Below, in pieces: positions 1 through 64,000 of a stretch of 64,000 nt of DNA. The stretch lies in the NCBI GenBank assembly GCA_002205965.3, contig NADL03000675.1, forward strand, positions 558,001-622,000, in the 5' to 3' direction. The notes beneath the pieces were generated by a model, which worked only from the letters and a program-made list of their open reading frames with translations, did no database searches and was not told the origin of the DNA. The position numbers and the translations under genes are program-made. The DNA is from Kappaphycus alvarezii. Its lineage: Eukaryota > Rhodophyta > Florideophyceae > Gigartinales > Solieriaceae. Positions within the stretch are counted from its first letter, which is position 1. Every line of letters begins with the position of its first letter.

Positions 1-810
1 TTGGGCGACCTCGGTCCATTGCGATGAGAGCATCAGATCATGTGGGGCGTTTCACAAAGTAGGATTTTGTCTGCCACAACTGCGCTGTCTCATTAACCCC
101 CTCATCGTCAACGATGCAGTCCTGTTCGGCTCCAATGACAAGAACATTTGCTTGACCTCAAAATTTGCAGTCTCCTTGACTGGCGAGCGCAAATCTCTCC
201 TGTCAAGGGTTCTGCCGGTCAGCTTGAGATATTCCATATACTCACGAAGTTTGTCATCACTTTCAATCTCTTCTGAGAATCCTGGGGTATCTTGGATGAA
301 AAGAACATGAGGCGACAAACATCAACATCCTGGGCGCATGTATTGCGAATAAAGCCTAGTGTGATAACATAGGTCTTGCGGAGACCAATTTTAAACATAA
401 TACGCAATGCCATGTTGGCAGTCGCGGACGGAGGGATACTTGCTAGCAGTATCAATTTCCTAGGGGCAAAGCCGCCTTCACCCATTTTTGAGCTATAAAA
501 CCCCCCATACTGTGAGCGACGATGACAGGTGGCTGCGCAAGTTGAGTTTTCTATCAACGCGTTGAGGTCTTGGATGTGCTGACTGAGAGTAGGAGCGTCG
601 GTGTCCGATGTCTGAGTGAGGCCCGCCTGACGTAAGGAAACAGCAAATGTTTGATAGCCCCGCTGCAAAGAACGGTTGGAAAAGCTGGAAGCACCAAGCG
701 GCGTGCAGACTGCCGTGAATGAAGATGAGCGTTTCTGGGTCGCGGGGAAGGCAAGGAATTCTTAGTGTGTTGGTATGTGAAGGGAAATGCGGCAGGTCAA
801 TGACTTCCAT
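1..810 (-). CDS. alpha/beta hydrolase (lipase/esterase-like), 3' end cut by window edge
   Basis: Likely a soluble serine hydrolase; substrate unknown. Reading minus from an ATG at 810, the oxyanion-side strand ETLIFIHGSLHAAWCF appears at about 665-730. The nucleophile elbow AHSMGG is encoded at about 501-518, and the acid-residue strand VLVIGAEQD at about 114-140. A HDLML segment near 27-41 has the position of the catalytic histidine. These lie in order and at the spacing usual for the fold, but in different frames: at least four single-base shifts are needed. Each segment is free of stops and family-like, so I read this as one gene damaged by indels (sequence errors or young decay). The first Met after an upstream in-frame stop is at 810. 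The C-terminus probably lies just beyond the left edge. Confidence 0.8.
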
Positions 811-1605
811 TTCTATTCCGGTAGGGAGCGATATGAGTCGAGCAGCTACAAAACGTCGCTGATGGTTTCGTCGACATACTTTTTGCTGCTTGGGTTTGGT
901 GAATCAATGGATTGTGTAGGGTGACAAAGTTGAGCCTTGGTCTGAATGCGGGTGGCCTCATCGAGAAGCGATTATGCTGGCAAGCGGATTGCAATTGCTC
1001 GGTGAGGTAATTAGCTCACGAATGGCTTCGTCCTCGTGCATGAGATTTTCACGAATTCAAATTCCGATATTCTGTTCACGTGATCTCCGCCTACACATGA
1101 GTCCTAGGATTTTCTGTGTGTAGTTTTATCCAAACTTTCTTACATGCGCTTTACCGTCTACAGAACTACAGCACTTTACTCTGCCTACCAGAAACTCAAC
1201 AAAATACCACACTGCTCTCCATCCCTCACTACTCTCCTCCCATCCTTCGACACGGACCCTTATTTTAAGACTCTCGTAAACACGAGAAACTGTCCATAAT
1301 TCCTGCCTCAGTTCAGACCCGGTACCATGATGGGCATAATACCCTCTTGAAGACTGCGATTGAGAGCATCTCCCATTGTCTTTGTAAGACGTTGCCACCA
1401 ACACAGCCGCTCTTTTTCAAACAAGTACGTAGGAGATACTGGAGCTACATCTCTTTATGTACAGTACATTCTAGTCCATGAGCCAAGTGACAATTAGATA
1501 ACGGTTCCAATCCACCGAAACCACATATTCCACGTCTACAACTACCCACGCTCTTATATACATGCACAACTCCTCAGTCATTCGCTTACCTCTCCACGTC
1601 TCCAG
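811..1605. other. intergenic spacer
   Basis: About 800 bp between the hydrolase start and the end of the HUWE1-like frame. I see no conserved coding segment. A 92-codon open frame at 1126-1404 (minus) has no recognisable features. One short TACAGTAC-type palindrome lies near 1456-1466. No HECT ligase sequence is present here, which matters for the neighbouring gene. Confidence 0.5.
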
Positions 1606-4600
1606 CTACAATACCATGTAGTCCCTCTCCCTTAAAGAGCCCCACGGGTGCCGGCCACTGCTACTTCCAAACGATACACCGTCAGGTGTGTTTGCTCCAT
1701 GACGCGCCAGATGTGTTGCAGCTTGGCCGATTAGGGATAGTGCCCGTAACACGTCATCGCAACTTCAAAGTTTCTTTCTACACTAAGATCAAGCGAATGC
1801 AGACTTCTGGCAAGGTCATTCCCCATTCCGCATTCAAGCATAACTCGGAGCACACGCAACTTGGTGTGAGGTACCACACATTGCGCAAGCCCCGTTAATA
1901 CATCTGCAGAAATTTCGCTTTTGTCAGCTTCTAGTTTAACTGCCCTCGCCAAGCACTTCACCGCTTCTTCGTGAGCATGTGCTGTTTTGGAACAGAGAGC
2001 AAGGAAAAGATTCCGTGCTGATTTCGCCAATTCTTCCCTATCACCAGAAAGTTGAGATAGTGATGAGCTGCTTCTCTTCCCCGGGATTGTCTCACTGGCA
2101 AGACGTTTTGAATCACGTAGTCTAAGGCGGAGCCTGCGACCAGCTGCGAGGGTGAAGCTGTCTTAATGAAGGCAACCGCTGCAATCTGAGAAAACTCCAC
2201 AAATTCAGACAGAGTATCCATAGCAAACCTTGAAAGGCTAACACTTCCATCTCCTCGCTGCGTGTTGATGATTGAGAGTGGGAGGCGTGACCTGCGCTCC
2301 TGTCTTGGGCTGGTCCTCAGAAATAAGCGCGGATACTGCCGAAATTACCATTTGGACATTCTGTCTCTTCTCAAGAAGCTTCTCCATAGCTGAATGCTTC
2401 TCATTTTGTATTCTGCGAGCTGAAGCTCTCCTCTTCGTTCAGATTCGTTCCACGCACTGCTGTAGTTAGCGCGGATATGTAGCACTGGATGTTTCGAGCA
2501 GCTATGGTGAAGTTGAAGTCATAAGTGTTTTCATGGTGAATGACGGGCGGGCTCGGGATTGTCCCGAGGACATAAGGGAGCGAAATTCCGCAATCATGCC
2601 TCTTCCAGCGTTTCTGGATCTTCAATTAGATGGCGCAAAATTGTTTTCGTAAGGCTCCGTACAACCTTGAAATCCGTTGACCTAGACTGTTTTGCTCGAA
2701 GATGCGGGAGACTAAGAAGCAACGATACGGTACCTGCATCAGCTGCCACGCGTGCGAGGTCCCAGTCAGACGTGAGACTACCAAGTAGCTGCAAAACCGA
2801 TAGCAAGGCATCGCCAACCTCAACCTCCTTCCATAATTTCAGCATAGAGATGCATTGCTTCATCAACACCTTCCTCTCTAGATCAGAGAACTCGCCTACA
2901 TCCTCTTCTTTCCGAGTCCAAGAAGTTATTGAAGTTCTGGCAGAACTGATGATTTCAGCTTTGCATGCGTCCCCAGACGTGCGAGCAGTCTTGAGATCTA
3001 TGTCACCATCTAAAGATTTCAGGTCTACGTCCATGGCAGAGGAAGACGAGCCAAACATCTGACGTAAGAGATCGCTTAGAGCTTTTGCTGTTCTTTCGCT
3101 GTCACTCCGCACGCGGTTCACAGGCTGGGTTGGTTGTTCATGGCTCACTGCGGGGTTTGTTTCCTCAGTTTCCATCCTCTCTGAATGTTTGACCCCCGAT
3201 TCCTTGTTTACTTTGCCGGAATCATCTTCCTTCGCCTTGCGAGATTCGTTTGCCTTCTGTATGATTTTGTCTTTCGCATCGTATCGAGTGAGGGCGTCCA
3301 GATGTAAAATACAAATTGTCATAATTTGAAGCTCTTGTGCTTCCTTCTTTGTAACCGTCCTGAGTTTGCTTGGTGGACAATGTCATCTTCGACTGAGTCT
3401 TCGCAGATTTCCCATGCCTCAGTTGGACAACTGGGACGGCTGTCATCTCGGGCTTCTCTCGCGGATAGACAGTTTCTGGATAGGCTGAGTGGCCTCTATG
3501 TCAACTTCTGGACCACCAAATGCTTTCTCCCATTTACCTGCAATACTTGAAACGCATTCCATGGCGAGTCGGAATGTCCCACATGCTTGCAACGCACGAC
3601 GTGCGTGATTTCCTCCGTAGTGAGCCCACAAAGCTGCGGTGTGTGCTAATACACCTGCATTTTCCTCCGATGCAGCCTCGTGTTTCGAAATGAACAGCTC
3701 TAACCACCCTTCAGTAGTGCCGCAAACTCTGCCGATTCTTCTTTTCGCAATGCACCGTCCTTCTGAATAATGGAGAGCAGTTCGATGGCCAATACGGTAA
3801 GTGCCTTCCATGGATGTGCGAAGATGAACACTGGATCACTTCCCGGATGACTGGTAGGAGTGACTCGAATAATTCCTTTTTGGCATCGGCAAACTCATTG
3901 ACCGTTACTGGTGCTGTGCTCAGGGACTCTTTTGACCTGCGTTTTTCTGAGGCTTGATTCGATGGGGAGTTCATGCCACTGAGCGAGGAAGTTAGGTCGC
4001 AAAGATTGCGAATGCCAATGGACGTAAATGTGGTGGTTTTGTCAACTGCAGAAGTAAGAAGACTGAGCTCAGTAGATAAACAGTTTTCAAGCAAGGCAAC
4101 TCCATCTTCTTCACATTCAATTTCTGTCGAGAGGTACTCGCATGCTGAGAACTTTTCGCTGGCGGCATCGTCTTTTTGACTCTTGGAGCGCCCTCTTCTG
4201 AAACCTCCACAGACCCTGAGATTGCATTAGGTTCGACAGCATCTGAATTACCAGTATCCCCAGGTTGTTCAGGCTCGCTATCCACCATTGCCTCTTCGTG
4301 GCCCGTTGAATGGTGATCAGAATCGGCCGCTGGCTCAATCTCGCCCTCATCGTCTTGATCATCGTCGTCGACATCATTACCCGCAGTGTCTTCGATATCC
4401 TCATCGTTCTGGCCATCATCTCCGGCACCTTCTTCCTCATCTTGCTCGTCACCGTCATCGCCGTCATCCCAACCACGTTGCCAGCTGCCTCATCAGTGCC
4501 CACAGAATCTGAATCGTCATCATCTTCTCGATGACTTAAGAGCCATTCGGCAGCATGCTGTAGTCCCCGTGGGGCAGTTCGTCGTAAGGCGTGGGCCGCT

Positions 4601-7600
4601 CGTCGTTCGGAAAACCCCATGTCAACAAGGCTTCGCATATCTGGGTCTGGTGTTGGTCTCCTCGCCGGAGGGATGTCCTCTTCACGCTCAAGGAAATCTT
4701 CAGATTCATCAAGCATCCCGTTATTCCCATCAGTCGTTCTTTTCTTAGATAGCTCCTGGGTCATCTGAGATGTCGTATGAATTATGCCAAGAACATCCTG
4801 CATCCCCGACCCATCTGGCCTGAATGCGGCAAGTAAATCTGAAGGGGACTTTGTCACTCCAACCAGCAGATTCAGAGTAACAGTTAAAGCACTTCTTTGT
4901 ATTTCCCAAGATTCCCAATCTGTACCGGGAAGTGGTGAGTCTGGCATATGGGATGAGCTTGGATTGAGTAACTTAGGACATGTACCGAAAAGGTACAAGA
5001 AGTTGCAAAGAGTGTTCCATACATCAGAGACAACACGACGGACGGACCCTTCAGCACAATGCTTGATAGTGGATTCTTTGACTTGGTCAACCTGCGCTCT
5101 CAAGGCTCTAGATTTTGACGCTGTTGAGATAATTTCGAGGAACTCCTCTCGTGAAGCTTCCCCATCACTCGAGGAAATCAGTGACTGCGCTCTGCCACTC
5201 TTTCCCTCGCTAACAACAATCCGGGAAATACCGCGAGCCTGGTTGCTGACCGAGTCTGATGAAGTGCCTGTGTCTCCTTCGCTGTCTGTGGTAGGAGGCC
5301 GTCTACTCAGTTTGGAATTATTTTTCGGTACCACTTCGTGCCTTATCCGATCGGCGATATCACCGAGAGCCAAAATGTATGACATCGTTGTGAGCGGCTG
5401 TCCCTTAACAATTTCTTCAGTGCCTGGTGGGATTTGCGCCCACCATCATTATTTACTCCGATCAACTCAATGCTCGACGGATCTTGACTCGATGCCATTC
5501 GGACAATCTCCAGCGGCCTAGTTGCCCGGAGGAGTGCTTCAGCCCCTCCCGCGTCAAGAAATGACTTCAATATTACGGATTGTGTTCCCTTCTGGGGCTC
5601 ATCGAAAAGGGTTCCTTTCATCTCGATAAGAACGCCTCTCAAGTAATCCCAGGCTGCGACAACTTTGCCGCCCCCCATGCTTACTACACGGACATCCCAC
5701 AGTTTTCTCTGTCGTAACAAGATGTAACGCAAATATTCTCCCGATCGTTGCTGCCATAGCGTTCGCACTAGCTGCATACCGTGCGGGGTCCCGAGAAAGG
5801 CGACGGGAAGTGAAAGTCAAAGCCTTGGATAAGTTTGAATACAAACGCTGAGCTGCTACGGCAAACGTAACTAGGCACCACGCTAGTCCTTTGACATCTT
5901 GACGAACAGCCTCTTGATTCTTCGGCGGAACGAAGTAGTGTTTGCAGGCATCTTTGAAAGAATCGTCTGAGGAAACTGGCCATCCCAATAACTTGTCGAT
6001 GTCTCCTAGAGTTTCTAAGACGTGACTGGCGGAAAGGGGTGTCAGTGCAGGATCTGCAGCCGCTGTGACTCGGGCTGTGCTTAAATCTCCATCGCTCGAC
6101 GCACTCAAGGTCAACCGGTGTACACTACCGCAAGATGGTATCGTGCTGCTCTCTCTACCGTAGAAACAACCGCAGCTACAGTGATCCCTTCGCTGATTCC
6201 CAATTGTGAGCAGAGGTTCCTGGACCTCTGCTCGAGAAAAGAATGCTAAGCAGCGAAACGCCGACTCGCAGTTTTTTCAGAGCCACCATCATCTTCGCGC
6301 GCAGATGATCTTTGTCTCCCGTAAAGTACGATGTGTCTACATCTGTGAGATCACAATCAAGAGACTCTTTCACTGCGGATTCTTTCAACATTCGTGGTGT
6401 ATTCGACACTTCCCCATTTGACTCTGATTGGATTCCCTCCATTTTTGACTCTGATCCCTAGCTCTTTGCTCCCTTTCAGCACTTTCCTTGGAGCCTGAAA
6501 GTCCTACTTTCAGGTCCTCTTCCGGTAGCCAGTTGTCTCCAAGTGCCTTCCCAAGTCTTGACACAGTGGATGCATCCCGCAGGATGGCGTGGAACAGGCT
6601 CTTCAGAACCGAGGACGCGTGGCGCGAACTTAGGTTTCGCAGAGAAGCGCCAAGTGAGTTCAGAGTGTGGGCAGGAGTTGGGTAGTGGCGAGCAGGGGGA
6701 TACCCTTCCCGCACGGCAGCCTCAGGAGAAACAAGAGCAGGTGCGTAGCGCAATTGGATCATTTGCTCTAGTCCACCCTTCTCTACAATACCTTGTTGAT
6801 GCTCTGAACTCCCTTGTGGAAACCCAGCGAGACGGCAGCAATTATTCGCTACAGCTAGTTTCATTCTGTCCAGGAGAACTGAGTCCGGCGACGATTTCTC
6901 GGTATCCCCCTTGTTTGAAGCTGATTTGCTCGTGAGTTCCTTCTCTGAAACTGCTCCCTTGCTCTCGTCGGCACTCTTACTAAGACCCCCGACGGATATT
7001 GCTAGATTAATCCGTGGGCGACGGAAACTGTCAGGTTCAGACTCGACAAATTGGGCTGAAAGTCGAAGATATTCTATCATAGCCTGGTTCCCATCAGGAC
7101 GAAGCGCTTCGACGTGTCTCATAAGCTCGTCTAGCGCACTGCCGATAATAACTGGACTCTCGCCGTGAAGAGCACGGGTATAGAATGGAGTTGCCAGTCG
7201 AAGGAGATACTGCTTCAATGGCTGGAGTTGACTATGCTCTCCCTCGCACTCGGGGCAAGGCATAGGGCAGCTAGCAAGTTTGGCACACATCGAACAGCCT
7301 CTCCGCACGGCGGCAGACCGAGGCGGATCGTTCTCAGCACGTCTTCGCGAGGCCAGCTTTGACAAGCTCTGCTGTTGCAGTGGGTTCCGCGTGGGCAATT
7401 TCCGTGTAACAGTGGCTGCGGATTGAAACAGACTACCACCGTGAAGAAATGGTTGCCCCATGATTTTCCGTAAAGCTTTTGGTATTCCGAACTTACACTA
7501 ATTCCCTCACTCGTTTCCTCCATTTCCGAGGGCACGCAGCAAGAGCTGATGAAGAGCTCGGATCAGTGCCCACTTTGAGTGCGGCAGAAGGCCCCGTGCA

Positions 7601-9791
7601 GCCGTACCTGAACTTGGAGGGAAATTTTCCAATGCTTCTGACGGAGACATTTGCCGCCTCCCTAGTCTTTCATACAACTCTCGACTTTCTCCCCTTTTCT
7701 TAAGGGCCGCCTCCTCGACAGATTCATCGCAGCCACTTGTTCTGCTTCAGAGACATCAACCCCGCTAATCTCCACTTCAGCGGCAATTCGCTTCGCCACT
7801 AAACGCAAACCGTCATGATCTCGAAAAAGCTGACAACCCACGTTTTGCGACCCCTCGATGATAGCGTGCATCGCGCGTATGGCCTGAGAAACAACACGTG
7901 AATCGCATATCCCTGTCACTGAGTAACGGTACAAGAATACCAAGGCACCGGAATTTGCCAGTGGACTAGCTCCAGAAGACCCTGCCGACACACCGAGACT
8001 GTGTACAAGTGCAAGAAGCGACTCTGTGGTAAGAATATGCTGGGTGACCTCCGGAACACGCCTGCTTTCGGACAAGCAACGTAAGGTCGTTATCTCCACG
8101 GGGATTCGTCGGCAGATGATGCGCCAGGAGGACCCGAGGTGCGATCTAAAGCCATTGGATCGATTGACCTGTGCCTTCGCCAGAGTTTCTGGGCTCCGTG
8201 ATAGTAGCGACGATATTTCGGTGCGAAGCAGCGTTTGCAGGGCGCCGTGATGTACGTTCACACCAGTCGCATTCATTATCGAGGTAAATTGGTTTCTATC
8301 CGATGACATCGCTGTCAGGCACCGAATGGCAATGATACGCAGGCACCTGGAATATCTTCAACACCATCCTTTTCTCCCGCACATGCTAGTGCAACAATGT
8401 CTTGCAGCAATTCTGGCTCTTTCGCCAACAAATCATGGAGCGGAGCTTGCAAAGATTGCAAATGGAACAGGTTGTGAGCGCATACAGGCGTATCACTGCA
8501 AGTTCAATGCGTGACTCTCTGCCCTCACTGAAACCTTTCGCACGTCGAAAAGCGCAAAGTAATGAGAATAATTTGTTCCTCGGAACGTTATGTGCTTTTG
8601 CAAACTCCGACAGCAACCATTTCTCAGATCCAGGGAAGGGTCCAACGTCTGGAATAATGATCGAGGTGACCGAGCCATTTGAACGGACGATCGGTGCAAG
8701 ATCATGTGAAACTGACCTTGAAGTATTATTCGCGGATAACGGGATTGGGCCTGCTTCAGATGACTTTTGCGTTGCCTGGAATCCTCCCTTCTTGCCCGGA
8801 CCCTCACTTGACGGGAACGAATGTAATTCCCGTCGAGACGATGGTTCGTCAGGAGAGTGACTGTTAGACCCGAGGAAGCAGGCCTCGTGAAGTCGAAGTG
8901 CAACCTGTTGCCGTCAAGTGGAAGGGACTTCACACTCTTCGAGCTGCAACACTCTAAAAGCCCGAGACGATTTTCTCTACCTCCCCATCCGGCTGCTAGA
9001 TCGAGAAGACGGTCCGATAGTTCGAAATTGATCTGGGTACGGGTGGGGCGGAGTTTGTGAGACCTTTGCATCAGCATACTAATGATTTCCAAAGTTAGAA
9101 GAACAATGGCGGAGTTGTCATCCGCCAGAAGAGCACAAGGTGCTCGATTGAATTGTACACTGTTCTGGTGTCGTGAGAGGCATTCCGAATGAGACGCTGA
9201 GTGACGCGCAACACTTGACGGATCAACGAGGTTGTCGGAGTAAAGGATGCGGGTAATCTCTCGAGATCGGATTTCGGCTTATTGCTAGTTTCACCATCGT
9301 TTGTTGAAGAACTACCGCAGCCCTTCCCTGCTTGGCAGAGGCGGAATGTTGCTGGGTGCTGGCCAACTTGGAACGATGATCAGACGATGTTGCAGCCTTC
9401 TGTGCGGAGTTTGGGTTATCTTTGGAGGCTTTGCCAAAATGTTCCAGGTTGAGACGTATCGATCCAGAAGCTCGTCAAACCTATTGAGAACCTTGTACCA
9501 GTTGAGAAGGTTGCGTTCCTCTGGGCGCTCAAAGTTGTGAGGAGAATTAAACTTGTCCAAAACTAGAGATAGAGAGGTTTCATTGTGGGCCTTGAGGATC
9601 TCGTCAATCGTGCTTTGAGCGTGAGAACCTGTTGATGTCCAAAGGGGAAACATAAATAATGTGCGAAGAGTTAGCGCAAGATAGGTCTGGAGACGAAGCT
9701 TGAGGAAAGTGTTCGAACACTTTGGTAATCGTGATCGAAAGCAAAATCAACTTACGGGACTGAATGGTCGTTTGGGCTTGAAGTGCACCAT
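1606..9791 (-). CDS. HUWE1/UPL1/TOM1-type giant E3 ubiquitin ligase, N-terminal and central region without HECT
   Basis: Homologue of the large HECT ubiquitin ligases (animal HUWE1, plant UPL1, yeast TOM1). Exon 1 (9756-9791) encodes only MVHFKPKRPFSP and ends in a gtaagt donor; exon 2 begins about 9628. Recognisable blocks in order: helical N-terminus with NRFDELLDRY (about 9480); LAAGWGGRENRLGLLECC near 8950-9010 (DUF908 type); SALDELMRHVEALRPDG near 7090-7140 (DUF913 type); a UBA domain DMRSLVDMGFSERRAAHALR at about 4540-4640; an acidic Asp/Glu tract 4290-4530; then helical repeats to a stop at 1606. About 2,600 residues are accounted for. Family members reach 3,300-4,400 and end in HECT, which is absent. 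At least eight single-base frameshifts separate otherwise clean segments, so the printed frames do not give one ORF. Confidence 0.85.
9629..9755 (-). other. first intron of the HUWE1-like gene
   Basis: A 127 bp interval with donor GTAAGT directly after codon 12 and a pyrimidine-rich acceptor ending CATCAACAG. The frame that shows family similarity downstream is one base off the phase expected from exon 1, so either the acceptor is slightly different or a base is missing here, as elsewhere in this gene. Confidence 0.6.
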
Positions 9792-10242
9792 GACGGGCAC
9801 AAAGGGCAGTGACCCTACCGGGCAGCGAAGGCGTTACTTCTGGACTTGAGCAACGATCCGAGTTTTGGGTACGAAAGAGGACGAAAAGTGGGCAGATTTC
9901 TTAACGTGGGCGAAGGGGAAAGGGCAAAGGCGTCGGAAATCTAGGATGGGATATAATGGTCCGAGACTGGCAAGACAGCAACCCGGGGAGGATGGCTGGA
10001 TGGTAGAAAGAATATGTATTAAAGAAAAGTCGAGAACAACAGCGAGTGTAGGGCAAGCTCGGTCCAGCAAATCACGGGATTTGAGGGCGGATATCCGACG
10101 TCGACATGGAACACAAAAACTGCATTTGGTACCGCAAAACAACACATGGACAACTTACAGCACAGTTTTTATTGCGTTTTCGGGAACTTTCGCTTTTCTG
10201 TAATTCTTCTACTGCGTCAGCAGCTATGGATACTGGACTGCA

Positions 10243-10430
10243 TGCCACTGTACTGTACTGTACGGCACGTTTCTTTTATGTACGGAAACTTACAGCGCTG
10301 TATTACACTGTACTGTGTTGTACTGTAATGTAGTGCTTCATTGCATTTCTTCCACTGTAATGCACAGTTGTCCACATATGTGACCAGCACAAGTTAAAAA
10401 ACTTTTACTGGACTGTACACAGTACATTGA
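10243..10430. repeat. TGTAC/ACTGT pentanucleotide cluster upstream of the HUWE1-like gene
   Basis: Runs and near-runs of ACTGTACTGTACTGTAC and related units (TACTGTGTTGTACTGTAATG, GGACTGTACACAGTAC) fill about 190 bp, starting some 450 bp upstream of the HUWE1-like ATG. The unit is 5 bp, and pairs of units form the palindrome GTACTGTAC/GTACAGTAC. Similar clusters precede other genes in the window. Function is unknown; a plain microsatellite is the default reading. Confidence 0.7.
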
Positions 10431-10449
10431 TAAGTTAAACTTCTCTGTT

Positions 10450-11260
10450 ACTGTAAGTACCAACTCGCCAGTGCCTACGCAGGCCATGGGAGACGTTGTC
10501 GGCGGGATGCTGGCAAGTGCGGTGATAGATCCCATTCGAAGGCAGCTGTCGCCAGATGTTCCACTTAATATTAACCATGGAGTCGTCCACCATATCCCCG
10601 TCCCCCTGCCCACAGTCCCTTTCCGACCTCTTATGACATCCAACAAACCCGTTACGGAGGGGCGGACATCTTCCCGCGCAACGCACTTCCAGCGGCGTGG
10701 ATACAACCGACCACGTCTTCCATACATTAAAACAAAACTCAAAAATCCCCCCTGTTCCAGGACATGCCCCCCGCATGTCTCCGCCAGTTCGTCCTCCACC
10801 TCATCAAGCTGGTCAAAGCCGCTGCCAACCGCGCAAGGTGAAGCTGCCACCCATGGCGCCTTTCTGCATCTTCATTTGCTGCTCACCATGTGGAGCAGCT
10901 TTCGGGGTGAGGAACGGTGGAGATCCGTCCAAGGAAAACGCTACGCGCTCCGGGACCGGATAGGGCGGACTTACACTGGCTGCCAATGGGGCGCCCTGTG
11001 GGCTGATCCTCTCAACGCGAGTCACCACCGAGCGCAGTGGGTTATCGAGCGCTGCTCCAGTGCTTGCGCTAACGCTCGCCCCAAAGCCAACCGTTCTCGG
11101 CGGGCTAAGGCCCTCTGCGCAGATGCCCGCATGGCAAGGCGTTGCGGACATTCCACAATGCCCCGTGCGCCGACGTCAACGCTCCAAGTACGATCCAGCG
11201 CCTGCGGGTACTTCACCCATCTCCGCCGCGGTTTATCGCCCCGCTTTCTGAGGACCACAG
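10450..11260. other. stretch without an assignable gene
   Basis: Overlapping open frames occur on both strands (a 281-codon frame at 10471-11316 plus, a 170-codon frame minus). They are rich in Ser, Pro, Arg and Cys without recognisable motifs and look like shadows of GC-rich sequence. The right part leads into non-LTR-like relics and may be more of the same element. Confidence 0.4.
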
Positions 11261-11264
11261 CCAC

Positions 11265-11790
11265 AACTCTGTCCGCAACATGTTCGCGTGGCACGTTTTC
11301 CGCTCTACCAGACTGAATTATGAGTTTGTAGTCGAGAATCTCGTGCCTGGTACGGACTCAAGGCTAGCCGACATTCCCCCCGTGCAACCCTCCGTGACCC
11401 TGAAGACGGCCTCATGGACCGGCCCATCGCATGTGATGTCGCCGTGACGTCCCCACTTCAGGAGTCCTCACTTACGAAAGCGACGCAAGTCGCCAGGGGC
11501 TGCCGCCCTCACGCACCTCCGCAAGGTCCTACATGTACGACGCAAGCTGTCGAGGCGCCTGGTGCCCCCGTCTAGCTCTCCCGCGACACGGTTTTCCGAT
11601 CCAAGCCCCTGGTTTTTGATTCCCTCGGTGCCCTCTCTCGGAGACTGTTATTCAGCGAAGAGTCTGTACCCCGTGTAGCCAGGGGATGCCAAACCTCGAA
11701 CGCTACTATTTGCACGCGCATCTACCAGCGTGCAAGTTGCGCCTTGTGGTCGTCGGTGTTCATGGCCATTATGTCGCGAGCCGCGCTACA
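11265..11790 (+). pseudogene. non-LTR-like retroelement ORF2, C-terminal relic (copy A)
   Basis: Pieces in changing frames resemble the segment behind reverse transcriptase in algal or protist LINE-like ORF2 proteins. They are HNSVRNMFAWHVFRSTRL with GTDSRLADI (11266-11370), then CDVAVTSPLQESSLTKAT (about 11430-11485), then KPLVFDSLGALSRRLLFSEE followed by ASCALWSSVFMAIMSRA (11600-11780). The same final motif, PLxFDSxGxPS plus a helical tail, recurs at 11960, 43860 and 60740. Frame changes and stops show this copy is dead. Assignment to LINEs rests on motif order and family memory, not on an RT core in this copy. Confidence 0.5.
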
Positions 11791-11959
11791 CGAAACCGAT
11801 TTGGAACATCCAGTTAGGGAGCAGTTAGTGAGCAATAAAACCTTACGGCCAACATACTTTCCAACAGTGCTTCCTATCCAAGGGAGCCCTGGAAGCGCGA
11901 GCTGCCGCCATGCGGCGAACGACGGAAACTGAGGGACTTCGCGACCAAAATCGACGCAT

Positions 11960-12200
11960 TCCTGGCCATGCTTCACCTAGACGCCCGCAACTCGGCTGGC
12001 AGTTTGTCCCGCTAGCCTTTGATTCCATGGGATGCCCGTCGGAGACCACATCAAAGGTGGTCGACGAGTATGCGGCTGCCATTGCGGCCCGTATCGGAAG
12101 CTCTAAGGCGAAGGGGTCATTTCTGTCGTTAAACGTAGGTATCATAGCTCGTGCGACAACTGATAACGCGTACACCGCGATATTTGGCAGTTGCGAGTAG
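11960..12200 (+). pseudogene. non-LTR-like retroelement C-terminal relic (copy B)
   Basis: A second copy of the terminal motif in tandem with copy A: WQFVPLAFDSMGCPSETTSK then VVDEYAAAIAARIG and a helical tail ending in a stop near 12200. It is closer in sequence to the copy at 60.7 kb (IIDEYSAAVAT) than to copy A, so it probably comes from a different element subfamily. Confidence 0.45.
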
Positions 12201-12680
12201 AAAGTAGAGCAGAGCGGAAGGTAGAGTAATGACAGAGTTCATTAGACGTTGAGAGTAAAGGGGATGCCCAAGGCGACGACCATGCGGCGGATAACGACTT
12301 TGGTGGAGCTGTTACAGCAACCTACCCTCTTGCTTCTCTCTTGTCTCTTCCTCGTGATCCCGAAGCGGTTGTGGTGTACAGTGGCGACTGACACCATAGG
12401 ACACCCTCCTTCTGAGCAAATTTTACGACAACCGTACAGCAGAATTAAAAATAAATCTGCCCAATCGGCTTTTCTGGTCCCCAAACGGTATGAATAGGGA
12501 TTTTTAAATAAATCTTTATGTTTCCAAGGAGTGACTCATTGAAATCCAAAAAACAAGGCGATTGTTGCCATAGGAAACCTGCTCTAGACCTCAAGTTATC
12601 TCCAGTCCAGTGCATTTTGAATGAGAATAAAGGGTACCTGGACCCTCCTACCCTCCTTCCGACACTATCGAGCTGTGAAA

Positions 12681-13178
12681 ATGCCAAAAGGACCTAAACT
12701 GACGCCACGCGAACGATTGCGGGCCTCCGCACTTCAAACTGCCGACCACTACCTACAGTCTACGGTAAAGCAACTTAGGAGGTCCCGAAAGTCATCAGAG
12801 CCTATCGTCAGGACCCAGAGAGCTCTGCAGATCGTAGGGAACGCGAGAATCACCAAAAAAATGTCCGTCCGTGATGCAAGAAAACTTGCTTGGACCACCT
12901 CTATCCTTTCAAAAAGCGCTAGGGCGTTACGAGAGGAGCTAAAAATCCACATATCTGTCTCCCGAACGAAAGCATACCTCGTTGGTAATGTTAATTTTCG
13001 CTACAACAAATTCAAAATGGAAAACCCTCTGATGAAACAGCACAAAATTGACCGAATCAAGCAGGCACGATTTCACTCCACGAATGGTGCGCAATGGTGA
13101 ATTTCTGTGGTATTTAGAGATGAAAAAAGGTGTAATTGTGATAACCTGGACAGATTGCGGTGCTATTGGCACGATTAG
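12681..13178 (+). pseudogene. Tc1/mariner-type transposase relic, copy 1
   Basis: DNA transposase of the Tc1/mariner class (DDE, cut-and-paste). From ATG 12681, MPKGPKLTPRERLRASALQT is the start of the first helix-turn-helix. SVRDARKLAW...SARALREELKIHISVSRTKAY is the second DNA-binding region. After one in-frame TGA (13098), the frame continues with VVFRDEKRCNCDN (first catalytic Asp context) and RCYWHD before a stop at 13176. The catalytic domain beyond that is gone. Copies 2 and 3 show the same SRTxAYLxGxVxFRY or YWhD landmarks. Confidence 0.7.
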
Positions 13179-13195
13179 GGGTCATTCGTGGAGGG

Positions 13196-13267
13196 AAATG
13201 TACCTGCAGGGTTGATCTCAATTCATAACATAAATGTACCTGCAGGGTTGATCTCAATTCATAACAG
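13196..13267 (+). repeat. 36 bp tandem duplication
   Basis: Two adjacent near-identical 36 bp units (13196-13231 and 13232-13267), each beginning AAATGTACCTGCAGGGTTGA. They differ only at the final base. The duplication directly follows the truncated end of the Tc1-like copy. Confidence 0.9.
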
Positions 13268-13555
13268 TATTGCACTGTAATGCAGAGACTCTGATATGAT
13301 TCGAAGACACTTGGCATATAATCATTTATTTCGGCTTTATCAAAATCTCAGCTATGCCATTTCGTCCACGTTTGCAGCTTCCGCGAATGATTGTAGCCCG
13401 CAACATGCAGATGTTTGCCCCCCGTCCAAAGCGGTCATTTCAGTGGCCCTGCTCGTCACACTTCCCTAGTCTATTGTTAAAGCAGTGTTGCGGAGAAAAT
13501 TGTGGGCAGCATTTTAATGCGCTGTGGGTCTAAATTTGGGCGACAAAAATTGTGT

Positions 13556-13657
13556 CTCACTACAGTACTGCCGATGGCATGATAGGAAATCGGCGTTTTT
13601 GGTTTTGTAATCGCAACTTTTTAATGAAAATATTTCATTGTAGTACTGTTTAGTGAG
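13556..13657. mobile_element. MITE-like inverted-repeat element
   Basis: About 102 bp bounded by CTCACTACAGTACT (13556-13569) and the inverted AGTACTGTTTAGTGAG (13642-13657). The terminal repeats are imperfect, differing by two extra A residues. There is no coding content. TCACTACA also occurs 3' of Tc1-like copies 2 (26056) and 3 (about 29652), so this may be a non-autonomous relative. Confidence 0.4.
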
Positions 13658-13760
13658 GGGATTAAATTCGGACTGCCTATATTAACCCAGGTCTGAGGCT
13701 CCAGCCTGCTCACTGGAGGCGACAGAGATCCAGTTCAACCAGCGATTTCTTAGCGTGCGC

Positions 13761-14382
13761 CTACCTCCCACCCGGTATATCGACAAAGGTTTGTCCGCGC
13801 TGCGAGTTCTTCCAACCCCACCGAAGGTCGAAATCTCTATTAGATTTGCCTTTCAGTCCGATTGCAAACGGGGTGTAACATACTGTTTCACCTTGAACCT
13901 TCGACATTACGCCCAGTAACGATAAAGCAAGGTTTCCAGGGACCAGCTCTCGAGTATCAACCCCAGTCAACGACGTCATCTTTCGGGAAAGAAGGGAGTT
14001 CAAGGTTTGTCCGACATATACAGGGACGGGAGTTCCGTATCCCGGGAAGGTCATATCCGCAAGTGCCTGGGATCGAGAATCAAGCCTCACCGAGAGAATC
14101 GTAGCTTGAGGGGAGGACTATCAAACCAGCAGCACCACAGGGTCTTCGAATTGAAGGATATTAACCCGAGAAGTTTCGTCGCGAGTACTAACACCATTAC
14201 CCCCGGAGCAGAAGGTTACTATGCCGGTCAGAGGGAAAACAAAAAGAGAGAAGTTTGGAGGCAGAGGACAGGTACCAAGGATTGGATTCGAGGGGCTTTG
14301 TCCGACCAAAAATAGCCTGATAATACCAAAGCGCGTCTAGTTTCTCTCTGGGATAAACGTTCAATTTATCAAGAACATTCAT
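13761..14382 (-). CDS. unrecognised broken open frames
   Basis: A 109-codon frame (13761-14090) and two short frames upstream on the same strand give protein-like sequence (for example GYGTPVPVYVGQTLNSLLSR) without a family I recognise. They could be pieces of one frameshifted protein or of a retroelement. Support is weak: no homology is recognised and there are stops between the pieces. Confidence 0.2.
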
Positions 14383-14389
14383 TGCATTA

Positions 14390-15380
14390 AAAGAATCAAA
14401 GTTTCACAAAAAAAGTGAACCCTTTAGAGTATATCAATTTTCCAGACTACACAAACACAAAACATAATCTAGTTAGGGTCGTTTTAAAACTTTCTGAAAC
14501 GTGAAAAAAGGGATAAAAACTGAATCACCAATCACCCAGCTGGTCACATATACTTCAGCCTTCCGAACCCTTACCGATAAATCTAGGATTTCTAGCTAAT
14601 CATTTCTCGGTAACAGTTTGAAACGAAAACAAACGGCTATCGACTGGAATTCCAACGTATCATGAGACAGCTGTTCTTCCATTCATGCATTCCAACAAAC
14701 GTTGAAACGGAATGCATCATTCATTATTCTGTTTCCACTTTAATTCCAGTTAGAAAACGGATCTTCATCATCTGTAGGGACTATCCTTTTTGCAAGGCAA
14801 AATCAGACTGCCATTTGTGCAACCCGACCTCCTTCAACGAAAAGCCTTCCTCTCCTCGCGCTACCCGCACCTTTGCATCACTCAAGTATCCCACTACCAC
14901 ATCACACACGACATCCTCATCCCGCTCTGCCCACCAGGATAACCATCTATTATTCTAAGACCTCCCTTAGCTCACGCCACCCATCCCTCAATTGAAGCCT
15001 TTCCTCACTCCACGCCGCCGGCACCATCCTCACCCCACGCCGTTAACGTTAAAGTCTTGCCACGGTGTCCACACCGTGTCGCCCGAACCACAAACATCAG
15101 TCATACGAGTGATTCCTGCCCCACGCCCACATTGCATAGCAACCAGCAACCAGCAACCAGCACCCAAAACCATCCATTAACACACGCTCTTCACACCACA
15201 AGGCATCCTGCAGTCCAAAGCGTCCCTTATTCATGCCTCTACGAGTGTAGTGGGGGCAACGTTTGAATAGAAACTGGGGAGACGATCGGGCTAGACAGTA
15301 ACGAATTCATTATGGTAGCCAATGTGCCACCCCCTTTACTCGTGACAGATGCTAATCATTAATACGAGTATGGAGGTTCT
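14390..15380. other. stretch without an assignable gene
   Basis: Low-complexity C/A-rich sequence at 14820-15200 opens long frames full of Thr, Pro, Ser and His that I do not consider genes. Nothing else is identifiable. Confidence 0.4.
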
Positions 15381-16580
15381 GTTTTGCATTCATTGGACCC
15401 AAGTTCTCCTGTTTGGCAGCGCCAAGGCGATAATTATGAAGAAATGAAAGATGCTGACGGTTTGGTTGATCCAAGGAGAGTTATTCCATCCGTTTTTGAG
15501 TCTGCAAGGAATGCAGCTCAGAAGGCACTCCTAGATAACACCTTGTGTAATGATGTGCTTAGCAAAGTGAGAGCAACGGGTGTTAGGAACGCCTGGCTAA
15601 AAACAAAGATAGACAGCAACGACTTTTTGTATTAGTCAAACTCTTGCTTGGTGTACTAAAAGATGTGTGGCGATCAGGAAGAATCGCCAATGACAATGGA
15701 GTGTATATAGCCCACCATTGTCAAAATAGTCAAAGTGACTAAAGGCAAGGAACAAACACGATGATTGAAACACGATTGCTCAGTGTTTGAGAATGAAGAA
15801 GTGAAGGTTGGACAGCATTCTTTTGATAATGGGGACGTTTCTGTTTGTGTATGCAGCACAGATTTAGAGACTGCAATGTACTATCGCACTCTGAACGTTT
15901 TGGGTGGGCCGCGTGACAGTAGCTAGGACACAGCTGATGGAACCAAAGTTTAGGGAGGAACTGGATACTACGTATTTTGGACCATTGAGGAAACATATTG
16001 CGCAGCTAAATAACGACAAGATTTTAACCCAGAAGCGATACAATTATTAAGCGGGGGTGTATCAAGTAATGATATCGCAGGGCTTGACCCGAAATATGTT
16101 TACACCAAAGGGAAGGGGGGCTACTGCGAAGAAAGTTCGATGAGTCGAAGACCTTTTATGGGACCTTTATGGGCAGACTTGAAGATAGTGGAAACCGGGA
16201 TAGTGACTCGTTTGTGTATTTCAGCGGTGGGAATCCTACTTTCTGTAATTTTTTTGGTTTCTGAAACGATTTACGCTGTTGGCACCACTCTGAGATTAGA
16301 TCAATGGATACTGATGCCAAACGAGAGGACGAAGTTAGGGATGGAGTTATACCACACCAAGACGCAAACCCTCCGAGAAAGAGACATAAACGAGAGGGGC
16401 AAGAAATTAGTGTAGTTTGGATGCATGCATTATACACCGCCCTTAAGCCGATTAGTGAAGAATCTGCCAAACAAACCGAACAGACTGAACGTGACAAATA
16501 GCTTCTTGAGGCTGCAGACGCAAACAAAAGGTTGTTGCAGTTTCTTAAGGCGAAATTAAGCAAACTAAAGAAATGATACT
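15370..16580 (+). pseudogene. decayed coding relic with basic and coiled-coil segments
   Basis: Several protein-like segments follow one another in shifting frames. One is an 83-codon frame with VFESARNAAQKALLDN (15384-15635). Next is a segment LMEPKFREELDTTYFGPLRK (about 15940). Last is a charged C-terminal part KRHKREGQEIS...EESAKQTEQTERDK continuing as a Leu/Lys-rich helix to about 16570. The basic stretch plus terminal coiled coil is typical of DNA-binding accessory proteins of DNA transposons, but no domain is firmly recognised. Confidence 0.3.
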
Positions 16581-16599
16581 ACTAGCTAACGGGGATGCC

Positions 16600-19500
16600 G
16601 AAACGAACACGAATAAGGACGTTTTATGTTGTCTTTATGAAAATTTTAGGAAAACAGCTTAGTAAATGTTGAATTTGTCTAACTATTTACGGAGTAATGT
16701 GGTTGTAAGAGGCCTATCTGGTTGAGCCGCAATGAAATGATGTCGCGAAATCCGGATTGCTACCTAGTGTGGTTACGATTTCGGTGAAACTGATGATCTG
16801 CCTTATTTTTCGAAGATGCAAAATCGGATCTCCCCGCACTCTGTTTTATTCAGCCATTGTTACTTTCTTATACTCTTCACAAATTAATTTATCAATAATG
16901 AAGTTATTTATTCTTCATACGACAAGAATAACAAGCGTTAGCTTCGCCATTTGCTTGCATTAGACGCCTCCCACTGTACGGGGTAATAGTAGAGCCACCA
17001 TTTTATACCCGTTATCCGCGTTAATTGCAGCACAAGGGTGTGAATATCAGAAAAAAATCCGTTCTGCTAGTTTCGTGGACAAAAATCAGTTTAACCATGG
17101 ATCGATCCTGCTTAAAAAAATTGCAGTTAGCAGCAAAAGCTGCTTAGACTCAAACAACGGAAACCTATTTCCTGTTGTCATACTTCGGGAGATCAGGCGT
17201 GTCCGTTAATCTAGGCTGTTGAATTTGAATAGCAATGCCTTCCGAAGCAACTATATTTCCGTACTTATAACTTCTTCGATCACGGGAAATCTATTTCCCA
17301 CTACACGAAACTGTGCTTCGTCTTGTTGGAAGAAATGGGATCCAGATAATCGTTAAGTGCATGAAGGGTCTTATCAAAAATAGCGTACGTAGTCGTCAAT
17401 CAAATACCTTATGGCCAACACACATCTATATAGCTTGCTCCAGCTAGTATGCTTATTTTAACTCACAGTTTCACTACAAGAAAGAAAGTTGCATTCTTCT
17501 TTAATTATTTCTGTAGCGGCGGAAACGCTTTGTATATATTTAGCGGCATAAATTATCGAACTGCTCCTTTTTAGCGCAGTACAAACGCCTAAAAAGGTCA
17601 TCCATAATTGAAGAAACATGCTCGTCAAAATTAAGGCATTAAGTTGGCTAACTATGCGGTTCGCCTGCCATCGGGTAATCTGATTGCTGCTGGTGCTGCA
17701 GTCGATTCAACTGCGATAGCCGCTTATGAAATCAGCCCTTTATCTGTTCCTCTTTTTCCCTGTCTAGTCAGTAGCAGACACATCATTTGGTTTAGTCGAT
17801 TGCGCCCAAAATGGCACATTAGTCAATGCTGTGAACACCTGAGCCGCGGCACCACATGAAACACCTAACTCTGGCTCCTCTGAGTAATCATACTCAGTGC
17901 TCATACCACGGACCATGGGGTTTCACACAACTTACAAATTTAGGGCGATATTGACTGGCAGAAAGTACCTTATGGAGTAAGAAGGGGCCTAAACACATCA
18001 CGCAGAAAACACCTACAAAGTAGTGGCAGACTGCTATACGTAACTGACCGGGTCACATAGCACACATCCACATGCGCCAACTTTCACCGCAGCGATATAC
18101 AAGACGAATTGAGCGACCAAGGAGAAATTAGTCGAGACTCTGCTGTGGAATCTTGCTGAAGTAAAGTTCATGATCCCAAAGTGGATGCATGACAGGCAAC
18201 GTAGGGCTCATATATATTAGAATCATGGAGTAACTCTTTCGAAACACTTCGACCACTAAGACATAAGACATATAAAACGGAAGTCCTCCGATGTCATATT
18301 TTATGGCTGCTCAAGTTTTCGCGCCAAATTGCATTCATTAGCACCTAAACATACGAAAAAATGGGTGGAAATACAAATATCGAAAATAGTAGATTTGTAC
18401 GCTTCACCATACATCTAGTATTTGTCCAACAACTCACGAAGACCAAATATTGCGCAATAACGTTCTTACCGGACGGCAGGTATATTGAAAGAGTCAAGGA
18501 CCTTCCACCGCCTGCAGAAATCTCCGTAAATTGAAACATTGATGGAAACTAACCTCTACCACCGCATAAAACATATGAAGAGAGGTATTCAATGCCCGAG
18601 ATCTACGGTCGAAAATGATACAGAACTTTGACAAAGGAAATCATGTGCTTTTTTAACGCCTATAATCCAGCAAAATATTGGAAGTTACCCAGCAGTGAAA
18701 ACCGTGAATAAAAATCCACTACTGATTCCTTCCAGACAAAGTGCGCGACAGCCACCATATACCCCGGGTAGACACACTGACGTGATGACATACAAAGTTA
18801 ACTATCTGTATCATCTACCGTGCATGCCGATACGACTACTCTAAAAATAGATAATCCACACAACTTGCACATGGACTAAATCATGTCGCCGCACAAGAGA
18901 TCAAATAAAGCACACGCGATTTCAAAGAATTTTGCCTGACAAAAGGAACAAATTCTCCTCATGGCACCTCAAAACTGCCAGGAATGCGCTCTAGGAGACA
19001 TAAAAAGCCCCAAAAAAGATCATTTCTCGGAAACAGCCGCTTCACGTTATCTTTACTGACCGAGTTGGACCTCTCCACACTTCTACGACGGGTTAAAAGT
19101 ACTTTATCACAATCGAGGAACTTTATACTCGCTTGTGCAGTGAATCACCAAAGAAGAAACGCAATGTGGCTGGTAGTCCCGTCCCATCAATTATTAAGAA
19201 AATAGATCATCATTTAGGCCTCCTCACTGCGAGGATATGACGCTACTATGGGAACTACTTTTCCACTAAAGCTACCATACTCTATTATAGGAGAGAGAAA
19301 ATAGGATAAACTATTTTAAGATAAACTATTTGGCAACACTGATGCCACTTGAAGAAAGTGTGATGGGAAGACTCAATCACACCAAAATGTAACATCTACG
19401 AGCCGCACTGCACACAGCTAAGATGCCTTTCAATGAATATTATTCGCAAGGTGTAATAGACAAGGTTACCAAAACGAACGCAACGCTTCAACGAAAGATC

Positions 19501-22500
19501 TAAGACATCACATGGAGACTGTGGGAAGAGCGCCGCACACAGTACTCAATATATCAAGCAGGACAGTTGACACTTCGATCATTCAGAGTTTTTGATTAAA
19601 ACTGCCACATTGCTATGGTCACAGATATTGAGAAGAAAATATCTTATCGCCCACGACTGGTTCGGTATCTCAGCCTCAATGAAAAGAAGCAATACCGTAT
19701 CTTCGACCCAACAAACGGTCAACTCCTCAAAACATGCAGAGCGGACTTCCGACCAAACAACAACAACTAGGACGCTCAGCGGGTGAACTAACATGGAAGA
19801 TCACCACATGACACAAAAACACCGCGCATTGATTCCCACAGCGCTAAAACTACGGAGACACATGCGCCCGCATGCACCAGAAACATAAAGTATTATGAAA
19901 AATTGATACAACAACTCCTCAAATTCTACGGTATTTTTCGTCATAATCTTTATGGTAAAATGTATTATGAGACTAAAATATAGCATACAGCGCACTATAA
20001 AGAAATTGGTGTGCGTAAACGATTCTTTAAAACTTGACTCGTCCCTCAAGCCGCGGTTCCACAATGTCTAAGTATACAAGTACATCATAATATTAATACT
20101 TAATTAAGATGTGCAAATGCTTAAAGAACTCGTCAGCTAGCCTACATATCTCTTAATACACGCGAAAAACTTGAACTCCAACGAGCTTGCATTCCATACT
20201 GCGGACAATGATAAAAGCTGCTATCCATCTGGCTAACTACGAAAAATTCGTATCCATCTACCCATTAACCTCAAAATGCTTCTACCCATGGGCATCAAAA
20301 GTAAAATATACTCAACTGGAAGTGAAATATAAGGATTGATAGCAGGGTTGAACGTGGGTGTGGTTTACAACTAATCTAAGCCTGTTTGTCACGGTTCCAT
20401 CTGCTTAATTTAAGTCCTTTAGATGATATCCACATAGAAACCGAGGTGTTTCATACTTTTAAACAGCGGTATCTGTTATGGTGAGCAACTAGAATCAAGG
20501 CCACGTGGAAAACTGACCGCTTGCCCAAGGAAATTTAGAGTACAATCAAAAACGCTTTAACAGGGCTATATAGGGGTTTCCTTGGAAACCTTGGTTGCAG
20601 AATTTGGTTCAAAAATTCTTCGTTTGTTCCCCTTTTCCTGCCCTCCACCAATTTTTCTTAGCCCAGTCACAAATTTTCGTTGTTCTTTGTTTCAATTTCT
20701 TTACTGCGCTGAGTCATTATTCCTTTACAAGTGTCCTACCATACTCGTGTCTTCTTCAATTGCCCTTGGCATTGTTACCATGCCGCTTTCAAGTCACTCA
20801 GCGTGGGTAATAGTTAAAACTTATAGACGTCGAGATGGGGTTGCATCGATAAGACAGGTTGTCAACATTGGGGCTTGCTAAACTCGCTTTCAACTGATTT
20901 CTCGGTGCCCTGAACGAAATTTACACGAGAACGACGAGAAGTCTTTAGTAGTAATTTCATGTTACAAATACGGTCAAACGGCCCGCGAATATTACGAAGC
21001 GCAGATTCGCCCTAAAACCGCTCTTCTGAAGAATAACGTACCCTTAAAAGCTATCACGACTTGTGACAAGAAAATAATTCTCAAATTTCAACATTATTTT
21101 GGTTTTGGACGTTAGCACCCTAACTATCTCGTGAAAGTTTCTGTTCCAAATTTTTTACTCATCTGACCCTTTTGGTTTCACCGTCGCTTTCGAGGCGGAT
21201 ACTGACGACTCATGCGAACGGGAACGTGGGGTCTGTTATACGCCATACTCTAGTATTATTATCTTTATTTTTTGAATAAATTTGTATTTTTTTCTATTTT
21301 TGGCCCACTGTATGATGCACTATACAATATAATATGTGATGCACTTAAAAATATACTGCATGATGCACTGCAAAGTTAATTGCATGATGCACTGCACAAT
21401 ATACTGTTCATTACGCTGCATAAAACTATATACAGTATGTAGAGGTAAACAGATGCGCAAAAGCGGGTGACCCCAGTATTGGAGACAACGAGGACACAAT
21501 TTACTCATGTACTAGTACTAAAGAGATTTAGACCAGGTTATCGGCCGCCATATATTCCAGCGACTGAGTTTAACCCTGTGGTAATACATTGCTCAAGCTA
21601 TGCTCTCACGAGCCACCACGCGTATGAACGACGAGGTGTATCCGGTTTGTTCTCAGATGTTCAAGCTGTAATTAAATAATCGTTGTTCCATGAAACCGGC
21701 TATATTTGTATGTCTAGAGCCCTGTTTATACTATCTCAATGTCGTATATAGTGCTCTGTGTTTTACCCTCTCAAGCTCGTTGGAGGGAGTTAGAATTTAT
21801 GTTTGAGAAACAGAGCCCCCCCTGTCTGAAATCTACTGGGAGGCGCTTGGGCATATGTGAGGAACATGCTGCGGTCTTTTATGGAACAGCTTGCCTACTT
21901 TTATATACGTACACGCAGCATGATACAAAAAAGTTGAACCCGGAAACGAGCGTGTTATTCAGAATTGGTTGGGGTTTGTTGACGGCACAGTTCTCGTCAT
22001 AGAACGTCCTAAGGGTAACAGACAACAAACAGTCAACAAATAGTTTAAAATGGAGACAAAATCAAACATACCCTGAAATAATAGTCCAAAAATGATCATA
22101 AGTTTTGAATTTCAATTGATGCGGACATACAAAAGGAAGCAGAAATGACAGGATTTTATATATAAGAAGTTATTTGGACGAATTACTATCTGCAGTTCTT
22201 CATATTGACGCTACCAGATGTTTCATATATGGAGACTCCGGGTACAGTCGTCGAGGATACTCGGAAGTTTCTTGAGAGAGCTCAAAATTGTCTCAACGAC
22301 AGAGAGAAATTCTTGAGGCCACGTCATAAATTCAATTCACAGAGGAATGTAATTTTAAGAGGACCAAGGTGAAATTTACGTGTTTGATTTCACACACACA
22401 ATGAAACTACTAGGAAGATATAATTTACTTTTTCCTCAGTTAAACATTCTACAACAACAGTCGCATCTGCACTTAAACCAACAAAATCTCGCAGTACGTT

Positions 22501-24990
22501 GGATGCACACCTTCCTTCCTTAAAAAATATTTCTATGTAAATCAAAGAATAGTTTCACGAATTATCAGGCAGAAGATATGAGTGCAAAGTACGCGAATGC
22601 GAGCTTGTGAGATGTAACGCATATTTTGTCCTCGTAGGAAATATATAAGCATCCTGCACATCCTTGCAATTTCCGTTAGTGCTCAATATTAATACAACTT
22701 TTCTTACGTCTGGTAATCCTTTGAGTAACCAGTTACTTTTAAAACTTCTAAATCTGCACTTCTTTACTCTAATCTTGCTTCTGGCGTCTCTATTCACAGA
22801 ACTTGCGACCCTTTTCGTTCTCAACATCAAAATTATGAGGATCAATTATATCTATTGACATTTTAACGCGATGCTTTCAATATCGTACTCCTTTAGTGTT
22901 TCTTCAAAAGCTGGTTCTATTTTTTTACCCAGATCACAACTGAGCAGATGCAATTCGCACCAAATTTCAGCCTAAATAAGGACACTGGGTACGCATTCAT
23001 TTGCCGTCAGATTTGGCCAAGAGATTAAAAATCTAAAAAGTATGTTACAAAATCATGGTTCATAGAAGTAATGCTATGCCCCAGAAAAATCATTCACTTT
23101 CCAAAACCAAAAACCATGAAAGAACAATTTTTTTCTTGCGGTGTAGAAAGAATTGGATGCAAATTTTTTATAGTGACCAAAAGTTGGTGAAAACATGAAG
23201 TACGGCTCATGACACGAACAGAATCCGTAATTACCTACCAAATTAAAAATTACGGTATGAAAATGTACTGCAGGAATTGCCATGATTGTCCGTTTAGTTC
23301 TAATTTATATTTAATTTAAAATTCAAAGAGACGAAATTTCTCAATCCTATGAGTTTCCGGCATTAAATCTTCTTCCTTGACAGGTACAGCTATCAATAGA
23401 TCTCAATCTTCTCGAACAGTTTAAGAGGAGACATTTTAAAATGACCGACCTTCTCTGTTGTTGCCAAGTTACGTTCTATACATTGTATAATATTAATAGA
23501 TTTATTGCAGTGCGCAACTTCTACACTGCTAAAATATACTGGAATGCACACCATTTTACATATTTTATCTAATGCATTTTAATCTACTCTCGTTTTTCAT
23601 GTATATAGACGAGTAATGAATTTACATGATTTATGACACGAGACTAGAGCTACCTATATGGGAAATGGGTTCGGCACAAGATTATGACGGCCTCTCCTTA
23701 TTGGGGTGAGTTCCGTAGAGTAAATGTTATCTCTCTTGACGCTGTCACTAACAGATTTATCACCACTGTACGCAATATACTTAATTTGACAATTTTTACT
23801 ATAGCCTGGACATGCACTCCTCGTGTTGCTTTCAAATATAGCGAAAAATCAAGGCATAAGAAAGAAGGCAGAAGGTGTTAGGTGTGAGCCTGAAGAAGCA
23901 CATTTTATTGCTTAGGTAGAGCAGTTGAATAGTTTGAAATAATTTTTTTGTCTTTTTCTTTCTTCAGTGCCCAAGACGGCGAGTATTTTTATAGCCAAGT
24001 AGGTACCGTAGTCAATCTCTGTTAAACCTTCTATTTTACCAGCTACGAACAATAGCGGATGTCCTAGAGACCTCTACTCTAAAACAAGTACTAACAATAT
24101 ACCTAGCATAGTGTATATAGATGACCAAGTCAGATAAAATATAGACGGAGTAGACTAGAATCGTAGCAAAGGCAAAAAAACTATCCTATAGGACTGTCAA
24201 TGCTACCTAAAAAATTCTAACGTATTCTGTAGGCACGGTAAAACTAGTTTCTACACAGAAACCCGCGTATATTGCACATATATACAAGTACAAGCAGTAT
24301 ATTTCAATTTTCATAGCACGACATGCCAGTTATCGGATATGTAATACCCACAATTACATTACATTATGGAATATCGTGTACTTCCAGTGTGCTATTTGCA
24401 TATAGAAAACCATGGCACGCCACGCCAATCACCTGGAAATCGAGTCCCTTCTGCGATGTAGCTGAGTCTTATTCTGTTGTGTCTCAATTCAGGAAGGTCA
24501 AACACAACTCTAATATACAGTGCGGGATGTACACTGCCACGCAATGCCATAGCACACCCCTCTAAACCAAAGTTTATTGTAATTTATTTAATTTAGAAAG
24601 CAAACCTGGCCAAAGAATTTTTTTGCCTTAGAAAACTCTTAAAACAGCATATTTTCGACTTAATTAGAATATTTTCTTACCAGCTCGAGTAGGTATATTT
24701 TTTGGGGTGTCTGGGGTCATAGCAAATTTGGACAAACGAAGCCCTACGAAGTAATTGAGCCGCTTTGTGTGCTTTTTATCCTTTCAAAATATCGCCTAAC
24801 CCCCTCTTTCCTTACCCAAATTCCTCGCGACACACAACTGACTGATCACGAGCGATCGCATTCCTTAGTTTTGCAAACAGCTGGTAAAATATTTCGGAGA
24901 TCGCTCATCAACTTCAATGGTCTCAAAGTTATCAGCAACTTCTTACGTGCCCCAAACGCTTATACACAGCAAAAATACTGTAATAACCGA
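16600..24990. other. AT-rich region without recognisable genes
   Basis: More than 8 kb of AT-rich DNA in which all open frames are short and lack motifs. The only structured element I found is the 24 bp tandem array near 21.3 kb. I take the region to be decayed repeats. Confidence 0.5.
21313..21408 (+). repeat. 24 bp period tandem repeat, four units
   Basis: TGATGCACT starts at 21313, 21337, 21361 and 21385, exactly 24 bp apart. The rest of each unit is degenerate (A/T-rich, often ending in ACTGCA). A more degenerate fifth unit may follow. Non-coding. Confidence 0.8.
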
Positions 24991-25019
24991 CAAGTGATGG
25001 CAATAAGAGATGAAAGAAG

Positions 25020-25793
25020 GTACTTCGAGCGGCCTCAAAGCAGGTATTGAGCTCCGAGGACCCCGTAGCTCCTTGCAATTGTCTATCTTGGTAGGGCGTA
25101 CGCGTGCATACCTTATTGGGAGCGTCCGTTTCAGGTACTGCCGAGCTAGACTTGCCTCACCTGTTGACAGAAACACAACAATCTCGCTCGCATCGAATGG
25201 GCTCGGAAGCATGCGAAAATGGACCAAATATTTTGGGGTGCAGTCCTCTTTGCCGGCGATAGGAGATTTAATCGTGATGGTCTGGATGGCCGGCAATACT
25301 ACTGGTATGATTAAAGAAAGAAGAACAGGTTCTATCGATTCGTCAACATGGGGTAATGGTGTTATGGTTTGGGCTGGTTCTTGTTCTCATGGTAAGACGA
25401 AGGTGATCAATGCTAGCAGCTACGTCAAGATGTTGGAAGACTAATTTTTGCCGTGTGCAGATGATTTCAAGCCAGTTACATATACATTTACGCAAGATAA
25501 TGTTCCAGCTCATGCCGCGAGGTCAACAAAAGACTGATCTAGAGAGATGGAGTTAGAGTAATGGACTGGCCTGCTTGTCCTTCACATCTTAACTCGATAG
25601 AAAACTTGTGGAAGATACTCGCAAGGTAAGTTTACAGAGTCAACCGGCAGTTTATGGTCTAAGAATATCTTATGGTATTTACAGAATAACGGCTTTCTTG
25701 CAGGATGTTATCGATGGGCTCGTTTCTTTTATGCATAAAAGAACTTTAGACTTTTTTAAACGTCAGGTAAAGCTAATCCGTTACCGTAAATAG
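25020..25793 (+). pseudogene. Tc1/mariner-type transposase relic, copy 2
   Basis: Same family as the copy at 12.7 kb. Landmarks are VGRTRAYLIGSVRFRYCRAR (about 25090-25150), then KWTK followed by a DGLDGRQYYWYD segment (about 25275-25310) ending at a stop. Next come NGVMVWAGSCSHGKT (25355-25395) and YVKMLED. Further on is DWPACPSHLNSIENLWKIL (about 25560-25620), the usual second/third catalytic region. The pieces lie in at least three frames with stops, so the copy is dead. Confidence 0.7.
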
Positions 25794-26069
25794 AGATTTG
25801 TCCTTATCTTTGCGCTGAGAAGATAAATGGGCAATGACTTGCACATACTCCCGTCAAATCTGGTTTGCTAATATGTGTAGACTCAATTCGCTATAACTTC
25901 TATCTGTACATTTTCACTAGTTTTATGAGCAAGAAATATAACCGGGGTATTTTTTTTCACAAGTCCATCATTGTAGAATACATATACTTTACTGTTTATG
26001 TACAGTATAATTTGATGCGCTTTACTGATTAGAGATGTAGGGCGGTCATTTTTCGTCACTACAGTAGGG

Positions 26070-28590
26070 AAGGCATGTCCGTGTGCTTATATATTCCGAA
26101 AATGAGGCAGAATCGCGCGGGACGACCTCAAAGGCCCGTTGTTCTATCTTACTATACATTACACCATATTTTTCTGTACGGCGGTACTGTACAATTTGTT
26201 GAACATTACATTACATTATAGCTTGTTAAAGTATACTCTGTTACAGTTTAGATTGCTGCATTGTACTACACGGTAGACTATTAGTATGTACACTCCATTA
26301 CAGACAGAAATAAGCGCTCAGAGCTGTACTGATTGTTAGGAATTTTCGTGTGGCACTACGTTCTTGAGCCTTTCTTCTATGGTAAAGTAGGCGTGTCGCT
26401 AAACTCTTACTTTTTAAGCTTAAAACCATTCGCTCGCATCAGTCCCTAATGGAACATCTGGCCTCACTTTAGGGAATGACATCACTCTTCAAATATTAAT
26501 CTATCAAAAATTTTCCTCTTTGCTAATAAGCTATCACAAACATCATTTTTTTTTAATTTTTTAAAGCTCCACATATGTACATGATCCTCCGTACCTTGGT
26601 AAAAAAAAGGCTCCATTAGCATATTTCTAATGATAAAAACGGCTCTGAAGGTCACCAACTAAAAATAATCTACTTTCTGTGTAATACTTTGGTTCCATCT
26701 TCGGCTACTCAGTTTCATTTACGTAGTTCGAATGCGTTACCCCATTTTAAAACTTTCAGGACTGATCCACTTTCTGTAGATACATACAATTTAATTATGG
26801 TCTATTTGCACTCCTACAGGATAGCTTTTTGCCCTTACTACTATTCTGTCTACGTAGTCCATATTTCTTATCCTATTCATCTAATCACATTGAATAAGAT
26901 ATACAGTTGGTGTCTATTTTAGATTAAGTTTTCTATAAAATCCACTAGGAATCGTGGGTTTTAGTGGAGTAGGTGTTCTAGAGATATAAAAATTGCGAAC
27001 AGAAGATTATTTCTCTGTAAATAATTTTTGTTCTCTTTATCCTTTGCAAACACAGTCACCCTTATACCTATTGTTCTCGTAAACCCACGAAAGCAAGAAC
27101 ATGGACTTGCAGAGCGAGACAGCCAAATACAGGATCTGATGAGGCCCAATTCGGCCACAACACCAATCAAACATAGAAAAACAATACATAGACATAGCCT
27201 TAAGCTAAGATAAAAAGTTGAACGAATTGATAGCTGCAGATGTGCAACAGAGTTCAAAAATACATAAAAAATCCCATCAAGTCTTGAAATAAAGGAATAT
27301 TCTCACGAATGTTCCTAAACCAAACAAATTGTATCCGATATTAAAAACAATCATAGCAGTCGAACCCAATAAATCCCAAACTTATGGGTTCTGAGGAAAT
27401 GTGTAAGTATAAAATCGCACAGCAAATCAAATTACTTCTCAGGGCACTTCTTCCTGTGCCGATAATAAATAAGTTACCTTCTTGCTTGTAAAGAGCCTCG
27501 CTGCATTGGACATAAAAATAAAAAACTATCAAAAAATATCATTCATAAAATTCAACTGTTATACACGAGAAAAGAAGTCTACTGTTCTTTCAAGCTCGTC
27601 GCTAACGCCATCAGTCCCATTTTTACTTTGATCTTTCGCGGCATTTAGTATAATTACGACCATTCAGCCGAACGAAGTCTCTCTTGATGTTAAAGTTATA
27701 TTGAAATTCCATATAAGCAAGGTATGTGGTTGGTTCAAACTGCCTATGATCCGGCGTCTGCAAATTACTGCGTAGCTTATGGGGACTGCGTTTTCTCAAC
27801 TGTGTCAGAGTCTCGCACCGAAGTTTGCAATTTTGAAGCATGCTGAGACAATCAGAAGCGAAAAGTAATGAATTACTACCTCCAATTATACGTACGCATA
27901 ATGAAAAACAAATGAAGAGAATTACCTTACAATTATTCCTCAAAAATACCAAAATTGCAAAATATGAAGCATTGTCCGACAAAAAAGAAAGGTCTCCTTT
28001 TATCTCCGAGTCAGTATGATCCAACTAAAAATCCTTTTAATTAAAGAAAAAAATATTCAATAATATTAAGAAGTGTTGTACATCTAAAAAGCCATTTTTC
28101 CAGCTCTGGTACACCATGAACCTACTATACAATTCTTAAGATTTATATTAGCTTTGTTTTATATAATATTCCTGTGGGTATAACGCAATACTTACGAAGG
28201 TTTGCGTTTGAGCAATCGAAAGTTTCATTGGATTTCAATTTCTTTGACTGGTTAATTGGTAAGTTGACTGGTTTCAAATAAGATTGATTCCGCCTATACT
28301 TATAACTCCCCCCAAAAAAGATACAGATTTATCAGCTATAAACGTATATCTGAAACAGTGGTACCAATTATGAATTCAGCGCACTCTCAAACGGTTGAAA
28401 CAACCAAACGAAAATTTTGCAGATCCTGCAACTACATTGCAAATAATTATACAATTTTCAATTTGAGGGCAGATGAAAATACCAAGCACTTCTATAAACA
28501 GGGTTTAATTAGCATTTTATCCACCCTAACGCATCTTATTCCATCATTTCGCATTGCGCTTGTTCTACACCAACTTCTAGAAAAATAAAT
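26070..28590. other. AT-rich region without recognisable genes
   Basis: Only short motif-free frames. TGTAC-type units occur near 25998-26010 and 26174-26205. A 133-codon minus frame (27623-28024) shows no family features. Confidence 0.4.
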
Positions 28591-28599
28591 GTGACGCGT

Positions 28600-29540
28600 G
28601 AAAGCCCTAACAAATATCTAGAAATAAAGTATTCTTTCATTACGCCAGGAAGTAAAATGAGATGCTCAATTTGCAGGAGATATTTAATGGAGCAAATTTC
28701 TGTCCAAAACGTCCTCAAGGATCCAACAGAAGAGCACAGAGAGCCTCTCAGCGTCTTTACTTCAATAATTTTCGAGCACAATATGCGCAGTGTCTTCCAA
28801 GAGTCCTAAAAAGGTGTAGACATTGTCAAGTCCATGCAACAAAAGTGGTCGTTACGGTGTCCATATGGAGAACGCGATTAATTCTAGCTACAGATCCTCA
28901 CATGGGCTTTACAAAGGCGTGGAGACCCCGTTTTAAGTCATTCTTAAAAACTCATCTTCAATCCATTCTCATAAAACTTCGTCTAAAGTCGGCAGGAGAT
29001 CATGTGGCCTTGAATCAAGGTAAATGGAAGAAAAATTTATTTTGCGATGACAAACGCTTCCGTTTGGATGATATATATGGGTCCCATAATTGGTAGCATA
29101 ATTTTCGATACAAAACTTTTCTTCTTAGTATAAAACAGAAGGTTTCTGACAGTGCAATATTTTGGGGAGAAGTATCTAGTTTTGAGAGAGATTTGGTTGT
29201 TTTGAACAGAAAAAAACATCGAAGACCTACCTGAAGGTGATGGAGGACCACCTTATTCTTTTTTCGAACACTTTGATGCCCTTTTACTGTACTTATCAAT
29301 AAGATAATGTTCCATTCGTGTTAGTCGATATTAGAGGAAGTGGTTTTAGGAGAATAGAATTCGGTTAGTGAACTGCTCGCGCAGTCTCCGGACTGAAATT
29401 CAATCGAGAATATTTGCAGATGGCTATTTCCAAATTTACGCGGAATGAATGGCAGAATGGGTCAGTATAAGAGCTTGTTGGTTGTTTGAAATGTCGAATA
29501 GGTGCATGGAGGTCATAGAGCGATTTGGCTGAACTACTCA
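28600..29540 (+). pseudogene. Tc1/mariner-type transposase relic, copy 3
   Basis: A more diverged copy. SAGDHVALNQGKWKKNLFCD then DKRFRLDD (28990-29080) matches the first catalytic block of Tc1 transposases. FWGEVSSFER (about 29160) follows, and SPD-stop-NSIENICRWLF (about 29380-29430) matches the DLNPIEN block. The upstream DNA-binding part (from about 28660) is barely recognisable. There are multiple stops and frame changes. Confidence 0.65.
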
Positions 29541-29549
29541 TTATTGAAA

Positions 29550-31940
29550 AGTGAACTAATTGGCCGCGAATCCCTTTAACTTACTGCTCTGCTGAGCTGG
29601 GTGAGGTTGCTTAAAATTACACCTGCCCCATGTTGACATTTTATACTTTTTTCACTACATTTGCAGAGCTGTAAAAACTGTCCTTTGGAACCACCGTTTA
29701 AGAGTGCACTGAATTCATAATCGATACTACTCTTTTAAATATATACGATTTTAGCTGATGAATTTGTATTTGGGGGGTGCGTTATAATTTGAGTCCAAAG
29801 AGTAAGCCGTTCTTTATTGATTTAATATCTCGAAACCTGTCTTATATAGGCATTTATGTTTTTCAAGCTAGTAAATCTTCCAGTAGTGATATAGTTACGA
29901 CCATATCTGAAAATGAGAAGTAAAATTAGTAAAGATATAGAATCTAAGATAATGTAGTTACAATAGATATTACCAAAATACAGTTCCTTATAGGTGTATC
30001 TCAACAAATATATTGTTGAATAAGGTGCGATCCCAGGTAATGACTTCGAATATCTTATATAACCTGCGATTATAGAAGCTATAGGTAAGGTAACAAATGT
30101 AATTCGATTGGCACTCGTACTGTATTGCTAGTGGCAGAGATTATTTTGGTGATCTTTTTCGATTTAATTCTCTTTACAGGCCATACCACTGCCATCCGCA
30201 GGTACTACATTGTACAGTAAGGTCATTTATGTCGATTAACGACCACAATCGGTCTTGGTACTGTGATATCAACCTGATTGGACCCGAGGGTGTATTACGG
30301 ACCACTGTCCCCCAACTTGGACATCATATTTTCGCAGGTGAAAGGCACCTATTGGGCCAAGTGTATACTTTACTCATCTCTAACTTTGATCTCCCGTACT
30401 TGGCTGAAAATTACCTTACCCTGCCGTCGTGGATAGTCCTAATCTAGACGACCAGTATTAATACCTACCTGGCCACTATGGTCCCAGAATAAAGAAACAC
30501 CCCAGTGTTGGCTCTGAACTTGACTCCCAACTTCCGCCTTTGCAGCAACCATACTAACGGAACTTTGGCTATAGCCACTTTCTCAACCCGGTTTCCCATT
30601 TTATTTATCCTCTCTCTATCCAATATTATTCTAACCCTTGCACTGTTTGTATGTGATATTTAGTCACACTTGGCGCCCGAACTCCGGCGTCTATACAAAA
30701 ACAGGAACTTCAAAGTTGTTGATGGTGACAATACCGCTGATCTCCAAAGTAGATACTCAGCACTGCTGACCTACTATTACGTCTCCTTTTAAATATTGCA
30801 ACTGGATTGTACACGTTTCCTTTGACTCGATTGTTCTCATTTTTCGGGCACTCCACGCACCTCAGCCCGGTCTTATAACCTGGAGGACAATCATACCGTC
30901 CAGCCGTCCAAGAAACTACCCCCCTCTACCAACCCAGCTTCTCCTTGCCGTTGGCGAGCTGGGCCACTGTAATGCCGGTTGCTCAAAAATAAAGAGGGAT
31001 ACATAACACCCTGTGAGACTTGATGTATGTGTGTTGGTTTTCTCATTGCCTAACGGTATTACGTACCTAAAGGAGAGCAACTGCGCACCGCACATTGCAC
31101 CACGGTAATGTAAAAGCCCATATAATGGGTTATATTTCTAGCGGTATCTTGCTGTCGTAGAAGCCCAAGTTAAGGTTTTAAGGTCCAGTCCCATACAATT
31201 AGTTGTAATACGGACAATAGCTTGAGCTTTAGGTTGCTGCAGTATAGTCACTGGTCACAACTGAAAACATGGTGCAGTCATTCCTCGGTTCTCTTTCCTG
31301 TTCACACTATATTCTTTAGTAACATGTCTTCTGTGATTTATTTTACACAGATATGTGCTTTAATTCTCATAATTTTTTCATCCAGAAAAATTTTTCACCA
31401 CTGTAGAAGAGAGACTAACCCCCCTAAAACCTTTAAATTCCCTAATCTGCACCTCCAAACTTTTCTCTTGTACGGTATTTCACAGTGCATGATCAATATG
31501 CTGTATACTCTGCCGTATTCAGCGTTCTAGGGATATATAAGGTATGCAAATTTTCTACTTATTAGAGAGTCTACTCCATTAATCTTCTGAATTAGATATG
31601 GAATAACGCTGAAAAGAAAAATTAAGGTCTGCAATTCTTTGCACAAATATGGAATTGACATGTGGCAAGCAAAGCTGAAATTTCACTACTTTACGAAGTG
31701 CCATGCAAATATTTTTTCGTTGGAACCCACAGCAGGAAGTCTCATCTTCGGCCTCTAAACCACTCAAGTCCTAAACTACTACCATATCCCTTATATATCT
31801 CCCCCCTCCGCATCTCTCCCTACACCCTATCCACTATCCATGTTTATAAACGAGATCGCAGTACTCTCGAGTTAGCCTAATATAGTTGCGACGCAAGAGC
31901 ATCTCAGCCACCTCCAATCAATCCTACAGCCACATTAGAC
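29550..31940. other. stretch without an assignable gene
   Basis: Short frames only. A 72-codon frame at 30229-30447 has no motif I recognise. The region is less AT-rich near 30.2-31.1 kb, which may mark another degraded insertion. Confidence 0.4.
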
Positions 31941-31947
31941 CCTATTA

Positions 31948-32690
31948 ATGGGTTGGAACCCGCTGGGAAGGCAAAGCAACAAAGGACTAACCCTTACAAA
32001 CTTCAGGATCGGAGAGTGGGAAAGGGGGGATTCTTCGCGATTCAGCGCTGAAGAAGACTTGATCATCGTGACGGAGGTCCCTGCTCCTAAATCCAACGTT
32101 TCATTGTACGGAAACGTATCGAAGCGGCTCTAGGTGGCTGTATAGCGCGTCAATTTCATCCCGAAGACGAGAGAGAACTTATCTGCAAAGTGTGCGCAAG
32201 ACATATACAAAAGGCTTCAAGTGGCTTTCGAAAAGACGTAAAGAGGGATCAGATGCGTTAGAGGGTAGGAGAGTAGTTTGGAGAGGATATTAAACTGCCG
32301 ACGACGATGAAAGAGGTCAGGAACGACACTGGAGCGAATAAAGAACACGAGAAGAAAACAACCAAGAGCGTGATGAGCAGAAGAAGAGAACTGGACGCAA
32401 GTTGATGACTATGGCGACAAATCAGAGAGGTTCAGACTCGTCGTGTGTTGAAAATCTTACTAATGAATCAGACTCTCCGGTGAGGGCGACGCCAAAGTAG
32501 GTCGAAGGGATTGCAAAGGTTGCCCCAGCGTTTGGAGAGATATTTCTCTTTGCGATCCATCTCAGAGATGCAGAAACGGTTCGAATGGAGATGAACCGGA
32601 CCATCTGGAGAGACTTCGCGGAATTGAAGCAGCAAAAGAGCTCGAAATGGAGAATTTTAAGTTGATTATCAAAGTATTTTCTAATAACTA
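31948..32690 (+). pseudogene. decayed Myb/SANT-like DNA-binding relic
   Basis: The segment RFSAEEDLIIVTEVPAPK (about 32035-32090) with YGNVSKRLEAA resembles the start of a Myb/SANT or trihelix domain. Charged helices follow in other frames, ending near 32690 with IEAAKELEMENFKLIIKVFS. That order (SANT-like domain, charged linker, terminal helix) occurs in accessory proteins of Harbinger-type and related transposons. Identification is by look only. Confidence 0.3.
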
Positions 32691-32699
32691 GAAATAGAG

Positions 32700-34355
32700 C
32701 CCTACAGGCATAGTCTTGAGTACATTTACGACGGCTAATTTGCATCCTTGTCTTTCAGATTTGCCAAGCTTCCTATCACGAGGGAACCCTGTCTGGCTTC
32801 GGAGGCTCTCGCTCCGCTCGGCGGAGCCACGCGAACTTTGTTCTGACTCCTCCTGGCCGCATTCTAATATGAAATGTTTAGTTTTTTTTTCTACTCTTGA
32901 TGTTGTTTTGCGAATTTCACCAACTGTTCTGGTGAAAGAAGAGGACATCATAAGCATGCAGAAGTCCGCAGCGGGAACAAAAACACCGGAAGGTTGTAAA
33001 AACATTTCGAAGAGATAGGGACAACCCTAATTGAGTCTCCTGAAGTTTCATTTTCCTGTTGAAGTAGACATTATCAAAATTCGCCTTGATTTCATTTAAT
33101 ATCCATTCCAAATTTATCCTACTGCGAGACATTTCAATGGTGAAGGCAACCTAAAAATGCTGTTCATAATTCACCTGCAGAATACACCTTTCGCTATATG
33201 CACTATTAAACCTTTACGTCGTTTTTGAACTGGCCTGAAAGCATATTGAATAAGCTCATCGGTTCGTGTAACATACTTATAGTAAATTTATAGTATGCTT
33301 CCTCTCATGCCCGTCGTACGCGACGAGCTGAACCATATGACTTCTACTGTGCCTTGCTATCATAAATTTTGCCCAATAAATAAAACCCACACAGTTCTGT
33401 GGTCCTCTGATTTTTGCATGAATCGCACTGGCGTAAGTAGAAGCACTCAGTTGCATGAATTCTGAGCTGAGACTGACTTTGAGAATGGGTTGTTTTGTAG
33501 TCAGAAACCATTCAATACTTTCTCAGGAGATTTCTGAGAGCTGAGAACTGTGCTTTAGAAAAACGTTTCTAGATCACACCCCGAAGCTGGACGTGCGAGG
33601 AGATGCAACATGATGCACGTGGCGAGGACACCATTCACAGGGTACCGATTTCTCTGCGTTGACGTCTTCGTAACAGGCCACGACATGATTTTTTATACCT
33701 ATGAGATTTTGTTTCCAATTTCAAGAAGCGCACGCAATATGCGTTGCTGAACGTCTTAAGGTTGAGTAAAAAGCATGAAATTATTATCTTGTCGCTCCTT
33801 ACTAGTATATTTGTGAAATATTATTGAGTTTAATGTACTTCATGTGCCGCTCTCATGATGTTTTTCGAGAATGTGGACGCACATTGCCTTTGCCACCCTT
33901 GCTTTGGCATGAGTCAAACGAGAGCCTATCTCCACTTCAATGCTCTGATCCGAAGGGTTGCTTTTGTGAAGTCTTTTTTTAGTCCCCTGTTAATGGTATA
34001 TTGCGGTTGATTCTATTGGCTCTCAAGAGTACCGAGGTTAGTAAAAATAAATCTAAGGGCATTCCACTGTAATGATCATAAAATTCATTTCAAGATTCTA
34101 GAGAAACTGACTCCAGTGGCCCATGAGAAACTCAATGATTTTCACTATTCTTTGTTTTTAAGTGCTATTTGTGAAATATTTATTTTCTGAATTTCTTTAA
34201 GCGTGAACTCATTAGTATTAAAATTGGGCACTGTAAAGTACAGTGTAAAGTATTCAGCATTTCTGCCATTCAAATTGGGTACCGTAGAGTACATTTTGCA
34301 TTATGCATAAATGCGATGCACACGTCAAAACTCAAGGTCTATGCGTAAATGGTGT
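32700..34355. other. stretch without an assignable gene
   Basis: No coding signal. A 7 bp GC-rich hairpin (GCTCCGC/GCGGAGC, 32811-32827) stands out from AT-rich surroundings. Two related 27 bp segments AATTGGGxACxGTAxAGTACA lie at about 34218-34246 and 34268-34297. Confidence 0.4.
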
Positions 34356-34363
34356 AAAAATAT

Positions 34364-34373
34364 CCCTAATGTC
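34364..34373 (+). repeat. left terminal inverted repeat
   Basis: CCCTAATGTC, identical to the reverse complement of the right end. It is preceded by ATAT and followed within 8 bp by an imperfect palindrome TATGAT...GTCATA (34381-34402). Confidence 0.85.
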
Positions 34374-34583
34374 AATTTTTTATGATCTTTATATGTGTCA
34401 TAAAATGTAAACGTTGCATAGTTACACAGATTTGACCGTTTGTCAAAACCAAGTTCACAGTGCTGTTGTACACGTTGTACTGTCAGCCCACCAAGTTTGA
34501 GGTCTTCTTGTGGTGTATTTTGACCACAACATCTCTTGAATTGGGGTTCTAGGAGGGGATAAAGAAGGTCAAAAAATGCCCCT

Positions 34584-34601
34584 TGATCAATATATTGATC
34601 A
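34584..34601. repeat. subterminal palindrome, transposon left side
   Basis: TGATCAATATATTGATCA is a perfect 18 bp palindrome about 220 bp inside the left end. A related sequence, TGATCAATATGTAGATCA, lies at 38653-38670 about 70 bp inside the right end and matches at 16 of 18 positions. These are candidate transposase-binding sites. Confidence 0.6.
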
Positions 34602-34652
34602 CCAGGTCCCTTTACTAAGCTCTCAAAGAATAAGTTTACTGCGATTAAACGT

Positions 34653-37600
34653 CTACTTCCTCCGCCTTTGTCTCTTGCGTAGAGTAGGCCCACCTTGCGC
34701 CTCAGTGGCAGAACTACTGGGCCGCTTAGAACGTAGTCTAGAGGCAGGTTCAGGGCGCTCTACTGCGTGCGACGAAGCTCTAGCGTTGGCTCTTGTCTGT
34801 CGTGGACTTGCACCGATCTCCTCTTCCCCTCCGTCATTTTGAACCCCCTCCTCAGACTGATCATTCTACTCTTCAACCCCCTGGCCAGAGTGTCATCCCC
34901 TACAATTTCCTTCATTTCTTGGAGAATCGACCTGTGCAGTCTGTCGCAAAGAAATACGACTGCTGCCACCAGTTAGTGAGCTTTCTTTACTACGTCTCGA
35001 GCTCGTGGGTTGTGAGGAGTTACACGAAGCTTGACCACCTTGTGTGTATGCCAAAGACTCCAGCAACTGCGACGCAAACCGGGGTGAATACGAATACAAA
35101 GAGTAGTTCCACACAAGAACAATAATACGATGAACGATGTCCCCTTCTAGGCGGAGGGTTTGACCACATAGAGCACAGTAAAGGGCCTTTCCCTGCCTTG
35201 GTTCGTGTCCAGTAACCACAAGTCTTAGTGCGCCATCTGCAGCATTGAAAAAGGCCATCCTCTTGCTCTTACGGTTATGAGCAAGACCCACCAACCGCTT
35301 AACCTCCTCTCTTGGCAGATTATGTCCACAAGCTTCCCCCTCACCGACACATACGTTTCCTTGTGTCGCATCCTCTCGCTCTGATACGGTTGCTGCATAA
35401 CTGAGCAGCTCTGTTGCCAAATCAACCGTGAAGGCATTAATGGATTGGACGCTATTTACGTGATTGCGGAAGCTATCCAGAGATCCAAATGAGTCAGCAG
35501 ATTCCAACAGCTCACGTTTCTCATACATTCTCCATCCAATAAACGCATTGATAGAAACCGTTTTGATAGTCTGCGAAACAACCTTCTGCTCCCATTGAAA
35601 GTGGGAGGATGGAGATCTTAGATTAGCTCGCATCTCACTAGCACCATCGACTCCCCCTTTCGTCTTTGAGTAAAAGCTCTGTACCCATGCTTAAATAACT
35701 TGAGAGGTACAAATGGCCCATTCTCCCTTACATGATCGTCAACACCTTTCCAGAACGTCAGCTTAGACTTTAGGACATCCCTTTGCCCTGCTTAACAAAC
35801 CCAGGTATCGTTGCCTCAGATTCATGTGCCCATTGTACTACCACGGAACCAGTTTCCCTTAGAGCAGTCTCGCAAATGCTTAGGACTGTCGGCGGAAAGC
35901 GCACCAGAACTACGTACAAAACACCTGTCTCTGCCGCACAAATGTAAAGTGCCAAACCAAAGCCAAGCACCAGGAGTTGATGCAAAATTTGCCCCATGTG
36001 TTCTTGGGGAACATACTTTCTAAAGGTAGCGTCTCCAACATCGCATCTAATTAGGTCCACATTAGACAGCGTTGCAGATTCCCAAGGGTTGAGGCTGCCA
36101 CTCGAGTCTTAACTTCGACACAGGCCAGTGCTAGACCTTCTTCTTCCTGTTGAATTTCCCCATCCACCTCCAAATTCCAGTCCGGGAATGAACTCTTTTT
36201 GAGGAGAGCTATACCATCGGGTGAGCATGCAAAATAACCGTCCTCCCTCATCGATATCATCCCAACATCACAAACACCTCCCTTACATAACTCATGTTCC
36301 TCAGTGCACATAATACAGTATCCTCTGTTGCACTTCCACGCATCATAGCCTCTGTTGAGACTTTCGAACTGAACCATCCACCATAAAACAGCTCAAACCA
36401 TATTTCCGGCCCCCGCTCAACACGCACATTCTGAGTCAAACCCAGTGCCCTCCTGACTTCTGCATTTGCAAGCAACAAAGTACCAGCATTTGTTCCGGTT
36501 ATCCTAAATTGCCGTAGTACAAACCAATCGGCACAACGCTGTCCAATTGTCAACGGCACACACCTTCTTCGAATACAACTCTGCACAATGTCCTTCAATG
36601 CCTGGCTCTCATCGCTAACAAGTAGGGACTGAAAGAAAAGGGAGCTCCTCAAGTCGACACTCGGCTTAACCACAGCCACCCATGTGTTAAGAGTATCTTG
36701 AATGCTGGCTGGAACTGTATACATGAATCGAAGAACGTTGCAAAACGTTTTAGTTCCCCGCTCACGAACGGCAACCGATGCCATGCGATTCTGTCCCACG
36801 CGTCGGCCGGTAGCCCCAATAAACTTTGTTGCGATAAATGATGCTGGCCCAAGTGCAGGATTGTCGTCTATAACAAACTCATTCCTTCTGTCAAATTGGG
36901 AACCGGGTCATTCGGAGCAGCTTCGCTTACGTCCTGCCGTGAGTCTGAAACAGCTGGAACCAATCCATTTGACTGCTGCGCATGACCACCCCGTTCTTCT
37001 TCTACATAAGACTGCGTTCTAACATCCCTTCCATCTCCTGCCTGACTTGGTTGATTTGCAGCAACCCTCCACCCTCCAAATCCAAACTCTCACTCCCACA
37101 TCCATTATCTTCCTCGTTGCGTTCAGCACCTTCTTCCAACAAGTCCCCTCTAGAAGGATTTAGAAAAACATCGCAACAAACGGGTGAGCATTTAACAAAT
37201 GGTCTGAAACGATGAAGACAGATCCAACGCCGAACTCCGCCAGAAGCTTCATAAACGACTCCTTGCCGTATCCCCTATCGGCGGTGACAATGCAGGTGCT
37301 CAGTGATTGCTCTCCACACCGTCAATAAAAGGGTCAGCAGCTTTCTCACTGAGTAACTTGCGGCTCTCCTCGACGTCTGTAGCGCTGAGCAAAAACTATC
37401 CTGAATAGCGCATCGGCCACCAAATCCGCTGAATGTCCCTCTGTCAGCCTTCCTGTCAGAAATGGTTTTCACTTGATTGTCCCCTGCCCGTGTAACTCGT
37501 CGTCAAGGGTTGCAAGTAGTTGCAGCGGGTTGAAAAAAACCTTCTTAGTCTCTCGAAACGCAAGCGCTTCAAATTCTGACAAATGCCGAGTCCGATCCCG

Positions 37601-38546
37601 CTGTGCAAACCATCTTGTATTCCCATCCTCACCTCTACCAGTGGGCGAATACGCCTTGATATTTCCGGAGATGAAGCGGATCCTCTCCAAAGATGGTGGA
37701 ATGCACCCAATCTGTCCAAGAAGCTGAATAGAACGTTCAAATCCGAGTCGCAGAGCATGTGAAAGAAGCAGAACAGCAACAAACGAATACATGTCAGACA
37801 AGGTTATTTGCGACCGCTCTAGCTTCTTATGTCTGATGTATTCATTAAGCCACTGACACAACTGTCTCAAGAGACCATCCAGAAGCAAAACCACAATTCC
37901 AGCCCTTGTCGGAGAGATACCTCTGACACTACTCTCCAACTCCAAGTTTGGACTGCATTTGAGCAGAACGACCTTGCTCGATCCCCTATGGCCTTGTTGA
38001 TAAACTGCTTTTCGATCTGAATGGAATTGCATGCATCATTTCCCAACAACCACCCTGACTTGGGTCATCTCTCCTGCTTCTAGAGTTTGCAGCTTCTCTT
38101 CTTCTTCCCCTACCTCTTCCTCGGGGATTAACAGCACTTCCTACGCCAGCCGCCCCAACCCAATCGACGCTACACCTCTTCTGCCCTACCTCTGCCCCTG
38201 CCTCTCCACGACCTACAGTAGCAACCCTCCCACCCCGTCCACGTTGCCTTGGCTGTCTTGTTTCGGCTGAGTTCCGGAGAATTTGTTACTTGAGCTCCGG
38301 GGGAGCTTGACGCGTCGCGGGAGCATGCGCAGTATCGTTTTCGTGGCGCTGCTCGCCATGTACGTTTGTTGGAGATGATGTAGGGGGTTGATGTGCGTGT
38401 GTTGGAGGTGGTGTAGGGTCGTTAAGTTGGTCAAGGGCGGGAATGTTTTCGATAGGGACGGTCATGTGGAAGGGTAAGTGTGTGGTGAGACACGGCAGTG
38501 CACATCTCGAGAACGACTGAACGGATTTTAATGATTGAACTTGCAT
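34653..38546 (-). CDS. piggyBac-family transposase with YqaJ-like nuclease domain between catalytic D2 and D3
   Basis: Read in order on the minus strand. First, a disordered Pro-rich then Arg/Gly-rich N-terminus (38546 to about 38030; start uncertain, one in-frame stop). Next, a helical transposase N-domain (SDMYSFVAVLLLSHALRLGF, about 37800). Catalytic block 1 is LLATLDDELHG (about 37487-37516) and block 2 is VTADRGYGKESFMKLL (about 37245-37290). Then comes a nuclease-like domain (about 36560-35850) with RQFRITGTNAGTLL, MRGSATED, SPDG, CVEVKTR and MGQILHQLLVLG, the motif order of YqaJ/lambda-exonuclease PD-(D/E)XK enzymes. Block 3 is KGGVDGASEM (35642-35662), followed by SINAFIGWRM. A Cys motif YCALCG (about 35165) and a basic tail KRQRRK end at 34653. 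About five single-base frameshifts interrupt it. Predicted role: excision and insertion of this element; the nuclease role is unknown. Confidence 0.8.
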
Positions 38547-38652
38547 TGTGTTCCGGACGAGCCCTTCTTTAAAGTTGTGTGACCGGATTCATGATTTGAT
38601 CTTCTGTAAGATAGCCAAATGGGCTCAAGTGCGGCTTACAATTCAGCTCCCC

Positions 38653-38670
38653 TGATCAATATGTAGATCA
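38653..38670. repeat. subterminal palindrome, transposon right side
   Basis: TGATCAATATGTAGATCA, embedded in a longer imperfect palindrome with arms CCTGATC/GATCAGG. Partner of the perfect palindrome on the left side of the element. Confidence 0.6.
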
Positions 38671-38730
38671 GGAGAGGTCTACCGTTCAAAACTGCAAATT
38701 TTGATTCTGATCACAATATCGATCAGTGCG

Positions 38731-38740
38731 GACATTAGGG
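38731..38740 (-). repeat. right terminal inverted repeat
   Basis: GACATTAGGG, followed by ATAT. Just inside it is the imperfect palindrome CTGATC...GATCAG (38707-38726), corresponding in position to the palindrome inside the left end. Confidence 0.85.
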
Positions 38741-38963
38741 ATATATAAACTCTAGTCTTGTGCCAATTATAGGCCTTTAGTACAGGAATTTTGCCCTCAA
38801 CAGTACTTTTCTCCTGTAATTTTTTATTTTCTTTTTCCTGTCGTATTTTTGCAGTGCTTATTCGAAGCGCTGTAGCTTCAGGGTCACTAAGGCCTTCCGC
38901 AGGACTATCATCTAGGGAATTTACAAAGTAATCAGTGAATGTGCTAGAGATAGTCGACGGCAT
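38741..38963 (-). CDS. unrecognised short ORF interrupted by the transposon
   Basis: A frame from ATG 38963 (MPSTISSTFTDYF...) includes a charged helix RISTAKIRQEKENKKLQEKS and reaches the transposon end in frame at RVYI. If the element and one ATAT are removed, the frame continues into the left flank for about eight codons and stops near 34329. No family recognised; it could itself be part of an older repeat. Confidence 0.3.
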
Positions 38964-38969
38964 CTACTG

Positions 38970-41900
38970 CCTGTAGCGGGCCTGACTACCTTGGGCATCG
39001 AAGTAAAAAGGGAGCAACAGAACTTTATTCATCCTTTTCAACTATTTTACCGTAAGAAAAGACTGTAGTGCTTTATTCAGACTCTTCACTAACACCATGC
39101 GTCTGCTTTTTCTGCCCTGACTCTTGAATTTTCGCGGCAATCCAGATTTACGGATTTTCGATGGATATAAACAGTAAGTCTGCTCTCTACCTGATACTGA
39201 AAAATATCTATTTCTTACATTCTTGCGCTGTTTGTAGCTACAAACAGGCCGGTAAGTTCTAGCAATATATATATTTTCATAAATTTATGAACAGTGTACA
39301 GTTGCCAATAAGAACCGCGATGCGCTCGCTTTGCTACATAATCAGCCTGGCCCGGGCTTGTTTAGAATCGAACTGAAATCCAAATCTGCGCTCCGTAACC
39401 TGACCTCTACTGTACAGTATCCTCCTACCTATACTGTCAGACATGAAAATGCGTCAGCGACGCCTATTTTGCCAAAGGCGCCCTCCAGCCGGACTCACCA
39501 GAGACTCGCAGCTGGTGATGTAGCCAATAAATCTCTACACTTTGGCATCCAAAAATCGCTGATTCAGAGCAATCGGACCCCTTCTGCTCTGAGCAATCAG
39601 AAATTTCAGCTTTTCCTGAAGTTTCAGATTCTTTCTGCTAGATCTCCCTACTATATCCCGACACCTATTATGAATAGTTGACTTTACAGCCTTCCCCGAC
39701 GATTAACTCGCTGACAGAGCGAAAAGGGACCCTTTCGCTTACGCCTCAAGACAGACCGCCAATTAACTGACAAGGCAGATATCCTTACGCCCAAAAAGAC
39801 ACGGATGTGTGCCAAAAAACACACGTGAAAATTTTGCATCATCAGGACAGAACAATTTCTTAAACACATTAGGAGCAAAATTCCCTCAAACCTGTACCGG
39901 CAAAAAGGAAGCCCCTTTTAGTTCCGAATGTAAGCATAAATTTGATGGTCACTAGCATTTGCAGCGTATTTATGTGGCAAGAATAATCTCAGGGTTGGTA
40001 ATAAGCGGAAGCTTGTTTGATTTTAGATCTGAACCTCTCCTTCTGCTCGGAGCGAATGACATCAGTTTTTATCAAATTAGTATTGATTTATCTTGACAAT
40101 TAAACACAAAAACTACAAATAAATAAATGCACTCCTTCTCCAGGAAACAAAACACCAAAAGGAAGAAAACATAAAGGCATTTACTATCTTCAAAACAAGA
40201 AAAATATAACTTCAAGAAAATGGATTAAAATTGAAGACTTGGGGAGATAAATTATGACGGATTTTTTCGAAAAGGATGCATCGGCATTACTTTGTAATTT
40301 TAAAATGTTATATTAGATATGGTTTTAAGTGAAGATATGAGACAGGCCACAGAATTCAAACAGTCTCTTGTGAAATGCGTCAAGGTTTCTGTTGAGTATT
40401 GATCCCTCCCTGGAGATGAACTGAGGGTTCTCCTGCTTGAGGAACCCGCTATCCATATTAATTTCTCGAGATACATTTTGCGCAATCCGTCAATTATTCG
40501 CCAATTGAGTTTTTCCTCGCCAAACCAACTTTCCAATGGCCCGCATGAATTCAATGACTTTTGCCCCCAATTTTCCCCTTAATGTTGAACTCAACAATTC
40601 ATTAGCATAAGTTAATGCCTTTTTTAATTGACTTGCGTCACCATCTACTTCACCGAAAACACTTAATCCAAACCCCATACATTCCACTCCAGTGTCCAAC
40701 TTACCCTGTTCAAAGTCGAAATACAAGGTTTCACGCTGTTTCCATGCGTATCAAAGAAGAAAATAAAACATTTTTGGAGATGAGGTGAATATTGGAACGC
40801 ATTTATAGCGTAGTCGAAATATTTCTGTCAAGACAAGATGCAAAATATCGAGCAGAAGTTCAAGTATCTCCACTATTTTCTTATAAGAAATTCCATGTGG
40901 TTCTACACAACTAATTTGGAAGTTGCACATGAGAAATATTCTCAGGGTTGTATTTCACAGGTTCACAATCATTTAAGACGTGTTATTTCACAGACCTTGC
41001 AGCTTTTAACGAAATTACTGTATCTACTATAATTTACAATCAAACCACCGGTAACTTCATAACCAGGGCTACTAGGCACTTTGCTGTCACTACACTTTTC
41101 CTCGCAGTTCTTGACATAACGTCTGACCCCATTGGTACACTTCGAAAAGTTACGGAATAGTTGCAAACTGCGAATTTTATCAACTTTTTAGCAGTCGCAA
41201 GCAGCTTTGCTATCCCATGCTACCTGTTTCAATGTAGGTCTTATATCTTGTCAGAGTATGTTACTTGTACCGACTGCAAGTTCCGAAAACGCTACTTACG
41301 ATTCATTCAAGTCTTTTTTACTGTTCTGGGGCTGTTTTATGGGAAAAAATTGCATACTCTATCATTAGTTTATATTTATCGTCGCCAGTTAGCTATCCAT
41401 ATTTCTATATAATCCTGGTTTGGAGCGGCCGGCTTCACCAAGCCAGTCCTAATCAAATTTTCAACGAAAGTTTAACCCAGATCTGCTCTTACGCGCTTTA
41501 CACACCACACTAAAGCTTTTGAGGCGCTGGGAAAGGAGTACAGCTTAGTCTCTGGGCTATAAATAAACGCTTCCTTTCTGCGCAACATTTGCATAAGCCA
41601 TTTTTGCTCCTACTTGTACTTTAAATAATAAAATTGAGAAATAACAAGAGAAAATACCACGCTTACTAACCAGGCAATATTTGTCTTTCAGAAGTGCACA
41701 AAATCGGATAAATTCAGTCCTAGGTTATTGTATTCTCTTCGACTTGTGACCCTTGCAGCAGGGCATGTTCTGATAAATTTAATTACCAGTCGTTTTACAT
41801 CCAGCTCATTTCTACCGCTAAATTTGAGCAAGAGGGGAAGTTTAATCGAATAAGGGATCAGATAAATTAAAGTATGGCATCGATCACAGACGCAAACCCT

Positions 41901-43690
41901 AAGCCTACAGTCGACCTCCAATAAATTTTATGCAAGACAAATACAGTGTGTGCATGAGCTTCGTTCCACAAAACTCAACCTTCACCGTATTAACTAGCGT
42001 AGAAACGGTACGTGGAGCATTCCTAAGGAAAAAAACGTGATGATAGATTTTGTTTGTTTTGAGGAAAAAGTGCCACACTATGTCACAATTTTCCGAGTCA
42101 ATGGCTGAGATTATTGCTAAAAGGTTTTTATAATATTACAAAGGCTCATTAAAGGATCCTTCTAATCTAAAGCATTAAATATTGTTCTCTTTGATGTCTG
42201 TCAAAAACTGGACCATGAAGATCAATCAGATGAAGAGCACTCGCTGCCCGCTGCAGACTTCTTCGGAGACGTCAACAGTAATCATGAATAGAATCCTACA
42301 AATGAGAATAAGGATGAAGAGGAATGCGCTAAGCTCTGGAACAGATATTTTCGCAAACTAAGGTTAAGTACCTACTGCATTTCGATGACGATTCGTTTTA
42401 CTGAGGGGACTCAAATAAGCCGAAGTGACCCTAAACGACGGAAAGCTGTAAAGTAAGCCGATTATAAATCCATTTCTAGCGTGAAATTCTTTACTTTTTC
42501 ACGTCATCAAAGTAAAAGGAGAACAAAAGCACTTTAGTCCGTGAAATTTTAACTGTGGAGAACAAAAATTGTCCCTTTATTCCGAAAAAGTCCACAGAAT
42601 GTGTCTCTACACTAATGCCAAAAATCACTGATTATAAATCACAGACAAAATCATAACGATAGGTTACTGGAATCAAAATTAGACGAAGGGGCGTCACAGC
42701 TTTTTTATAAACTTTGGTGATGGAATATTTCCAATTATTTTCCAGATGCTAATTGGTATTCTAACACCTAATGTTGCTTTATTCCGCCGCAAGCTGGTGT
42801 ACTTGACGCTGATTTTCCATTTGATACTAATATTATCCCTAAATTTTGATGCGTTCTTATTGACATAGAAGCTGTACTATAAACAGGTTCGCACTCCGCA
42901 ACATGTCTTTTTGTCATCGTATAATTTCAGCTATATTCGTCTTTATTATGGCATGGGCCTGAATAAAGGCCGTTACTCCGCGGAAGACTAATAGCCAGGA
43001 CGCGTATTTGGCTTTCTTCAGATTGCCTTTTTGGTTTGATTTTGGGTTTGGCCATAGAGTTGGGAGTAGCTTGGCTGTACGTGTAGTATGGCGGCTTTGC
43101 GTCTGATACGGCGAAGTTTGAAAGTAGCAAGAGTTTGAGAGCAAGTAATTCATAGGAAGCTTGGGCTAAGCGACTTTGAGCTCTTTGGGCTTGTGGTGAT
43201 AGCTGTGAGCCTGTTATCTTGGAGGTAGGCTGTTGACCGGATTGGACAGCCTCAAAATGTGCAGCGTGGGTGTACTGCCGAAATAGTAGCGTGAATTCCC
43301 GTAATCTAACGGAAAAGAAACCTTTATCTCTCTGAATTCTTTTATTTGCTAAAATTAGGCTTTGTTTTGTCCATTTTCCCCTGAAACAGCTTTTTTGATT
43401 GATTTATCAGCATGAGCCCCACCTAAAGGTCATGTGGTGGGATATGAGCACAGTTTTCAGTAATTCAACATGACCGGAGTGTTTTGTAGAACAAACGCCG
43501 AGACAGGTGCCTTGAGATTCCGAAATTCAGAGAGGCGTGCTTCCCGATGATTTACCATACATTTTAAAAGGTAATGAAAAGTCTGAAACCCGGTTGATCC
43601 AATCTGTCCATAGATATCGATGGCGATAAGTAGGGTGTCATTTTCTTCAGCACGATACAGTATCGCAGAGTGTTCCTTTTCCAACGTGCA
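38970..43690. other. mostly AT-rich stretch with isolated unassigned frames
   Basis: Contains a 116-codon plus frame (39331-39681) without motifs, the frame described separately at 40.5-40.7 kb, and an isolated acidic segment DQSDEEHSLPAADFFGD (about 42213-42265, plus). The last looks coding-like but is too short to assign. TGTACAGTA-type units occur near 39409. Nothing else is identifiable. Confidence 0.4.
40490..40732 (-). CDS. unrecognised frame, possible exon
   Basis: A frame giving QGKLDTGVECMGFGLSVFGE and DASQLKKALTYANELLSSTL, an amphipathic, protein-like composition unlike surrounding noise. It is preceded by a pyrimidine-rich tract and an acceptor-like GGAAACAG near 40733, so it may be an internal exon. 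It runs into a stop at 40490. A short frame further down the strand (40300-40480) may be its continuation. No family recognised. Confidence 0.25.
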   Translation of the reverse strand, partial: ETLYFDFEQGKLDTGVECMGFGLSVFGEVDGDASQLKKALTYANELLSSTLRGKLGAKVIEFMRAIGKLVWRGKTQLANN

Positions 43691-43743
43691 GCCCGGGTCA
43701 GTGCAGGGATACCTCTACCTTCCTTGCCTCAAAATGACGCGGA

Positions 43744-44061
43744 TTGATGGCTGCCAATGGTCCCATCAAGTCCAAAGTCAAATACTTGGAGTGCAAATTG
43801 GTACGCCGCATCCCGCCTCGTTCGCTCAACACCCTTCAGGAACCAAACTTAGAGTTTCAGCCCCTGGCTTTCGATTCCTTAGGTGCCCCATCCCCTGCCT
43901 CTATTCTTTTCCTAGGAGACTTCATCCCGCGTATCGCAGAGAAGTTTAACACGACCACAGGAGTGATCCGCAGACGTCTTTATCAGTACATAAGTTGCAC
44001 ACTTTTGTCTTCTGTTCAAATGGCGATTTATCGCGAGCCCCACTGCATGCCTGACGTGTAA
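43744..44061 (+). pseudogene. non-LTR-like retroelement C-terminal relic (copy C)
   Basis: LEFQPLAFDSLGAPSPASIL (about 43850-43905) then GVIRRRLYQYISCTLLSSVQ, ending in a stop at 44059. It aligns well with copy A (KPLVFDSLGALS...ASCALWSSVFMAI). It lies about 280 bp outside the copia element. Only the extreme C-terminus is kept, as expected of a 5'-truncated insertion. Confidence 0.5.
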
Positions 44062-44343
44062 CATCCTGTTAGTTCTTAGCCGTATAGTCAGACCTGCGTG
44101 TACAAGATGGATACTCAATGAAGTAAATTTTCTTTCTTTCGTCCTCTTTGCCTGCATGATTCCATCAGGTTCTTTCCCAGCGTCTTTCCGATTAGTTTCT
44201 AACTTACTTTTTCGGCGCCTCTGAATGCTTTTTTCCACTGCTGTAAAGATTTCCACCCCTTGCTGTATTAGGCATCGGTTAAGCCCTTGCCAAGGTGTGT
44301 CTCTTTACCAGGTGCCTCAAATCTTTAAATAAAGGTCCTAATC

Positions 44344-44682
44344 TGTGGATAAACGCAGGTGAGTTAATACACGAAAAGTCTGAAACTTGGAGGTGGTTTT
44401 TTGAGTTATGAATGTGCTGATTGATGATGTTCTGATGGACCTTTGTCCTATCTTAGGAGTGGTTCTTATATACTGATTTTCTGGACTAGCTATTGTAACC
44501 CTTAAGCCGCTTGAGTCAGGCTGACTCGTCAGAGGGTCTGATCCGACGGAAGGGTTGGTAACACTATAAAGGCAGGCCATTATAGAAGATACTGTAGACG
44601 CTTTGGCCTGTAAAGCTACGGTATTCTACTCGAGAGTAAGAACCTTGGATATAGTCAAGAGCATCGGAGTTGCTTCTTCACA
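44344..44682 (-). repeat. 3' LTR of the copia element
   Basis: 339 bp from TGTGGATAAA to CTTCTTCACA (plus orientation; TG...CA termini). It pairs with 50008-50371 along its whole length. Confidence 0.85.
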
Positions 44683-44699
44683 GTCCCCCTATTGAGAGA

Positions 44700-45448
44700 G
44701 TTCAGGGGTGCGATTGTTACTCCGCGAAGGCAACTGTCGTCGAATAACCCACTGCTGAATGGGGTGCCGGACATAGCCTTCATCTATGATTTGGTTTAGA
44801 ACAGCGTTGTCCTTAACACTTGTGAGGGCGTCGGCAGGATTGTGCTCACTTCGGATCCATGCCACGTCGCTTACTTCGAGCTTCTCGTATGCCTCAGGCA
44901 TAGCCATAACGTCTACCATACGTCTCTTTTCGGGAGGAGATGTATTCCAAACAATTACATCGAACAGGGACTTGGAGTCCGTAAACATGCAGACGGCATT
45001 TTGCGTTGTAGCATCAGCTCGAGTTCATGTTTGATGGATAGACCAAATCCATACCATTCGCAAATTTGTATGTCTCACCGCCCAACATAGAGCGAACGAT
45101 ACAGCGAGACTTCCTGCTGCTGTAGTGTAGGATGTTGCACCTTTTGTCCTTGTCACATAGTAGGACGAGATAGGCTAGTTGAGTGGTGCAGTCGTCTTTA
45201 TAAGCGAATGAGCCTTCGGCGTAAATACGAAGGGAGAGAGTTAAAGTTGAGTCTACGTTGCAAATTTCCACGTTCCGGATACTTATGGGCTTGGCGCACG
45301 ACCTTGTTAATAAGAGATATGGATGACAGACCGAACTTGGTTTCTGTGATCTGCGTGTCCTTGTCGACAGCGCAGGTAATGTCAGGGCGAGTATGTGTGA
45401 GCCATCGTAGTCTCTGCCGAATGGACCGAAAGTCCTCAAAGGAGGCAT
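44700..45448 (-). pseudogene. copia RNase H domain
   Basis: Segments RIYAEGSFAYKDDCTTQLAY (about 45180-45240, first catalytic Asp region), RSMLGGETYKFANG (about 45060-45110) and MFTDSKSLFDVIVWN...AWIRSEHNPADAL (44830-44988, the D-S and N-x-A-D blocks). The three blocks lie in two frames. Confidence 0.75.
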
Positions 45449-46210
45449 CGGAAAGTAGGGGCTTCAATCTGCGTAAATAATCGAACTGAAAAAGTCTTAA
45501 GCCGTCTTCAGTCGTTTGGACTGGCATGCTTGCGAACGTAAAATTATCTATCTCGCGTGGTTTGGAGTCAAACGTTTCCTTGGTGCGCTTGGTATGGCCT
45601 ATAAATTATGGTTTCTCAGCGTAGAAAGAATCATCAACATAGTACTCTGATAGTCCTGCAAGCTAGCCATAGGTGTACGTGAAGAACAGTCTAATGTCGA
45701 GCGTTGTTTGTAGCATGCCGAGGTCATTCTTAAGGCTGTTAGTGATTATATCATCCCATAGTCCCCGTCGTCTGTTAGTCCGTAGAATGGTTTGAGTAGT
45801 TGTAAAATTTGATTAGGGTCGAGGTGGAGTTCCTTCGGAGTTTATAAGTATACATCTCTTGGTAGATTCCCTGCTGATTGTAGATACGCTTGAGTGACAT
45901 CCTGTGACCAAATTCTAAACCCAAATATGGCTGCCAATGCCATGATTAATCTGACAGAGCTGAGTCGGGGCATAGTTGCTGGATGAATTAGGCGATTTAA
46001 CTCTTGGTCTTTAAAACCTTGAACAACATACCGTGCCTTACAGTATTACTCGTTCGTGTCCTAATGTTTGATAGAAAGCACAACGCGGCCACCCAGTATG
46101 TTGCGTTCGGGGGGAGATCCTCTTTGGGAACGACTTTTAAAATGTTCCGCTGTAATAGACCATCAAGCTCCTTGCGTTTAGCGGCGTCAAAACAAGGGTC
46201 ATTACGGCAC
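45198..46210 (-). pseudogene. copia reverse transcriptase domain
   Basis: DAAKRKELDGLLQRNILKVV (about 46140-46200) starts the domain. The polymerase signature YVDDSFYAE lies at about 45615-45641. The C-terminal part IRQRLRWLTHTRPDITCAVD is at about 45370-45430. Numerous stops lie between, so the domain is not functional. Confidence 0.75.
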
Positions 46211-46212
46211 TG

Positions 46213-47330
46213 TTAATTAGGTGTTAGTACGTCTGTAAGATAGAAAAGATACGGATCTGACGAGGGTGCTAGGAATGAGAGCGAGTGGTTGATGTGATTC
46301 AGCAGTTCAGTGCCATCAACGTTCGATGGAAATATGTGGTACAATGAGTATTGGGCCTCCTTGTCTGGTCTTTGCACCCAGACGTTCCGCTCGAATGTTT
46401 TTGTTACGGGAAATGGGCCTTCCCATTGACTATTAGATTCGTGCCAGACGTATACATTTTCGCCTGGATTGACGAGATATTCCGTTGCGGGTGGAACCTT
46501 CTGTCGAAGAGCTTGTTGAACTTTCAATTCAGCGCTTATATACGCCATTTATAGTCTTTCAACCTCCGTAGCCTTCATTATATCGGCATGTTTAAGGATC
46601 GATGTGGTGTAGAATGCGGATGAAAGCGGGTTATAGAGTCAAACACGAGAATTGAGGGAACGAGACCATCTGGGCCGGTTGTGTCGGTCATAGCATTAAC
46701 GGCTAGTTGCAGGGCTATACTACAGTTGACACTTGGTATATCTTCCAATTTTTTGTGAAATAGTCGCCTGAGGGGTGCATGTTATCGTTCCCCATTTTCG
46801 AGAGCATTGTGCGAGTGTACGCCTGATAGTGAACGTCGATACTGGCTGACTTGGTAAGCGTCTTTAATTCGTGTCCCTTGAATATACTATCCTGATCTAC
46901 TCTAACCTTATCCAGATAACCGGTGTAAGTTGATACCCAACAAACTAAAAATGCATTCCATACTGCCTGGGTCGACCTGTCACGTAGAAAGATGGCTGCT
47001 GAGAAGTTTGTGTGCAGGTAAAAAACATGAAGAGCTGGACGGCCCTTCAGCCAAACTAGACCAAGTGCAACGTCGTGGTTGAAAAAACACTCAGAGGCAG
47101 GGAATGATACTCTAAGTCGTTGTGGTCCTTTGCTTAATTTCTCGCACGTGTTACATGCATTGCCTCTAAAGTCCTTAGCGTTTCTGGCGTGCAGTCTGCT
47201 GGCTTGATTTTGCGTAGTAGGTTGTACAGTTTAGCGGCCGAAGAATGCCAGAAGTGCCGATGAAGCCTTTTCAGTTCAGCCTTGGTGTATAGTTCGTTAG
47301 ATGCGTCCCAGTGTAAAAAGTGATGGGGAT
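46213..47330 (-). pseudogene. copia integrase region, C-terminal part
   Basis: LAVNAMTDTTGPDGLVPSIL (about 46650-46710) and VNPGENVYVWHESNSQWEGP (about 46420-46480) match the integrase C-terminal part of fungal and protist copia polyproteins. The zinc-binding N-terminus and catalytic core upstream are too decayed for me to mark. Confidence 0.6.
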
Positions 47331-47432
47331 TTAGGCGTTTGATAGGTAGCTTCCAGTCCCAGCGTCGGCTGTGCAGTACATTCTCAACGTTGTCGGCTAA
47401 AAGTTGGTGGGCATCGAGAATTTCCTATCAAA

Positions 47433-47660
47433 TTAAAGTGGAACGTCAACATCAACCACATCAACATCGAAGGAAAGGAATGAGCCGTCAGGTGTTGGGA
47501 TACGTATATTCATGGTCCCGAGGCTTGCAAAGACGTCATCACTGAACTTGAAGTTGCAATTCGATGGCGTGAGCTTGAGTTTCCGCCTCAGATTTTTGCA
47601 GAGGGCCTTAGCCCGGTTTCGTCCGATACAAGAACACTGCACCCCAATGTCTAGACATGC
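47433..47660 (-). pseudogene. copia aspartic protease region
   Basis: CLDIGVQCSCIGRNRAKALC (about 47590-47655) has the layout of a retropepsin-like active site (D-I-G in place of D-S/T-G). It is followed by a short frame to 47433. The D-I-G variant is seen directly; the protease assignment rests on position between gag and integrase. Confidence 0.5.
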
Positions 47661-48117
47661 ACTTTCAAAGTGCTGGTTGTTAGACGAATAAAATTGGGTA
47701 GCACAGTAGTTGATGGCACGGACGACGCGGTTGTCAAATGAGGTGGACAGCTTGGCGCGAGTGTATCGACGTATGGCTACAATGCGAGAGCATTATGCGG
47801 AGGTTAGTTGATTTATATGGGGTAGAGCATGCTGTTGTGAAGCTATGCCGTGCGACGTGCGAGAGGTGCTGAGACGAGTTCCGATGTCTGGCGGTTTCAC
47901 GGAGGTAATTACGTCCGGGTGTTTAGTCAAATGAAATCTTGTTATGTCCGGTGGTTTCCCTGGGTACGGTGCATACTGAGTGTGAATTAAGTGTTGGATG
48001 GATGTGTGTATACGCCTCAGTGAAAATACTGCGGATCATGAACGTCGGTGTCTTCCGGTAGGGCGTCTGATAAAGATGCAAGGACGACAAAGCGGTTTGG
48101 CGATAGTATACCCGTAC

Positions 48118-48315
48118 TTATACGTGCAGTCCTGCTATATGACTCATCGATGTGGTATTTGTAGTAGGGTTAGATGGCAGATCCGGAGGTGTTGAGGGCG
48201 GCCATGACGCGTCGGTTGAGCTAGGTGAGCCTGGAGGCGATGGAGTTGGAGAAGTGATGGTTGTCCTGCTCACTGGTGAGGTTGGCTGAGAAGGTTGCGT
48301 TGAGGAAAACATCAC
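48118..48315 (-). other. Pro/Ser/Thr-rich linker between gag and protease
   Basis: A low-complexity frame (many PTSP, TTNTT runs) in the sense orientation of the element, in the gag-pol junction. Probably a disordered linker rather than a separate gene. Confidence 0.4.
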
Positions 48316-48491
48316 ATCTTGAGGATAGGGGGTTTGCCCGTCACTGCTTTCATTTAAATCTTCAGATGCGTCATCATCTCCTGTAATGGATTCGAGCTGC
48401 TGTCAGCGAATAGTGCTTTGTTTTCTGAGGTATGGTTTTGATTAAGGACGTCAAACAGCATTTCAGAAAAGTAGATAATGTGCTTGGACTG

Positions 48492-49703
48492 CTATGGGAG
48501 GATCTGCTTCCAGATGCGGATCTTTTGGGAATTGGATGTGTCTCGGAGCATAAACGCAACTCGGTGCCTCGTGATGCGATCTGTATCTTTCGGCTTCTTA
48601 CGGTTTCGTTCGATGTGGTCCTTACTACCACAGTTAAAGCAACTTGTGTCGCTTCTTTGCGTTAGGTGCTTGCGTCGAGGCACCTTGGGGTCTCTGCCAT
48701 AGCGGCCCTGTTTTTGGAACCAGTTAACCGCGTCAGTGTTTGTACCGAGTTTAGAAGGAGCAATCCCCGGAATGGGAGGAAGGGCTAACGGCCTGTTGGG
48801 TGGAGTAATAACTGGTACAATCTGAGGAGCAGTAGGTGAAATTGCATCGGGTGGCCTATTTTGAGCAAAGGGTGACGTATAGTTCCCATACGAAGCACAG
48901 ATGCGATGGTTAAGCTCTGCAAGGCTTAGGTTGTCCAGAAATTTCATGTAGCTGGAGCCCGTTTGAGCCATAGGGGAGATAGGTGCTACAGCCCAGGTCT
49001 TCGTTCTGACTCCGAGATACAAGACTCGACGCTGGTCGTCTTCCCTATTCCTTCCTGTTGGACACTTAGATACGAGATCCTCGATGCGTCTAGCGAGCCT
49101 TTGTAATGCGTCGCCTTCGTTTGTGCTGCCATTTATGTATTGAGTAATACTAAGGCTTGCGACTTCATCCTCTATTGCCTGCATATTGATCACGCTGCTG
49201 GAGCGTTGTTGGAGGGCTTCGACAAGTAGTTCCCAACTGCCGATGTTGCGAAGCGTTTTTTTATAGTACAGAAGTGCCTCGTTCTTAAAGATGTTATGCA
49301 TAAGTGGGATACGCTGGTCTAGCGGAATTTTATTGACCTTGCAAAGATGTTTGAATTGGGTTATGGCAAGCATGAGGTTGCCAGATTCTGTGCCACCTAA
49401 CTTTGCCAAATCTCTGCTGTAGAATGCATAGACCTTACTGGATCCATTGCTGTTAGTGCTCTCCGTATCAAGGTTAAGACGGCATTTAATGAGCTGATAT
49501 TCATGGCTGTTACGGCCAGGAGTCTGTAGCTCACGGGGGTGGGGTACGTCCTGCGATCTGTAGAGTTCCCTGGCGGTGAGCTTTGTAGCGAGTAAAAGCC
49601 TCACTGATGTCATCCTGAAACGGTTCGTCGTCTCAAATGGTAGCAACGATGCGTGACAATACGAGATTGGTTCCATTGACAAATGCAGGAAGTGGTAAGT
49701 CAC
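48492..49703 (-). CDS. copia gag-like protein with zinc knuckle
   Basis: A 403-codon frame, the longest intact frame of the element. The central helical part ESGNLMLAITQFKHLCKVNK...LRNIGSWELLVEALQQRSS is typical of copia gag. A Pro-rich segment follows. The knuckle CFNCGSKDHIERN (about 48625) has the C-x2-C-x4-H pattern but lacks the last Cys of the CCHC motif. Start could be the Met at 49703 or MTSVRLLLATK at about 49614. Confidence 0.75.
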   Translation of the reverse strand: MTYHFLHLSMEPISYCHASLLPFETTNRFRMTSVRLLLATKLTARELYRSQDVPHPRELQTPGRNSHEYQLIKCRLNLDTESTNSNGSSKVYAFYSRDLAKLGGTESGNLMLAITQFKHLCKVNKIPLDQRIPLMHNIFKNEALLYYKKTLRNIGSWELLVEALQQRSSSVINMQAIEDEVASLSITQYINGSTNEGDALQRLARRIEDLVSKCPTGRNREDDQRRVLYLGVRTKTWAVAPISPMAQTGSSYMKFLDNLSLAELNHRICASYGNYTSPFAQNRPPDAISPTAPQIVPVITPPNRPLALPPIPGIAPSKLGTNTDAVNWFQKQGRYGRDPKVPRRKHLTQRSDTSCFNCGSKDHIERNRKKPKDTDRITRHRVAFMLRDTSNSQKIRIWKQILP

Positions 49704-50007
49704 GGTCTTCTAGAAAGATCTTGATGTTCTTAAAGATGCAGGTATTGATTATTATCTGTACCCTAACGAAAATACCACACGCCATTTTCACTTTAGATTA
49801 CGGAACGAAGTTTTTCTCCTCGAGTATTTGGGTGAAAGTCATCGAACGTGGGAAACAAACGGACTAAGCTTCTCTGCTGAGGATTGTCCGATTCGACGCG
49901 GTCCCGTTAATAGTCCGGGGTGCATGGAAGGGAGCCCAGCGGTATCTTCCACGAACACAGGAATCAAATAAGATCAAACGCTTTTGGCGTTCACCCTTAT
50001 TCGCGAA

Positions 50008-50371
50008 TGTGGATAAAAAGTAGGTGCGTTAATACACGGAAAAGTCTAAAACTTGGAGGTGGTTTTTTGAGTTATAAATGTGCTGATTGATGATGTTCTG
50101 ATCGACCTTTGTCCTAGCTTAGGAGAGGTTCTTATATACTGATTTTCTGGACTAGCTATTGTAACCCTTAAGCCGCTTGAGTCAGGCATGACTCTTCAGA
50201 TGCTTTGATCCGACGGAAGGGTTGGTACAGTAACATACTGTAAAGAGCAGGTCCTGATAGAGGATACTGTAGACGCTTTGGCCTTGTAAATCTACGGTAT
50301 TCTACTGTACTCGAGAGTACTGTAAGAGCCTTGGATGTAAGAGTCAGGAGCATCGGAGTTGCTTCTTCACA
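50008..50371 (-). repeat. 5' LTR of the copia element
   Basis: 364 bp, same termini as the other LTR. It is longer mainly through three 5 bp insertions of TGTAC-type units (near 50233, 50307 and 50322 in plus coordinates). It should carry the element's promoter. Confidence 0.85.
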
Positions 50372-50394
50372 CAATCCCTTTGAGATCTACAGCA

Positions 50395-50460
50395 CTGTAC
50401 AGTATTACGTACAATACAGTATGGTACTGTACTCTTCAGTACTGTACAGTACTGTACCAT
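50395..50460. repeat. TGTAC-unit palindromic repeat upstream of the FAD protein gene
   Basis: A 66 bp tract of alternating GTACTGTAC and GTACAGTAC units, including several perfect palindromes. It ends 12-57 bp before the candidate start codons of the FAD gene and only about 25 bp beyond the copia LTR. Confidence 0.8.
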
Positions 50461-50516
50461 ATAAAAGTGCAATGGCAGCTTGCTATGGTCACGAGTGGCG
50501 CTTGGCAAGCGAAGCA

Positions 50517-51968
50517 ATGCTAGTGATCGTGCAACCTTTAGCTCAATCTCTGGAGGGAACTGCCTTTGTCCCCACAGATCTTGTCGTGTCACATCCAAGT
50601 GCAAAGTTCTCTCGTTGGGACAAAGCAACATGTCGGTCACTTCGAGCACACAGAACCATGACCAGCTGTGTCACTGCTGAACACAGTCCAAGAACGATCA
50701 TCGTCGGAGGGGGCGCAGCTGGTTTCTTTTGTGCTGTCACGCTCTCGCGGCTTTGTCAAGCACCAATTACGATACTAGAGTCAAGCCCTGAGGTCCTACA
50801 AAAGGTACGCATCAGTGGTGGAGGGCGTTGTAATGTCACATCTGGCCTGTTTCATGATGATATCTTGTCGTTTTCAGCACAGTACGCACGTGGTGCTCGG
50901 GAGATGCCTGGTATTTTGTCTCGGTTCGGGGCAAGAGATGTGGTTCAATTCTTCGAAAACGAGGGCGTTCCTTTGAAGACAGAAGAAAACGGCAAAGTAT
51001 TTCCAAAGTCGGATAGTTCGGAATCCATTATTTCCGCTTTGGTAAAGGCAGCAAAGAGGGGCGGTGTGCAGGTTAGGACAGGTGCGAGGGTTACCAACGT
51101 TGAGCCAGTTTCGCAAGGGTTCCGAGTATCTCTAAAAACGGGTGAGCACATATCTTCCTCTTTCGTTGTAATTGCGACAGGTAGTTCTCGAACACCGTAC
51201 GTCTGGGCGAAAAGTATGGGGCATCTAATTACTCCCCCGGTCCCGAGCCTGTTCAGCTTTCGAATCGATGATGACAGGCTTCAAAACTGGCAGGTGTATC
51301 GGTCTCGGATGTATCGATGGAGCTCATTGTTCGTGGTAAAGCTAAAAAGAGAGTGAGCGGCTTGCAACAACGTGGATCTCTGCTAATTACGCATTGGGGG
51401 TTGTCAGGCCCTGTTACACTCTCCCTTTCCGCATTTGGGGCCCGTCTACTCGCGGAGGAGGAATATAATATGAGCTGCATCATCAATTGGGTGCCGCAAT
51501 TGTCATTAAATGCAAAAATCGAAATGCTAAACGAAACAAAGAGGTTACTTGGCCACAAGAATATGTCAGTGGTTTCCCCTTTTCGAAAATTTCTCCCTAA
51601 TCGCCTATGGAGATACATTCTCGAGAAAGTTGAAATTGATTCACAGAATTGGGCCTCGGTGCGGAAGGATAGCTTGGAGGTACTCGCAAATCACATTCAT
51701 GCCTTTACTTGTCAGATTGCAGGCAAAGGTGAGTTCAAAGATGAATTTGTCACAGGGGTGGGGTTGCATTAAACCAAATTGATATCAAGACATTTGAAAG
51801 CAAAAAGTACCAGGTCTGTACTTTGCTGGGGAAATACTTGATGTCGACGGCAGAACTGGTGGCTTTAATCTTGAGTTTGCATGGTCGAGCGGATATATTG
51901 CTGCCTTGTCGATTGCGGAAAACGTGCTGGTACTCTATGAAAATACTGATCGGATGAACGCTAGATGA
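50517..51968 (+). CDS. HI0933/YhiN-like FAD-dependent oxidoreductase
   Basis: Flavoprotein of the HI0933/YhiN (BaiN-like) family; physiological substrate unknown. The Rossmann FAD motif [15 protein letters not shown] lies at about 50693-50737. [13 protein letters not shown] follows at about 50808-50846, the family signature. [14 protein letters not shown] is near 51166, and the C-terminal [17 protein letters not shown] at about 51815-51865 closes the FAD site. Three single-base losses break the frame, near 51290, 51735 and 51815; restoring the frame at each site recovers family sequence. Starts at 50472, 50517 or 50658 are possible. The longer forms add a 47-62 residue Ser/basic-containing leader before the fold that could be an organelle-targeting peptide (inference). 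No intron seen. Confidence 0.85.
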
Positions 51969-52212
51969 TAACCGCAATTTCGAGAGGCCCGCCAGAGGGG
52001 GCAAATTAAAAGCTGCGGCAAGATTAAGAAGCGGCCCCTTTTGGCTGAGACAAGGTCAACTGTAAAGATCAGTTTATCGATGTTCTGGCTATGTCCATGT
52101 TTCTGCAAGACACGCTTCGCACTGTGGCATCTAAAGAAGCGCAGAAAACAGTCGTGGCTCAATCGTCACGCAATAGGCTTGGAGAGGAGAGTTTGGGTCA
52201 TGTCTGATCTTA

Positions 52213-54669
52213 ACTGAGGTAAATCTCACTTTGCGCGGAGGACGATGTCTCTAATAGGTCACGGACAGCAGCCAGAGTAGCTTCCAATGCTAGGCGCATC
52301 TCTTGCACCGATACGCCAAATGTCATCCGGTGAGTACAAGTTCTTATCTTTTGAAGAGCTTGATGCACAAACCCAATCTCTCCTCTGTTTCTCCTTTGCA
52401 AGATACATTTGTCACAAGCACTTGCATGATGATCTTCGCTAGCCTGCAACCCCACTCTTCATCTGTATTTTTCTGGAGCTCTGGGATGCGTCTCAGTAAA
52501 ACGAGGACATCGGCCACACAATAGAGACATCTTCAGTACCAAACTTCTCAGCTTCCCCGCTAGGTTTGAAACCTTGTATTTCTCTCGCTACGGGGCTCAG
52601 ACCAGGGCCGTCAGCCCACTGTGTTAGAGACAGGAAGGCTATGGCGCAAAAATCGTGACCGATTTGTGTTGCAGGGAAGGAGACGTGTCACCAGCTCGGC
52701 ATGCAATCCGAGACGACTTGTTTGGTGCAAAAGTTGCTTCGCCAGCTTGATTCGGCACTCTCGCCATTGTCTTACAAAAACCCTTTCAAGCAGAGCTGCA
52801 ATGACGGCGCCGACCTCTCGGAACAACCTGCAACCGAACTCACTTATTAGGATCCGGGTGCACATAGCGAAACCGTACAGGACTGCGTCGATATCCTTCA
52901 TATCACCGATCTCATGACTCAGTACGGTTCCAACTCATGTCCCTGCCGAATTCGCTCAGCTGAAAATATACACGCTCTTCTCAGGTTACGCGTTGCCTTC
53001 ATGAGTAGCTGTCTATCTTTCGTTTCATCCGTGGCCAAGATATCCAAAGACCCCTCGGATAGACTCTGGGCTCCAGTTGCCGGAGACCCAAAGTCCTTAT
53101 CAAAAAATACCCCGTAGGCCTCCAGAACTTGTAGGAATGTCGGTAACAGGTCCGATTTGATGTCGGACTTTTGTAACGTACGATGGTACACAAGCTGGTG
53201 AAGAGGTCATCGCGGTGCGTATTCAGTGTAAGTGCGGGTGAATCATCGTAGATCAGCAAGTGAAATGCCGTCCGTGTGACGCGAGCTACAGGTACCACGA
53301 TGTTGTCGAGGCAAATTTGTTCCAGATATACAGCCACGGAGGTCAGTGCGAGCTCCCCGTCCCAGCCAGGCCTTAATGCCTCTGCTAAAACGTCGTGGGT
53401 GTGGTCCCTTCGACCCTTTTGTGGATGCGAAAGGACATTTGGATTGGTCTTTGGAATATCTAGGGACTTTGTAAAGAATGGAACTGGGGCAGAATACTTT
53501 TCCCTTCGTTCAACGCGTTGCAACTCCTTCTTGTCTTCCTCACATGCAATTTCTCGAATCTCGGCCTCCCCCTGGGATAAGACGTCGGAATCCAATGCGA
53601 GCTCTTGCTTCATATGTTCAATCTCTTTCTCCTCTTCGGCCTTTGCAGTCTTTTCTTTTTCCATGGCCTTTAGCTTGTTGAAGACATTCTTCGAACTTGC
53701 GCGAGGCCCATGAACGAGTCCCCGAATACACTAAACCCTAATCCTTTCCCAGCAAAATGTTTCGAAGGACTGAATCTGACAGTCTCTTTGCTACTTCGAA
53801 GAGACCTCCTTACAACCGCTGGTGGTTCCGTTGGCGCCAACTCTTTCGCATACAAGTCAGCCAGACTATCATCATCGCTATCCTCTGACGAAGGCTTTAA
53901 ATTCGAATTGGCCGGCGCCTTTCCATCTTCCAAACGCTTATTCTTCATCTCCACCGGTTGTTGAGATGCCGGTCGCTTGGACATGGGGACATCACGTGGC
54001 ACTTCGGCCCTTCGCTTTCCAGGGGACACAGACCTTGATCGTGAAGTTTCATCACGACTGCAGTCGAGGGCCTCCAACTGAGATTGGATCTCTATTCCTT
54101 CTTGACTCATTGCCGGCTCAACGTGATCTGAGTCTGTGTGCATCTCCGGTTCAGGCGGATAGGTGTCGACTTCCATTAGAGAGTGGGTCTTTGCGGCTTT
54201 CCCCGTCTCTGTATGTTGGCCTGCGATGACTTTGGATTTGCGTTTGTGCATGGGTGGAAAATTGCGGTTGAGGACGTGATTGTCTTCATCACTGGCGTTA
54301 CTGTCACTGGTTGAAGCAGAGTTGACGCTGAGATGATAGGATTTGGAAACCGGGTCCGGGCGATCAACTGGGGATATTGGATTCGGGGCGGTGGATCGCG
54401 GTGGCTGTTGTGGGATGTGAGATGTGTTGGATGGCGGACAGGGTGTTGCAGTGGGGGATCTCTGTGGTTTTTTCGTTTCCGGGCGAGGGACTGGAGGTGA
54501 AAAACTCGGAAATGGAACGTTGTTTCCTGCAAAGAATGATGGAGAGGAGGGTTTAGATATTCGTTCGAAGTTGAAGACATTACTGCGGCGCTCGTGAAAG
54601 AATGATGTTGTAACTTACGGGTCCGGGGTTTGACGGCGGTGGTTTGTCGAGTTCGGGATCGAGAGGCAT
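52213..54669 (-). CDS. unrecognised nuclear-looking protein with disordered N-half and helical C-half
   Basis: Exon 1 (54619-54669) encodes MPLDPELDKPPPSNPGP and ends in GTAAGT; exon 2 starts near 54527 after TTTGCAG. About 280 residues of Pro/Ser/acidic disordered sequence follow, with basic clusters (SPGKRRAEVPRDVPMSKRP) that could be nuclear signals. Next is the segment RFSPSKHFAGKGLGFSVFGD, a charged coiled coil (about 53530-53660) and then helical repeats (DLLPTFLQVLEAYGVFFD; GAVIAALLERVFVRQW; EMRLALEATLAAVRDLL) to a stop at 52213. The disordered half is free of frameshifts for about 850 bp, whereas the helical half needs several. I do not recognise the family. Scaffold proteins of chromosome-maintenance complexes have this layout, but that is a guess. 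Divergent from the FUN14 gene. Confidence 0.55.
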
Positions 54670-54939
54670 GGCGATAGGTGGAGATGGTTACGGTGCCAGA
54701 ATTGCTCAGACCTGGCACTTGATAGGCGGCGCAGAGAGTAAAGTCGTCCAAATGATGATTCCGCAATGCCTTGCTGCATCGCAGATTTAATCGCAAAATG
54801 TTGTGGTGCCTCGAATGCCAGTATCACTTTATTTTGGTTTTACTGACGTTTCGGTTCACAGTGACCGCTGGCTGGCCGTTCGGTGCATCCGGTGCTGTTT
54901 TTGGCGCGCTTTCCGGACATGAATCTAAAGCTGTACAGC

Positions 54940-55080
54940 TACATGTACTGTACTGATCTTTCCGTTACGGTACGGTAGTAGTGCACAGCCTGCGGGAAAA
55001 CATTATTTACAGTGCATTCCATGCTGAATTACAGTGCAACATATCCTCTCGGTCAACTGTACTGTACTGTACATTTACTA
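54940..55080. repeat. TGTAC-unit cluster between divergent genes
   Basis: ACATGTACTGTACTG (about 54941-54955), GTACGGTA units and CTGTACTGTACTGTAC (about 55056-55072) occupy the 545 bp between the unknown nuclear protein (minus, ATG 54669) and FUN14 (plus, ATG 55215). This is a likely shared promoter region. Confidence 0.7.
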
Positions 55081-55214
55081 AAATCGTGTACAGTGCTGCA
55101 TGCTAAGCTCTACGGAACAGTATTGACCGATCGTAAATCACATCGCCCTCTTCAAAGCAGACCCTCGGCAGCTTCCTCTCCATCCACGCCCTCTCATCAC
55201 AATCAACCCCCGCC

Positions 55215-55640
55215 ATGTCCCAGCTCCTTACCTTCCACCACCCCTTACATTCTTTCCATCGATCCACTGTCAGTCTTCCACTCACACCCGCCGACCTCGC
55301 CACGTCGTATCGGCAACCCAACTTCCCCCTCAACTCGAATCTATTTCAATCTGCAACCGGTACGCAATTGACCGCCGGCAGTCTCCTCGGCTTTGCAACA
55401 GGTTACGCCGCCAAACGCATTGGACAATTGCTCCTTGTTCTGGTCGGCGTTCAGGTCGTCGCGGTACAGCTCATGGCAAAACGAGGATGGTTGGTTATGG
55501 ACTGGGATCGTGTTACCGAGGATCTTGCCCCACATGTCGAGAGGAACCGAGTCGATCGGTTGTGGGAAATTGCAAAGTTTCGCGTACCTTTTGCGGGAGC
55601 GTTTTCGGCGGGATGTTACGCTGGCTTTCGCTGGACATGA
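55215..55640 (+). CDS. FUN14 domain protein
   Basis: Small membrane protein of the FUN14 (FUNDC1/FUNDC2) family; animal and yeast members sit in the mitochondrial outer membrane and act in mitophagy or contact sites. The complete 141-residue frame is intact in one exon. The domain occupies residues about 50-141, with GSLLGFATGYAAKRIGQLLL as first membrane helix and family motif, VLVGVQVVAVQLMAKRGWLV as second, and AGAFSAGCYAGFRW at the C-terminus. The 50-residue N-terminus is hydrophilic, Ser/Thr/Pro-rich, and lacks an obvious LIR motif (Y/W-x-x-L), so a mitophagy role cannot be assumed. It is the only conserved gene here without a frameshift. Confidence 0.9.
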   Translation: MSQLLTFHHPLHSFHRSTVSLPLTPADLATSYRQPNFPLNSNLFQSATGTQLTAGSLLGFATGYAAKRIGQLLLVLVGVQVVAVQLMAKRGWLVMDWDRVTEDLAPHVERNRVDRLWEIAKFRVPFAGAFSAGCYAGFRWT

Positions 55641-56030
55641 CATGATCTGAGAAAGGTGCAGGTTGCGGCTATGGTGGCAAGCAGTTGTTGCTGGGAAGCG
55701 GTTCCCATAATCGCTTCGACTTGCCACATTTAAGGCGGGGAAACTGGCGTGCGGAAATGTGTCAACTGATCACATGCGCACTAGCTGACAGGTATTTAGA
55801 TCCAACTGGCAACAACGTTGGCGCAATGTTCGCAGAAACCACGACGTGGTACTGACAGATTTTCTTAGAGACAAAAGATACGTAAAGGTGTAGCTTCCAG
55901 TACTGTCGCGCTAATCGCCAGCGTTACTAGATTGCAGATGTGGCAATTTCTACGTTGCGGTTTGCTAAGTACCGCATGTTCTCTCTCAGGATCACGCAGG
56001 GAACAAATCCCAAATCAAGGCACAGTTCAT

Positions 56031-59000
56031 CTAGCCAAGAACCTCAGAAACAACATCCTTAATTCCATCGAATCCTACAAACGGCAGCTCTGCGTGCGAA
56101 TATTCCTCCAGTAACTCATCAAATTCAGTGTGTACAACGCGAAAGAAGACCATCTTTGCCACATCGTCCGAGAGATTGATACCATTGGCAATGCCACATC
56201 TTTGATGAACAATAACCGCATCTCCCATACCCATAAGGACACGCTTTGGATGCCCACATCGACCTTCTTCTTTCGAAAGGCTGGCAACACATTGTCCGTG
56301 GGACACTGCACAAGCAATAACACGATTGTCATGAAATAACAGATTAGAACCGGTATGAGATCAAAAACCGTAAAGATGAAAATGAAACTCTCTCTAACAA
56401 CCTACCTCTTCCCGCAGAGCCTCCGACATGGCCACATGTGTCAACAGATGAGAGCCTGCATCACGCAAAATGAAATCAAACAGTTAGCACAGGATCACTC
56501 CGCACGCCTTTCTTCCAAAATGTCAAGACTTTTTGCACGTACCTGGCCACACTGTAAACTGCCCGCGATTTTCGTCCTCATCTACCCCTCCGAAATGGCG
56601 ACACCAACTAGAAGGTTGAAATCCGCTCCAAGTCCTTTAGATCCATGCATGGGCTGGGCTAACTTCCACTGCTTCCTCGGGTGTGACGCTGTCTTTTTCA
56701 TCCCTTTCTCTACGAATTCCTCATTCGCATTAATGTATGATATATCTGCCATGTCTTCGCGGATGGCAATATGGCCATTCCCTAACAACTGTTCACAAGC
56801 GTCAACGAGCCCGCTCTTGAAAAACAGATCCTTGATCATGGGTTTACGCTTCACCTTCTTCAAAAAGGCAGGAACCGGGTCTTTCGAACCAATTCTCTTC
56901 TTACCATTCATGTGATACAGTCCTTCTTCATACGCCTTGTCAGTCACGGATAGAGCTGCGTCGATAAGGCTTGCAGAGACGGCTTCAGGTAACACGACGA
57001 AGCCGTCCTTGATGAACTCCTCCTTCATGCCACTCGTCATCTTGTAGCTTCCAAATTCCTCCGGGGAGGAGCTCGCAGCCAGTTCAGATTTTCCCTCCGT
57101 TTAGCAGCGTTCCTGTCAAACTCAGTCACTCCTTCAGGAAGGAGATCCTTTAGTCCATCAAAGCCAACCCACGGTGTAGGAGACCGTACAAAGTCATGCA
57201 GAAGGCTGTCCAGCCGTTTGTCAATTGCTCGGAAGTATACATTAATCCTTACAACGTTACTAAGGTTGATACCAGCTGCATGAGCGAGTCGTTGATGAGC
57301 AATAAACGCATCCCCGGGACGAAAGAAGAGCACGCTCGGGGTCTCCGACATCGACTTTCTGTTCCTTGAAAGTGCGAACAACATCGTTAGCAGGGGTCTT
57401 CCCGAGTCAAATCATCGAGTTCAAATTGGTTACAAATAGGGGTCAGTACAAGCTGCGGAAATGCTATGAGACATGAAATTGATGAAGAAACTTCTGCAAC
57501 ATGGCATTCCTTACCTGTGCGATTACATCCGACAGTGCAGTATGGGTTTTGAGATGTGAACCTGTGAAAAGAAATGTTCGAAGGTCAGCAACTATGGACC
57601 ATAGCAAATGTATGAATGAGATTCGAGAAGAAGGATTGACACCACATACCTCTCCAAATAGTGAACTGGCCCCTGTTTTCATCAATATATTGACCATCAG
57701 ACAGACAAACGCCCATCAACAAGGAGAAGTCGGACCCTACAGCAGCGTACTTTCCATGACCAGCATCAATATGCCATCTCAACTTCGGGTGCGGCTCATC
57801 CATGCTCTTGCCCTGGGCCATAAACACCTCACTAGGGCTTGTATACGCAATTTGCCCTTGACCGTCCCGGATGATAACATTACCCTTACCGAGAAGCTCC
57901 TCCGCCGCGTTGAATAAAACGCTGCCGTACAGAAGATCCAAAACCTCCGGAGATCGCTTGATCGGTTTGTGGAAGCCGGGAACTGGATGCTTCGACCCCG
58001 GCTTTGTCACACCATTAATATTGTACTGCTTCTTTTCCACAGCCTCTTGGATCCGGCTCAAAGCAGATGCAACTTTACCCTCGGGTACCGCGCCGGGAAA
58101 ACAAGGAATCCATCTCGAATGAAGGTTTCTTTTTGCTCCGTCGTGAGCACGACGCCGTCGCTAGGTGACTGTGCCGGGGTTACACCAGGAGCGAGTTTAC
58201 TCCCTACGTTGGCGTTTCCATCGCTCTCGCCTGCGGAAAACTCCGTGGCTTCCTCCTCAACGAAATCGGCAAGGCCTGCGAATCCCACCCACGGCAAATG
58301 TGAGTGAATTTGCTGGTCGACAATTGAATCTGTATGTGAGTGGGCAATGCGGAAAACCACGCTGCGTCGGGGCGTTTCCACCAGATTTGGGGCAGCGCCT
58401 ATGGCAAGCTTTTGATGAGCAATGAGAACGTCACCAGGTTCCAAATGCAATCGGAGGGGATCGCCACAATCGGCCCTGTCTTTTTCGTGATGCAGAATTT
58501 TGAGAGCATCGTCACCATCGGACATCTGTTTGATTTTGGAAGAAAGCAAAGGTTTCAAAGCGGAGTTAGCAATAGAAAACCACGGCAATGTATTGTTCCA
58601 TATCGGATCACCAGCATCAACTTACATTCCGCACAGTGTCCGCAATCGCAGTTTGCGTCTTGAAATGGGATCCTGATCAAAGCAAGATAACGGACAAGTC
58701 AGTTTTCGCTAGTCGAAAGGCAAAGCCCGCATGGACGTGGGTCAAGGTATGGAACGAAGAAAAGGAGACACATACCGGGCCAGACGACAACCTGACCGCG
58801 CTGTTCATCGGCGTTTTGGTCGCCGAAAGGGCAACATTAATCATGACACTATACCCAGCCCCCTTCTTTGAATGTTTACCCATGCCTGCGTAAACCTTCC
58901 ACCTCCGTACTGGATGCGGACGGTTGATTTTCATGCCGCGTTTGACAAAGACTTGACAGGTGGGGACGACATCGAGGTGTCCGATATTTCCAGCGACAAC

Positions 59001-59291
59001 AGCAAAATCAGTACCTAGTAAGTCCTCAGCAGTTTCAAACAGGCCCGCCTTGAACAGCAAATCTGTAACTTGCGGAGCCTCTGCTGTCTCCCTTTGAAAG
59101 CGATAGGTGGGAATGTCTTCACCGAGAATTTTGCGCGTGTCTTGCTTGAAGTTTCCATCTGCTTCGACTTTGTCGATGAATTGGTTGGCAGTGGAAATGA
59201 GATTTTCGGGCACAACAGTTCGAAGAATGATGTATCCATCCTTGACAAAGGCAAGCTTTTGCTCGTCAGATAAGAGCAGCGGTTCAGCCAT
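56031..59291 (-). CDS. triple-domain phytanoyl-CoA dioxygenase (PhyH) family protein
   Basis: One gene encoding three tandem PhyH-type 2-oxoglutarate/Fe(II) dioxygenase domains. Seven exons: 59291-58776, 58672-58626, 58525-57650, 57561-57515, 57397-56543, 56455-56406, 56305-56031, with GT-AG introns of 87-117 bp. Each domain starts with an LSDEQKLAFVKDGYIIL-like helix, has a WPG/SH junction at a micro-exon and ends PWVGFAGL or FVGFDGI. The linker between domains 1 and 2, and that between 2 and 3, is each encoded within a single exon, so this is a fusion, not three genes. Domain 2 keeps HID (57765-57773) and LAHAAG (distal His). Domains 1 and 3 have KVY and KLA at the HxD position and Ile at the distal His. 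Six or seven single-base shifts, mostly lost G/C in homopolymers, interrupt the exons. Confidence 0.85.
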
Positions 59292-59629
59292 GATAGTGGT
59301 GATGATGAGGGAAACGAGCAGAGGGATCAAAAGGAGGGAGCTGAGGACAGAGCGAGGGGAATCCAGGTTGCAATCTTTTTTTTTGTCTGTTGGCTTATGT
59401 AATGCGGTAGGCCGTTCTGGGATGGTAGTTGGTGCGCTGGACGGGATGAGACAAAGAAGCCTCAAAGCGAGGCGGTGATGGTTGAGGCTGACATTGTCGG
59501 GAGAGCACTCGACACGTTATGCCACAAGTGTTGTGCATCCTTGCTGTTTCCTTTTTGACAGCGTGGCGTATTTCATTGGTTGCTTGATTGGGATCATATG
59601 CTACTTTGGATTTGTTATTGGCGCAGAAT

Positions 59630-60010
59630 AATTGGCACCTACCAGTACAGTAGTATATGTCCATCCTGTTTTGTACAAATCTGTTGAGATTTTATGATAG
59701 TACCAGTATGTATCATACCCTTGAAGGGTAGATTTTGATACCGTGTCACAATTACTAAAGCACTCCAGCAGTGTCAGGATTTGAACGTTTTTCAATACTG
59801 CAAGAAAGACTGTCATTTCATATCTCGTCTCCAAAGCGCTGCACTTTGCCATGTTTTGTCACGCTGGCAGGCAGTCGCCAAAATTCGCTTTTCGCTGGTG
59901 AATGTCACCAGCTTCGTTTGAACCCAACTAGATTCCCTGTGATAGCTTCCTCTCGGGGAAAAGAGACCCATGCACTGCAACAGTAGTAAGTACTACTACC
60001 GTACTGCAAC
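59630..60010. repeat. scattered TGTAC/AGTAC units upstream of the PhyH gene
   Basis: CCAGTACAGTAGTA (about 59643), TAGTACCAGTA (about 59698) and AGTAGTAAGTACTACTACCG (about 59982) lie 350-720 bp upstream of the PhyH start. The units are looser than in the other clusters. Confidence 0.5.
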
Positions 60011-60280
60011 TTCCATTACCACGCAGCGTTGGCGCGTCTCACCTTTAATCAGAGCATCGGGAATGTACAAAGTGAGCAAGTACCGGTGTTACCTGCCTGG
60101 TCAAGTCAGGTGTCTCGTAAGGTAATACACTGGTTTTGCCCATCACCAATGAAATCTTTTTCCTACCTGGAATAGAAACCAACACTAACGTCGCCGCAGT
60201 CCGCTCCGACCCGCTCTCCTATCTGTAGTGGCATAACGATCACCCCTGACGATTCTTAAATATCTCTCACCACGCCGGCA

Positions 60281-60808
60281 TCACCCTCCCTCCCATCCCA
60301 CAACTAATCTTACAAACCTCTCCTTACCATATCCCTGACCTAAGTCCATCCAATTCTTGTCCGCCCAGAATTCTATCAGCTTCCTCACTACAACCACCCT
60401 CCACCCCTTCTTCCTGTCACCCCTACCGCACCACTTTACCCAAACATTCCGCATGTCCCAGGCCATGAATATGTGTTTATCAATCGTATACGTGGGTGTA
60501 ACCTGTACGTCATTCAAGAAACTACCTGTGATTGGGTGACTGAACTCTGCATATTCCGGAGCGCGACATAATATAGACGCCATACATCTTGACAAAGTAG
60601 CGTAACTAAATTGTGGATGAAGCCAGCACTTCACTGATCTCTTCGAGCATCCACTGCAAGTCGCGACAGCGGCCGAGTACTCATCGATTATCCTGAACGT
60701 CGTTATTGACGGTGAACCCAGCGAATTGAAACCAGCGGCGCAAACTTCTATCCCAGTCTCCATCGTCCGGGCAAACATTCGCAGGAATGGCTCCTCCGTT
60801 GATGGCAA
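60281..60808 (-). pseudogene. non-LTR-like retroelement C-terminal relic (copy D)
   Basis: AAGFNSLGSPSITTFRIIDE then YSAAVATCSGCSKRS (about 60630-60740) aligns with copy B (AFDSMGCPSETTSKVVDEY). The frame stays open for another 100 codons (VWVKWCGRGDRKKGWRVVVV) without recognisable features. Sequence upstream on the same strand (to about 61400) may hold more of the element but is too decayed to place. Confidence 0.4.
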
Positions 60809-61968
60809 GCCCTCTGTTCATTCGTCATTCCGCTGCATTGGCAGCACCACGCTGGGCGCGTGCTCTTATAGATATAGAGCTCGCTTGGAACGACAAAGAT
60901 ACTGTGACGAAGTATGTACGCCGCCGGGAGACCACTACGTCGTTCCGGTTGATCCATCCAAAACCATTCTTACACAGATGAGTGGCATTGTCTCCTAACT
61001 AGTCCATGGTCACTTTGCATTCCGAGCACCCCAGCGTCGAGGTATCATCAAACTCTTTAACTCCTGGTAGCGACGTAACATCACCTTCCAATTCTCGTAG
61101 TATGTTCGGCTGACTACGGACGGGTGTGCGGTGAGGAATGCTGCGGTAGGCGTTGCTATTTATGCTTGGCGGAGAATCCTCCGTCAGAATACGGCGCAGT
61201 GCTTCGAAACCTTACACGATGGCCATCCCGAAGAATTTTGCTTTCGGCTCGCACCGTGCTCGACGCAGAACGGAGTGTTGTATTATTGGGCTTGGAAGTA
61301 AGCCTTGCCGCCGTCAATGCTTTCAGAAGACCGCTATTTCAGTCAGAGAGGCTCAGATGGAGTCGTCGGAAATACTCCAGAGGGTGGTCGCTCGCCTCGT
61401 CGTGACGTCGTGCGCAGTGGTTGACTGCACCAGGCTCGTTGTGGCATCCCGCTCGATGATTGTTGCCGCATAAGTCGCTAAACTAAGCGTCTCCACGGGA
61501 GTCCGTGGCCACCGCAGCGCACAAGAATGGACCCAGGCTTCGTCAGCATTCTTACTGCTGGCGAAACATTTACCCTATCACTGTCTTCATGCCTTTACAT
61601 AAGGCTTCTCGCCTCTCTTACCTCATTTTCACAAGGGGGAAAATTTGGGGTGTTTTAATGATTGAAGCATAGGTTAGCCTATGCCTTTCACAAGTGCCCA
61701 GCTTTCCTTTACCCATCATTCTACATCTTTCCCCTATCGTCCCAGTTCCTCATGCCAAACACATCTGCGCGAATAGCCTTTTACTGATGATCAGACAGTC
61801 CTCAAGCCTGCAGCTCTGACAATTTCGGTACTTATCTCTTTCCGTCACCAACCTTATCGCTTATATTCCCTCCCAACTCCAACTACTAAATCATGTCAGT
61901 GCGTGGTCCCTAGTAGTCATTGTTGAAGCAGACATAGCAACTGTCTAGGTCAAGGTGCCTGTACTAGA

Positions 61969-62005
61969 AGGGATTTTAAGTAATTTTCTATTACTTAAAA
62001 TCCCT
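61969..62005. repeat. perfect 16 bp hairpin
   Basis: Arms AGGGATTTTAAGTAAT and ATTACTTAAAATCCCT are exact inverted repeats around a 5 nt TTTCT loop. There is no gene adjacent. It could be a minimal snap-back remnant of a transposon or a structured transcript end. Confidence 0.85.
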
Positions 62006-62009
62006 GTAG

Positions 62010-63550
62010 TTGTGTCAAGCCATGCTTGAAGTCCTCGAGAGCATGTGGAACCCCCTACACAGAAGGAAGTAACCTTGCGGAGATGCAAAGACCATTGGAG
62101 AGGGTGCGTCGTTTTTGTTTTGAGGAGTGTTGTATGAGATGTTTCGTGAAGGATATCAAGAGAGGTCCCAGCGGCTGTTCGCTACTGAATGCATCAAACT
62201 TCTTCTCCTTGTTTGGTGCCGAGGCTGTTCTGAAGTGCACAGTAGATTGCAGCGCCTGAATTCCGAGCGACGAATTGCCCCTAGTCCCTCAATACATTGG
62301 TGAATGACATGGCTAGGCGCATGATGGGCTCTATGCCGTGAAACGCCTTAGAACGGTGTACGGAAGCGTCAGGGAGGTTACAATCAATCAGCAGTGTAAC
62401 CTAAGAACATGCCATGGATTGAACCCTCCGCTAAAGTCTACAGCTGCGGTGCGTAGAGTGCCACAGGCCCATGGACCTTTTCAGAGACCATGCAGCAGGC
62501 TTTAGTAATAGCGGTCTTGCATAGGCCAACCAGCATACAACTGCTGTGAAAATATTTGGCCGAGAGCTGTTCAAGTCAGGAGTCTGCGTCCAAAACGAGG
62601 TTAAGCACCTTCTTTCTAAACTGAACGCGTGACTCGCGGACATTCTGGTGTACTCGCGGTCTGATGAGCAAACACACCGCCCCTTCTCCCAGAAGCGTAC
62701 GACGTCATCGTATTATCGCCATTCCAGGAGAGCCATATGTCAGTGGCAGCACGGGAAGCGCTGGCCGTTACCAAAGCGGCAGAAAGGGGAAGAAGAGGAA
62801 CTTGACCTACTACAAGAACGTTGAGACTGGAGCTATCTATTGACGATAACATGGTTCAGTGCGCGAAGATCTCATGGCTTTGGTTCAGAACAAGAACATC
62901 CGCCTTTTGTCAGTACTACTCACGAACACATACGCCCCGTAAAGACGTAGACACATCAAGATGCCCCAGAGCATGGATGAGAGAAATGGGCAAGCCCAAA
63001 AAGTGCCTGACCATATACTGCGAGCAATATTTATACCCTCGTCAAATCAAGGACGCTCGGTATGCTTGCTACTCCACATCATACCTTCACCAATATCTTC
63101 ACCAATATACACACTTGTAGACAAATCGTGAAGAAGTCCAAACCCTAAATCGGAGATGAGCTTGATAGGGACAAATCTGCCGAGGCTATTTATCTCGGAG
63201 CCAGTTTTCCAAGACGGAGGCGTTGCAAGCGACAAGAGTCCTACCGAAGTATGGTTGTGGTACGAGAAAAGATGAACAAGGAAGGGGGACCGATAGGCTA
63301 CAAGGTAGTATAAGAGGGTCAGTGTCTACCACCCATGCTCGGGAGCTAGCGTCGAAGAAATGTTTCTTAGGGCAGAAGTTGGCTTTCAACTTCTAGACTA
63401 CTTGGATGTGCACTTGAAGTTGTCTCCCACCTTGCTTAACCTATACAAGAGGAAGCAGTTTTCTCAGCTTATATAGACTTTTTGGCGAACCTTAAGGTTT
63501 CAAGAAAACATACTAAGTACCACGAATTACATTAAATGGAGTTGTGTGAA
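62010..63550. other. stretch with unassigned relics
   Basis: Short frames only. A minus segment SRAATDIWLSWNGDNTMTSY (about 62695-62755) has protein-like character and may belong to the same class of retroelement relics as copy D. No gene assignable. Confidence 0.35.
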
Positions 63551-63559
63551 AGAGAAAGA

Positions 63560-63990
63560 CTAACAGTAGATACTATCGGATAAATACCTATATTGCCTCC
63601 ACACAATCTTAGTTCTCGAGATCAGAGCCAAACAATTCCTCCAAAATACCCATACCCAGAATTCAGTCCCTGCAAATTCCGTTGAACGGCCCAGAATGTA
63701 GATAGCCTCCTCGGACATATTCAGCTCCTCAAATTCCTCCTCACGACCTTCAAACACCGCGTCATCCCCATCAGAAGAGTCAGAAATAACGATTACTCCC
63801 TCACTCCCTCCTCAACACCAGCGTCCCCACCGTTGTAAACCAGTGGCTCCCATGGGTCCACCAAGTCCTTCTCGCATTCAGATACTTCTACATCAGACTC
63901 GGCGTCCTGCTTTCTACCTCGTCCTCTGCCTCCTCAAAGCGTCACTGTGGATCGACTCCCGAACGCGTCTCCGGTATGTCCTTCTACAAT
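63560..63990 (-). CDS. possible acidic protein fragment at the window edge
   Basis: Frames reading inward from the right edge give SDSSDGDDAVFEGREEEFEE then LNMSEEAIYILGRSTE (about 63660-63790), an acidic, disordered composition. Frames change at about 63790. It may be the C-terminal part of a gene starting outside the window. No family recognised. Confidence 0.2.
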
Positions 63991-64000
63991 AATCATCGTA

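What the first reader, a model, noticed from the sequence alone, without database searches (positions are those of the whole stretch)
35642..37516. YqaJ-type nuclease domain nested inside a piggyBac DDE transposase, between catalytic D2 and D3
Seen: catalytic blocks LATLDDELHG and TADRGYG, then about 540 codons later KGGVDGASEM, the usual third block (compare the MGGVD..D motif of piggyBac). Between blocks 2 and 3 lie RxxRITGTNAG, GSATED, SPDG, EVKTR and GQILHQ, in the order of the YqaJ/lambda-exonuclease PD-(D/E)XK fold. Known: piggyBac transposases carry an insertion domain at this place in the RNase H fold, and YqaJ/lambda-exo enzymes resect DNA ends for recombination. Inferred: the insertion domain has been replaced or extended by a 5'-3' exonuclease that could process excised ends or donor gaps, making a one-protein transposition-recombination machine. 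Relatives may exist in databases under generic piggyBac names without the nested nuclease having been described.
Basis: partly seen in the sequence, partly recalled or inferred. Interest (0 to 1): 0.88.

Follow-up and report, generated by a model that had tools for sequence, protein, structure and literature searches.

The report
Red-algal transposase with built-in DNA-degrading nuclease
This is a decayed copy of an abundant jumping gene, probably of a red seaweed, whose cutting enzyme carries a second, DNA-degrading enzyme folded into its middle, a combination that suggests the element processes the DNA breaks it makes when it moves.

The parts
34360..38744 (-). whole element, 4,385 bp, ATAT to ATAT
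   Evidence: homology to L017, L018, L019 at about 96% ends abruptly at both points
38731..38744 (-). 5' terminal inverted repeat with its ATAT (ATATCCCTAATGTC)
34360..34373 (+). 3' terminal inverted repeat with its ATAT
37472..38035 (-). N-terminal helical part (piggyBac DDBD-like) and first RNase H strand with catalytic D1, LATLDDELHG at 37487-37516
   Evidence: the PDB profile match of the N-terminal part to 6x67 is weak alone (7.6 bits)
37166..37309 (-). catalytic D2 block, TADRGYG at 37265-37285
36626..36895 (-). retained piggyBac-type insertion-domain strands before the nuclease
   Evidence: tblastn of the matching part of A2, E 2e-46; three strands in the model of P0014
35797..36577 (-). 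YqaJ/lambda-exonuclease domain in three frames; motifs SPDG 36213-36224, EVKT 36105-36116, HMGQILHQ 35977-36000
   Evidence: catalytic E, D, E, K all kept in the window copy
35142..35690 (-). D3 block KGGVDGASEM (35631-35660) and C-terminal DDBD part
35039..35258 (-). remnant of the C-terminal Cys-rich domain, in two frames
13484..13979 (-). unfilled paralogue of the site in which copy L018 sits (single ATAT)
   Evidence: no gap at the junction, 80% identity over 503 columns

Best explanation
It is a dead copy of a piggyBac-related cut-and-paste DNA transposon, of a lineage whose transposase carries a lambda-exonuclease (YqaJ) domain inside its RNase H fold, after the insertion-domain strands and before the third catalytic aspartate. 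Shown: the architecture, its recurrence across the family, conservation of both catalytic sites, the CCCTA...TAGGG ends and the ATAT target. Inferred: the DDD site cuts and joins the ends as in piggyBac, and the tethered nuclease works as a 5'-3' exonuclease on the donor break. In piggyBac chemistry the excised transposon ends are closed as hairpins while the donor flanks keep 4-nt overhangs, so a tethered 5'-3' exonuclease would spare the transposon and resect the donor site. That would push repair from seamless re-joining to recombination with a sister copy, restoring the donor element and raising copy number.
Against: No activity was measured. Foldseek's own list (50 rows shown) has lambda exonuclease and Tn5 but no piggyBac; piggyBac appears only when its candidates are re-aligned. 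The D3 loop (model 757-761) has pLDDT under 50. Substitution rates among close copies are near neutral in every part (dN/dS 0.77-0.92, YqaJ 0.79), so selection on the nuclease rests on conservation across distant relatives only; the nuclease is also less conserved (41-44% mean identity) than D1-D2 (58%) and D3 (59%). L034, the longest single frame read in this genome, has substitutions at D2 and at the nuclease Asp. P0036 lacks the SPDG stretch and P0055 the whole nuclease. Profile comparison with the genome's own DDE_Tnp_1_7 elements found no D1-D2 match (those eight copies are nearly identical to each other). Only 4 places of the own genome reach PF09588. Lambda exonuclease is a trimer (recalled) and how that would fit a piggyBac dimer is unclear.
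Confidence: 0.7

Rival explanations
1. The nuclease fold is kept as a DNA-binding or target-bending extension of the insertion domain; its catalysis is not needed for transposition.
For: It directly follows the insertion domain, which in piggyBac lines the target channel (PMC7351741 passages); the family uses ATAT instead of TTAA.
Against: The four catalytic residues are conserved in 20-22 of 22 distant relatives and in 23-24 of 25 copies including the window.
Confidence: 0.15
2. The nuclease acts on the transposon itself or the joined product: trimming flaps or hairpin remnants after hairpin opening and strand transfer, rather than resecting the donor.
For: The piggyBac strand-transfer complex has a 4-nt flap (PMC7351741 passages); [quoted passage not shown]
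Against: Canonical piggyBac has no nuclease domain and manages without; nothing here favours this reading directly.
Confidence: 0.2
3. Artefact: two unrelated genes or a nested insertion joined by misreading of a degenerate sequence.
For: The window copy is broken into several frames and no window piece matches Pfam significantly.
Against: Uninterrupted frames across the whole order in the same genome and in other sources; 24 of 24 loci plus the window agree.
Confidence: 0.01
4. An ISL2EU- or Kolobok-type element that merely resembles piggyBac.
For: ISL2EU carries a separate YqaJ gene (PMC4482050 passages) and KolobokE a lambda-exo-like nuclease downstream (PMC9587614 passages).
Confidence: 0.04

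Closest known systems
piggyBac transposase (Trichoplusia ni; PDB 6x67; PMC7351741)
   Different: Has no nuclease domain; D2-D3 is 101 residues against 479-557 here; target TTAA against ATAT
Lambda exonuclease / YqaJ (PF09588; PDB 1avq)
   Different: A stand-alone trimeric enzyme (recalled); here inserted in another enzyme's fold, with longer loops
ISL2EU transposons (PMC4482050, passages)
   Same: A DDE transposon that encodes a YqaJ exonuclease
   Different: YqaJ is a separate ORF; PHIS-type transposase with a THAP domain, AT duplication
KolobokE transposons (PMC9587614, passages)
   Same: DDD/E transposon with a lambda-exonuclease-like PD-D/ExK nuclease
   Different: Nuclease lies downstream of the transposase domain; Kolobok superfamily
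Dada transposons of Laccaria bicolor and Ectocarpus siliculosus (PMC3706591, passages)
   Same: An exonuclease nested after the second catalytic D inside the DDE region
   Different: DEDDy 3'-5' exonuclease fold, different superfamily, small-RNA-gene targets

Membership tests
piggyBac superfamily | RNase H-like DDD core with piggyBac arrangement (DDBD, insertion domain) | tested here: met
piggyBac superfamily | PF13843 (DDE_Tnp_1_7) match | tested here: inconclusive
   3 of 22 A2 members at E up to 0.1, best 7.5e-5; P0039 over the cut-off, 29.1 bits, over the D3 end only
piggyBac superfamily | C-terminal Cys-rich domain | tested here: met
   six Cys and one His conserved in 18 of 18 A2 members that reach them; zf-Tnp_2 weak, 4 of 22, best 0.0059
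piggyBac superfamily | TTAA target and TTAA duplication | tested here: not met
   30 of 30 ends with an exact inner terminal motif are preceded by ATAT (window and 17 of the 24 loci L013-L036; the other 7 loci had no exact end); genome-wide ATATCCCTAMTGYC 265 (reversed-pattern control 8) against BTATCCCTAMTGYC 30 (control 22); the TTAA version of the pattern was asked for but did not complete. So the element is filed as piggyBac-related, not as a canonical piggyBac
piggyBac superfamily | Hairpin intermediate and seamless excision | not testable with these tools
   -
YqaJ / lambda exonuclease | PF09588 profile match | tested here: met
   20 of 22 A2 members at E up to 0.1, best 8.8e-7; over the cut-off of 22 bits: P0043 32.7, P0035 26.5, P0024 25.8, P0004 23.1; the window pieces themselves: no match
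YqaJ / lambda exonuclease | PD-(D/E)XK catalytic residues | tested here: met
YqaJ / lambda exonuclease | 5'-3' exonuclease activity, trimeric ring | not testable with these tools
ISL2EU | YqaJ as a separate ORF beside the transposase | tested here: not met
   one open frame holds both
Dada with nested exonuclease | DEDDy-type nested domain | tested here: not met
   nested domain is of the lambda-exonuclease fold
KolobokE | C/DxxH motif of the Kolobok transposase core | not tested
   -

The most novel reading that the evidence does not exclude
A piggyBac-related transposon lineage of red algae with one protein that both transposes and resects its own donor break: hairpin-capped transposon ends are spared while the exposed donor 5' ends are digested, making excision recombinogenic and the element effectively copy-gaining; the same lineage has moved the target from TTAA to ATAT.
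Probability: 0.35. Interest if true: 0.82.

Novelty: new variant of a known kind. Interest (0 to 1): 0.62.

Why it matters
It adds a second, active-looking nuclease inside the catalytic fold of a widely used transposase type, with both active sites preserved over deep divergence. Together with ISL2EU, KolobokE and Dada it suggests that DDE transposons acquired exonucleases repeatedly, here and in Dada after the second catalytic D of the fold, which makes the question of why a cut-and-paste element wants an exonuclease directly testable. The ATAT target offers a natural comparison for how piggyBac-type enzymes choose a tetranucleotide. It also explains red-algal proteins now named only 'YqaJ viral recombinase' or 'PiggyBac-derived'.

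Tried and rejected
Window pieces against Pfam: no significant match. Window nuclease half and P0048 against phage records: no match. P0039 and P0024 against viral contigs: no relative. L021 alone against PDB sequences: no match. Profile comparison of the YqaJ alignment with lambda exonuclease alone gave E 0.0011, probability 20, over the closing motif only; profile comparison of the DDE parts with the genome's own DDE_Tnp_1_7 copies gave E 0.38 and 0.029. These are weak, and I rest instead. Substitution-rate test (10 pairs, one copy used twice; codon mapping is rough near frameshifts): near neutral in all parts, not informative on function. D1-D2 spacing: one search gives 78 in 19 of 19 if D197 of P0014 is D1; D196 or D198 would give 79 or 77, so I do not use the exact equality with piggyBac as evidence. 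A duplication of AT with element ATCCC...GGGAT is rejected because it would leave an empty site two bases shorter than seen. A TA duplication with element TCCC...GGGA inside an A-TA-T target predicts the same sequences as an ATAT duplication and cannot be excluded; the ATAT reading is preferred because the outer A is nearly invariant. In the unfilled repeat the bases read TTAATATAG, so a TTAA happens to overlap the ATAT there; it does not recur in the eight unfilled copies read. Low-identity D3 matches could not be fetched, so nuclease-less variants among them are not excluded. Papers: the PubMed Central open set was searched; only passages of PMC4482050, PMC3706591, PMC7351741 and PMC9587614 were read, the rest were seen as listings. 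Subscription journals and Repbase reports were not searchable, so an earlier description there is possible.

Full report
What was claimed and whether it is there. The window is contig C671, 558001-622000, of a 336-Mb genome in 884 contigs. The window copy is therefore a decayed one. Its pieces alone have no significant Pfam match, so the case has to be made from relatives.

Relatives. Searching the nuclease half (216 aa) gave 11 proteins. P0005 joins D1, D2 and the start of the nuclease in one frame; P0003 and P0004 span the nuclease with PF09588 matches of 20.0 and 23.1 bits. The D3 part finds at least 150 places in the own genome, the window included: all 150 scored of 924 candidates matched. 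I fetched 24 loci: 4 chosen for a PF09588 match and 20 from the D3 list, picked for high identity or a long open frame. In 24 of 24, and in the window, D1-D2, insertion strands, both nuclease halves, D3 and the Cys-rich domain follow each other on one strand. Low-identity D3 matches could not be fetched, so variants without the nuclease among them are not excluded. L034 has the order from within the N-terminal helices to the Cys-rich domain in one 958-aa frame, and L021 has 867 aa from the N-terminus to the end of the nuclease. Searching with the L034 protein gave 22 relatives of 608-1301 aa, and searching with their alignment A2 gave 46. With part-specific profiles built from A2, 29 of the 30 proteins among P0012-P0059 that reach from upstream of the nuclease to D3 hold the nuclease in between (19 of the 29 are A2 members). 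The exception, P0055, joins D1-D2 directly to D3 and looks like an internal deletion; P0036 lacks the SPDG stretch of the nuclease. No nuclease-less sister lineage turned up, but these searches were not built to find remote ones.

Where the nuclease sits. In piggyBac a three-stranded insertion domain (372-433) interrupts the RNase H fold after the fifth strand (PMC7351741 passages). The model has three strands (369-377, 385-393, 403-409) after D2 and before the nuclease. So the insertion domain is kept and the nuclease is added behind it. This correspondence is read from order and topology; I had no residue-level superposition.

Catalytic residues. Lambda exonuclease E85, D119, E129 and K131 fall on E534, D569, E603 and K605 of P0014 in a joint alignment (their roles in lambda exonuclease are recalled). 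These are kept in 22, 21, 20 and 20 of 22 relatives, and D1, D2 and D3 in 22 of 22, 22 of 22 and 19 of the 19 with sequence there. In the 24 genome copies plus the window the nuclease residues are kept in 24, 23, 24 and 24 of 25, and D1, D2 and D3 in 21, 21 and 22 of 25. Among close copies dN/dS is 0.77 (N-terminus to D2), 0.92 (insertion strands), 0.79 (nuclease) and 0.80 (D3 and Cys-rich), pooled over 10 pairs, as expected of copies decaying after insertion. The mean pairwise identity across A2 is 58% for D1-D2, 59% for D3 and 41-44% for the nuclease, so the nuclease evolves faster than the transposase core although its catalytic set is kept.

Ends and target. Comparing copies gives sharp ends: the window element is 34360-38744 with ATATCCCTAATGTC at one end and its complement at the other. 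All 30 ends with an exact inner motif (2 in the window, 28 in 17 of the 24 loci) are preceded by ATAT, with varied bases outside. Genome-wide, ATATCCCTAMTGYC occurs 265 times against 8 for the reversed-pattern control, and the same motif with C, G or T first occurs 30 times against 22. The flanks of copy L018, joined over one ATAT, match an unfilled repeat at window 13979-13484 at 80% identity without a gap at the junction. The joined flanks of L017 match 43 stretches in the genome (40 of 1149 candidates scored); one is the filled copy's own flank and 42 run across the junction. Of the eight I read, seven have one ATAT at the junction and one has ACAT, with no gap in the 23 bases around it. 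Target ATAT is thus shown; a 4-bp ATAT duplication is the simplest reading, but a TA duplication with an element starting TCCC predicts the same sequences.

Host. Five of the 46 relatives carry an organism name: Gracilariopsis chorda (P0028, P0036, P0051, P0057) and Chondrus crispus (P0041), both Florideophyceae. The host is probably a red alga; this is inference.

Mechanism. Shown: architecture, conserved catalytic sets, ends and target. Inferred: cut-and-paste by the DDD site. In piggyBac the excised ends are hairpins and the donor flanks keep complementary 4-nt overhangs that re-join seamlessly (the 5' polarity is recalled). A tethered 5'-3' exonuclease would meet the donor ends first and could turn a seamless repair into recombination, a gain in copy number for the element. 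High copy number here is compatible with this but is no proof, as DDE_Tnp_1_7 elements of the same genome are abundant too (119 matches).

Known relatives of the idea. ISL2EU carries YqaJ as a separate ORF (PMC4482050, passages); [quoted passage not shown] Dada of Laccaria and Ectocarpus has a DEDDy exonuclease nested after the second D (PMC3706591, passages). So a nuclease in a DDE transposon is known, and nesting is known for Dada; a YqaJ domain nested in a piggyBac-type enzyme was not found in ten searches of the open literature. Because TTAA was tested and not met, I call the element piggyBac-related and not a canonical piggyBac.

Noticed in passing
L001-L008 (eight nearly identical DDE_Tnp_1_7 elements of the same genome): These elements end in TATCCCC...GGGGATA (one end each of L003 and L008 differs) with no TTAA at their borders, which looks like a TA duplication with an element starting TCCCC. 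A second piggyBac-type group here may have left the TTAA target.
   Followed up: partly
window 4120-9278, minus: ORFs with UBA, DUF913 and weak DUF908 matches, as in HUWE1/UPL-type ubiquitin ligases (name recalled).
   Followed up: no
window 50244-51353, plus: ORF with a strong HI0933-like flavoprotein match (3.6e-40).
   Followed up: no
P0037 and P0038, C-terminal ends: Two relatives match a SCAND3-like zinc finger after the Cys-rich domain (4.7e-6, just under the cut-off, and 0.006).
   Followed up: no
L017 and L031: Two different family members sit at the same point of the same repeat, whose unfilled copies mostly read CCTCATATGAGG, a 12-bp palindrome; this may hint at a target wider than ATAT.
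   Followed up: partly
P0055: A relative that joins D1-D2 directly to D3 without the nuclease, apparently by internal deletion.
   Followed up: no
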